The notes under the pieces were generated by a model. It made no database searches and was not told the DNA's origin. It was given only the letters and a program-made list of their open reading frames with translations. Shown one piece after another: positions 1-38,209 of a stretch of 38,209 nucleotides of DNA. The position numbers were made by a program, and so were the translations under genes. Position 1 is the first letter of the stretch. Each line of letters begins with the position of its first letter. The stretch is from a virus. Where the stretch lies: IMG/VR virus record IMGVR_UViG_3300021335_001906, positions 1 through 38,209 of that record. One strand, 5' to 3'.

Positions 1-1625
1 TTTATTATTATGTTTCAAAGGGTTGGTTTATGTACGCGTCACCTGTGCTCTCGAACGCTCCTATCGAGGGAGAGAAGGTTAAGGCGTTACCTATTTCGTG
101 TTTCCTTACATATGTCCCTGATTCGTTAGAAGGGCTAATTGATCATTCGGCTGAATTGAGATGGTTGTCCGTAAAAGGTGGTGGCGTTGGTGGTCACTGG
201 TCAGACGTACGTGCAGTATCAAAGAAGGCACCTGGCCCTATGCCATTCCTTCATACAGTTGACGCTGACATGGTCGCCTATCGCCAGGGCAAAACACGCA
301 AAGGTTCCTATGCTGCCTATATTGACATTGATCATCCTGATATTGTAGAGTTTTGTAATATGCGGATTCCAACTGGTGATGTCAACCGCAAAAATTTAAA
401 TCTACACCATGCCGTAAATATTACTGATGAGTTTATGGAAGCAGTAGAAAAAGATGCCGATTGGTATTTGGTTGATCCACACGACAAGTCTTCTCGTGAT
501 ACAATGAAGGCTCGTAAATTGTGGGAACTATTGCTTGAAACTCGTTATCGTACTGGTGAGCCGTATTTAAACTTTATTGATACAGCAAACCGAGCAATGC
601 CAGAAAGTCAGAAAAAACTTGGTCTTAAAATCCGTGGTTCAAATTTGTGTAATGAAATTCATTTGGCCACCAATGAAGATCGTACTGCTGTGTGCTGTTT
701 GTCGTCCGTAAATTTGGAAAAATATGACGAGTGGAAAGACACTACAATGATCGAGGACCTTATTGAATACCTTGATAATGTTCTTCAGTTCTTCATTGAC
801 CATGCTGGAGATGAAATCTCTCGTGCTCGTTATTCTGCTCAACAGGAACGTTCTCTTGGTCTTGGTGCTATGGGGTTCCATTCATATTTGCAACAGCATC
901 GGATTCCATTTGAGTCAGAAGAGGCCGAAAAAGTTAATGAAGATATCTTTAAAAACATTTATTTGCGAGCCTGTTCTTCGTCTCTGTCACTAGGTAAGAA
1001 AAAAGGTGAAGCACCTGATATGAAAGGCACTGGTCGTAGAAACGCACATATGTTGGCGATTGCACCAAATGCCAATTCCTCTATGATCGCTGGTACATCG
1101 CCTTCTATTGAGCCATGGAAGGCTAATGCATTTACCTCACGTACACGAGTCGGTTCCCACTTGAATAAAAATCCATATCTTGAAGAGGAACTAGAAAAGT
1201 TGGGTAAAAATACAGAAGCCATTTGGTCGTCTATTATTACCAATGGCGGATCGGTCCAACATTTGGAATTCCTATCAGATCATCTTAAGGCTGTATTTAA
1301 AACTGCTATTGAGTTGGATCAAATGTGGGTGGTTAAATTGGCTGGCAAGCGACAGAAATATCTGTGTCAAGGTCAGTCGTTAAATCTATTCTTCCCTGCT
1401 GGTGCTGATAAGGCATATCTGAACCGTGTACACTATGCGGCATGGAAGTATGGAACAAAAGGTCTATATTATTTGCGCACAGAAACATCAAACCGCGCCG
1501 AAAATGTGGCCGAAAAAGTAGAAAGAGAAAAACTAGATAATGTGGTAAATATTGATGCCAGCAAAGTGAGTTTTATTAACGGAAATGACGAGTCGCAGGA
1601 CGAATGTGTAGCCTGCCAAGGATAA
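1..1625 (+). CDS. nrdA: Ribonucleoside-diphosphate reductase alpha subunit, class Ia (5' end outside window)
   Basis: Catalytic subunit that reduces NDPs to dNDPs for phage DNA synthesis. The frame is open to the window edge (first whole codon at base 3), and the codons before the ATG at 30 read like conserved family sequence, so that ATG is internal and the N-terminal ATP-cone region is missing. Counted from the ATG at 30, the first redox cysteine is C24 (PISCFL), the active-site motif NLCNE has C207 and E209, the partner cysteine is C222 (AVCCLS), the radical-transfer Tyr pair is in GLYYLRT, and the C-terminal shuttle cysteines are CVAC. Compared with E. coli NrdA these match C225, C439, E441, C462, Y730/731 and C754/759. 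The gene sits 9 nt before nrdB and is surely co-transcribed. Confidence 0.96.
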   Translation, partial: YYYVSKGWFMYASPVLSNAPIEGEKVKALPISCFLTYVPDSLEGLIDHSAELRWLSVKGGGVGGHWSDVRAVSKKAPGPMPFLHTVDADMVAYRQGKTRKGSYAAYIDIDHPDIVEFCNMRIPTGDVNRKNLNLHHAVNITDEFMEAVEKDADWYLVDPHDKSSRDTMKARKLWELLLETRYRTGEPYLNFIDTANRAMPESQKKLGLKIRGSNLCNEIHLATNEDRTAVCCLSSVNLEKYDEWKDTTMIEDLIEYLDNVLQFFIDHAGDEISRARYSAQQERSLGLGAMGFHSYLQQHRIPFESEEAEKVNEDIFKNIYLRACSSSLSLGKKKGEAPDMKGTGRRNAHMLAIAPNANSSMIAGTSPSIEPWKANAFTSRTRVGSHLNKNPYLEEELEKLGKNTEAIWSSIITNGGSVQHLEFLSDHLKAVFKTAIELDQMWVVKLAGKRQKYLCQGQSLNLFFPAGADKAYLNRVHYAAWKYGTKGLYYLRTETSNRAENVAEKVEREKLDNVVNIDASKVSFINGNDESQDECVACQG

Positions 1626-1634
1626 GAGGAAAAG

Positions 1635-2846
1635 ATGGACGTACTAATTTATTCAAAATCAAATTGCCCGTTTTGCGAAAAGGCAAAAGCGTGGTTTACA
1701 CAACACGGAATTTTATTCACAGAGATCAAACTTGACAACGAGGAAGAACGTCTGGCATTCTATCAGAAAGTTCCTCATGCACGTTCGGTTCCGCAGATCT
1801 TTATTGATGATAAACTAATTGGAACATATAATGATCTGATGGCCAAAGCCGACACACTAATTAAAAAGAAAGGTGGTTTGCTAGAGTTCAGTGAAACATA
1901 TAAGCCTTTCCATTATCCGTGGGCTGTAGAGATGACTACCCGACACGAGAAAGCTCACTGGATTGAGGACGAAATTGACCTATCAGAAGATGTATCTGAT
2001 TGGAAGGGCGGCAAAATGTCAGATATGGAGAAGGAATATGTTACGAACATTCTCCGTCTCTTTACACAATCTGATGTTGCGGTCGGTCAAAACTACTTTG
2101 ATCAATTTATTCCTAAATTTAAAAACAATGAAGTCCGCAATATGCTAGGTTCCTTTGCCACTCGTGAAGGTATTCACCAACGTGCATATGCTCTATTGAA
2201 CGAGACACTTGGTTTGCCTGATTCCGAATATCATGCATTCCTTGAGTATCAGGAAATGGCTGATAAAATTGACTTTATGATGGACAGTGATGTAAATACA
2301 ATGCGCGGCCTAGCCCTTGCTCTTGCCAAATCGGTAATGAATGAAGGCATTGCGCTGTTTGCATCGTTTGTGATGCTGTTGAACTTCCAACGGTATGGTA
2401 AAATGAAAGGCATGGGTAAGGTCGTTGAGTGGTCGATTAGAGATGAATCAATGCATGTTGAAGGAATCTCTAAACTATTCAAGGCATTCTGTAAGGAACA
2501 CCCACGGATTGTTGACGATGAGTTTAAAAAAGAGATTTACGAAATGTCTCGCCTGGCAGTAAAACTAGAAGATAAGTTTACTGACCTAGCATATGAGATG
2601 GGCGACGTGGATGGTCTATCCAAAGATGAGGTAAAACAATATGTTCGGTACATTACTGATCGTCGTCTACTTCAACTTGGAATGAAACCAAACTTTAAGG
2701 TAAAGGATAATCCTCTACCATGGCTCGAGTGGGTACTGAATGGTGCTGATCATACCAATTTCTTTGAGAACCGTGTGACAGAATACGAAGTTGCTGGTTT
2801 GTCTGGTAAATGGGATGATGCTTACTCTAACATGCAAGTAGCTTAA
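1635..2846 (+). CDS. nrdB: Glutaredoxin-NrdB fusion: ribonucleotide reductase beta subunit
   Basis: Radical-generating subunit, 403 aa. Residues 1-75 form a glutaredoxin (CPFC at 11-14, SVPQIFI cis-Pro loop). Residues 90-403 form the ferritin-like NrdB. Metal ligands by comparison with E. coli are D115, E178, H181, E237, E271 and H274. The radical tyrosine position is kept as Y185 (EGIHQRAY, the same spacing as E115/H118/Y122), which points to an ordinary Tyr-radical enzyme rather than a Tyr-less type. The fused glutaredoxin probably re-reduces the NrdA C-terminal cysteines. Glutaredoxin-NrdB fusions are known (for example Facklamia) but uncommon. The SD is AGAGGAAA before ATG. The C-terminus ends SNMQVA, near the usual NrdA-binding tail. 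Confidence 0.96.
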   Translation: MDVLIYSKSNCPFCEKAKAWFTQHGILFTEIKLDNEEERLAFYQKVPHARSVPQIFIDDKLIGTYNDLMAKADTLIKKKGGLLEFSETYKPFHYPWAVEMTTRHEKAHWIEDEIDLSEDVSDWKGGKMSDMEKEYVTNILRLFTQSDVAVGQNYFDQFIPKFKNNEVRNMLGSFATREGIHQRAYALLNETLGLPDSEYHAFLEYQEMADKIDFMMDSDVNTMRGLALALAKSVMNEGIALFASFVMLLNFQRYGKMKGMGKVVEWSIRDESMHVEGISKLFKAFCKEHPRIVDDEFKKEIYEMSRLAVKLEDKFTDLAYEMGDVDGLSKDEVKQYVRYITDRRLLQLGMKPNFKVKDNPLPWLEWVLNGADHTNFFENRVTEYEVAGLSGKWDDAYSNMQVA

Positions 2847-2890
2847 TAAATACTCCCTGGGTACATAATAATAATAACCTAACCAGGGAG
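2845..2890 (+). promoter_or_regulatory. Late-type box followed by hairpin masking the RBS of the nuclease gene
   Basis: AATAAATA (2845-2852) matches the T4 late box TATAAATA at 7 of 8 positions. It abuts an 8-bp perfect stem, CTCCCTGG (2853-2860) with CCAGGGAG (2883-2890), with a 22-nt AT-rich loop. The 3' arm contains the Shine-Dalgarno sequence (AGGGAG) of the gene at 2901. With T4 spacing, late mRNA would start near 2858, removing most of the 5' arm. Pairing and box are seen; the gating role is inference. Confidence 0.6.
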
Positions 2891-2900
2891 AATAAAACTA

Positions 2901-3383
2901 ATGACACAACAAAATGAGTACGATGTCCATTTAATTAAAGTAGTTGACGGTGACACAGTTGACGTTGATATTGATCTAGGCTTTGGAATTCAATTAAAGG
3001 ATGAAAGAGTTCGGATTATGGGCATCGATACACCAGAGTCGAGAACATCCGATAGGGTGGAAAAATTATTTGGTATTGCAGCAAAAAATAGACTAAAAGA
3101 ATTGCTTGAAAAAGATGCCAAACTTATCACCACTGAGGATAAAGACGGTGAGGATATGAAGGGTAAATTTGGTCGTGTACTTGGTGACTTTCGTGCCGCT
3201 GATGGCAAATTGGTCACTGAAATTATGATCGCCGAGGGGCATTGTGTTCCTTATTTTGGTGGTTCAAAAGAGGAAGTTCAGGCAGCACATATGAAAAATC
3301 GTGAACGTCTTTTGGCTGAAGGTATTGTGGATCGTGCTGAATATGATAAAATGGTTATTGCTGAAGCAAACGAGAAAAAATAA
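2901..3383 (+). CDS. Staphylococcal nuclease-like (thermonuclease/SNase) protein
   Basis: 160 aa OB-fold nuclease, probably acting on DNA or RNA with Ca2+. Family motifs in order are VVDGDTVD (residues 14-21), RIMGIDTPESR (about 38-48), and KGKFGRVLGDF (about 87-97). These carry the Asp/Thr metal ligands and the Arg residues typical of the family. There is no signal peptide, so it should act in the cytoplasm, for example in host nucleic acid breakdown. The SD AGGGAG lies in the arm of the hairpin at 2853-2890, so translation from read-through mRNA is probably blocked. It lies 15 nt before hemA. Confidence 0.9.
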   Translation: MTQQNEYDVHLIKVVDGDTVDVDIDLGFGIQLKDERVRIMGIDTPESRTSDRVEKLFGIAAKNRLKELLEKDAKLITTEDKDGEDMKGKFGRVLGDFRAADGKLVTEIMIAEGHCVPYFGGSKEEVQAAHMKNRERLLAEGIVDRAEYDKMVIAEANEKK

Positions 3384-3398
3384 TAAGGCCAATTTAGA

Positions 3399-4601
3399 AT
3401 GATTAGTCATGCTCATTTTGAAAAACTTGTCGAAGATTTAAAATCAGATGGTAGATATAGGACCTTTAACGATATACTAAGAGAGCGTGGGGACTTCCCT
3501 CGCTCTATTTGGTATGGTCCATATGCTCCAAAACAAATTGTAAACTGGTGTTCTAATGATTACCTTGGTATGGGTCAAAATCAAATTGTGATTGATGCCA
3601 TGCATACAGCCTTGGACCAAACCGGATCAGGATCTGGTGGTACAAGGAATATTGGTGGAACATCACATTATCATGTAACACTTGAGCGTGAACTTGCCTC
3701 CTTACATAAAAAGGAATCAGCACTACTATTCACAAGTGCATATGTTGCAAATGAATGGGCACTCATTGCTCTCAGTAAAATAATTCCAAATATTATTTTC
3801 TTATCTGATGATAAAAACCATGCATCATTGATTATGGGTATGAAGCACAGTAGAGCACCCAAAATTATTTGGGAACATAATAATATGGATGAGCTTGAAA
3901 TTTCTTTGCAAACAGCCCAAATGTCAAATAAGCTACCTGTAATTATTTTTGAATCAGTCTATAGTATGGATGGTGATGTAGCACCAATCGAAAAAATATG
4001 TGATCTTGCTGATAAATATGGGGCAATGACCTACATTGATGAGGTTCATGCTGTTGGTCTCTATGGTGATACCGGTGCCGGTTATTGTGAGAAACTAGGA
4101 TTAGAATCAAGGATAGATATTATCAATGGGACGCTCGGAAAAGCATTTGGGGTCCAGGGTGGTTATATTGCTGGTGATAGTATTATTATTGATGCTATCA
4201 GGTCTGTCGCTAGTGGATTTATTTTCACGACATCAACCAGCCCCGTCATCTGTGCCGGAGCTCTCGCCTCAATCAGATATATCAGTGACCATCCTTCCCT
4301 CCATCGAGAGCATCAACAAAAAGCAGGGCTATTAAAAAAATTATTAGCCGAAGCCAACATTGAGGTGCATGAAAATGCATGTACTCATATTGTTCCGGTT
4401 ATGGTACGAGATGCCAAAAAATGTAAAAGAATGAGTGATCGCCTTCTTACGGAATTTGGCATATATATTCAACCGATAAACTATCCTACTGTTGAGGTAG
4501 GAGAAGAAAGGTTAAGAATAGCACCCACACCTTTACACACAGACACCATGATAATTGATCTAGTTGAGGCACTTAAGAAAGTATTTGAGGATGAAACCTG
4601 A
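3399..4601 (+). CDS. hemA: 5-aminolevulinate synthase (ALAS, Shemin pathway)
   Basis: PLP enzyme that condenses glycine and succinyl-CoA to 5-aminolevulinate, the first committed step of tetrapyrrole synthesis in alphaproteobacteria. 400 aa, the full family length. Conserved blocks: GRYRTFNDI (18-26), [11 protein letters not shown] (50-60), [15 protein letters not shown] (77-91), [10 protein letters not shown] (184-193), [13 protein letters not shown] (212-224), and the Schiff-base lysine K248 in NGTLGKAFG, the same number as in Rhodobacter capsulatus ALAS as I recall it. C-terminal block [12 protein letters not shown] is also alphaproteobacterial in style. All active-site motifs look intact. 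I see no Cys-Pro heme-regulatory motif. Related AONS/KBL enzymes are less likely because of the N-terminal GRYRTF block. ALAS genes have been reported in aquatic phage sequences. Confidence 0.95.
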
Positions 4602-4737
4602 AAGTCATTATTGGAATTGGTTTAAACAATTACGTTCTAAAGGTTATTCTTTTGTTTACAGCCTGCAGTGGGCGTGGTATAATAGTAAGAGATATAATCT
4701 GGACGGCACATATCTAAAGAATGGAAAAAGAACATGA
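4591..4737 (+). CDS. Small hypothetical protein, translationally coupled to hemA
   Basis: 48 aa, rich in Trp, Tyr and Lys (starts [10 protein letters not shown], ends KNGKRT). Its ATG overlaps the hemA stop by 11 nt, and its own stop overlaps the next start as ATGA (4734-4737), the usual phage coupling on both sides. GAGG sits directly before the ATG, too close to act as a normal SD, so re-initiation after hemA would be needed. No function recognised. It also contains a strong promoter-like sequence at 4655-4683. Confidence 0.5.
4655..4683 (+). promoter_or_regulatory. Sigma-70-like promoter for the DUF454 gene
   Basis: TTTACA (4655-4660), exactly 17 bp, then a perfect TATAAT (4678-4683). Transcription would start about 45 nt before the DUF454 gene. 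It lies inside the small ORF 4591-4737. Confidence 0.55.
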
Positions 4738-5153
4738 ATAAAATTAAAAAGGCAATATGGTTTACACTGGGAATCTTGTGTTTAGGGATAGCATACCTAG
4801 GTGTAATTTTGCCAGGTATCCCGTGGAGCACACCTATTCTAGGTGCAGCATTTTGTTTTGCAAAATCAAGTGAAAAGTTTCATAATTGGATTATGAATCA
4901 TAAATTATTCGGACCGTTTATTAAGGAATGGCAGCAATATAAAGTATATCCACAGAAAGGCAAATATATTATGATGGCAGTTATGTCAACATCATTGGCG
5001 TTTATGTGGTTCGGCACGGGCAACCCAATGGCTACATTATATCTGTTCATTCTATTTGCTTTAATTGTAATATGGGCATGGCGGTATCCAGGTTCAAAAG
5101 AGGAAGCACAGCGTCGTATTGATGCAGGAGAAAAGTTAGGATGGTTACGCTAG
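4734..5153 (+). CDS. YbaN/DUF454 family inner-membrane protein
   Basis: 139 aa. Residues 1-11 are basic, then a hydrophobic segment (12-30) leads into the family signature: G-V-x-LPGIPWSTPIL, AAFCFAKSSEKFHNWIMNH and LFGPFI-EW (about 24-66). Two further hydrophobic stretches follow (about 80-96 and 99-116), so about three membrane segments in all. This pattern fits E. coli YbaN and relatives, whose function is not established. The start overlaps the previous ORF by ATGA. Its position after hemA is suggestive but does not prove a role in tetrapyrrole biology. Confidence 0.85.
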   Translation: MNKIKKAIWFTLGILCLGIAYLGVILPGIPWSTPILGAAFCFAKSSEKFHNWIMNHKLFGPFIKEWQQYKVYPQKGKYIMMAVMSTSLAFMWFGTGNPMATLYLFILFALIVIWAWRYPGSKEEAQRRIDAGEKLGWLR

Positions 5154-5251
5154 GCGAACTTGGTCTGTTGGCAGTATTTCTCTGCCCTATGGTTTTCGGT
5201 GGGATCACATTTTATTTGTCGTGGAAGGTTATTGAGGAACAAGATAAATAA
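5141..5251 (+). CDS. Tiny single-pass membrane peptide
   Basis: 36 aa: a central hydrophobic stretch (LGLLAVFLCPMVFGGITFYL, about residues 7-26) followed by a charged tail ending EEQDK. It overlaps the end of the DUF454 gene by 13 nt. AGGAG (5127-5131) lies at a workable distance before the ATG. No known family recognised. The last codons overlap the late-type box at 5243. Confidence 0.5.
   Translation: MVTLGELGLLAVFLCPMVFGGITFYLSWKVIEEQDK
5243..5250 (+). promoter_or_regulatory. Candidate T4-type late promoter box
   Basis: GATAAATA, 7 of 8 matches to TATAAATA. The start site expected at about 5256 gives a 29-nt leader to the dehydratase gene at 5285, the same leader length as the minus-strand late genes. 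Confidence 0.4.
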
Positions 5252-5284
5252 ACCTATACACAATGTTATTGATGAGGAGACATT

Positions 5285-6310
5285 ATGTCAAAAAGAATTC
5301 TTATTACTGGTGGCGGCGGTTTTATTGCTCACCATCTAATCAATCAAGTACTTATCCGAACAGATTGGGAAGTTGTTACACTAGATCGTCTTGATTATAG
5401 TGGTAATCTCAATCGTCTGCATGATCTACTTCAGGACAGAACACCGGCAGAACGGAAACGCGTACGAACAATTTTCCATGATTTAAAAGCAGAAATTAAT
5501 CCAATGCTCGAGGCGGACATTGGTCCAGTTGATATTGTGGCTCACCTTGCTGCAGGTTCTCATGTTGACCGTTCTATTGAGCGCCCTATGGAATTTGTAA
5601 TGGATAATGTAGTGGGCACTTGTAACCTATTGGAATATGCTCGCCGTCAGGATAATCTTGAAAGGTTCCTATATTTTTCTACTGATGAAGTATTTGGCCC
5701 TGCGCCAGAAGGTGTAAAGTATGATGAATATGACCGATACAATTCTACAAATCCATATTCGGCTTCGAAGGCTGGTGGTGAAGAATTGGCGGTTGCATTC
5801 CAAAACACATACGATATGCCGATCTACATCACACATACTATGAACGTTTTTGGTCAACGACAACACCCAGAGAAATTTATTCCTTTGTGTATTCGTAAAG
5901 CCAGAGACGGTGATGTGGTGACAATTCATAGTGATGCTACAAAAACAATCCCAGGCTCTCGTCATTATATCCATGCAGAGGATGTTGCTGATGCTACTCT
6001 ATTCCTGCTAGAAAATGATCGCACCCTGGATATGACTAATAACTCTGGTATTAAATGCCCCAAGTTTAATATTTGTGGGGCGACAGAATTGAATAACCTT
6101 GAACTTGCAACAATGATTGCAGAAGCGCAAGGTAAGGAACTAAAATATGAATTTATGGACTTCCATAGCAGCCGTCCTGGTCACGATCTGCGTTATGCTC
6201 TCTCTGGATCTCGGATGGCATCCATGGGTTGGACTCCACAGCCCGTCGAAGATCGAATTGCAGAAGTCGTGCACTGGACTCTAGATAATACACGGTGGTT
6301 GGATATATGA
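5285..6310 (+). CDS. NDP-sugar 4,6-dehydratase / epimerase, RmlB-like SDR
   Basis: 341 aa extended short-chain dehydrogenase. NAD-binding glycine motif TGGGGFIAHH (8-17), acidic ribose-binding D in TLDRLDYSGNL, HLAAGSHVDRS (about 88-98), the STDEVFG motif whose Asp-Glu pair marks 4,6-dehydratases, and catalytic YSASK (Tyr-x3-Lys). Substrate is most likely dTDP-glucose, judged from the RmlB-like DYSGNLNRL segment; UDP-sugars remain possible. It would supply a 4-keto-6-deoxysugar to the transferases downstream. SD GAGGAG is 8 nt before the ATG. It is coupled to the next gene by an ATGA overlap. Confidence 0.88.
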   Translation: MSKRILITGGGGFIAHHLINQVLIRTDWEVVTLDRLDYSGNLNRLHDLLQDRTPAERKRVRTIFHDLKAEINPMLEADIGPVDIVAHLAAGSHVDRSIERPMEFVMDNVVGTCNLLEYARRQDNLERFLYFSTDEVFGPAPEGVKYDEYDRYNSTNPYSASKAGGEELAVAFQNTYDMPIYITHTMNVFGQRQHPEKFIPLCIRKARDGDVVTIHSDATKTIPGSRHYIHAEDVADATLFLLENDRTLDMTNNSGIKCPKFNICGATELNNLELATMIAEAQGKELKYEFMDFHSSRPGHDLRYALSGSRMASMGWTPQPVEDRIAEVVHWTLDNTRWLDI

Positions 6311-6873
6311 GTTGGGAACAATTAATTGATAATGCCTACAATTTTGCTAGGTACCAAAAAAGTGATATTCATGAGCACATTCCTGTACTATATGAATTGG
6401 GAATGCAATGTGAACATATTACAGAAATGGGGGTGAGAACTGGTAATAGTACCAGAGCATTCCTTAAAACTGACGCTGCATTGAGATCATATGATTTAAA
6501 ATTAGATAAACGTATGGTTGAAATTTTTAATGAGGCTGTAAAGGCAGATAAAGATGTAGAATATATTGCAGGTGATGTGTTGACACTCGATATTGAGGAA
6601 ACAGATCTATTGTTTATTGACACTTGGCATTGTTATGCTCAGTTATGCCGAGAGCTTGAATTGCATGGAAATATGGCTAGAAAATATCTTGTATTCCATG
6701 ATACATTTACTTATGGCCTTCGCAATGAAAGCGGTGTGGATCCTGAGCCTGGATCTGAACCTTATCAAGGTCTTATTCCTGCTATCATTCAATTTGTTAT
6801 TAAGAATCCGCATTGGCGATTTAAAGACTTTTATATGAACAACAATGGTTTAACGGTGTTGGAAAGAGTATAA
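6307..6873 (+). CDS. SAM-dependent methyltransferase-like protein (class I fold)
   Basis: 188 aa. The start at 6307 (ATGA overlap with the dehydratase stop) is chosen over an in-frame ATG at 6295. Residues ITEMGVRTGNSTRAFL resemble the SAM-binding E-x-G-x-x-x-G-x-S/T loop of macrocin O-methyltransferase and cephalosporin-hydroxylase-type proteins. LLFIDTWHCYAQLCRELE matches the D-x-x-H-x-Y-x-x-x-x-D/E-L block of that group, and KYLVFHDTFTYG follows. Likely a sugar or small-molecule O-methyltransferase acting with its neighbours; substrate unknown. It ends one base into the start of the next gene. Confidence 0.72.
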   Translation: MSWEQLIDNAYNFARYQKSDIHEHIPVLYELGMQCEHITEMGVRTGNSTRAFLKTDAALRSYDLKLDKRMVEIFNEAVKADKDVEYIAGDVLTLDIEETDLLFIDTWHCYAQLCRELELHGNMARKYLVFHDTFTYGLRNESGVDPEPGSEPYQGLIPAIIQFVIKNPHWRFKDFYMNNNGLTVLERV

Positions 6874-8441
6874 TGATTGTAGATTGTTTTCCGTTTTTTG
6901 CTCCATATGGTGAAGAAGTATTGTGCCTCCGAGTAAATCTTCTGAAGGATCACGTTGACAAATTTATTATTGTAGAATCAAATAAAACACACAGTGGCAA
7001 GCCGGTGGAAAGAAAGTTCCTAGAGATTGCTAAGCGTCGTAATCTTCCAATGGATAAAATTATATACATTGAACACGACATTCCAGAACCTGATGACTTA
7101 GAAATTTTGCCTATTGACTATCAGAATGCTGGTTTAAATAGAAAAAGAATGAATTCTGTTTATGCAAGAGTTCGCGAACGGTTACAAAAAGATGCCGTCA
7201 TGGAAGGTATGACTGAATTTGCAGACGATGATGTGTTTATCTATGGTGATGCGGACGAGGTAATAAATCCGATTAATATTCCTTGGGTTGCAAATATTAC
7301 TAAAAATAATCCCAATGTTATTATAAAAATACCACTTGTTTATTTACAAGGCCGTGCTGACCTACGTATTCATCATGCTGATGGTAAGCCTGTTGTCTGG
7401 TGGAGAGCAATGTTTTTTGCTACCAAAAAACAAATTATGGAAACAAAAATCAGTAACATCCGATGTGGTAATATGACAATGCCGGTCCAATGGCCCACTC
7501 ATAATAATCAGGTTATCCAGGATATGGGATGGCATTTTGCATGGATGGGTGATGATGGTCAACGAAATACAAAGGCGACATCATTTGCTCATGCTTATGA
7601 TAAATTCAATTGGCAGATTGAGCAGGGTGCTGGGGACTATTCAAAATATGATCAATTTCAAAAGAGTACACCTCCTGTCGCTGGAGAGGTAGCACCTGAT
7701 GGACATCCAGATCATATACTTAGAGAATACCCACTTGAAAATCTACCGTCGTTGATCTTTGAAGATCCTTTCATTAAAAACTTTTTATTGCCAGAAACCG
7801 ATCTTGATAAACCTGAAGAATTTATGTTTAATCGGTGCAAATGTGATTGGTGTGAAAATATCAAATGGCCTTTGTTGTTTAATCTCGACGAGGAAAAAAC
7901 TTGGTTTGAAATACCGAGAAGTTGTTCTGTAACTATCAAGGAAACATATCCGAATAGAAAAAGAATCCAAAAGGAGCCTGAGCTTGTCAAAGGCAAATGG
8001 AAGAAATATAATAATGTCAATGGCACACCTATCGTAATTTTTTCCGATCCTATAGATAGATTCGTCTCATTGATTAATGTATATCTGGTTCCTGGGCAAC
8101 GATATTATAATTATGGTAAAAACATTTTTAAAGGGTTGGGCAAAAACCTTGACGAGTGTACAAAAGAAGAAAAAATAGATCTGTTTTTCAAAAATCTGCA
8201 AAAGATTAGTAGCCTTCATCAGGTTCACCATTTCCATCCTCAGTGCATGTTTGTCGATACACAATCATTTGATGAGTTCCAGGTGGTGACCAGAAAGGGT
8301 GTAAACAAGTTCTTTGGCATATCAACTGTATACAATAGAACAAAAAAGGAAATTACGAAGAACGATTTTACACCACAACAAATTCACTTTATAAAGAAAA
8401 TTTATCAGTCAGATTACGATTTTTTTGAAAAATATGGTTGA
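6873..8441 (+). CDS. GT17-like glycosyltransferase fused to a sulfotransferase-like domain
   Basis: 522 aa. Residues 1-305 resemble family GT17 (beta-1,4-N-acetylglucosaminyltransferase III type): MIVDCFPFF, ELLCLR-like VLCLRVNLL, FIIVESNKTHSG, and a DxD in IYGDADEV (D126, D128). Residues 322-327 form a C-x-C-x2-C cluster. Residues 345-359 (FEIPRSCSVTIKETY) look like the 5'-phosphosulfate loop of cytosolic or carbohydrate sulfotransferases, and residues 390-404 (FSDPIDRFVSLINVY) look like the 3'-phosphate motif R-D-P-x-x-R-x-x-S. The protein could transfer a sugar and sulfate it, or the C-terminal half may have lost activity since the usual Arg before Asp-Pro is Ser here. Start overlaps the previous stop by one base. 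Confidence 0.75.
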   Translation: MIVDCFPFFAPYGEEVLCLRVNLLKDHVDKFIIVESNKTHSGKPVERKFLEIAKRRNLPMDKIIYIEHDIPEPDDLEILPIDYQNAGLNRKRMNSVYARVRERLQKDAVMEGMTEFADDDVFIYGDADEVINPINIPWVANITKNNPNVIIKIPLVYLQGRADLRIHHADGKPVVWWRAMFFATKKQIMETKISNIRCGNMTMPVQWPTHNNQVIQDMGWHFAWMGDDGQRNTKATSFAHAYDKFNWQIEQGAGDYSKYDQFQKSTPPVAGEVAPDGHPDHILREYPLENLPSLIFEDPFIKNFLLPETDLDKPEEFMFNRCKCDWCENIKWPLLFNLDEEKTWFEIPRSCSVTIKETYPNRKRIQKEPELVKGKWKKYNNVNGTPIVIFSDPIDRFVSLINVYLVPGQRYYNYGKNIFKGLGKNLDECTKEEKIDLFFKNLQKISSLHQVHHFHPQCMFVDTQSFDEFQVVTRKGVNKFFGISTVYNRTKKEITKNDFTPQQIHFIKKIYQSDYDFFEKYG

Positions 8442-8476
8442 CATTTGATCTAAGGTATATTATATTAGTAATATAA
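8438..8476 (+). promoter_or_regulatory. Early promoter with palindromic -10 region (family member 1)
   Basis: TTGACA (8438-8443), 17 bp, TATATT (8461-8466). The -10 is the left arm of a perfect 17-bp palindrome, TTATATTAGTAATATAA (8460-8476). The -35 overlaps the TGA stop of the previous gene. It drives the small-gene run from 8498. Confidence 0.8.
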
Positions 8477-8497
8477 GGAAAAAAATGGAGATTCCAA

Positions 8498-8707
8498 ATG
8501 TTCGGTATGTTTACTAATGAAGGAAATGCAAAGGTGGAAAAAATCGTTGCAGATGCTGTTAACCTAAAGAATATGGGCTACGGCGTTGAAGGTGCATGGA
8601 ATTGGACCTTAAATGCTCTTAGTATGCTAGCGGCTTTGGAAGGCTTTGATGAAGCAGAAGATACTGCAGTTCGTGAAGCCGTGTATGATGCGGTTGTTTG
8701 TGGCTAA
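8498..8707 (+). CDS. Hypothetical early protein
   Basis: 69 aa, acidic and alanine-rich in its second half (AALEGFDEAEDTAVREAVYDAV), predicted mostly helical. No family recognised. First gene of an early operon behind the promoter at 8438; SD TGGAG 7 nt before ATG. Confidence 0.75.
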   Translation: MFGMFTNEGNAKVEKIVADAVNLKNMGYGVEGAWNWTLNALSMLAALEGFDEAEDTAVREAVYDAVVCG

Positions 8708-8724
8708 TGTGAGGAGACAGTAAT

Positions 8725-8964
8725 ATGGCTGTTATGGCAACATATAAAAAGAAATTTCCTGTAGATCGATGGGGTCGCCCAGGTGGCATGTATTCCCTGG
8801 CAGATGTTCCTATTGAAAAATACGAAATCCTTGAGCGTGAATGCCAAGTATTAATTAGAGATAAAGAAAAGGAACTTTATCAAATTAAGGACCTTGAAAA
8901 AGGTTGGGAATTTGTAGTAGACTTTGATCAAGTCTTTGATATGCGTGAGGTAGCTGATAAATGA
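8725..8964 (+). CDS. Hypothetical protein
   Basis: 79 aa with mixed charge. Starts MAVMATYKKKFP; a second Met at codon 4 is possible, but GAGGAG (8711-8716) fits the first. Its end overlaps the next start by ATGA. No family recognised. Confidence 0.75.
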   Translation: MAVMATYKKKFPVDRWGRPGGMYSLADVPIEKYEILERECQVLIRDKEKELYQIKDLEKGWEFVVDFDQVFDMREVADK

Positions 8965-9290
8965 AATATGCAGTTTGTACAGTAACATCAACTTTTCGTA
9001 TGCGTTATGTTCTTTCTGAGGAACAGCTTCAGACTCTAAACGAAGAGATGAAACTATCAGGCGATCAGATGATGATTGAATGGATGGAAGATACCGTTAC
9101 GGCAGAGGAGGTTGATGAATTCTCACAAAAATTTATGGGAGAGCAAATCGTCAATACTGAGGTGATGGATCAGGATGAGGTGTTAAAACTTTTTGATTCT
9201 GATAATGATTATTTAGCCGATTGGACTACTGAAAAGAAGATCGAGTGGGTTGGTGATAGGTTTATCAAGGATAAAGAATATGGGACTTAA
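8961..9290 (+). CDS. Hypothetical acidic protein
   Basis: 109 aa, strongly acidic in the middle (Asp/Glu-rich 45-85). ATGA overlap with the previous gene shows coupling. No domain recognised. Confidence 0.75.
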   Translation: MKYAVCTVTSTFRMRYVLSEEQLQTLNEEMKLSGDQMMIEWMEDTVTAEEVDEFSQKFMGEQIVNTEVMDQDEVLKLFDSDNDYLADWTTEKKIEWVGDRFIKDKEYGT

Positions 9291-9453
9291 GGAAACATTT
9301 CTAAATTATGTCGAGCGTCAGCGCAGTGCAAATGCCGTGAAAGATCAATATGGTGCTCATCATCAAGAAACCGCAAAAGCATATAGAGTCGCTAATGAAT
9401 ATAAGCGTAAAGTCTTAGATGAAATCGAAAGGATCGAGGATGGAACTAAATGA
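9280..9453 (+). CDS. Hypothetical helical protein
   Basis: 57 aa from the ATG at 9280 (AAGGA about 9 nt upstream); an in-frame start at 9250 would overlap the previous gene by 41 nt and is less likely. Highly charged, Gln/Glu/Lys-rich, probably a single long helix. No family recognised. Confidence 0.65.
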   Translation: MGLKETFLNYVERQRSANAVKDQYGAHHQETAKAYRVANEYKRKVLDEIERIEDGTK

Positions 9454-9565
9454 ACTTTTAACCGTAGCAAGTATTGCAATCAGTTTTTATATGCTTGGTC
9501 GGTTGCATGAATCTGTTATTTCATTCCGCAAGCACGTGGAAGAACTTTATAAAAACGTAGGTTAA
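9440..9565 (+). CDS. Small single-pass membrane protein
   Basis: 41 aa. Hydrophobic stretch LLTVASIAISFYMLG (about 6-20) followed by a charged tail ending LYKNVG. Overlaps the previous gene by 14 nt, with GAGG just upstream, and stops 1 nt before the next ATG, which fits a real gene in a packed operon. Confidence 0.55.
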   Translation: MELNELLTVASIAISFYMLGRLHESVISFRKHVEELYKNVG

Positions 9566-9566
9566 T

Positions 9567-9845
9567 ATGATAGTCATATATGGTCGTACTCAATGTGAAT
9601 TTTGTAATGCAGCTCAAACAATTTGTAAAAAATGGGGGTTTGCTTATGAATATAAAAATATTGAATACAACATATATTTAAATGAGCTTTTTGAAAAGCA
9701 CGGACAGGAAATAGGTGTTCCTCACATCAGTGGCCTACTTGATTGCCCTTATATAAGTTGGCATGGCAAATACATTGGTCATTATAAAGAACTTCTTAGA
9801 GCAATAGAGGAAACCATTGGTGGTTATGGTGAAGGAGCCTTTTAG
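9567..9845 (+). CDS. Glutaredoxin-like protein
   Basis: 92 aa thioredoxin-fold dithiol oxidoreductase. Active site CEFC at residues 11-14 (RTQCEFCNAAQ), cis-Pro in GVPHIS, and HGKYIGHYKEL as the glutathione-binding end. It lacks the usual TVPxV sequence but keeps its position. Second glutaredoxin of the window beside the one fused to NrdB, so it may serve another target. Similar in role to T4 NrdC. Confidence 0.82.
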   Translation: MIVIYGRTQCEFCNAAQTICKKWGFAYEYKNIEYNIYLNELFEKHGQEIGVPHISGLLDCPYISWHGKYIGHYKELLRAIEETIGGYGEGAF

Positions 9846-9847
9846 TC

Positions 9848-10096
9848 TTGGCTATCAGAAAACCCAACGACATCACAGTCGATAAATTACAATATGAATT
9901 AAAATCCGCAAGAAAAGACCTAGGTGAGTATCGCAAGGATAATGACGCATTGCGAAACGAAAATATGATGCTGTTATCAGTTCTTGAAGATCTAACAACG
10001 GATGAATCATATTGGTCTGAAAAGAGTCTAAAATCTGGAATTGTTTTTAGACTAAAAAATATTTTAACTCAAATTAAACAAATGGGAGATATGTAA
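9848..10096 (+). CDS. Hypothetical coiled-coil protein (TTG start)
   Basis: 82 aa starting at TTG (9848), with GGAG at 9833-9836. Residues 12-45 look like a coiled coil (LQYELKSARKDLGEYRKDND). No family recognised. The next gene starts right after its stop. Confidence 0.65.
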   Translation: MAIRKPNDITVDKLQYELKSARKDLGEYRKDNDALRNENMMLLSVLEDLTTDESYWSEKSLKSGIVFRLKNILTQIKQMGDM

Positions 10097-10234
10097 ATGG
10101 CAAAAATGATTAGCCTTAGTAGATCAAATATCAATCAAGTGAAAAAGACAACCTCTATTGGCAAATCAGTTCGCTCTCGTCCTAAAAGTAAACACCAAAA
10201 GCGTAGTTGGAAAAAGTATCGAGGACAGGGTTAA
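10097..10234 (+). CDS. Small basic protein
   Basis: 45 aa, Lys/Arg/Ser-rich with no acidic residue that I can see and a C-terminus SWKKYRGQG. The SD is GGGAGA, about 11 nt upstream. A nucleic-acid-binding role is plausible but unproven. Such KKYRGQG-ended basic peptides are, as I recall, common in T4-like phages. Confidence 0.65.
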   Translation: MAKMISLSRSNINQVKKTTSIGKSVRSRPKSKHQKRSWKKYRGQG

Positions 10235-10237
10235 TAT

Positions 10238-10399
10238 ATGCTACCTAAAAATGATGATGAAATGGTGATTTGGCTATACGATCAAGGTCGAAAATATGGC
10301 AATACTTATTTCCGTGAAGTAGCTGATAGGTTTAATGAATTATCAAAAATGGTTAAAAAAGCACAACTTGAGGCAATGCATAGGGCAGAACAAGGATGA
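10238..10399 (+). CDS. Hypothetical protein
   Basis: 53 aa, begins MLPKNDDEMV, helical and amphipathic. Coupled to the next gene by ATGA (10396-10399). No family recognised. Confidence 0.6.
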   Translation: MLPKNDDEMVIWLYDQGRKYGNTYFREVADRFNELSKMVKKAQLEAMHRAEQG

Positions 10400-11130
10400 G
10401 TCGAAAGTTTATTTTTGATGTGGATGGAACTCTCACACCCAGTAGAGGAAAAATGGATCCAGAGTTCAAGGAATTCTTTTTGGATTTTATGAAACGAGAG
10501 CCATGCTTTCTGGTGACTGGTAGTGATTATCCCAAAACAGTAGAACAAGTTGGAGCAGAGGTTACTGAAAATGTTGCCTGTGTTTATAACTGTAGTGGTA
10601 ATGATATATTCTTTAAGGGTAAACGAGTAAATTCTAATGAGTTTACTTTGCCTTCTGACCTAAAAGCATTTCTTCAGGAATGGCTAATTTCTAGTAAATT
10701 TTATTTGCGTACTGGAAACCATATTGAGGAACGGAAAGGACTGGTAAATTTTAGTATCGTTGGTCGTAATGCTAAACCAGAACAAAGAAAGGAATATGTC
10801 AAACACGACAAAGAAAACCGTGAAAGGGAATCAATTGCATACCTAATTAATACACAGTGGCCTGAGATTCAAGCCTCAGTGGGTGGTGAAACTGGAATTG
10901 ATATTCACCTTCGAGGTTCTGATAAATCTCAAATCCTTTCTGATTTTGACAGTGATGCTGAAATTCATTTCTTTGGTGATGCAATGGAACCAGGTGGAAA
11001 TGATTATCCTCTTTGTCAAGCTCTTCAGGATAATACTAATCCTAAAACTTGTTGTTACCATGTAAACAGTTGGGAAGAAACATATAGTTATTTGAAAAAA
11101 ATGGTTGACAAACCTGTAGGGGTGTGGTAA
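10396..11130 (+). CDS. Phosphomannomutase, eukaryotic (HAD-IIB) type
   Basis: 244 aa, the length of human PMM2 and yeast Sec53. HAD nucleophile motif FDVDGTLT (7-14), SDYPK near the second motif, CSGND, the substrate-binding NFSIVGRNA block, TGIDIHLRG, and the terminal FFGDAMEPGGNDY that matches the PMM FFGDxTxPGGNDxE signature. Interconverts mannose-6-P and mannose-1-P for GDP-mannose supply. This fold differs from the usual bacterial ManB/AlgC enzymes. The last codons contain the -35 of the next promoter. Confidence 0.88.
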   Translation: MSRKFIFDVDGTLTPSRGKMDPEFKEFFLDFMKREPCFLVTGSDYPKTVEQVGAEVTENVACVYNCSGNDIFFKGKRVNSNEFTLPSDLKAFLQEWLISSKFYLRTGNHIEERKGLVNFSIVGRNAKPEQRKEYVKHDKENRERESIAYLINTQWPEIQASVGGETGIDIHLRGSDKSQILSDFDSDAEIHFFGDAMEPGGNDYPLCQALQDNTNPKTCCYHVNSWEETYSYLKKMVDKPVGVW

Positions 11131-11133
11131 TAT
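11105..11133 (+). promoter_or_regulatory. Sigma-70-like promoter
   Basis: TTGACA (11105-11110), 17 bp, TAATAT (11128-11133). The -35 is within codons encoding Val-Asp of the preceding gene and the -10 overlaps its stop. No palindrome. Drives the gene at 11164. Confidence 0.65.
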
Positions 11134-11163
11134 AGTATAGTATCAAACATTGAGGTTTATATT

Positions 11164-11598
11164 ATGACGATGCATTTAGTAGGTCCTTATATGACCACTA
11201 CTAACTATAAAAAACGTAAGCAGAAAAAGCTTACATCAAATCAGCTCGAAAAACTTAGAGTTGAATGGCGGCGATACAATAAGGATTGCCGACGCAAACA
11301 TATGCATGGTGCTCAGTTTCAAGAATTTGAGGACTATCTAAAGTATATTCGTGGTGAACACAAACCCAAAACAGAGTTTAAAACCTATGAGCCGAAGCCA
11401 AAGAATCCTCTCCGCGCAGAGACACATTACCCAAGCGTCAAGACGTCGAACTCAGTTCCTGGATACGCGCCCAGGAAGGAACCAAACGTCTACACAGGAG
11501 ACCTTATTAAAGGAATCGCAACGATGCACAAATCCAACGCGGTCCCAATAACGTCCAAACAGGCAGCTATTGACGTAGCAAATATGCGTAGAGGTTAA
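11164..11598 (+). CDS. Conserved T4-like phage protein of unknown function
   Basis: 144 aa, basic. The N-terminal half is Lys/Arg-rich and helical; the C-terminal half is Pro-rich and ends in YTGDLIKGIATMHKSNAVPI then VANMRRG, a C-terminal block I recall from cyanophage relatives. The 3' half (about 11390-11560) looks richer in G+C, with more C-ending codons than its neighbours. Function unknown; may bind nucleic acid. One base separates it from the next gene. Confidence 0.78.
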   Translation: MTMHLVGPYMTTTNYKKRKQKKLTSNQLEKLRVEWRRYNKDCRRKHMHGAQFQEFEDYLKYIRGEHKPKTEFKTYEPKPKNPLRAETHYPSVKTSNSVPGYAPRKEPNVYTGDLIKGIATMHKSNAVPITSKQAAIDVANMRRG

Positions 11599-11599
11599 A

Positions 11600-12100
11600 A
11601 TGCGGTTTATTATTTCTTCTCTTGCGGCTGTTGCCGTAGTGTTCTCGTTCCCTGTAATGGCTCAAGGCCCATCTTTGGACGACGAAACAAGGCAAGACTA
11701 CGAATGTCTTGCCCTTAACATTTATTATGAATCACGTGGATCAAATCTAGCAGATATGGCAGCAGTATCAGATGTTGTACTAAATAGAGTTCAGGATATG
11801 CGTTATCCTGGAACAATCTGTGGTGTGGTAAAACAAGGGCCTTTGGATTCTAAAGGTAATCCTATTCGCCATAAATGCCAATTCTCTTGGTACTGTGATG
11901 GTAAAAGTGACCGACCCACTGACGAAGATTCCTACAAAAAGGCTCTTTTGATTGCTGGGCAGATGTTATTCCAAGGTCGGTACCGTGGAATATCAGAAGG
12001 TGCTACACATTACCATGCTAATTATGTAAATCCTGGATGGGCCAAAAAGATCACTCAGATCGGTCGTATAGGAGACCATATCTTTTACCGTTGGGACTAA
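11600..12100 (+). CDS. Secreted cell-wall hydrolase, SleB/CwlJ (Hydrolase_2) family
   Basis: 166 aa. Residues 1-21 form a Sec signal peptide (MRFIISSLAAVAVVFSFPVMA) with cleavage likely after VMA. The mature part has the family pattern: ALNIYYESRG (36-45, with the catalytic Glu), VVLNRV, ICGVVKQG, CQFSWYCDG, and GATHYHANYVNPGWA near the C-terminus. It should cut peptidoglycan in the periplasm, as a lysis enzyme. SleB-type lysins are typical of alphaproteobacteria and their phages. No SAR-type uncleaved anchor is evident. Located just before a late-type box. Confidence 0.9.
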   Translation: MRFIISSLAAVAVVFSFPVMAQGPSLDDETRQDYECLALNIYYESRGSNLADMAAVSDVVLNRVQDMRYPGTICGVVKQGPLDSKGNPIRHKCQFSWYCDGKSDRPTDEDSYKKALLIAGQMLFQGRYRGISEGATHYHANYVNPGWAKKITQIGRIGDHIFYRWD

Positions 12101-12128
12101 ATAAATATCTCCATGAAATAATGGAGAT
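12100..12128 (+). promoter_or_regulatory. Late-type box overlapping an RBS-masking hairpin before the resolvase gene
   Basis: AATAAATA (12100-12107), then a perfect 8-bp stem ATCTCCAT (12107-12114) / ATGGAGAT (12121-12128) with a GAAATA loop. The 3' arm holds the SD GGAG of the gene at 12134. A late start at the T4 distance (about 12113) would leave only two bases of the 5' arm. Confidence 0.65.
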
Positions 12129-12133
12129 GATTT

Positions 12134-12700
12134 ATGATTGTTGCAGGTATTGATTATAGTTTAAGTAGCCCGGCAATTTGTGTACACGAAGGTGACACTT
12201 GGGACTATAAAAATTGTCACTTTTACTATTTGGTTAAACGTGAAAAATTATTGGAGGCAGAAATGCCATTTATACCAGGACTGTATCCTGAATATAACAA
12301 TGATCTTGAGAGATATGAAAGTCTCTCAACATGGTCCCTTAATATTCTCAAAAAGCATAATGTAAATAAAGTATTCATCGAAGGCTATGCTTTCGGTGCA
12401 GTCGGCAGAGTATTTCAGATTGCTGAAAACGCAGGGCTGTTGAAGTATATGATATGGAAATCAGATATGGATATTGATGTATTTGCACCAACGATGATTA
12501 AGAAATTTGCCACTGGAAAAGGTAACGCAAATAAGGAAAAGATGTATGATGCATTTTTTTCTGAAAATGGGGTTGACATTCGAGCTAAGTGTGGTATTAT
12601 GAATAATAACAGTTGGAATCCGGTCAGCGATATTGTTGACTCGTATTATATTGCCAAATTTGGTCTTGTTAAGGAGAATGAAAATGCAGATCAAGCGTAA
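12134..12700 (+). CDS. RuvC-like Holliday junction resolvase (RNase H fold)
   Basis: 188 aa. Acidic catalytic candidates are D7 in AGIDYSLSSPAI, E83 in KVFIEGYAFG, and the Asp pair in DIVDSYYIAK near the C-terminus. APTMIKKFATGKGNANKEKM matches the RuvC P-x-x-V/I-K-K-x-x-T-G-x-G-x-A-x-K motif. It probably cleaves branched recombination and replication DNA before packaging, the job of endonuclease VII (gp49) in T4. The RBS is in a hairpin arm, implying late-only translation. It overlaps the next gene by 17 nt. Confidence 0.82.
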   Translation: MIVAGIDYSLSSPAICVHEGDTWDYKNCHFYYLVKREKLLEAEMPFIPGLYPEYNNDLERYESLSTWSLNILKKHNVNKVFIEGYAFGAVGRVFQIAENAGLLKYMIWKSDMDIDVFAPTMIKKFATGKGNANKEKMYDAFFSENGVDIRAKCGIMNNNSWNPVSDIVDSYYIAKFGLVKENENADQA

Positions 12701-12911
12701 GAGTGTAATTTCAGGTATTTGGAGAACTCGAGAAATCCGTGTTCGCCCTGATGATTATGATTCTTGGGAAAAAGGCTATGCAAGTGTAAACGATGCAATG
12801 CCTTATCTCAATGATGATGATCGTACGTTCATCTTGGCTGGTATTACAGATTCAGAATGGAGGGAAGCGTTTTCAGAACAAATCCGTTCTATTGTGAACG
12901 ATCGTTTTTAG
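12684..12911 (+). CDS. Hypothetical protein
   Basis: 75 aa from the ATG at 12684, chosen because AAGGAG (12671-12676) is 7 nt upstream; the longer frame from 12633 has no SD. Acidic C-terminal half with DDDDR. No family recognised. Confidence 0.68.
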   Translation: MQIKRKSVISGIWRTREIRVRPDDYDSWEKGYASVNDAMPYLNDDDRTFILAGITDSEWREAFSEQIRSIVNDRF

Positions 12912-12926
12912 TTGTAAGGAAAATAA

Positions 12927-13130
12927 ATGATACAATTTAGTGCAGACTATATTTGGTTGTTCTTTGCATATGGTGTAGGGACAGCCTTTGGATGGTACAT
13001 TGGTGATAAAAAGAAAACAGAAGACGTTGTCACGCACGTAATTGACAACCGTATCGAACAGGAATATATTAAGGTCAGACGTAAAGATAATGATGAGGTT
13101 GAACTTTTGAAACATTGGGAAGATTTATGA
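12927..13130 (+). CDS. Membrane-anchored hypothetical protein
   Basis: 67 aa with one N-terminal membrane helix (about 7-26, YIWLFFAYGVGTAFGWYIG) and a charged cytoplasmic tail. SD AAGGA 10 nt before the ATG. ATGA overlap with the next gene. Confidence 0.72.
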   Translation: MIQFSADYIWLFFAYGVGTAFGWYIGDKKKTEDVVTHVIDNRIEQEYIKVRRKDNDEVELLKHWEDL

Positions 13131-13741
13131 TTGTGATTTTTAACGGTCCTCCGGCATCTGGTAAGGATGCCGGGACCGAATATTTTGCTAATAATTTTGG
13201 ATATGAACATCTCAGCTTTAAATATCAGCTGTTTAAAGAAACCTTCAAGCTGTTCGATGTTTCCAAAGATTGGTTTATGGATGGCTACCATGATCGTAAG
13301 GTGAAGGAAGCACCTTCGGCACAACTTGGTGGTCTGTCTCGTCGTGAAGCAATGATTTATACTTCCGAAAAACATATTAAACCAAAATATGGGAAATCGT
13401 TCTTTGGCGATAAAGTTTCCGAGGAAATTGATGTTAACAAAAACTATGCAATTTCAGATGGTGGCTTTATGGAAGAACTGTATCCGATTATAAATAAAGT
13501 TGGATACGATAATATGGTATTGGTTCAATTGGTTCGTGATGGTTGCTCATACAGTTCAGATTCCCGGCGTTATTTCAATGGAAAGCCGCTTGAGGAATAT
13601 GTAATCTCCCACGAAACAGATCTTATTAAGGAACACCTCCTTCCAGAGGAAATTCCTATTTTGACATATCGGATTCATAACAATGGATCACTACCAGATT
13701 TTTATAACATACTAGATGAAATACACAATAAACTAAACTGA
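13127..13741 (+). CDS. P-loop deoxynucleoside monophosphate kinase-like protein
   Basis: 204 aa from the ATGA-coupled start at 13127 (the frame could begin at 13115 but has no separate SD). Walker A is GPPASGKD (6-13). LSRREAMIYTSEKHI and the LVQLVRDGCSYSSDSRRYF lid-like segment fit T4 gp1-type dNMP kinases in layout, and phage context favours that. Substrate is not certain; a general nucleotide kinase is an alternative. Confidence 0.65.
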   Translation: MIVIFNGPPASGKDAGTEYFANNFGYEHLSFKYQLFKETFKLFDVSKDWFMDGYHDRKVKEAPSAQLGGLSRREAMIYTSEKHIKPKYGKSFFGDKVSEEIDVNKNYAISDGGFMEELYPIINKVGYDNMVLVQLVRDGCSYSSDSRRYFNGKPLEEYVISHETDLIKEHLLPEEIPILTYRIHNNGSLPDFYNILDEIHNKLN

Positions 13742-13751
13742 GGAATATATT

Positions 13752-14039
13752 ATGACTGATAATCGTGACACCACTATCCCCAATCGTGACACAATGGTGA
13801 CAGCCCTAAAAGAAGGTGTGTGCATTATAAACTTCACCAAGCAATCTGGTGAGGAACGTGTGATGCAATGTACTCTTAAGGAGGACCTTCTTCCCCCAGC
13901 AGATAAAGCAGATCCTTTAACACAGAAAAAAGTTCGTTCTGTCACTGAGGAAGTTGTTGTTGTCTGGGATATTGAAAAGCAGGGTTGGAGATCCTTCCGC
14001 GTTGATAGTGTAAATACTTTTTCAGCAGTAGCAATTTAA
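13752..14039 (+). CDS. Small T4-like SH3-fold protein (DUF2693-like)
   Basis: 95 aa. ALKEGVCIINFTKQSGEERVMQCTL followed by a loop and VVVWDIEKQGWRSFRVDSV matches a small beta-barrel family widespread in T4-like phages, as I recall it. Function unknown. Confidence 0.65.
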   Translation: MTDNRDTTIPNRDTMVTALKEGVCIINFTKQSGEERVMQCTLKEDLLPPADKADPLTQKKVRSVTEEVVVVWDIEKQGWRSFRVDSVNTFSAVAI

Positions 14040-14057
14040 AATAAAAAGGTAAAAAAT

Positions 14058-15011
14058 ATGAGTTGTTTATATAAGGGACAAGTTGTAGAATCGGAACTGT
14101 CTGCAAACGCTCGAGGTGGTACCGAAATGATGAGGGATCGGCTATTAAATAATGCTGATCCAGAACTTCTAAAAAAAGTTGCGGTTCATCTTTCTCGACC
14201 TCGTGAATTGTATGAGGATGTTCCTAATATTCTCTGGTGCCATGATTTGGCAGAGGATCCTGAAAACGAAAGACTAAAAGACGGTGGTTGGAAAGAGTTT
14301 GATCATTTTGTCTTTGTTTCTGCATGGCAGCGTGACCAATATGTGCTTCGGTATGGAATTCCTTATTCTGAGTGTACTGTAATCTATAACGCTATCGAAA
14401 AGGAATATGAACCCAAGGAACAAAACACCGATACCGTTCGTTTCATTTATCACACGACACCGCATCGTGGTTTAGAATTGTTGGTTCCTGTTTTTGAGGC
14501 TCTTTCTCAAAAGTTTGAAAATATCCACCTTGATGTGTATTCTGGGTTCGATATTTACGGTTGGGCAGAACGTGATGAGCCATATAAGGGTCTTTATACT
14601 CGGATTGATTCTCATCCAAATATGACATATCATGGTGTGCAGGATAATGAAACCGTTCTCAAGGCTCTCGAGGATGCTCACATATTTCTGTATCCGAATA
14701 TTTGGCGAGAGACCTCTTGTATTGCACTGATTGAAGCCATTAAAAGCCAGGTTATTTGTATCCATCCAAATCTTGGTGCTCTACCAGAAACGGCTACAAA
14801 TGCTACAATCATGTATGATTTTAATGAGGATCCAAAAATTCATGCAAATTATGCATTTGCAATTACTGCTCAACTTCTAGTGGCAATGCAGCAAGATCCT
14901 AATTATTTTAATAAATGGACATATTCGGATCGGTTTGCCTTGGCAAGAAATAATGTTCAATCGTTCTCAACTGTATGGAATCAAACTCTTAGGAATCTAA
15001 CAGATGACTGA
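14058..15011 (+). CDS. GT4-like glycosyltransferase
   Basis: 317 aa. Seen: GGTEMM at 21-26 (acceptor-side loop of GT-B enzymes), LWCHDLAEDP, FVFVSAWQRDQYVLRYGI, VIYNAIE, then the donor half with FIYHTTPHRGLELLV, HLDVYSGF, and the DAHIFLYPNIWRETSCIALIEAI block, which is the E-x7-E-like nucleotide-sugar motif of family GT4. The GT-B fold is fairly certain; donor and acceptor are unknown. It may modify phage DNA, capsid or host glycan; context with phosphomannomutase hints at mannose. It overlaps the next gene by 8 nt. Confidence 0.82.
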   Translation: MSCLYKGQVVESELSANARGGTEMMRDRLLNNADPELLKKVAVHLSRPRELYEDVPNILWCHDLAEDPENERLKDGGWKEFDHFVFVSAWQRDQYVLRYGIPYSECTVIYNAIEKEYEPKEQNTDTVRFIYHTTPHRGLELLVPVFEALSQKFENIHLDVYSGFDIYGWAERDEPYKGLYTRIDSHPNMTYHGVQDNETVLKALEDAHIFLYPNIWRETSCIALIEAIKSQVICIHPNLGALPETATNATIMYDFNEDPKIHANYAFAITAQLLVAMQQDPNYFNKWTYSDRFALARNNVQSFSTVWNQTLRNLTDD

Positions 15012-15339
15012 TAATATTATCCAGTTCCCAAAATTGGGACCTGGGCCGTCCTCTCCTGAGGAGGTTGCAGAAATGCTACAGGAATATAAAGAGGATTTTG
15101 CAAACGAAATAGCTGAAATGCTATGGAATCACGTAATTGGTGAATTGCACAGGGCTGGGTGTGACTTTCATACTGATATGAATAAGTTTTTTCCTTCAAT
15201 GATGTTGGTACTGGAATCCATTCGATCTTTGCATCTACAATCACAGGGTGTATCTCATCCACTTCAAGAAATTGCTAGACAGTCAATCCATCCAGACGAC
15301 TTAAAAAAATTGGTTGACATAAGTGAAGAATTGGATTAA
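15004..15339 (+). CDS. Hypothetical T4-like protein
   Basis: 111 aa, largely helical with acidic patches (EEVAEMLQEYKEDFANEIAE). No catalytic motif seen. Its last codons (LVDISEELD) hold the -35 of the next promoter. Confidence 0.72.
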   Translation: MTDNIIQFPKLGPGPSSPEEVAEMLQEYKEDFANEIAEMLWNHVIGELHRAGCDFHTDMNKFFPSMMLVLESIRSLHLQSQGVSHPLQEIARQSIHPDDLKKLVDISEELD

Positions 15340-15342
15340 TAT
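15314..15342 (+). promoter_or_regulatory. Sigma-70-like promoter for RNase H
   Basis: TTGACA (15314-15319), 17 bp, TAATAT (15337-15342), overlapping the end of the preceding gene. About 30 nt before the RNase H start. Confidence 0.6.
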
Positions 15343-15375
15343 AAAGGTAATGTGAAAAAATAATGGTGTAATACT

Positions 15376-16236
15376 ATGGCTATACTAATTGATTATAACC
15401 AAGTTATGTTGGCAAATTTATTTGCTAGTATTGGTAATCATACTAATGTGGAGGTTGACGAAAGTCTTATTCGACACATGTTCTTAAGTTCTCTCCTACG
15501 AATTCGTAAAAAATTCAACGAAGAATATGGTGAGATTGTTCTATGTGCTGACAGTAAAAATGTCTGGCGTAAAGAGGTTTATCCTTATTATAAGGCAAAT
15601 CGCAAACGCAGCCGTGACGAATCAGATTTGGATTGGAACCAACTCTTTAATGTAATGCACAAAATTCGTGATGAGGTACGTGATAACTTCCCTTATAAAG
15701 TTCTATGGATTGAACACTGCGAGGCAGATGATATCATCGCAACAATCTGCCACGATCACGGTACCGAACTCAATACTGGTTCCGAAAAATATCTTATTGT
15801 GTCAGGTGACAAGGATTATATCCAGTTGCATATCTATGCAAATGTGGCTCAATACGATCCAATTCGTAAGCGGTGGATCAAAAACAATGATCCGAATAAA
15901 TATCTTCAGGAACATATTTTGAGAGGCGACTCTGGTGACGGTGTACCTAACGTACTGTCTCCGGACAATTGTCTTGCCTTAGGTGAACGTCAGCGTCCTA
16001 TGACATCAAAACGACTGAATGTATTACTTGAAGGTACTGAAAATATGGACGAGGAAACACTTCGTCGGTATCACAGAAACAGAATGATGATTGACCTTAA
16101 CGAGGTCCCTGAAAAATATAAAACTATAATTCGAACCGAGTTTAACAAGGAGAAAGATATCGGTAGAGAAGGGCTATTTAATTATTTTGTGAAAAATAAA
16201 TTAAAGAATCTTATGACTGATATACAGGATTTTTAA
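15376..16236 (+). CDS. rnh: RNase H / 5'-3' exo- and flap nuclease, T4 Rnh type
   Basis: 286 aa. Removes RNA primers and flaps at the lagging strand. Conserved acidic clusters of the FEN/5' nuclease family: ILIDYNQ (3-9), LCADSKNVWRKEVYPYYKANRK (with the helical-arch Arg/Lys), EADDIIA, VSGDKDYIQL, and GDSGDGVPN, the helix-hairpin-helix-type K+ site. Length near T4 Rnh (305 aa). C-terminal half is as usual for the phage branch. Confidence 0.93.
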   Translation: MAILIDYNQVMLANLFASIGNHTNVEVDESLIRHMFLSSLLRIRKKFNEEYGEIVLCADSKNVWRKEVYPYYKANRKRSRDESDLDWNQLFNVMHKIRDEVRDNFPYKVLWIEHCEADDIIATICHDHGTELNTGSEKYLIVSGDKDYIQLHIYANVAQYDPIRKRWIKNNDPNKYLQEHILRGDSGDGVPNVLSPDNCLALGERQRPMTSKRLNVLLEGTENMDEETLRRYHRNRMMIDLNEVPEKYKTIIRTEFNKEKDIGREGLFNYFVKNKLKNLMTDIQDF

Positions 16237-16238
16237 CA

Positions 16239-16673
16239 ATGAGACTTTCAATATCTGAAATTATAAACAAGGCTGCTGCTGAAAAGAAAAAGACCGATAA
16301 AATTGAGGTGCTGCGGAAAAATGATTCCTCGGCTCTCAGAACAATTCTTCGTCTTATGTATGACGATAGAGTAAAATTTCTTGTTCCAGATGTAGCACCA
16401 CCTTGGAAGAAAAATGAATATGAGGACGAGGCCAAGCCTATGTTGTTTTCTGAAGCCCGCCGCTTGAAAATTTTCGTTGAAGGTGGTGGTTATGAAACCC
16501 TGAATCAAATCAAACGTGAAACATTATTCATTCAGTTACTACAAGACATTGATAATGACGATGCTGATCTATTAGCACACAATATGATTTCACAAACTCC
16601 AGTTAAAGGATTGACTCGAAAAACCATTGAAGAGTCGTATCCTGATCTTTTCACTTCACCATTAAAAATTTAA
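16239..16673 (+). CDS. Conserved T4-like phage protein (probably DUF6433)
   Basis: 144 aa. MRLSISEIINKAAAEKKKTDKI and LRKNDSSALRTILRL match, as I recall it, a family of unknown function in T4-like phages. KFLVPDVAPPWKKNEYED, FIQLLQDI and GLTRKTIEESYPDLF are the other recurring blocks. Two bases after RNase H, co-transcribed. Function unknown. Confidence 0.7.
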   Translation: MRLSISEIINKAAAEKKKTDKIEVLRKNDSSALRTILRLMYDDRVKFLVPDVAPPWKKNEYEDEAKPMLFSEARRLKIFVEGGGYETLNQIKRETLFIQLLQDIDNDDADLLAHNMISQTPVKGLTRKTIEESYPDLFTSPLKI

Positions 16674-16691
16674 GGATCATTAGGAAGAAAA

Positions 16692-16868
16692 ATGGCAAAG
16701 CGATATAAGAATCTGCGCAATGGTACCCCAAGCTACGATGACGAATGGGGTCCTAAGAACGAGGATCGTTGGAAGGAAAAACAGCGCGGTAAGAAACGTA
16801 ATCAAAAGCGTAAGAACAAACATCGTGAAAAGTTCCAGAACTTTAAAGACTTTAACGAAAAATATTAA
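16692..16868 (+). CDS. Small very basic protein
   Basis: 58 aa, rich in Lys/Arg/Asn (GKKRNQKRKNKHREKFQNF). Likely nucleic-acid binding. SD AGGAAG, 7 nt upstream. It is followed by an A/T tract and the palindromic promoter at 16888. Confidence 0.68.
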   Translation: MAKRYKNLRNGTPSYDDEWGPKNEDRWKEKQRGKKRNQKRKNKHREKFQNFKDFNEKY

Positions 16869-16887
16869 ATTTTTTTAAAAAAAATGG

Positions 16888-16926
16888 TTGACTTTTTGCC
16901 TTACATGTGTTATATTACTAATATAA
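16888..16926 (+). promoter_or_regulatory. Early promoter with palindromic -10 region (family member 2)
   Basis: TTGACT (16888-16893), 17 bp, TATATT (16911-16916) inside the perfect palindrome TTATATTACTAATATAA (16910-16926). A/T tract just upstream (16869-16884) resembles an UP element. Drives the HAD gene at 16946. Confidence 0.8.
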
Positions 16927-16945
16927 GGTAAAAAAAGGATATAAT

Positions 16946-17527
16946 ATGTGTGTAAGTGATAAAGTGATCCTTGTGGATTGTGACGGCGTTCTTCTTGATT
17001 GGGAATATGCCTTCGATGCCTGGATGAAACGGCATGACTACAAAAAGGTAGTTGAAGGTGAATATGAAATGGATGTGGCGTACGATATGCCTAAAAAGGA
17101 AATCAAGCGACTAATCCGTATGTTCAACGAGAGTGCTACAATCCGTAAATTACCACCTCTCCGTGATGCAATCAAATATGTTAAAAAGCTTCACGAGGAC
17201 CATGGATATATTTTCCATGCCATTACTAGTCTAAGTAATGATCAATACGCTCAACACCTACGGACCAAGAACCTCCGTGAGTTGTTTGGCGACACCGTAT
17301 TTGAAAAATACATTTATCTCGACACTGGTGCTGATAAGGATGGCGAATTATGCCAATACGAAGGTACCGGTTGTTACTGGGTAGAAGATAAGCCGGAGAA
17401 TGCTGAATGCGGCTTAAAATTTGGACTGAATTCAGTTCTGATGGCACACAATCACAACAGTGGTTATACTGGTGCCGCAACCCGTGTAAATAATTGGAAA
17501 GATATTTACGAACTAGTGGTTGGATGA
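16946..17527 (+). CDS. HAD-superfamily phosphatase (deoxynucleotidase-like)
   Basis: 193 aa. Motif I DCDGVLLDW (11-19, nucleophile D11 and acid D13), motif II Thr/Ser in HAITSLS, and motif III YWVEDKPENAECG with the Asp pair position as ED. Overall layout resembles 5'(3')-deoxyribonucleotidases and T4-like HAD proteins. Substrate unproven. It ends directly before the late box at 17528. Confidence 0.76.
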   Translation: MCVSDKVILVDCDGVLLDWEYAFDAWMKRHDYKKVVEGEYEMDVAYDMPKKEIKRLIRMFNESATIRKLPPLRDAIKYVKKLHEDHGYIFHAITSLSNDQYAQHLRTKNLRELFGDTVFEKYIYLDTGADKDGELCQYEGTGCYWVEDKPENAECGLKFGLNSVLMAHNHNSGYTGAATRVNNWKDIYELVVG

Positions 17528-17535
17528 TATAAATA
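17528..17535 (+). promoter_or_regulatory. T4-type late promoter box
   Basis: Exact TATAAATA one base after the stop of the HAD gene. Expected start site is about 17541, upstream of the leader and the PhoH operon. Confidence 0.65.
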
Positions 17536-17543
17536 CATCTAAC

Positions 17544-17602
17544 AACAGGTTATTTTTTATTATGATCGAGAGGCAGACCTGTTAACGGCTGCCTCTTTTT
17601 TT
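17544..17602 (+). terminator. Leader with intrinsic terminator and a competing/pseudoknot stem
   Basis: GAGGCAG (17570-17576) pairs with CTGCCTC (17589-17595), followed by seven T, a classic terminator. A second 7-bp helix, AACAGGT (17544-17550) with ACCTGTT (17577-17583), has its 3' arm in the terminator loop. The two stems either exclude each other or form an H-type pseudoknot with a 0-nt junction. The next gene's SD (AGGAG) follows the T run. Confidence 0.7.
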
Positions 17603-17614
17603 ATAGGAGTATGA

Positions 17615-17866
17615 ATGCCCACTTATAATTTTAAAAATAATGAAACCGATGAAATAACAGAAATTCGGATGTCTATATCCGAACGTGACCAATTCGTCAA
17701 AGATAATCCCCATCTAACTCAAATCCTTTTAAAGCCGCCTATGGTTGATGCAGGCGGCAATCTCTCTGTCGGCAAACCTGACAGTGGGTTTCGTGATGTT
17801 CTAAAAAACATAAAATCGCACCATCCCGGATCGCGATCAATTAAAAACACAATTAATGATTGGTGA
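17615..17866 (+). CDS. Small conserved phage protein (FmdB-like start, no zinc cysteines)
   Basis: 83 aa. MPTYNFKNNETDEITE and NPHLTQILLKPPMVDAGG resemble the N-terminal half of FmdB-type zinc-ribbon proteins found in T4-like phages, but I see no CxxC pair. The C-terminal part FRDVLKNIKSHHPGS is also typical of the phage version. Function unknown. It is preceded by the structured leader. Confidence 0.6.
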   Translation: MPTYNFKNNETDEITEIRMSISERDQFVKDNPHLTQILLKPPMVDAGGNLSVGKPDSGFRDVLKNIKSHHPGSRSIKNTINDW

Positions 17867-17897
17867 CACAATCATGCTTTAAAAAAGGAGAAACCAT

Positions 17898-18656
17898 ATG
17901 GCATCATCGCAGCGGCGTCTTTCACAGAAACAAAAGCGTAAAGCGAATGCAAATAGGCAAACAAATGTACTGACCATGAGAGATATTGAGCCTATTACGG
18001 ATACGCAAGAAACCCTATTTGATTTATATGATGAAGACTTTAATATTGCTGCAGTAGGGACCGCTGGAACTGGAAAGACAATGTGTGCTTTATATTTAGC
18101 ACTATCCGATGTACTGGAACTACCTGAATACGAAAGAGTTATTGTAGTCAGATCCGCAGTACAGACCCGAGAACAAGGCTTTATGCCTGGATCGAAGGCT
18201 CAAAAGGAAGCCGTTTACACAGCACCATATCAAGATATTGTTAACAGTCTCTTTGGGAGGGGAGATGCCTGGGAAATTTTAAAATCAAAACGAATTATTG
18301 AATTTATGACTTCATCATTTGTACGAGGTCTCACATTCGATAATGCAATTATTGTCGTAGACGAATGTCAATCTATGACATATCATGAATTGGATTCCAT
18401 TATTACACGTGTAGGTGAATCATCAAAAATTATCTTCTGTGGCGATACTGCACAGGACGATCTACAACAATCACGAAATAGAGCAGATATATCTGGCCTT
18501 GCAGACTTTATGAATGTTATTAGAAAAATTCAGTCGTTCAAGGTTGTCAACTTTAAACCGGCAGATATCGTTCGCTCAGGTGTAGTAAAAGAATATATAA
18601 TTGCAAAGGAAAAATTAAACAGAAATCTGAGGTTGGTAGAACCAGCTCACGCTTGA
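17898..18656 (+). CDS. phoH: PhoH-family ATPase
   Basis: 252 aa. Walker A GTAGTGKT (54-61), Walker B IIVVDECQSMT (about 148-158), sensor region IIFCGDTAQDD. The N-terminus is basic. PhoH-like proteins are cytoplasmic ATPases common in marine phages; the biochemical role is unclear. SD AAGGAGAAA before the ATG. Confidence 0.9.
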   Translation: MASSQRRLSQKQKRKANANRQTNVLTMRDIEPITDTQETLFDLYDEDFNIAAVGTAGTGKTMCALYLALSDVLELPEYERVIVVRSAVQTREQGFMPGSKAQKEAVYTAPYQDIVNSLFGRGDAWEILKSKRIIEFMTSSFVRGLTFDNAIIVVDECQSMTYHELDSIITRVGESSKIIFCGDTAQDDLQQSRNRADISGLADFMNVIRKIQSFKVVNFKPADIVRSGVVKEYIIAKEKLNRNLRLVEPAHA

Positions 18657-18664
18657 GGTGAAAA

Positions 18665-19360
18665 ATGGTAGATTATGCAATTGTAGGTGGAAATAATTAT
18701 ACAATAGTGGATCTGGGAGACCCGGATCCACTTACCGAATTCCCAGAAATATATGGGAATCTAAATTTTTCATATGTCGTTACTTTGACACAGCCAAATG
18801 CATCTACGTATCTTGGTGTCACAATAAATAGCAAACCTAACTGGGTTACTGCTACAGCAATTAGTAATAATCAAATATGGATTGTTAAGGATTCTACTTA
18901 TACAATTTTTCCCGATGAAAGCTATACATTGGTTGATTATGATGATCAGGGTTGGTTAGGTAATACGGAAACAACCAATATTTCTATCGGCGAATATACG
19001 ACCACACCAAATAAAACTGATTATATTTTGAGTGCGTGGAATACACCATCACAAGAGGAGGTCGAAGGTACATTTTCATTTACGTTGAGTTATGAGGATA
19101 CTGAAAATCCAGGTACTGAAGATACCGTCGGTGCGTCCTATACTCAAAACTTTGTATGGAATATACAGACTGCACTTCCTGGATTCATAAATAATCTTGA
19201 TGAAACAATGCCACCGACGGATAATACGGTACTTGAGGAATATGCAAATACTGATGCTCCGTTTGATACAAGTAACACATTTACATCAACAACCGAGCTC
19301 AAGGATTTGTTGGCAAATACGGGAATAGATTTTTCAGAATTGGATAACGTACGACCATGA
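18665..19360 (+). CDS. Putative virion or spike-associated protein
   Basis: 231 aa, Thr/Asn/Asp-rich, beta-strand-like, with few Lys, Arg or Cys residues. No known fold recognised. PDPLTEFPEIYGNLNFSYVVTLTQPN and the acidic C-terminus (FSELDNVRP) look structural. Its stop overlaps the PAAR start by ATGA, so the pair is made together. A baseplate or spike-adaptor role is inference. Confidence 0.55.
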   Translation: MVDYAIVGGNNYTIVDLGDPDPLTEFPEIYGNLNFSYVVTLTQPNASTYLGVTINSKPNWVTATAISNNQIWIVKDSTYTIFPDESYTLVDYDDQGWLGNTETTNISIGEYTTTPNKTDYILSAWNTPSQEEVEGTFSFTLSYEDTENPGTEDTVGASYTQNFVWNIQTALPGFINNLDETMPPTDNTVLEEYANTDAPFDTSNTFTSTTELKDLLANTGIDFSELDNVRP

Positions 19361-19662
19361 GACCAGTAGCAAGATGGCCAGTAGATAGAATAGCAACAGG
19401 ACACCCTTGTAGTGCTACCGCAAATATTGCCGGAGCATTTCAGACAGCGGTATTTGCGGGAGGGAAACCCATATCCTGCCCAGGTGATAACATCGGTTCT
19501 CATACAATTAAGGCAGGAAAATATTGTATACCTCATGCAGCAGTTGTAAACACCGGCTCACTTTTCGTGTATGCATTTGGAAGACCAGTCGCTAGAATTG
19601 GAGATTCCGCTGATGCTGGGGCCATTATTACTGGAACCCCTTTAGTTCGTGCGGGCGGATGA
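19357..19662 (+). CDS. PAAR-repeat spike tip protein
   Basis: 101 aa. ARIGDSADAGAIITGTP and the paired CPGDNIGSHTIKAGKYCIPHAAVV segment show PAAR-type Gly/His/Cys pattern. These proteins cap the central tail spike (T4 gp5.4) and bind a metal through His/Cys residues. Full length for the family. Coupled on both sides (ATGA before, TGATG after). Confidence 0.82.
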   Translation: MRPVARWPVDRIATGHPCSATANIAGAFQTAVFAGGKPISCPGDNIGSHTIKAGKYCIPHAAVVNTGSLFVYAFGRPVARIGDSADAGAIITGTPLVRAGG

Positions 19663-19850
19663 TGCCAGACAAGATCAAGGAAGCCTATAAACTATTTTGG
19701 ATGGTTAAAGGCCACTTGGATGTTGATGAAAAAACTGCATTGGATTCCGCTGATGGATATTTCAAACGATTATGGGGAAACCATGAGGCATATTATCATG
19801 AGGATGGGTTTGAAGAAGCTTGGCAGAAAAGGGTTGACAAAAAGACCTGA
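19659..19850 (+). CDS. Hypothetical protein
   Basis: 63 aa, Trp/Tyr/His-rich (KLFWMVKGHLDVDEKTALDS, YFKRLWGNHEAYYH). Start overlaps the PAAR stop. No family recognised. Its last codons overlap the promoter at 19834. Confidence 0.62.
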   Translation: MMPDKIKEAYKLFWMVKGHLDVDEKTALDSADGYFKRLWGNHEAYYHEDGFEEAWQKRVDKKT

Positions 19851-19862
19851 ACCAATTATAAT
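19834..19862 (+). promoter_or_regulatory. Full-consensus sigma-70 promoter
   Basis: TTGACA (19834-19839), 17 bp, TATAAT (19857-19862): both hexamers perfect. It lies over the end of the preceding gene and drives the exonuclease at 19886. Confidence 0.8.
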
Positions 19863-19885
19863 ATAGAAAAGAATGAGGATTTGTT

Positions 19886-20545
19886 ATGTTTAACCATGTC
19901 GATCATGGTATTGAGTTACCTAAATTAACACGAGAAACGACCGAGAGTGGTCGTAGATATTTCACACCAGAGGGCAATGCATATCCCTCAATTACCACTG
20001 TCCTATCAATTCTAAGTAAGGAAGCAATCAAGGCCTGGAGGGCTAGGGTTGGTACTGAGGAAGCAAATAAGATCTCTCGGCAGGCAGCTGGACGTGGTAC
20101 TGCGGTTCATAAACTTGCAGAAGATTATATTGATAACGTAGAGGATTGGAAAGGCAAACAGCAGCCTGCAAATCTTTTTATGTTTAATACAATCAAGCCA
20201 CTGATTGATGAGAACATCAATAACATCTGGTTCCAAGAGGAATTCCTATACAGCGATAAACTTCAGACTGCAGGTCAGGTTGACTGTATTGCAGAATGGG
20301 ATGGTGAGTTATCAGTAATTGATTTTAAAACATCTCGCCGCCCTAAGTCAGTGGATCAGATCCAAAATTATTTTATGCAGGCCTCGTTTTATGCGGCTGC
20401 CTTTTTAGAACGGACTGGAGTTCCTATTAAACAAGCAGTCATTCTGATTGCTGTTGATGATCATGAACCTCAAGTTTTTAAAATTAACACGTTCGACTAC
20501 TTGGAGCACTTTTTAGCGGTTCGGAAAAAGTTTGATGAACTATGA
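19886..20545 (+). CDS. PD-(D/E)XK exonuclease, MGME1/RecB-like
   Basis: 219 aa. GRGTAVHKLAEDYI (69-82, motif with the His and acidic residues), then the nuclease core TAGQVDCIAEWDGELSVIDFKTS with D133, D146 and K148, and QASFYAAAF, the RecB-type Q-x3-Y. Likely a single-strand-specific exonuclease used in recombination or replication. Similar proteins are in T4-like cyanophages as I recall. Overlaps the next gene by 4 nt. Confidence 0.85.
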   Translation: MFNHVDHGIELPKLTRETTESGRRYFTPEGNAYPSITTVLSILSKEAIKAWRARVGTEEANKISRQAAGRGTAVHKLAEDYIDNVEDWKGKQQPANLFMFNTIKPLIDENINNIWFQEEFLYSDKLQTAGQVDCIAEWDGELSVIDFKTSRRPKSVDQIQNYFMQASFYAAAFLERTGVPIKQAVILIAVDDHEPQVFKINTFDYLEHFLAVRKKFDEL

Positions 20546-20763
20546 TTCAGAATTTAAAATGGATTGCAACAGCGATGTTCCTCACCGCAGGGACTCTTTT
20601 ATCTCTCAACATTGAGGCATCCAAGATTGGATTCCTTCTCTTCTTTGCAGGACACATTATACTGTTCTTTTTATTCCTAAGGCTACGAGATAAACCTATG
20701 ATCGTACAGAATGGATTCTTTATGATCATTGATGCTATAGGAATATATCGTTGGTTTTTTTAA
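20542..20763 (+). CDS. Small multi-pass membrane protein
   Basis: 73 aa; two clear hydrophobic helices (about 7-23 and 29-46) and a third likely (about 53-70). A loop carries RLRDKP. ATGA-type overlap with the exonuclease. No transporter motif assigned. Confidence 0.7.
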   Translation: MIQNLKWIATAMFLTAGTLLSLNIEASKIGFLLFFAGHIILFFLFLRLRDKPMIVQNGFFMIIDAIGIYRWFF

Positions 20764-20781
20764 AATAATTTCAAATAATGG

Positions 20782-20820
20782 TTGACTTTTTACTTTCCGT
20801 GTATTATATTAGTAATATAA
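20782..20820 (+). promoter_or_regulatory. Early promoter with palindromic -10 region (family member 3)
   Basis: TTGACT (20782-20787), 17 bp, TATATT (20805-20810) inside the perfect palindrome TTATATTAGTAATATAA (20804-20820), identical to the one at 8460. Drives the run starting at 20842. Confidence 0.8.
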
Positions 20821-20841
20821 GGTTTAAAGAGGAAAATTGTC

Positions 20842-21051
20842 ATGTTAGCTTATTGTGACTGGATTGCCGACCAAATCAAACGGCACTTTACCAATGATAA
20901 GGCTGAAAATAAAATCGTTGATGTAGGTAGCATCATGATGGATCTACACCCTACCGACGGCTATTTTCTGTCAACAAAAAAGACCATGCTCATGGAAGAC
21001 ATGAATGGCAAAGTATATCAAATTACAGTAGAGGAATTAAATGATGTCTAA
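20842..21051 (+). CDS. Hypothetical protein
   Basis: 69 aa, no family recognised; first gene behind the promoter at 20782 (SD AGAGGAAA). Residues VGSIMMDLHPTDGYFLSTKK are the most distinctive. Overlaps the next gene by 11 nt. Confidence 0.68.
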   Translation: MLAYCDWIADQIKRHFTNDKAENKIVDVGSIMMDLHPTDGYFLSTKKTMLMEDMNGKVYQITVEELNDV

Positions 21052-21256
21052 GTATGATGAACGTCACGGCAGCCCTTACGATCGCGGATCTGCTGATAGC
21101 TACTATGGCCGTGGCTACAACCCTCATTATTACACTGGTGATACGTACCGATCTGTTCGTGTTGAGCTAGATGATATGACTCCTGCAGAAATTGTTGAAT
21201 ACACGAAGGGTTATAATGATAATGAAGAAGATGGTAACTTCAAAGACTGGGGTTAA
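21041..21256 (+). CDS. Hypothetical Tyr/Gly/Asp-rich protein
   Basis: 71 aa, N-terminal half rich in Tyr, Gly, Asp and Arg (PYDRGSADSYYGRGYNP), C-terminal half acidic. A second in-frame start lies at 21044. Probably disordered. Confidence 0.62.
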   Translation: MMSKYDERHGSPYDRGSADSYYGRGYNPHYYTGDTYRSVRVELDDMTPAEIVEYTKGYNDNEEDGNFKDWG

Positions 21257-21259
21257 ATT

Positions 21260-21829
21260 ATGAATATTTTTGTTACTGATATGGACCCTATCATTTCAGC
21301 ACAAAGTGTTTGCGATAAACATTCTTCAAAAATGGTTGTAGAGTCAGGACAAATGCTCTCTACAGCTCATCGTATGCTGGATGGTCATATGGAACTACGG
21401 CCATCAAAATCTGGTAAACGTATGGTAAAATATTACGTACATCCTAACAGCAACCTAGAGGCCGTTCTCTACAAGGCGGTCCATCATTACCACCCTTGTA
21501 CCAAATGGACCATGGAGTCCAAGGACAATTATCTATGGCACTATGAGCACTTTGTCGGATTGGCAGAAGAGTTCGAATATCGTTATGGAAAGAATCATAT
21601 GACCATAAATAAGCTTAGAGAGGTATTAAAAACACCTCCTAATAATATTCCGCAAGTAGGTCTTACTGAATTTCCTCAGGCGATGAGCCACTTCCCAGAA
21701 TGTAAGGTAGAAGGTGATCCAGTACAGGCCTATAGAAACTACTACCATATGGCAAAACCTTTTGCCAAATGGGAAAAGGGTCGTGCGGCACCAGATTGGT
21801 GGGAAGGTTATAAAGGGTTAAATGGCTAA
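21260..21829 (+). CDS. Conserved phage protein of unknown function
   Basis: 189 aa. MNIFVTDMDPIISAQSVCDKHSSKMVVESGQML, given here in parts, is the start of a recurrent phage family (I-F-V-x-D-x-D-P, C-D-K-H, K-M-V-x-E-x-x-Q). Later blocks are HPCTKWTMES, RYGKNH and DPVQAYRNYYHMAK. It has many invariant His/Cys/Trp residues, suggesting an enzyme, but I cannot name the activity. Some databases relate similar proteins to pyrimidine-dimer repair; I cannot confirm that here. Confidence 0.75.
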   Translation: MNIFVTDMDPIISAQSVCDKHSSKMVVESGQMLSTAHRMLDGHMELRPSKSGKRMVKYYVHPNSNLEAVLYKAVHHYHPCTKWTMESKDNYLWHYEHFVGLAEEFEYRYGKNHMTINKLREVLKTPPNNIPQVGLTEFPQAMSHFPECKVEGDPVQAYRNYYHMAKPFAKWEKGRAAPDWWEGYKGLNG

Positions 21830-22205
21830 AAAAACTAGGTATATACTCATAGACAATAAGCTTGGTGTATTTTTGGGATCCTATTCAATGCAAGATTTCA
21901 TCGAGCCAAGAGAGATTTTGGAAGGTAGAGTCAATATGCTAAGAGAAGATCCTAGATCGTACGCTCTGTTTGCAAAACACAATCCTTTTGGTGTGATTGA
22001 TGCAGAATCTTTTGACACCAAAGAAGAGGCTGAACAGTTTGTACGTGATGCTTTTTTTGATGTTGGAGGAGTAAGATTGCAAGCAATGCCTGTTGATACA
22101 GATCGTGATGATCCAGATGTCGTCGATATTATTAAGGCAGGCTATGGAGATTATACCTTTGATATGCTAGATGGATTGGAAACAACTAATGATACGATAC
22201 ACTGA
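21822..22205 (+). CDS. Hypothetical protein
   Basis: 127 aa, mixed alpha/beta, acidic C-terminal (DTDRDDPDVVDIIKAGYGDYTF). Overlaps the previous gene by 8 nt and the next by one base. No family recognised. Confidence 0.7.
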   Translation: MAKKTRYILIDNKLGVFLGSYSMQDFIEPREILEGRVNMLREDPRSYALFAKHNPFGVIDAESFDTKEEAEQFVRDAFFDVGGVRLQAMPVDTDRDDPDVVDIIKAGYGDYTFDMLDGLETTNDTIH

Positions 22206-22519
22206 TGAGCCTTGAACAGTTTTATGAGAAAGAAATAAATCCAACTTGGGGGACCGAGAAGGAAAAAGAGATACGTCTCAGAATAAAGCTATGTATTGCA
22301 GCATATGCCTATGAGGTTGAAAATGAGAGCATTATGTCAGATCACGAGTTTGACGAAAAATGTAAAGCAGTAAATCTTAACATTAAGACAGGAAATCGAA
22401 AATTAGATAATTGGTTTAAGAAAAACTTTGATCCTTCCACAGGCCAGTGGATACACAGACACCCAGAAAAGCATAAAATAAAATATGTGTACGAAAAGTG
22501 GTATAAGGGGAAAGGATGA
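22205..22519 (+). CDS. Hypothetical protein
   Basis: 104 aa. IRLRIKLCIAAYAYEVENESIMSDHEFDEK resembles the NAD+-dependent DNA ligase-like Ia signature (YYxxDxPxxSDxEYD) with its S-D-H-E-F-D segment; it is a widespread small phage protein. There is no ligase domain here. Function unknown. Confidence 0.65.
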   Translation: MSLEQFYEKEINPTWGTEKEKEIRLRIKLCIAAYAYEVENESIMSDHEFDEKCKAVNLNIKTGNRKLDNWFKKNFDPSTGQWIHRHPEKHKIKYVYEKWYKGKG

Positions 22520-22771
22520 ATGTTTACCATAGAAATGGATGGGGATGAAACCCTAATAACAATATTGGACGCTACCGGTGAGCTAGAGGACGTCGGTATT
22601 CTTCTCTATGACGAATATTGCCATATCAGACAGTGGAACGAAAAGACCCAGATGTTTGATGTAGTTACAATGAAGCCAGAAATGTATTTAAAAATGATGG
22701 AAGCGTGGAAACTACCAGAAGGGGCATATACCCTTGAAAAGACACACAAAAACGAATTTGAAAATATTTGA
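22520..22771 (+). CDS. Hypothetical protein
   Basis: 83 aa, acidic beta-rich N-terminus (MFTIEMDGDETLITILDATG). Start directly after the previous stop; SD AAAGGA. No family recognised. Followed by an A/T tract and the promoter at 22802. Confidence 0.68.
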   Translation: MFTIEMDGDETLITILDATGELEDVGILLYDEYCHIRQWNEKTQMFDVVTMKPEMYLKMMEAWKLPEGAYTLEKTHKNEFENI

Positions 22772-22801
22772 AAAAAAATTAAAAAAAATCGTTCCAACGT
22801 G

Positions 22802-22840
22802 TTGACATTTTGCTTTTAATGTATTATATTAGTAGTATAA
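22802..22840 (+). promoter_or_regulatory. Early promoter with near-palindromic -10 region (family member 4)
   Basis: TTGACA (22802-22807), 17 bp, TATATT (22825-22830). The 17-bp dyad (22824-22840) has one arm mismatch (TAGTATA instead of TAATATA). Leader GGTGAAAAAACGGAG follows. Confidence 0.78.
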
Positions 22841-22862
22841 GGTGAAAAAACGGAGATACATT

Positions 22863-23258
22863 ATGGGTACTGCATCAATGATTGCTTATGAAAAGGCTGA
22901 CGGAACTGTAACGGCGACTTATTGCCACTACGACGGTTACGTTTCTTATAATGGTAAATTATTGGTTCGCAATTACAGCGAATCATATGATGCTGAGGCA
23001 GTTGCCAATGCTGGTTATCTGTCAGGTTTGACTGAAAACCTATACGAGGACCTGGAAAAAGCGGTCCACAAAAATCAATTCCCAGAACAATATTCGGATC
23101 GAAATTCTTACCTAGCTGATGCTGGTGATTATTTTGGTGCTGAATATCTTTATCTTTACGACTCACAGACAAATGAGTGGTTGGTCGCCGATCTTTACGG
23201 TGACGAGTTCCCTTGCTTTAAACCCGTCGAATATTCCTTGGATAAAGAGGCGGCATAA
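22863..23258 (+). CDS. Hypothetical acidic protein
   Basis: 131 aa from the ATG at 22863 with SD CGGAG; the longer frame from a GTG at 22842 would swallow the SD. VTATYCHYDGYVSYNGKLLVRNY is a recurring opening of phage and plasmid proteins that I recognise only by pattern. Single gene between two promoters, likely strongly expressed early. Function unknown. Confidence 0.78.
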   Translation: MGTASMIAYEKADGTVTATYCHYDGYVSYNGKLLVRNYSESYDAEAVANAGYLSGLTENLYEDLEKAVHKNQFPEQYSDRNSYLADAGDYFGAEYLYLYDSQTNEWLVADLYGDEFPCFKPVEYSLDKEAA

Positions 23259-23285
23259 AAAGGTGAAAATAAAGCAAAAAAGTTG

Positions 23286-23314
23286 TTGACATTTGCTTTT
23301 AAATGATATATATT
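23286..23314 (+). promoter_or_regulatory. Early promoter (family member 5, without full palindrome)
   Basis: TTGACA (23286-23291), 17 bp, TATATT (23309-23314), then ACTATATGATG; the dyad seen in other members is only partly kept. Drives the DUF932 gene with SD GAGGAG. Confidence 0.75.
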
Positions 23315-23347
23315 ACTATATGATGATTGAAATTGAGGAGATACATC

Positions 23348-24304
23348 ATGGCACATGAACTTGAAATTGTAGCTGGCCAGGCTCAAATGGCATACCGTGA
23401 ATCCAAAGGCAAGCCTTGGCACGGACTTGGTACTCCCGTACACGACTTTATGACTCCACGTATGATGATGGAGGCAGCTGGTCTTGATTGGGAGGTCGAA
23501 AAGGTTGATACATTCATTCGCTATAAAGGTGATAATGTTGCGACTGGTTCACAAGCTCTCGTACGCTCAAGCGATGGTAAGATCCTAACCCAGGTTGGCC
23601 CTGGTTGGAATCCTGTACAGAATGCTGAGGCGTTTGACTTCTTTACAGAGTTTGTTTCTAACGGTGATATGATTATGGACACCGCTGGTTCGCTCAAGGA
23701 CGGTCAGATCGTCTGGGCTCTTGCTGATGTCCGTGATGGTTTCAGCCTGTTTAACGGTGACGAGGTAAAGGGTTACCTTCTGTTCTCTAACCCACACCAA
23801 TACGGCAAATCAATCGACATTAAATTCGTTATGGAACGTGTCGTTTGCAATAACACCTTGACTGTTGCCCTGAATGAAAAGGGTATGCCTGGTGTCCGTG
23901 TTAATCACCGTTCTGAGTTTAACCCTCAGCGTGTGAAGGAAATCCTTGGACTGTCTCACCAGAGAATTGAAAAATTTGAAGAGGCTGCAAACTTCCTTGG
24001 TTCTAAGCAATACAACAAGTTTGATCTTCAGAAGTTCCTTGTTGAGGTGTTTGGTGAGTCTAAGAAGGAAGGCAAGGAATTGTCTCGCACCGCTCAACGA
24101 GCCATGGACATTGTAGAGTCTCAGCCTGGTGCTGAATTCCGTCCTGGTTCATGGTGGAATGCTTACAATGCAGTCACCTATTTGACTGACCACGAGTTAG
24201 GTCGTTCAGCCGATACTCGGATGACCTCTGCATGGTTCGGTACAAACGCCAAGCGTAAGGTTGATGCTCTCAACGTTGCCTTGGAAATGGCGGAGGCTGC
24301 CTAA
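23348..24304 (+). CDS. DUF932 phage/plasmid-like protein
   Basis: 318 aa. Recognised by the opening AYRESKGKPWHGLGTPV, by WEVEKVDTFI, VRSSDGKILTQVGPGWNPVQNAEAF, GSLKDGQIVWALADV, and by FVMERVVCNNTLTVAL followed by VNHRSEFNPQRVKEILGLS. This family is common on phages and plasmids and may act in replication or anti-defence; function is unproven. The G+C-richer, C-ending codon use suggests high expression. Own promoter upstream. One-base overlap with the next small ORF. Confidence 0.87.
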   Translation: MAHELEIVAGQAQMAYRESKGKPWHGLGTPVHDFMTPRMMMEAAGLDWEVEKVDTFIRYKGDNVATGSQALVRSSDGKILTQVGPGWNPVQNAEAFDFFTEFVSNGDMIMDTAGSLKDGQIVWALADVRDGFSLFNGDEVKGYLLFSNPHQYGKSIDIKFVMERVVCNNTLTVALNEKGMPGVRVNHRSEFNPQRVKEILGLSHQRIEKFEEAANFLGSKQYNKFDLQKFLVEVFGESKKEGKELSRTAQRAMDIVESQPGAEFRPGSWWNAYNAVTYLTDHELGRSADTRMTSAWFGTNAKRKVDALNVALEMAEAA

Positions 24305-24441
24305 TGTTTGACTGGCTGAGCCGTCTTAACACAAAGGTGTCTGAACTGACACCTTTGGAGGTTGTTTTCTGGGGAGTTGTAGGTGCTCTTATTTTACTTA
24401 TTATTGACCATGCTATAATCCCCGGTCGAGGCTTTTTCTAA
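24304..24441 (+). CDS. Small single-pass membrane protein
   Basis: 45 aa; amphipathic start, then one membrane helix (LEVVFWGVVGALILLIIDHA). Its ATG overlaps the DUF932 stop by one base, which implies coupling. Confidence 0.6.
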   Translation: MFDWLSRLNTKVSELTPLEVVFWGVVGALILLIIDHAIIPGRGFF

Positions 24442-24455
24442 ACTAGGAGATCTTA

Positions 24456-24692
24456 ATGGAGGAAGCACCCAAAAAGATTATTTTGCTCAGTGAGGTAATT
24501 GAGCAAAAACTCCGCAAGGAAAGGGAACTAGAGTTCTACCAAAAAGAGCTCGAGAAATTACAGGAAAAAATGTATTGGCTCAGGCGTGAGGTAGACTTAA
24601 CAAATACTATCATTCGTGTGATTGAAAATGAACAAGTTATAGATATAAGGGACGAAATGTCCAAGAAACTTATAGAGAGGTCAGACGAATGA
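24456..24692 (+). CDS. Coiled-coil hypothetical protein
   Basis: 78 aa; residues 10-45 are a strong heptad-type coiled coil with Glu/Lys/Leu. SD TAGGAG 9 nt before the ATG. ATGA overlap with the next gene. Confidence 0.7.
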   Translation: MEEAPKKIILLSEVIEQKLRKERELEFYQKELEKLQEKMYWLRREVDLTNTIIRVIENEQVIDIRDEMSKKLIERSDE

Positions 24693-24937
24693 CTTGGTTT
24701 TTACTCGTGCTATTCGCACAATGGGAAGAAGTTCCTGCTTTTGTTTTTACGAATCCAACATTTGAAACACAAGAAGAATGTATGGAATCAATGCAAAATC
24801 AGGAAGATATACAAAAATACGTACAGAGATTGGTTATAGAGTTTGCTCGACCAATGCCTATTGTGGGTGTAGCATGTATAAACGAACAACAATTGCAGAG
24901 AGATTTGATTCCCTATCTCGAAGGGAAAGCAATTTAA
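24689..24937 (+). CDS. Hypothetical protein with N-terminal hydrophobic segment
   Basis: 82 aa: MTWFLLVLFAQWE is a short signal or anchor-like start; two later cysteines (EECMES, GVACIN) could form a disulphide if exported. No family recognised. Confidence 0.62.
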   Translation: MTWFLLVLFAQWEEVPAFVFTNPTFETQEECMESMQNQEDIQKYVQRLVIEFARPMPIVGVACINEQQLQRDLIPYLEGKAI

Positions 24938-24952
24938 AAGGTACTTTAGATA

Positions 24953-25198
24953 ATGATGACACCACTTGAAATATCTGAATATAAAAATAGATGGATGGCC
25001 TCCGACGATAATTATAGGGTAGCAGTCCATAGTGATTTGGAAAGTTCTGCGAAGGATTGGTGTAAACGCCACCTAGAAAAACAAAGTTGGCATGTGGTCC
25101 GATGGACCGACGTGTACCAGCACACGTTTTATTTTGAGGATTTAATCCAAAGCCAAAGTTTTTCTATGGAATTAAATAATAGGTTTAGAGGTACATAA
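24953..25198 (+). CDS. Hypothetical protein
   Basis: 81 aa, Trp-rich (four to five Trp), with KDWCKRHLEKQSWHVVRW. Possible second start two bases away is out of frame. One-base overlap with the next gene. Confidence 0.65.
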   Translation: MMTPLEISEYKNRWMASDDNYRVAVHSDLESSAKDWCKRHLEKQSWHVVRWTDVYQHTFYFEDLIQSQSFSMELNNRFRGT

Positions 25199-25497
25199 TG
25201 CGAGAAGGATACTACGATTATATGCTTCGGCGATATAAGGAAGAAACTCAAAGGGAGGAACCATCAATGGAAGAAGGACCATTTAAATCAGCTTTTGATT
25301 CTGACACTGAAGGTGTAATTCGTAGGGAAATGTCGACGTATCGTTGGCGCAATGGCACTATGTATAAAGATGTAGTCACCAGAGTTTATTCTGCCGATGG
25401 CGATTATCACGACACAAGTACCACAACACCGCTTGCCGAACCAAATGTGGAATCCTTTAATCCGAGAGGGCCAAAACAGCTTAATTTTTCTTTTTAA
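25198..25497 (+). CDS. Hypothetical protein
   Basis: 99 aa, hydrophilic, Thr/Glu/Arg-rich, probably partly disordered. No family recognised. It immediately precedes the SHMT gene. Confidence 0.65.
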   Translation: MREGYYDYMLRRYKEETQREEPSMEEGPFKSAFDSDTEGVIRREMSTYRWRNGTMYKDVVTRVYSADGDYHDTSTTTPLAEPNVESFNPRGPKQLNFSF

Positions 25498-25515
25498 TTT
25501 TGGAGTGAATTATTA

Positions 25516-26658
25516 ATGGACAGCAGAATTAGTGCAATTCTTGCACGAGAAGCAGACAGACAACACACAACAATTGAACTAATCGCAAGTGAAAATTTTG
25601 CAAGTGATGCTGTCATGGATTTAGCAGGAAGTTGTTTTACAAACAAATATGCCGAAGGTTATCCTGGAAAACGATATTATAATGGCTGTATGCATATGGA
25701 CGAGATTGAACGGTTGGCGATTGACCAGCTGAAGGAAATCTATGACGTAAAATTTGCAAACGTACAGCCACACTCTGGTGCAAATGCCAATGTTGCTGTA
25801 TTTCAAGCCTTTTTAAAGCCAGGAGATAAAATCCTCGGTATGGATCTAGCATCTGGCGGCCACCTATCTCACGGTGCTCCAGTAAATATTTCTGGTAAAA
25901 ACTACGAAGCACATCATTATGGTGTTGATGATGCTGGTTGGTTGGACTATGATGCAATAATGCGGCAAGCAGCAGAAGTTAACCCGGCAATGATTATTGC
26001 TGGTGCTTCCGCATATCCTCGGCAGATTGATTGGGAAGCGTTCCGTGTTATTGCAGACCAGGTTGGTGCTCTACTGATGGTTGATATGGCTCATTATTCA
26101 GGGCTGATTGCTGGTGGAGTTTATGATAATCCTTGTGATTATGCAGATATCGTAACCAGTACGACTCATAAAACGCTACGAGGGCCTCGTGGTGGTATTA
26201 TTCTTTGGAACGATGATGCCTTTACCAAAAAGATTAATAGTGCTGTTTTCCCAGGAACTCAAGGCGGTCCACTAATGAATATCATTGCCGCAAAGGCTCA
26301 ATGTTTTATTGAAGCAAACACACCTGAGTTTAAAGAATATGCGGCTCAAGTCGTACGTAATGCAAAGGCAATGTGTGACACCCTACGTCAACGTGAATTG
26401 ACGGTACAGACTGGTGGAACTGATAGTCATATCATTCTGATTGATCTAAAGGACAGTAGACATAGTGGTCGTGAAGCAGCAGATCTTCTTGAAACTGTTG
26501 GTGATATTACAGTAAATAAAAATGGTATTCCTAACGATCCTAGATCATTTATGGAAACAAGTGGCATCCGAATTGGAACTGCTGCGGAGACAACTCGAGG
26601 CCACGACGAAATGTGGTTCCGTCAACTAGCCCATAAAATTGCAGATATTCTGGAGTAA
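25516..26658 (+). CDS. glyA: Serine hydroxymethyltransferase
   Basis: 380 aa PLP enzyme converting serine + THF to glycine + 5,10-methylene-THF, the one-carbon donor for thymidylate. Motifs: IASENFAS (23-30), YAEGYPGKRYYNGC (45-58), VQPHSGANAN (83-92), MVDMAHYSGLIAGG, and the PLP lysine K219 in STTHKTLRGPRGG. C-terminal SGIRIGTAAETTRG is the substrate carboxylate-binding Arg block. Slightly shorter than E. coli GlyA (417 aa), mainly at the C-terminus. Active-site residues look intact. Phage SHMT is rare but fits thymidylate supply, and its product glycine feeds the ALAS of this phage. Confidence 0.95.
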   Translation: MDSRISAILAREADRQHTTIELIASENFASDAVMDLAGSCFTNKYAEGYPGKRYYNGCMHMDEIERLAIDQLKEIYDVKFANVQPHSGANANVAVFQAFLKPGDKILGMDLASGGHLSHGAPVNISGKNYEAHHYGVDDAGWLDYDAIMRQAAEVNPAMIIAGASAYPRQIDWEAFRVIADQVGALLMVDMAHYSGLIAGGVYDNPCDYADIVTSTTHKTLRGPRGGIILWNDDAFTKKINSAVFPGTQGGPLMNIIAAKAQCFIEANTPEFKEYAAQVVRNAKAMCDTLRQRELTVQTGGTDSHIILIDLKDSRHSGREAADLLETVGDITVNKNGIPNDPRSFMETSGIRIGTAAETTRGHDEMWFRQLAHKIADILE

Positions 26659-26659
26659 T

Positions 26660-27238
26660 ATGAAAGTTAAAATAGGACCCTATCCCAACAGATGGATCAG
26701 TAATATCCATACAAATTATATGAACGATAAGTATGGATACGTAGATTGGCCACGAGCTAAGGAATATACTAGATTTGAACGATTCCTTGAAAAGTTCGAG
26801 GATCTGTTACAGAGCATATATAACTGTACGATTAATCTATTCATCGATCGCAGAGAACAAAAAGTTAAGGTTCACATTGATCCATGGGACACTTGGAGCA
26901 TGGATTATATACTTGCTCCTATTATCTTGCCTATGCTCAAACAGTTACAGAAAACTAAACACGGTGCTCCGTTTGTTGATAATGCCGACGTGCCAAAAGA
27001 ACTTCGTGCTACAAAAAAACAAATTGAAGCCTACGGTATGAACGGTGAAGTTGATCCTAAACATTTTGCTCGTTGGGATTGGGTTATGGATGAAATGATA
27101 TATGCCTTTGATTGCAAGGCAAATAAGGACGATGTGTTTATTCGTTTTGAAGATAGAGAAGAAATGAAAGCAGAACAAGAAAGAATAAGTAATGGCTTCC
27201 GACTATTCGGAAAATACTTTGAGAACTTATGGGATTAA
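26660..27238 (+). CDS. Conserved T4-like phage protein of unknown function
   Basis: 192 aa from the ATG at 26660 (GGAG just upstream, one base after the SHMT stop). Opening KVKIGPYPNRWI, IDRREQKVKVHIDPWDTWSMDYILAPIILPMLKQL and the RWDWVMDEMIYAF block form a signature I recall from T4-like cyanophages. HIDPWDTWSMD looks like a conserved core. Function unknown. Confidence 0.78.
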   Translation: MKVKIGPYPNRWISNIHTNYMNDKYGYVDWPRAKEYTRFERFLEKFEDLLQSIYNCTINLFIDRREQKVKVHIDPWDTWSMDYILAPIILPMLKQLQKTKHGAPFVDNADVPKELRATKKQIEAYGMNGEVDPKHFARWDWVMDEMIYAFDCKANKDDVFIRFEDREEMKAEQERISNGFRLFGKYFENLWD

Positions 27239-27239
27239 A

Positions 27240-27671
27240 ATGTTAATACTTTTGAATGATGATTGGCAATTAGGACATATAAACGACGATCCGGTTCGGC
27301 CGCATTTAACAAAGGAATGGCGGACATCTGATGGGCGTGAAGTCTATGGCTTGACAGAAGAAGGCGATGGTATTATGAGAGCTGTCGTATGTGTCGCATA
27401 CACGAAAGGTGTTGGTATCACCGAGGATGATCTAAACAATACTGACGAACCAGATACTGCAATGTTCTATACAGTATGGAGTTATGCTAGAGGTGCTGGT
27501 AGACAAATTATTTTTGATACAGCCGATGTCATTAAACGAGAAAAGCCACACATTAAGCGGTTTTGTACATTGAGTCCTTTAACCGAAATGGCTGAAAAGT
27601 TCCATCTTCGGAACGGTGCTAAATTTTTACGGCGGGGTGAAACCTGTCAGAACTTTGAATATGAAATATGA
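27240..27671 (+). CDS. Conserved phage protein, possibly acetyltransferase-like
   Basis: 143 aa from the ATG at 27240; an upstream in-frame ATG at 27192 would overlap the previous gene by 47 nt. RAVVCVAYTKGVGITEDDL, FYTVWSYARGAGRQII and CTLSPLTEMAEKFHLRNGAKFL form a GNAT-like ending (N-terminal V/A motif, then FHLRNGAKFL). Present in T4-like cyanophages as I recall. Catalytic role not established. Confidence 0.68.
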   Translation: MLILLNDDWQLGHINDDPVRPHLTKEWRTSDGREVYGLTEEGDGIMRAVVCVAYTKGVGITEDDLNNTDEPDTAMFYTVWSYARGAGRQIIFDTADVIKREKPHIKRFCTLSPLTEMAEKFHLRNGAKFLRRGETCQNFEYEI

Positions 27672-27677
27672 GGGCCA

Positions 27678-28067
27678 ATGAACTTGGACGAGACTACTAC
27701 TCAGCAAGAATTTAAGGAAGCTTCCAGAGAAAATAGAGCATCAGCACTTGCGGCTGAGCTTTCAAAGGAACGCAAGCGATTAAAACAGGAACTTGCTGAA
27801 TTACAAAGTGAGGTTGAGGACCTCACACCAACTACCCCTACTGGAACTTTGGACTGGTATGTAAAATGGATTGCTATGATCCTTGCAGTTATAGGGGTCT
27901 TTTCAATAAGTGCCAATTTTGTACAGATTGGTCAAATAGCATATATCCTCAGCTCAATGGGCTGGGTGTTTGTAGGTATGCAATGGGGCGATAGAGCAAT
28001 TATGATTGGATCCAGTATCAGTGGGACCGCAGTTGCTATGAATCTAGTATCCTCACTTTCTTTATAA
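27678..28067 (+). CDS. Coiled-coil membrane protein
   Basis: 129 aa. Residues 10-50 are a charged coiled coil, 57-75 and further hydrophobic blocks (WYVKWIAMILAVIGVFSIS, IAYILSSMGWVFVGMQ, and a C-terminal stretch) make two or three membrane helices. The N-terminus is likely cytoplasmic. No family recognised. Followed by a weak TTTCTTT/AAAGAAA stem at 28057-28075 and the promoter at 28121. Confidence 0.72.
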   Translation: MNLDETTTQQEFKEASRENRASALAAELSKERKRLKQELAELQSEVEDLTPTTPTGTLDWYVKWIAMILAVIGVFSISANFVQIGQIAYILSSMGWVFVGMQWGDRAIMIGSSISGTAVAMNLVSSLSL

Positions 28068-28120
28068 CAAAGAAATATATCGTTATAACAAAAAAATTTA
28101 AAATAATTTTAAAAAAAGGG

Positions 28121-28160
28121 TTGACATTTGCTCATAGTATGGTAGTATAGTTATATAAGG
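28121..28160 (+). promoter_or_regulatory. Early promoter (family member 6)
   Basis: TTGACA (28121-28126), 16 bp, TAGTAT (28143-28148), then AGTTATATAAGG as in member 7. Preceded by A/T tracts (28085-28117) that may act as an UP element. Palindrome imperfect. Confidence 0.7.
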
Positions 28161-28182
28161 TTTGAAAAACGGAGAAATTCTT

Positions 28183-28437
28183 ATGAAAAACTATGTAACT
28201 GGATATCAATACTCTGGCAAAAATGCAGCTATCTTGGCAGCTGTTGGTGTGGATTCTGTTTGCACATTTAAACAAGCTGTTCGTGAGATGGGTGTATCCG
28301 GAAAGAATATGAAGGGCATCAAGGCTGTTGCTTCTCTGTTCCGTTTCTCTAAGGAATTGGATGAAGAAGGAAATCGTAAGATGATCTGGTATTCTGTATT
28401 TGATGCTGAGGCTGTCCTTGCTCGTAAGGCAGCCTAA
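28183..28437 (+). CDS. Small hypothetical protein
   Basis: 84 aa from the ATG at 28183 (SD CGGAG). Single gene between two promoters of the palindromic family. DSVCTFKQAVREMGVSGKN suggests a small helical DNA- or protein-binding fold, without proof. Confidence 0.75.
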   Translation: MKNYVTGYQYSGKNAAILAAVGVDSVCTFKQAVREMGVSGKNMKGIKAVASLFRFSKELDEEGNRKMIWYSVFDAEAVLARKAA

Positions 28438-28465
28438 AAAAGTTGAAATTTTTTTAAAAAAATGG

Positions 28466-28505
28466 TTGACTTTTACTATAGATGGTATATATTAGTTATA
28501 TAAGG
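28466..28505 (+). promoter_or_regulatory. Early promoter (family member 7)
   Basis: TTGACT (28466-28471), 16 bp, TATATT (28488-28493), then AGTTATATAAGG. A/T tract (28446-28462) upstream. Confidence 0.75.
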
Positions 28506-28525
28506 TGAAAAAAAGGAAATATATT

Positions 28526-28840
28526 ATGAGTTCTGTTGCTGTTATCCACTCTGCTTTTCTTGACGTAAATGAGGCACCTCGTACGGTTGCTCTCGTTGAG
28601 GTTGGCGAACGTACTGGTGATGAAGCCTTAGAATATGCTTATCGCTGGACACAAAATATCATGGACAGCTGGTCAAAGAAAATGCCACAAGATGGCAATG
28701 ATGACGTTACTGTTATGGCTCCCTTGGAAGTTGTTGACGGTATTGAATACGGTTTGCGTTCAACATCTATGGGTGACCAAATGTTCTTTGAAGGCAAAAA
28801 ATACGAAGTTGCCGCTGTTGGGTTTAAAGAGATCGCTTAA
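28526..28840 (+). CDS. Hypothetical protein
   Basis: 104 aa, beta-rich with a GDEALEYAYRWTQNIMDSW helix. First gene after the promoter at 28466. No family recognised. Followed by a gene 12 nt downstream. Confidence 0.75.
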   Translation: MSSVAVIHSAFLDVNEAPRTVALVEVGERTGDEALEYAYRWTQNIMDSWSKKMPQDGNDDVTVMAPLEVVDGIEYGLRSTSMGDQMFFEGKKYEVAAVGFKEIA

Positions 28841-28852
28841 TAGGAGATCATT

Positions 28853-29395
28853 ATGACTACTCTTCTTCAACACATCGAATCCCTCAACGCCGAAAAACAG
28901 GCGTGGTTGGATGCCAACCCTGGCTCTTGGACTGGTATGATCACTACTGATCTCGCCCATTGGGCTGAGTACGGTGTGCATACCGTCGAGGATTTCAAGC
29001 GGCATGAGCTTGAGTCCTTTATCTGGGACGCGTATAAGGATGCGTATGGCATCCGCCCTCGTTTTATGGATTTTGAGGCCATGTCAATGGAAGAGTTGCA
29101 GAAGGAGGCCGACCAAGTCGCTGAGGCTGCTCGTGAACAATACGAGCTAGAAGTAGCCCAAACTGAGGCCGATCTTCGTGAGTTCAAAGAATTGGTTCAA
29201 AAGACCATCGATATGGGTGCCGGTGATGAAGATACCGCTCTTCGCTGGTTGACTCAAGGTGATGATTTTTATCACGGTCAGGATGTCGAACATTGGGTTT
29301 GGAACCGAGGCATTCTATTTACTGACTATGGCCGTGAGCTGGTCAAGCGGTTGGAAAACATTGTTGAATTTACTGAATGGGAGGCAGCAGCATGA
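28853..29395 (+). CDS. Hypothetical Glu/Ala-rich protein
   Basis: 180 aa, acidic, long helices (EELQKEADQVAEAAREQYELE). Central YGIRPRFMDFEAMSMEELQ is a possible conserved block. More C- and G-ending codons than neighbours, so likely highly expressed. TAGGAG before the ATG. ATGA overlap with the next gene. Confidence 0.75.
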   Translation: MTTLLQHIESLNAEKQAWLDANPGSWTGMITTDLAHWAEYGVHTVEDFKRHELESFIWDAYKDAYGIRPRFMDFEAMSMEELQKEADQVAEAAREQYELEVAQTEADLREFKELVQKTIDMGAGDEDTALRWLTQGDDFYHGQDVEHWVWNRGILFTDYGRELVKRLENIVEFTEWEAAA

Positions 29396-29616
29396 TTACA
29401 TATGAAGGAACAGAGGTTCCGGAATTAACCCGGATTAACGATCCGATTGATGATTTTGACATTAAGCAATATCGTATTTATCTTGCGGACAAGATTGATG
29501 AGGATATTTCAAACCTATACCAGGGTCCTCGTCTGCTACGTCGGCGGTTTGGCCTTAATAGAGATGAGGCTATAGAAATTTTCTATGAATGGTTCGAGGA
29601 TACATACAATGATTAA
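29392..29616 (+). CDS. Hypothetical acidic protein
   Basis: 74 aa from the ATGA-coupled start at 29392, chosen over 29377 because GGGAGG (29379-29384) is 7 nt upstream. Very acidic with RLLRRRFGLNRDEAIEIF as the basic-helix part. No family recognised. Confidence 0.7.
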   Translation: MITYEGTEVPELTRINDPIDDFDIKQYRIYLADKIDEDISNLYQGPRLLRRRFGLNRDEAIEIFYEWFEDTYND

Positions 29617-29818
29617 TACTGAAACTATTTCAATTGGCTTGGCCGTATTTCTTCTAGTATTTGGTTTTACATATGCAATGCTGTCTGCAGCAGAACTGCC
29701 TGATGTTTGGTTTAGTCATTCCACTGGTGAGTGTGTCAAAGTTCTAAACTATGTTGAGGCTGACCAATATTCATGTGAAAATCTTCCTGAAAAATTCCAT
29801 CACGTATGGGTGCAATAA
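29609..29818 (+). CDS. Small membrane or exported protein
   Basis: 69 aa from the ATG at 29609 (GAGGA upstream), overlapping the previous stop by 8 nt. Residues 5-25 are hydrophobic (ISIGLAVFLLVFGFTYAML). Two cysteines follow in the outer part (TGECVKV, QYSCENL). A disulphide-bearing periplasmic tail is possible. Confidence 0.65.
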   Translation: MINTETISIGLAVFLLVFGFTYAMLSAAELPDVWFSHSTGECVKVLNYVEADQYSCENLPEKFHHVWVQ

Positions 29819-30054
29819 TGAATACATATAAAGTTGAAGATTTATTCCAGGATGATCCAAACGATGCAAATAACGTCATCTTTACTATTCCAGAGGAAAT
29901 ATGTGAGGAGATAGGTTTAAGACCTGGCGATACAATTGAATGGGAAACCGATAATGGTTCCTTGGTATTCCGTAAAAAGGAGCAGACCAGAGAGGAGTAC
30001 GAGGAGATGAGAGCACAAAAAATCCTCGATAATCCTGGGTTTGAGGTAGAATGA
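29818..30054 (+). CDS. AbrB/SpoVT-like DNA-binding protein
   Basis: 78 aa from the ATG at 29818 (TAATG overlap with the previous stop). NVIFTIPEEICEEIGLRPGDTIEW matches the swapped-hairpin AbrB motif (V-x-I-P-x-x-I-x-x-x-L-x-x-G-D-x-I-x-W). The C-terminal tail is acidic (TREEYEEMRAQ). Such proteins bind DNA as dimers or are antitoxins; no toxin is evident here. It could be the regulator of the palindromic promoters, which is only inference. Confidence 0.72.
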   Translation: MNTYKVEDLFQDDPNDANNVIFTIPEEICEEIGLRPGDTIEWETDNGSLVFRKKEQTREEYEEMRAQKILDNPGFEVE

Positions 30055-30335
30055 AATTTTCTGATTTTGAAAAAAGAAAAACAAATTCACCCATTGGAGA
30101 ACAGGTAATTTTAGATTTTGGAAGGTGGGAACTTAGTATTGTTCGTAATGAGGCAAGCTACGGCCACCAACAAAATCTCTGGGAAGTGGGTGTTTTTAAG
30201 GATGGTTCCATGGTGGAGGCACCTGGGATTACCGAAGCTGGTGATACCATAAAAGGATGGTTGACAGAGAACGACATTGATGTTATTATAAAAAAGATGG
30301 TCACAATGACCGGTTGCGAACCTGTTCAAATCTAG
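30051..30335 (+). CDS. Hypothetical protein, paralogue of the gene at 31297
   Basis: 94 aa. VILDFGRWELSIVRNEASYG, EVGVFKDGSMVEAPGIT, and a C-terminal half with helical IDVIIKKMVTMTGCEPVQI align with the gene at 31297 (same spacing of ILD-x2-x-W-x-L and the final TGCEPV/AGSTPT end). Function unknown. ATGA overlap with the AbrB-like gene. Confidence 0.68.
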   Translation: MKFSDFEKRKTNSPIGEQVILDFGRWELSIVRNEASYGHQQNLWEVGVFKDGSMVEAPGITEAGDTIKGWLTENDIDVIIKKMVTMTGCEPVQI

Positions 30336-30343
30336 GGGGTAAT

Positions 30344-30520
30344 ATGAGTAAGATGGGTCAAGTAATTCTCGAGATTCAGGAACTGGCACACCAAGGTGTT
30401 CCGGATACTGACATTGCAAAATATACCGATACGTCTATTGGCTTTGTTCAAGATGTGGTAAAGGATTATTTTTCAGAAGAATATTACGAGAGTGAGCCAT
30501 ATGACACAAGAGACGAATAA
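30344..30520 (+). CDS. Small HTH-like protein
   Basis: 58 aa from the ATG at 30344 (SD AGGGGG). KMGQVILEIQELAHQGVPDTD then IAKYTDTSIGFVQDVVKDY looks like a small helix-turn-helix resembling sigma-region or resolvase-type HTH. Acidic tail. A regulator is plausible; function unknown. Confidence 0.6.
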   Translation: MSKMGQVILEIQELAHQGVPDTDIAKYTDTSIGFVQDVVKDYFSEEYYESEPYDTRDE

Positions 30521-30749
30521 GTACGGCGTAAAAATGTATCGCCCAGATATTGGCTGGGTATGGGTCACTGAAACAAAAACCAGTCGTTTTTTGAAAACAT
30601 CTAAAACGTTTCGTAAGGAATTTGACACAGTTGACGAGGCAAAAAAGTGTGCAGTTCAGACTGCCGGAAAATGTGTTGTTGTTAAAATTGGATCAAAGGA
30701 TGAATCCATGTATCCTGGTCCTGAAAACTTTACTGGGAGTTTGATGTGA
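30501..30749 (+). CDS. Hypothetical basic protein
   Basis: 82 aa from the ATG at 30501; a GTG at 30492 is also in frame. Lys/Thr-rich, includes IGWVWVTETKTSRFLKTSKTF. Overlaps the previous gene by 20 nt and the next start by GTGA. Confidence 0.65.
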   Translation: MTQETNKYGVKMYRPDIGWVWVTETKTSRFLKTSKTFRKEFDTVDEAKKCAVQTAGKCVVVKIGSKDESMYPGPENFTGSLM

Positions 30750-31282
30750 GATATTATACACTTGAACCTAAATGGAAAAAATCCGTATATGAATCTGAAC
30801 GATTCAAGAAAACACTCGAGGATGGTACCACCGTATTTGCCACACTCGAGGTTTGTTGGCGATGGGGAAAATATTTAATTCAGGTCCCAGAGACAAATGA
30901 GGAACTTGACACCTGGGCTAAAAACCGAGATATCCTTGTAGAGGATTATGGTGGATATGACGAGTGCCGGGAGGCCTTGATGCCTGATGATGATGAGGAA
31001 ACGACCTATCACGAGCTTGATGATTATGATTATGAACTGATTGAAACCTGGGATGGCATTTCAGAAGAGTGGCATATTCATGCATGGGGACCTTCTAAGG
31101 ATGAAGTTCATGCAAACATTGATGAATATGTAGAGGAGCTTGAAGAAGCGTGGCAGGAAAACTATAACGAAGGTGTAAATGACCTCGGTTATGATGAAGA
31201 TATTTTCTTTGTTGAAATTCATTGTCCAATTATTCTTACACCTTGCGACGAGAGTGGTAACCCTCTTGAGGTAAATAATTAA
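30746..31282 (+). CDS. Hypothetical acidic protein (GTG start)
   Basis: 178 aa, strongly acidic (DDDEETTYHELDDYDYELIE), GTG start coupled as GTGA to the previous stop. Trp-rich blocks WRWGKYLIQVP and WDGISEEWHIHAWG suggest a folded N-terminal part. DNA-mimic-like charge is a possibility. No family recognised. Confidence 0.72.
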   Translation: MRYYTLEPKWKKSVYESERFKKTLEDGTTVFATLEVCWRWGKYLIQVPETNEELDTWAKNRDILVEDYGGYDECREALMPDDDEETTYHELDDYDYELIETWDGISEEWHIHAWGPSKDEVHANIDEYVEELEEAWQENYNEGVNDLGYDEDIFFVEIHCPIILTPCDESGNPLEVNN

Positions 31283-31296
31283 AAAAAGAGGTTAAT

Positions 31297-31599
31297 ATGA
31301 CTAATTATAACTATCTAATCGAATACGCACCTTTTAAACCAATCAGTGAGACCAATCAACGTCAACAAATTGTATTGGATTGGCCACAGTGGCAATTAGT
31401 TTGCACGGAAGATTTTGATGATGATGCAAATACTGTTGTATATGATCTTGCTGTTTTAAAGGAAAATGAAAAAATTTCAGAGCACGGTATTGTAATCGAA
31501 GAAACAGATCTAGCACACGATAACGCCGATGTTATTGTTACCAATCTATTGATTGAAAAATTGTGTCAACTTGCCGGATCCACACCCACGCCTTTATAG
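31297..31599 (+). CDS. Hypothetical protein, paralogue of the gene at 30051
   Basis: 100 aa. IVLDWPQWQLVCTEDF, DLAVLKENEKISEHGIV and a terminal AGSTPTPL line up with the 30051 gene. SD AGAGG before ATG. Function unknown. Confidence 0.7.
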   Translation: MTNYNYLIEYAPFKPISETNQRQQIVLDWPQWQLVCTEDFDDDANTVVYDLAVLKENEKISEHGIVIEETDLAHDNADVIVTNLLIEKLCQLAGSTPTPL

Positions 31600-31608
31600 G
31601 AGAATATT

Positions 31609-32031
31609 ATGTCCTTTTCAATCAAACACGCCAATATCTTTAACGTAGATAAGGTGGTGAAGATTTATGAAAAGAAAGATGGTGTACCAATAAAATATGT
31701 ATGTACGACCGACCTGCGTCAGTCTGATCGCCCATATGATGTATTCTATAGGGAAACTCCTCACCCAGAATTTGGTAATAGATATTTTGGATTGACATAT
31801 TCAGATGAAAATAATATATTGATTACCAATGCGGATGTGGTTGAGGAACTAGAATTTGCAATGATTGAGGATAAGGATGACAATCTATGGTATAGTCAAT
31901 GTCATCATGATATGCTTGTCATTGACGGTAATATGATTGATGGTGGCCGAAAATATGTTAGATTTTCTGGTGAATTGTTTGGTACCTTTGTAGTAAAAAA
32001 TGGTGAGTTTGAACTTAAAATTAAGGAGTAA
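31609..32031 (+). CDS. Conserved T4-like phage protein
   Basis: 140 aa beta-rich protein. ETPHPEFGNRYFGLTYS, VVEELEFAMIEDKDDNLWYSQ, and MIDGGRKYVRFSGELFGTFVV are blocks I recall from cyanophage relatives. Function unknown. Confidence 0.7.
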   Translation: MSFSIKHANIFNVDKVVKIYEKKDGVPIKYVCTTDLRQSDRPYDVFYRETPHPEFGNRYFGLTYSDENNILITNADVVEELEFAMIEDKDDNLWYSQCHHDMLVIDGNMIDGGRKYVRFSGELFGTFVVKNGEFELKIKE

Positions 32032-32033
32032 TT

Positions 32034-32336
32034 ATGGATAATAATGGTGGTCTACCCACGACAATTACAGACAAGGATCGCAAGGATATTCAAAATGCTC
32101 TGCGTGAAATGTCAGATTCAATGACTCGAGTGTCAGCAGAAAAAGATCTGCAAAAAGATATTGCACAAAAAATGCTCGATGAAATTGGTGTTCCCAAACG
32201 AGAGTTTAATAAATTAGCAAAAATTTATCATGCGTCTAATCTAATGGAAGAGGCGGCTCGAAATGAGGAATTTATGGAATTTGCAGAAGCAGTGATGGCA
32301 CCATTTGAGCGTCAGATTGCGAGTGACAATGGGTGA
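32034..32336 (+). CDS. dsbA: DsbA-like dsDNA-binding protein (T4 dsbA type)
   Basis: 100 aa. The C-terminal half, MLDEIGVPKREFNKLAKIYH then NEEFMEFAEAVM, resembles T4 DsbA, which binds dsDNA near late promoters; T4 DsbA has the similar DELGVDGKMFNRLLALYH. In T4 it lies near rnh and gene 33; here it is next to the terminator. Role in late transcription is inferred. Confidence 0.6.
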   Translation: MDNNGGLPTTITDKDRKDIQNALREMSDSMTRVSAEKDLQKDIAQKMLDEIGVPKREFNKLAKIYHASNLMEEAARNEEFMEFAEAVMAPFERQIASDNG

Positions 32337-32415
32337 AGCAGTTACAGCAGCAATGATCCTTGCTCTTATCATTGGTGGATTTGTATGGATCTGCATTTCA
32401 GAGATGAATAAATGA
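32329..32415 (+). CDS. Tiny membrane peptide
   Basis: 28 aa, one hydrophobic stretch (AAMILALIIGGFVWICI). Overlaps the previous gene by 8 nt and the next by ATGA. Too short for firm calling, but coupling on both sides supports it. Confidence 0.45.
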   Translation: MGEAVTAAMILALIIGGFVWICISEMNK

Positions 32416-32567
32416 TACGCTGGTATGATTATATCGCAACATTTATAGTCGCAGATTTAACAGTCGCACTTTTCTTTGGTGTACCTATTTTTGGTGGTAT
32501 TGCTGCATATTTTTTAGTGTTTTATGTTTGGGACTATTATTGCGAATGGCGAAAAGATATGGAATAA
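32412..32567 (+). CDS. Small conserved membrane protein
   Basis: 51 aa: MIRWYDYIATFIVADL, a membrane stretch (VALFFGVPIFGGIAAYFLVFYV) and an end YYCEWRKDME. This small membrane family recurs in T4-like cyanophages as I recall. ATGA-coupled start. Confidence 0.65.
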   Translation: MIRWYDYIATFIVADLTVALFFGVPIFGGIAAYFLVFYVWDYYCEWRKDME

Positions 32568-32584
32568 AAAAGTAAAATTAACTA

Positions 32585-32613
32585 TTGACATTTGCTTTCA
32601 TATGATATAATAT
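32585..32613 (+). promoter_or_regulatory. Sigma-70-like promoter
   Basis: TTGACA (32585-32590). Either TATAAT at 32606-32611 (15-bp spacer) or TAATAT at 32608-32613 (17 bp). No palindrome. Drives the short gene at 32638. Confidence 0.65.
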
Positions 32614-32637
32614 GGTTATATCAAAAGGAGACACACA

Positions 32638-32811
32638 ATGTGGAAAAGATTTTACAAAATTACAGTTACTAACGAAGCTGGAGTTGTTGTTCATAAAGGA
32701 GAAGAATATTCTGGTTATGCAACTTCAGAAGAACTTCTCTATCTTGACCGTAAATATCCTAACTGCAAAGTAGAAGCAGAGTTTATTGAACGCGAATTAG
32801 AAATGGAATAA
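32638..32811 (+). CDS. Small hypothetical protein
   Basis: 57 aa, basic N-terminus and acidic C-terminus (AEFIERELEME). SD AAGGAG. Last plus-strand gene before the convergent terminator. No family recognised. Confidence 0.7.
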   Translation: MWKRFYKITVTNEAGVVVHKGEEYSGYATSEELLYLDRKYPNCKVEAEFIERELEME

Positions 32812-32836
32812 AAAAAGGGAGATCCGAAGATCTCCC
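32810..32836 (-). terminator. Terminator for the minus-strand head operon
   Basis: Read on the minus strand: perfect 8-bp stem GGGAGATC/GATCTCCC (32836-32817) closed by the extra-stable TTCG tetraloop, followed by a T run (32816-32810). It lies 50 nt past the capsid stop and overlaps the end of the convergent gene. Confidence 0.85.
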
Positions 32837-32855
32837 TAAGTTTGGTAGTAAAGTG

Positions 32856-32882
32856 GGGCGGTTATATCCGCCCTTCTTTTTA
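32856..32882 (+). terminator. Terminator for the plus-strand operon
   Basis: GGGCGG (32856-32861), TTATAT loop, CCGCCC (32868-32873), then TTCTTTTTATT. Ends plus-strand transcription before it enters the capsid gene from the opposite side. Confidence 0.8.
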
Positions 32883-32885
32883 TTA

Positions 32886-34217
32886 TCAGAACAAGTTTGC
32901 CACACGTACACGACGGTAGTACTTGTTAGCATTAGCTGTAAGAGCACCAAGACCTTGTGAATCCTGAACTGCGCCTTCCGCGAATGGGTTTGCAACCATA
33001 CCGTAGCGAGTTTTGAACCCGATTTTTGGCTGGAAGCTGTTCTCACCGATGGCACGGACCATCTGTAGAGGAACGTATGGGCAGTAGAACAAGCCTGCAT
33101 CAAATGCAGATGAACCTTTGTAACCAACAACCATGTAGTTTGAACCAGCATATGGGTCAATGTATACACGATAGCGGCCGTTAAGAACACCAGCAAATGT
33201 GTTGCCTGTGTCATCAACTTCCAAAGAGTTACCGTTAAGAGCAGGTGCATAGTCAAGTACACCAGCCATTTGAAGAGCAGAAGCTACATCTGAAGAACAG
33301 ATAACCATGTTACCTTTTCCACGTCTTGTGTCTTTTGCGATTTGGTTAGCTTCTTGTTCAATTTGGAACATAAGTCCTTTGAACTTCTCAACAGACCAAC
33401 GGCCGTTAGCATCCACATCCAAGTCAAAGATGCCTGCGTTAGCAGTGTTTGTAGCACCAGCAGAAGCAGTGTTGTAAATTGTACGAACAACTTCACGGTT
33501 GATCTCAGTCAGGATTTCAGACTGAAGGATGTTCGCCAACTCAGATTCTGCATCCAAGCCATGAACTGCCTTAAGGTCCTGAGCAAGTTCAGTTGTGTAT
33601 TCTGCTTTCAACGCACGTGACTTAGCAGCAACAGTAACCTTCTCGATTGAGAATGCCATTTCTGCATAGTTTGTACCGTTACCGTCGCCTAGAGCTTCAG
33701 CCGCAGCAGTTGCCATACCTGCACCTGAGTCAAACAGTGAAGTATTACCTGTACCTGCGCCACCAGTTGAACCAACCTGTGCACCTGTACCTGCGTGAGT
33801 TGTATCTGCCTCACCATAGAATGCCTCGTTACCCGCTTGAGTGTCATAGCGTGAACGCATTGCAAAGATAAGACCTGTTGGGCCAGTCATTGGCTGAACA
33901 CCACAGATATCATATGCAATCAAGTTTGGCATAGAACGGCGAACAAGTGAGATCAATACTGGGTCATAACCAGCAGTTGGTCCACCTGGAGCAGATGCCG
34001 AACCAAAACCACCTGTACCAGCATCGTTGGTAGGTGCCTCAGTAAGCATGCTCATGTTAGCAGAAAGATCACCAGATTCCTGTAGGGCTTTTTCTGTGTT
34101 CTCCAGAATTGTAGCCGTTACGGACTTACGGTGAGAGTCCTGAATAGGTGAAAAAGATTCGTGCTCAAGGATTGGCCCCCACTTTTCCACAAGCTTTTGA
34201 TAGTTTGTCTCTGACAT
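32886..34217 (-). CDS. 23: Major capsid protein, gp23-like
   Basis: 443 aa, HK97-fold major capsid protein of T4-like type. Opening LVEKWGPILEHESFSPIQDSHRKS is given here in parts; ILENTEKAL, LISLVRRSMPNLIAYDICGVQPMTGPTGLIFAMRSRY and the C-terminal IDPYAGSNYMVVGYKGSSAFDAGLFYCPYVPLQ are classic gp23 blocks. LTE-A at residues 58-61 fits the gp21 protease site (L/I-x-E), predicted to release a 60-residue propeptide as in T4 (E65). SD AAGGAG and exact TATAAATA upstream. It lacks the insertion domain length of T4 gp23 (521 aa). Confidence 0.97.
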   Translation of the reverse strand: MSETNYQKLVEKWGPILEHESFSPIQDSHRKSVTATILENTEKALQESGDLSANMSMLTEAPTNDAGTGGFGSASAPGGPTAGYDPVLISLVRRSMPNLIAYDICGVQPMTGPTGLIFAMRSRYDTQAGNEAFYGEADTTHAGTGAQVGSTGGAGTGNTSLFDSGAGMATAAAEALGDGNGTNYAEMAFSIEKVTVAAKSRALKAEYTTELAQDLKAVHGLDAESELANILQSEILTEINREVVRTIYNTASAGATNTANAGIFDLDVDANGRWSVEKFKGLMFQIEQEANQIAKDTRRGKGNMVICSSDVASALQMAGVLDYAPALNGNSLEVDDTGNTFAGVLNGRYRVYIDPYAGSNYMVVGYKGSSAFDAGLFYCPYVPLQMVRAIGENSFQPKIGFKTRYGMVANPFAEGAVQDSQGLGALTANANKYYRRVRVANLF

Positions 34218-34253
34218 ATTTCTATCTCCTTGTTATTATTTGATTACTGTTAA

Positions 34254-34261
34254 TATTTATA
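34254..34261 (-). promoter_or_regulatory. Late promoter of the capsid gene
   Basis: Exact TATAAATA on the minus strand. Expected start about 34248, giving a 31-nt leader with AGGAG. Confidence 0.75.
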
Positions 34262-34277
34262 AAAATTTAATTTTCAA

Positions 34278-35255
34278 TTATTTTCTTGCGTTGAGCGCCT
34301 CAACAAGAGCGTTGACAGAAGCATAGTCAGAGACTGTCTTCTTCACCGTTTCCTGTTCTTCTGTGATAATCTCATCTTCCTCATCAAGAACATCTTCTGT
34401 TGTCGTAGCCGAGGTTGACTCCGAGACGAAGGTCTCCCTAATTGTGTTGAGGTTTTGAGTATACTCATCAATGTCTGACGTATCAAGTGTTTCAGCAAGA
34501 GTACGTAGTCTCTCTTTTTGAGTGACAGTCAGATCGGAAGTAGATTCCTCAAAAACTTTAGCACATTTTAGAGAGGCAATCTCTTTTGTGAGCTCAATAT
34601 TTTCATTAACGACCTCATTGGCACGATCATTAGATTCTGCCAATTCCTCTTCCAAATCTTTGACGATATCAAACTTCTCGTCATCGATTTCGATGTTATG
34701 CTCAGTGAATAGATCTTTCAATCCATCCATAAGCGATTCTGCCATTTCTACCTTGATTCCGGCTTCAATAGCAACTTCATTCTCTGTCATCCATTCATTG
34801 ACTACATAGTCAAGATAGGAATCAAGATTATCAACGATCTCTGTAACCTTTGATTCAACAGCTTCAGACAATTCAGTTTCAAGCTTTTCGTTAAGCTCTT
34901 CTTCGATTTTCTGAACACGAGCCTTTACAGACTCATTAACTGCCGCTTCAAAAACAACGGAAATCTTAGATTTAAATTCTTCTGAAAGATCCATGCCTTC
35001 GATAATTTGTTGGATTGATTCCTCAACCTCAATTACCTCTTCTTCCACAACTTCGATTTGCTCATCAGTTGCTTCAACTTCAGCATCTTCCTTCACACCA
35101 CCGGCTTTATCGCCAGCAGCAGGTGTTACGGCATCCATTTTTTCTTCTGGCTTGCCTTTCTTCTTTTTGTCTTCGCCACCGGCTGGGGTTACAGGCTCTG
35201 GTACGCTTGAAACACCGTCATCGGCAACGAATCGCTTTCCTTTATCTTCTGCCAT
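34278..35255 (-). CDS. 22: Prohead core scaffold protein, gp22-like
   Basis: 325 aa, very acidic, helical. Lys/Pro-rich N-terminus, then long Glu-rich coiled coil (about 90-250), as expected for the T4 scaffold core. MDLSEEFKSKISVVFEAAVNESV and VNEWMTENEVAIEAGIKVEMAESLMDGLKDLF are the T4-like scaffold blocks. Many L/I-x-E sites for the prohead protease. Located between gp21 and gp23 as in T4. Confidence 0.88.
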   Translation of the reverse strand: MAEDKGKRFVADDGVSSVPEPVTPAGGEDKKKKGKPEEKMDAVTPAAGDKAGGVKEDAEVEATDEQIEVVEEEVIEVEESIQQIIEGMDLSEEFKSKISVVFEAAVNESVKARVQKIEEELNEKLETELSEAVESKVTEIVDNLDSYLDYVVNEWMTENEVAIEAGIKVEMAESLMDGLKDLFTEHNIEIDDEKFDIVKDLEEELAESNDRANEVVNENIELTKEIASLKCAKVFEESTSDLTVTQKERLRTLAETLDTSDIDEYTQNLNTIRETFVSESTSATTTEDVLDEEDEIITEEQETVKKTVSDYASVNALVEALNARK

Positions 35256-35283
35256 TGGTATTCTCCTCTGTTCGATTATGAAT

Positions 35284-35306
35284 TATTTATTACTAAAATA
35301 TTTATA
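35284..35306 (-). promoter_or_regulatory. Two late-type boxes before the scaffold gene
   Basis: Minus-strand TATAAATA (35306-35299, exact) and AATAAATA (35291-35284, 7/8). Predicted leaders to the ATG at 35255 are about 38 and 23 nt. Which is used cannot be told; GAGGAG SD follows. Confidence 0.6.
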
Positions 35307-35310
35307 AAAA

Positions 35311-36003
35311 TCACTTTTTTAACGAAGAAATAAACGTTTCAAACATCCGTGCCGCAGCACTTTCATCGATCGTATGTGTGATTCTGTTATAACGTACTTT
35401 AGCTTCCTTCTGTATTTCCTCAATAACCTCTGCAACTTCTTCTTGGACCTGAGCAGGCAACCAAGCGTTAGAAGCAATGTCATAATAGTATTCCACATTT
35501 TCCATGATTCCATTTACAAAGGCGCTAGGAGCAGAAGGATCAGTTACGATGTCAACAGTTGAAAGATGAAAGTCTGGTTGTACTTCCATAATACCATCTT
35601 TAGTTTGTTTAACGGAACCTAAGCCTCTTGTGGATACACCAATTTTAACCCCTTCATCAATGAAGGTTTTAACAATCTCACCCATTGGAGTTCCAAGAAT
35701 TTTGGCCTTACCATAAAAGTTAGAACCATCTCTTTTCAACTCAGTAATGAGGTGCGAAACTCTGTCGCCGTTGATCTGTGGCCCATCTGGGTGGCCAAGT
35801 TCACCAAGCGATCTTTTTTCGTTAATAAAATCTTTTTGGTATCTTTGCATTTCTTTATCAAGAATGTCACTAGCGTATACTCGACCGTTACGATTCTTGA
35901 TATCGCCTTGCATAAAAATACCTTCAATGAAGTAAGACTTTTTGCCTTCCTCACTTGCTTCGGTAAGTACCTCGCAATCTGTAACCTCGGTTATAAGCTT
36001 CAT
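35311..36003 (-). CDS. 21: Prohead core protease, gp21-like
   Basis: 230 aa serine protease (herpesvirus-assemblin/T4 gp21 type) that matures head proteins. Catalytic His H71 in GELGHPDG, catalytic Ser S124 in IGVSTRGLGS, and NRNGRVYASDIL near the start. VDIVTDPSAPSAFVNGIME is the conserved C-terminal block. T4 gp21 is about 212 aa. SD AAAGG; exact late box upstream. Confidence 0.95.
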   Translation of the reverse strand: MKLITEVTDCEVLTEASEEGKKSYFIEGIFMQGDIKNRNGRVYASDILDKEMQRYQKDFINEKRSLGELGHPDGPQINGDRVSHLITELKRDGSNFYGKAKILGTPMGEIVKTFIDEGVKIGVSTRGLGSVKQTKDGIMEVQPDFHLSTVDIVTDPSAPSAFVNGIMENVEYYYDIASNAWLPAQVQEEVAEVIEEIQKEAKVRYNRITHTIDESAAARMFETFISSLKK

Positions 36004-36034
36004 AGTAATATACCTTTTCTTTATAATTTTATTT

Positions 36035-36042
36035 TATTTATA
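36035..36042 (-). promoter_or_regulatory. Late promoter of the protease gene
   Basis: Exact TATAAATA on the minus strand, predicted start about 36029, a 26-nt leader to the ATG at 36003. Confidence 0.7.
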
Positions 36043-36044
36043 AC

Positions 36045-37133
36045 TTATTCAGCTTCCTTTGCAAATGCAATAATGTCCTTAAATCCTTGTGAATCCTTCA
36101 TCATTGTGGATTCCATTTCCTTACGGTTTTTAGGATTTAGAGATTTCATTACGTCATTTAGCATTTTAGCTTCCTGAGCAGATACCTTGACTGATTTGCC
36201 ATCTTTCAACTTCATCATCCCAGGCTTCACACCTTCCTTTAGAGACGATGGTCTTTTACCTGACAAATAATGATGTAAGGCTTTTTCATGAGCCGCTGCA
36301 TCAGCTGATTTATTAGCACCAACAGTACGTGTTGACATTAGAGCTTCTGCTGAGTCCTTATCTGTGTCTCTTTGATATACGTGGTGATTAGTTGTGGCAC
36401 CTGTTTTATTATTTGTAACTTTGACATGAACTGTATCACCGTATTCACCGGGATTATTATGGTGAGGGATACCAGCTTTATTCATTTTTGATCTTTTTGC
36501 CGCTACGTGAGATGGAGCACCTTCACTGCCACCCTTTTTCTTAGGGCCGACTGTAAATGTATAATGACCGTGATCAACAGTACCTTCTTCCAATGCCTCA
36601 TAATATGATGAATACATTGGATAACCAGCCGCCAATTTAATGATATCTTCATCATCGTCATCATCATGCGGAGGTTCATATCTCTTACCTTCGGCATATG
36701 CATGAAGTGTTTTCAATTCGCCGTGAGCCGCGGCCAATTTGTTCTGGAACCATTCTTCTGGATCCATTGTGGTATCCGTAATAAAGTCCTCGATTTCTCT
36801 TGCAGCATATTCAATGAATCTTAGTTGACCGACCATCATAGGAATCTCTTCAGATGGATCCTCGTTCAATTCAGTAGATTCATACTTAGGAGCCCGATCA
36901 AGTTTTGCCTGACCTTCTTTTCTCTGAGAATGAGCCTGATCATAAGCCGTTTCATCCTGGCCTTTCATATAATCAGCCAATCGCTTTTTCGGCATTGCCT
37001 TTGGCTTGTAACCTTCCTGGTCACCCAAACCTAGCGGATCAATAATCTCTACTTGGTGTTGGTCTTTAAATTTCTTTTCCTCGGCGCCTTTGGGCTCTGC
37101 GACCTCAGAAAGAATGTTTCTAAACCTTTTCAT
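36045..37133 (-). CDS. Head-cassette protein between portal and protease (T4 gp67/gp68 position)
   Basis: 362 aa. N-terminus KRFRNILSEVAEPKGAEEKK resembles a tag found at the start of several virion-associated proteins of marine T4-like phages, as I recall it. Asp-rich run DDDDDED (about 155-161), His-rich C-terminal half (GIPHHNNPGEYGD, NHHVYQRDTDKDSAEALMS) and the end EAKMLNDVMKSLNPKNRKE. Much longer than T4 gp67 (80 aa) and gp68. Role as core or head-associated protein is inferred from position only. Confidence 0.6.
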   Translation of the reverse strand: MKRFRNILSEVAEPKGAEEKKFKDQHQVEIIDPLGLGDQEGYKPKAMPKKRLADYMKGQDETAYDQAHSQRKEGQAKLDRAPKYESTELNEDPSEEIPMMVGQLRFIEYAAREIEDFITDTTMDPEEWFQNKLAAAHGELKTLHAYAEGKRYEPPHDDDDDEDIIKLAAGYPMYSSYYEALEEGTVDHGHYTFTVGPKKKGGSEGAPSHVAAKRSKMNKAGIPHHNNPGEYGDTVHVKVTNNKTGATTNHHVYQRDTDKDSAEALMSTRTVGANKSADAAAHEKALHHYLSGKRPSSLKEGVKPGMMKLKDGKSVKVSAQEAKMLNDVMKSLNPKNRKEMESTMMKDSQGFKDIIAFAKEAE

Positions 37134-37167
37134 TTTTCGATTCCTATAAGTTGTTTAATTTTTATTT

Positions 37168-37175
37168 TATTTATT
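37168..37175 (-). promoter_or_regulatory. Late-type box before the core-type gene
   Basis: Minus-strand AATAAATA (7/8), overlapping the portal stop codon. Predicted leader about 29 nt to the ATG at 37133. Confidence 0.5.
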
Positions 37176-38209
37176 AAAGTTCAGGTTCTTGTGAATTATC
37201 AGTATCAATGTCAGCATCTGGATCTGGTTCAGATTCCTTCTCTGCATTCATTCTTTCCTGTTCTTCTTTCCATTCATCTTCCGTGAGCTGAAGAACATTT
37301 TTGACAACCCATTCTCTAGAATAATATGTACCAACGTGATCCTCTACCTCTCGTAAGGTTGACATACGTTCTCTAAGAATTTCAGCATCCTTGAGTTCAT
37401 CAAAGTAATTTTCTTGAATAAAGTCATAACGAATATTATTTCTGATTTCAGCAAAATCCTCTGGTCCCATAATACCTTTAAGAATAAGCTGCTTTTCAAG
37501 AATTATACTGAATAGCCAAGAGAATCGAGCACGAAGCCGTTTTACAAACTTACCAAATTTAACCTCATCACGACTGATCTCAGAAACACGACCAAATGAG
37601 TACATTGTTTCCGGCTCAAGTCTTGATAGAGGAACTTTCAATGACTTATACAATTTCCGTTGAAAATACTGTAGGTTTGTATCATCGGTTAAACCAGCTG
37701 CATTTCCACCAGCCATAACGTCAACCTCTGTTGATCTTTCCCCGCCTCTACGTGGGAACCAAAAGTCTTCTGTCATGGTCATCATTTTACGAGAATCAGA
37801 TATTTCACCAGTGGATGAGTTATACTGAAGCTTGTTTTTATGGCGAATCATCATATCTCGCAGATATTGTTCAGCCTTCGATTTAGGTAGGTTCCCAACA
37901 TCAATATAGAAAATTCGTCTTTCAGGAGCTCGTGTAAGAGTGTAAATGACTGTAGCATCTTCGAGCATCCTTAATTGGTTTAATGGTTTAATTGCTGGGT
38001 GCAAATTTCCTAAAACCATTGAGTTATTTTCGTTCATAATACCAGATGTTACTCGAGCAATGGAATCCTTTGAGATTCTATAACCTTGAGTATTGCCACC
38101 ACTGGCACCAGAATTTGTATTAGTAAACCCACTCTCAGAATATAGATAATATTCATTTTTTAGTTTTTTGGTCGGCACACCAGAATGTGGATCTTTTTTA
38201 CGCTTATCA
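37174..38209 (-). CDS. 20: Portal vertex protein, gp20-like (5' end outside window)
   Basis: The frame is open to the window edge; a GTG at 38178 is internal. About 344 residues of a protein that is near 520 aa in T4. Blocks: VLGNLHPAIKPLNQLRMLEDATVIYTLTRAPERRIFYIDVGNLPK, given here in parts (LHPAIKPLNQLRMLEDA; YTLTRAPERRIFYIDVGNLP), MTEDFWFPRRGGERSTEVD, and the kinase-free LYKSLKVPLSRL. The C-terminus is acidic and Pro/Asp-rich. Forms the dodecameric DNA gate at the head vertex. First gene of the visible minus-strand late run. Confidence 0.96.
   Translation of the reverse strand, partial: DKRKKDPHSGVPTKKLKNEYYLYSESGFTNTNSGASGGNTQGYRISKDSIARVTSGIMNENNSMVLGNLHPAIKPLNQLRMLEDATVIYTLTRAPERRIFYIDVGNLPKSKAEQYLRDMMIRHKNKLQYNSSTGEISDSRKMMTMTEDFWFPRRGGERSTEVDVMAGGNAAGLTDDTNLQYFQRKLYKSLKVPLSRLEPETMYSFGRVSEISRDEVKFGKFVKRLRARFSWLFSIILEKQLILKGIMGPEDFAEIRNNIRYDFIQENYFDELKDAEILRERMSTLREVEDHVGTYYSREWVVKNVLQLTEDEWKEEQERMNAEKESEPDPDADIDTDNSQEPEL

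Follow-up and report, generated by a model that had tools for sequence, protein, structure and literature searches.

Phage-encoded 5-aminolevulinate synthases (AlaS or vAlaS, here ALAS) have been described in marine and freshwater phages, in which they are sometimes accompanied by hemO and pcyA/X, and the activity of one homologous phage AlaS, CB_2, was shown by complementation (Wegner et al., 2024, PMC11480375). The statement in the original prediction that phage ALAS genes were already known thus agrees with the report on aquatic phages. A phage serine hydroxymethyltransferase (SHMT) has been annotated in phage 44RR2.8t since 2006 (PMC1524935). In bacteria, DUF454 and haem oxygenase genes are both common near the genes of T11SS, the known cargo of which includes haemophores (PMC12282271), and iron restriction raises a DUF454 gene in Avibacterium (PMC7970244).

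We analyzed a 38,209-base contig fragment from a phage of water bacteria (IMG/VR record IMGVR_UViG_3300021335_001906), referred to as the window, and judged the gene content within this fragment only. The original prediction had combined its ALAS with a distant SHMT into a two-step module producing 5-aminolevulinate (ALA) from serine, with the caveat that SHMT may also serve thymidylate.

ALAS in a T4-like phage fragment

The features considered here are the following.

30..1625, + strand: NrdA, ribonucleotide reductase alpha (NF006577, profile positions 75-604 of 604), context
1635..2846, + strand: glutaredoxin-NrdB fusion, ribonucleotide reductase beta (NF009398, 675 bits against a cut-off of 649), context
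2901..3383, + strand: thermonuclease-like nuclease (phrog_452, E 9e-29), context
3399..4601, + strand: 5-aminolevulinate synthase, vAlaS/HemA type, 400 residues, ATG start, intact (TIGR01821)
4734..5153, + strand: DUF454/YbaN membrane protein, 139 residues (PF04304, 104.5 bits against a cut-off of 35.1)
25516..26658, + strand: serine hydroxymethyltransferase (GlyA), 380 residues, ATG start, intact (NF000586)
32886..34217, - strand: T4-like major capsid protein gp23 (phrog_138, E 1.2e-165), lineage marker

The gp23 match to phrog_138 (E 1.2e-165) assigns the window to the T4-like phages, as originally proposed. Nucleotide genes are abundant, including nrdA, glutaredoxin-nrdB, and a 5'-deoxynucleotidase gene. 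The left contig end cuts off the N-terminus of NrdA (about 75 residues), and the glutaredoxin is fused at the N-terminus of NrdB. Among relatives, the whole ribonucleotide reductase type is swapped with the position of ALAS unchanged. Elsewhere in the window, the product of 10396-11130 matches eukaryotic-type phosphomannomutase (PF03332), in a stretch that also contains epimerase and glycosyltransferase-like genes.

The reading frame at 3399-4601 is uninterrupted from end to end, and its product scores 559.9 bits against TIGR01821, far above the curated equivalog cut-off of 338.55. The product shares 51% identity over 385 positions with the AlaS of R. capsulatus (PDB 2bwn), and all 14 checked residues of the catalytic and substrate sites, mapped onto this structure, are identical (R21, N54, T83, N85, I86, S137, H142, S189, D214, H217, T245, K248, T365, and R374), K248 being the conserved PLP lysine. 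The same residues show no variation across 103 distinct phage sequences, namely the window ALAS and 102 relatives. The other alpha-oxoamine synthases, KBL, BioF, and SPT, have the fold family in common with ALAS, and the reading frame gives secondary matches to NF005394 and TIGR00858, as would be expected if it encoded one of them. However, its scores stay below the rival cut-offs for KBL (320 against 460), BioF (314 against 426), and likewise SPT; the residues believed to recognize the succinyl group (R21, T83, N85, I86, and T365) are intact, and the sequence clusters with bacterial ALAS. The HMM cut-offs and the residues rule out these identities, to which we would give a minute chance at most. 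Judged by its sequence, the reading frame is confirmed as a genuine 5-aminolevulinate synthase, presumably active in the window phage, and the original description of a full-length ALAS with its PLP site and K248 was accurate. The genes are under purifying selection, the median pairwise dN/dS being 0.12 for ALAS and 0.14 for SHMT among phage relatives, and 0.11 for DUF454. Full-length homology together with the ALAS and SHMT medians excludes chance for these two genes.

Relatives of the window ALAS are encoded on at least 188 IMG/VR contigs. Phage ALAS form one clade (support 100/99), which includes the window sequence and adjoins the alphaproteobacterial ALAS in the tree; the nearest sampled relative of the window ALAS is L002 (81%). 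The window ALAS adds one phage AlaS to the published vAlaS group, and the kind of enzyme is already known. A contig from a "Rhodobacteraceae" MAG (L195, FZLS01000039.1) also carries an ALAS (74% identity) inside the phage clade, at zero branch length from the phage locus L017 over the aligned ALAS, with neighboring genes common to phage loci. Because of its position in the phage clade and its phage neighbors, this contig looks like phage DNA binned with a bacterium. Matches to ALAS in INPHARED had less than 36% identity, and most of them seem to be transduced genes or bacterial contamination; OR847847.1, OR844998.1, and several other INPHARED "phage" records, which hold KBL, BioF, or SHMT genes on contigs that are small or unannotated, likewise resemble bacterial contamination. 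A NifU_N/IscU-like iron-sulfur scaffold gene (L007:16558-17001) lies a few kb from ALAS in one phage locus, and 18 of 80 such loci contain the gene cluster to which it belongs.

SHMT and the supply of glycine

The SHMT reading frame, located about 21 kb from ALAS, is open throughout. Its product is a full-length family match to NF000586 (558.4 bits against a cut-off of 335) with the PLP-lysine motif STTHKTLRGPRGG, THKTLRGPRGG being present in the sequence, which supports the original call of an intact SHMT at 25516-26658. Relatives of this SHMT reside on phage contigs both with and without ALAS.

The presence of intact ALAS and SHMT genes in one genome could mean that SHMT is kept to feed glycine to ALAS in a dedicated Ser-to-ALA module. 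In line with such a role, one subclade (L005, L007, L033, L039, L040, L048, L053, L058, L059, L108, and L109) carries SHMT on the ALAS strand, only about 4 kb downstream of ALAS; the cluster there also contains nrdA/nrdB, and thyX is found just upstream at most of these loci. The original prediction depended on SHMT being enriched in phages with ALAS. In a set of closer relatives, 12 of 34 ALAS records of at least 30 kb carry SHMT. When records were limited to those of 50 kb or more, SHMT was present in just 4 of the 23 that had been retrieved by their ALAS, or that had been retrieved by DUF454 and also carry ALAS, compared with 0 of 12 ALAS-less T4-like records, and enrichment was not supported (p = 0.28, where the counts are of contigs sharing ancestry and p-values here and below are guides only). 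Starting from SHMT, we found ALAS in 1 of 14 large records fetched through SHMT and in 2 of 64 SHMT loci with at least 8 kb of total flank. SHMT and ALAS share a lineage, and SHMT is far from ALAS-specific, because 19 T4-like Aeromonas isolates carry SHMT and no ALAS. Considering also the distance between the two genes in the window and the co-occurrence of SHMT with thymidylate synthase described below, we regard a dedicated module as quite improbable, and the co-occurrence tests led us to reject SHMT as a dedicated glycine supplier. What stands of the original interpretation is that a single T4-like genome encodes both a conserved ALAS and an intact SHMT; the module itself is not supported.

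Thymidylate synthase of the ThyX or ThyA family was detected in 14 of 18 SHMT records versus 9 of 31 others (p = 0.0013), giving weight to the original caveat on thymidylate. Within ALAS records, it was present in 5/5 with SHMT versus 8/19 without (p = 0.04), and 4 of the 18 large SHMT records had no detected thymidylate synthase. Neither thyX nor thyA was recognized in the window, and the thymidylate link rests on relatives. In L002, ThyX is encoded about 5 kb upstream of ALAS, a location that in the window would fall slightly past the left end, and it is found near this position in most of the close ALAS loci read. By analogy, thyX probably lies just past the left contig end of the window. 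According to a rough estimate, producing a burst of large phage genomes would take millions of thymidine molecules per cell, more than any plausible need for ALA, which makes glycine supply an unlikely reason for SHMT retention. SHMT is better explained by the needs of DNA building than by the supply of ALAS.

DUF454 as the neighbor of ALAS

The gene directly downstream of ALAS, after a gap of 132 bp, encodes a DUF454/YbaN membrane protein with a full PF04304 domain match above the gathering score. Searches with tblastn located DUF454 at 73 of 80 close ALAS loci, at offsets from -0.9 to +3.5 kb from ALAS, and the other seven contigs stop no more than about 1 kb from ALAS. The more distant freshwater ALAS loci contain DUF454 in 21 of 25 cases, directly 3' of ALAS in 18, at a distance of about 7 kb and on the opposite strand in two, and cut at the contig end in one, the remaining four being without it. 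Among records not fetched through DUF454, 17/18 with ALAS carry DUF454, versus 2/25 ALAS-less records (p = 7e-9). Bacterial ALAS loci (79, with flanks of up to 8 kb) had no DUF454 nearby; the gene occurs elsewhere in the genome in all four tested bacterial ALAS genomes. DUF454 proteins are distributed from E. coli to alphaproteobacteria. DUF454, not SHMT, is the gene that stays with ALAS across phages, and this adjacency has apparently passed without comment in the literature consulted.

Since all phage ALAS come from one clade, part of the ALAS-DUF454 linkage may be inertia. At the extreme, a single ancestral acquisition, passed on by descent, would be the whole reason why the two genes are neighbors, and they would be functionally unrelated. 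The single phage ALAS clade would fit this explanation, as would the frequent occurrence of DUF454 in ALAS-less phages (among the 79 nearest DUF454 loci in phages, 20 have no ALAS nearby). However, the pair is kept while the ribonucleotide reductase type and the flanking genes change, and it is seen in both gene orders. A 4-bp ATGA overlap of ALAS and DUF454 is possible in 44 locus entries, some of which overlap on the same contig, and such overlaps occur in both orders, including three locus entries with DUF454 first. The linkage also extends to the deepest phage ALAS branch. We consider inheritance by itself an unlikely explanation.

The AlphaFold model of DUF454 is all-helical (pLDDT of 87.5, pTM of 0.62), and a fold search in the PDB returned no match (best E 1.1). 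No heme family dominates among the bacterial DUF454 neighbors in the sampled genomes, HemN_C being found in 4 of 89 neighbor proteins. As a guess, DUF454 might act at the membrane in the handling of ALA, porphyrin, or heme. We tentatively put forward that ALAS and DUF454 could constitute a co-translated two-gene tetrapyrrole module moving between T4-like phage backgrounds, a possibility that we rate slightly below even; if true, it would make DUF454 a membrane protein for such handling.

Taken together, we think it likely that ALAS serves host tetrapyrroles with DUF454 as a co-expressed partner, and that SHMT serves mainly one-carbon metabolism. During infection, the phage would produce a predicted active ALA synthase, condensing succinyl-CoA and glycine of the host into ALA. 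Most likely, phage ALAS would thereby enhance the committed step in tetrapyrrole synthesis and leave the rest of the pathway, to heme, to host enzymes; in some phages, a phage heme oxygenase could then act on the heme. DUF454 would be co-expressed with ALAS as a small membrane partner; we infer both this role and the direction of flux. SHMT would mainly supply methylene-tetrahydrofolate, i.e., one-carbon units, for thymidylate synthesis, with glycine as a by-product that may help ALAS without being the reason for the retention of the gene. The neighbor to study is accordingly DUF454, a widespread uncharacterized membrane protein, rather than SHMT. The phage cassette provides a direct genetic means of studying what DUF454 does and how phages move tetrapyrrole precursors. 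The locus also cautions that a common metabolite of two genes is insufficient to infer a pathway.

Comparison with known systems

The window ALAS resembles the published vAlaS (PMC11480375) in belonging to the same enzyme family in a T4-like/myovirus setting, in the conserved PLP lysine and active site, in having alphaproteobacterial closest relatives, and in the absence of both H342 of the R. capsulatus enzyme and a C-terminal Cys equivalent to C400. Unlike the vAlaS genes accompanied by hemO and pcyA/X, a cassette limited to a subset of vAlaS phages, the window ALAS has no recognized hemO or pcyA/X in the 38-kb fragment, and its DUF454 neighbor and SHMT have no counterpart in the main text of Wegner et al. 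(2024), where neither is mentioned. The contig of the nearest relative (G001) contains hemO, and heme oxygenase was found in 19 of 50 ALAS phage records. Among records of at least 60 kb, hemO is present in 15/20 with ALAS versus 7/22 others (p = 0.007), and over all records in 19/50 versus 8/31 (p = 0.33), so that the enrichment of hemO in ALAS phages is suggestive only.

In comparison with R. capsulatus AlaS (PDB 2bwn/2bwo/2bwp), with which it shares the sequence identity and the 14 active-site residues given above, the window ALAS has K in place of H342, and its C-terminal region is without Cys. The His at this position is absent from 103/103 phage ALAS and also from 61/79 bacterial ALAS, being present in only 18/79. 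We rejected lost heme feedback as a signature of phage ALAS, as this absence discriminates little between phage and bacterial enzymes.

The SHMT of T4-like Aeromonas phages (44RRORF008c, phage 31) are 51-55% identical over the full length to the window SHMT and likewise reside in T4-like genomes; in contrast to the window, those phages lack ALAS. The DUF454 product of the window is a full PF04304 domain match (104.5 bits) like other DUF454/YbaN proteins, and it differs from those of the bacteria with the 79 ALAS loci in that its gene stands beside ALAS, as it does in other phages.
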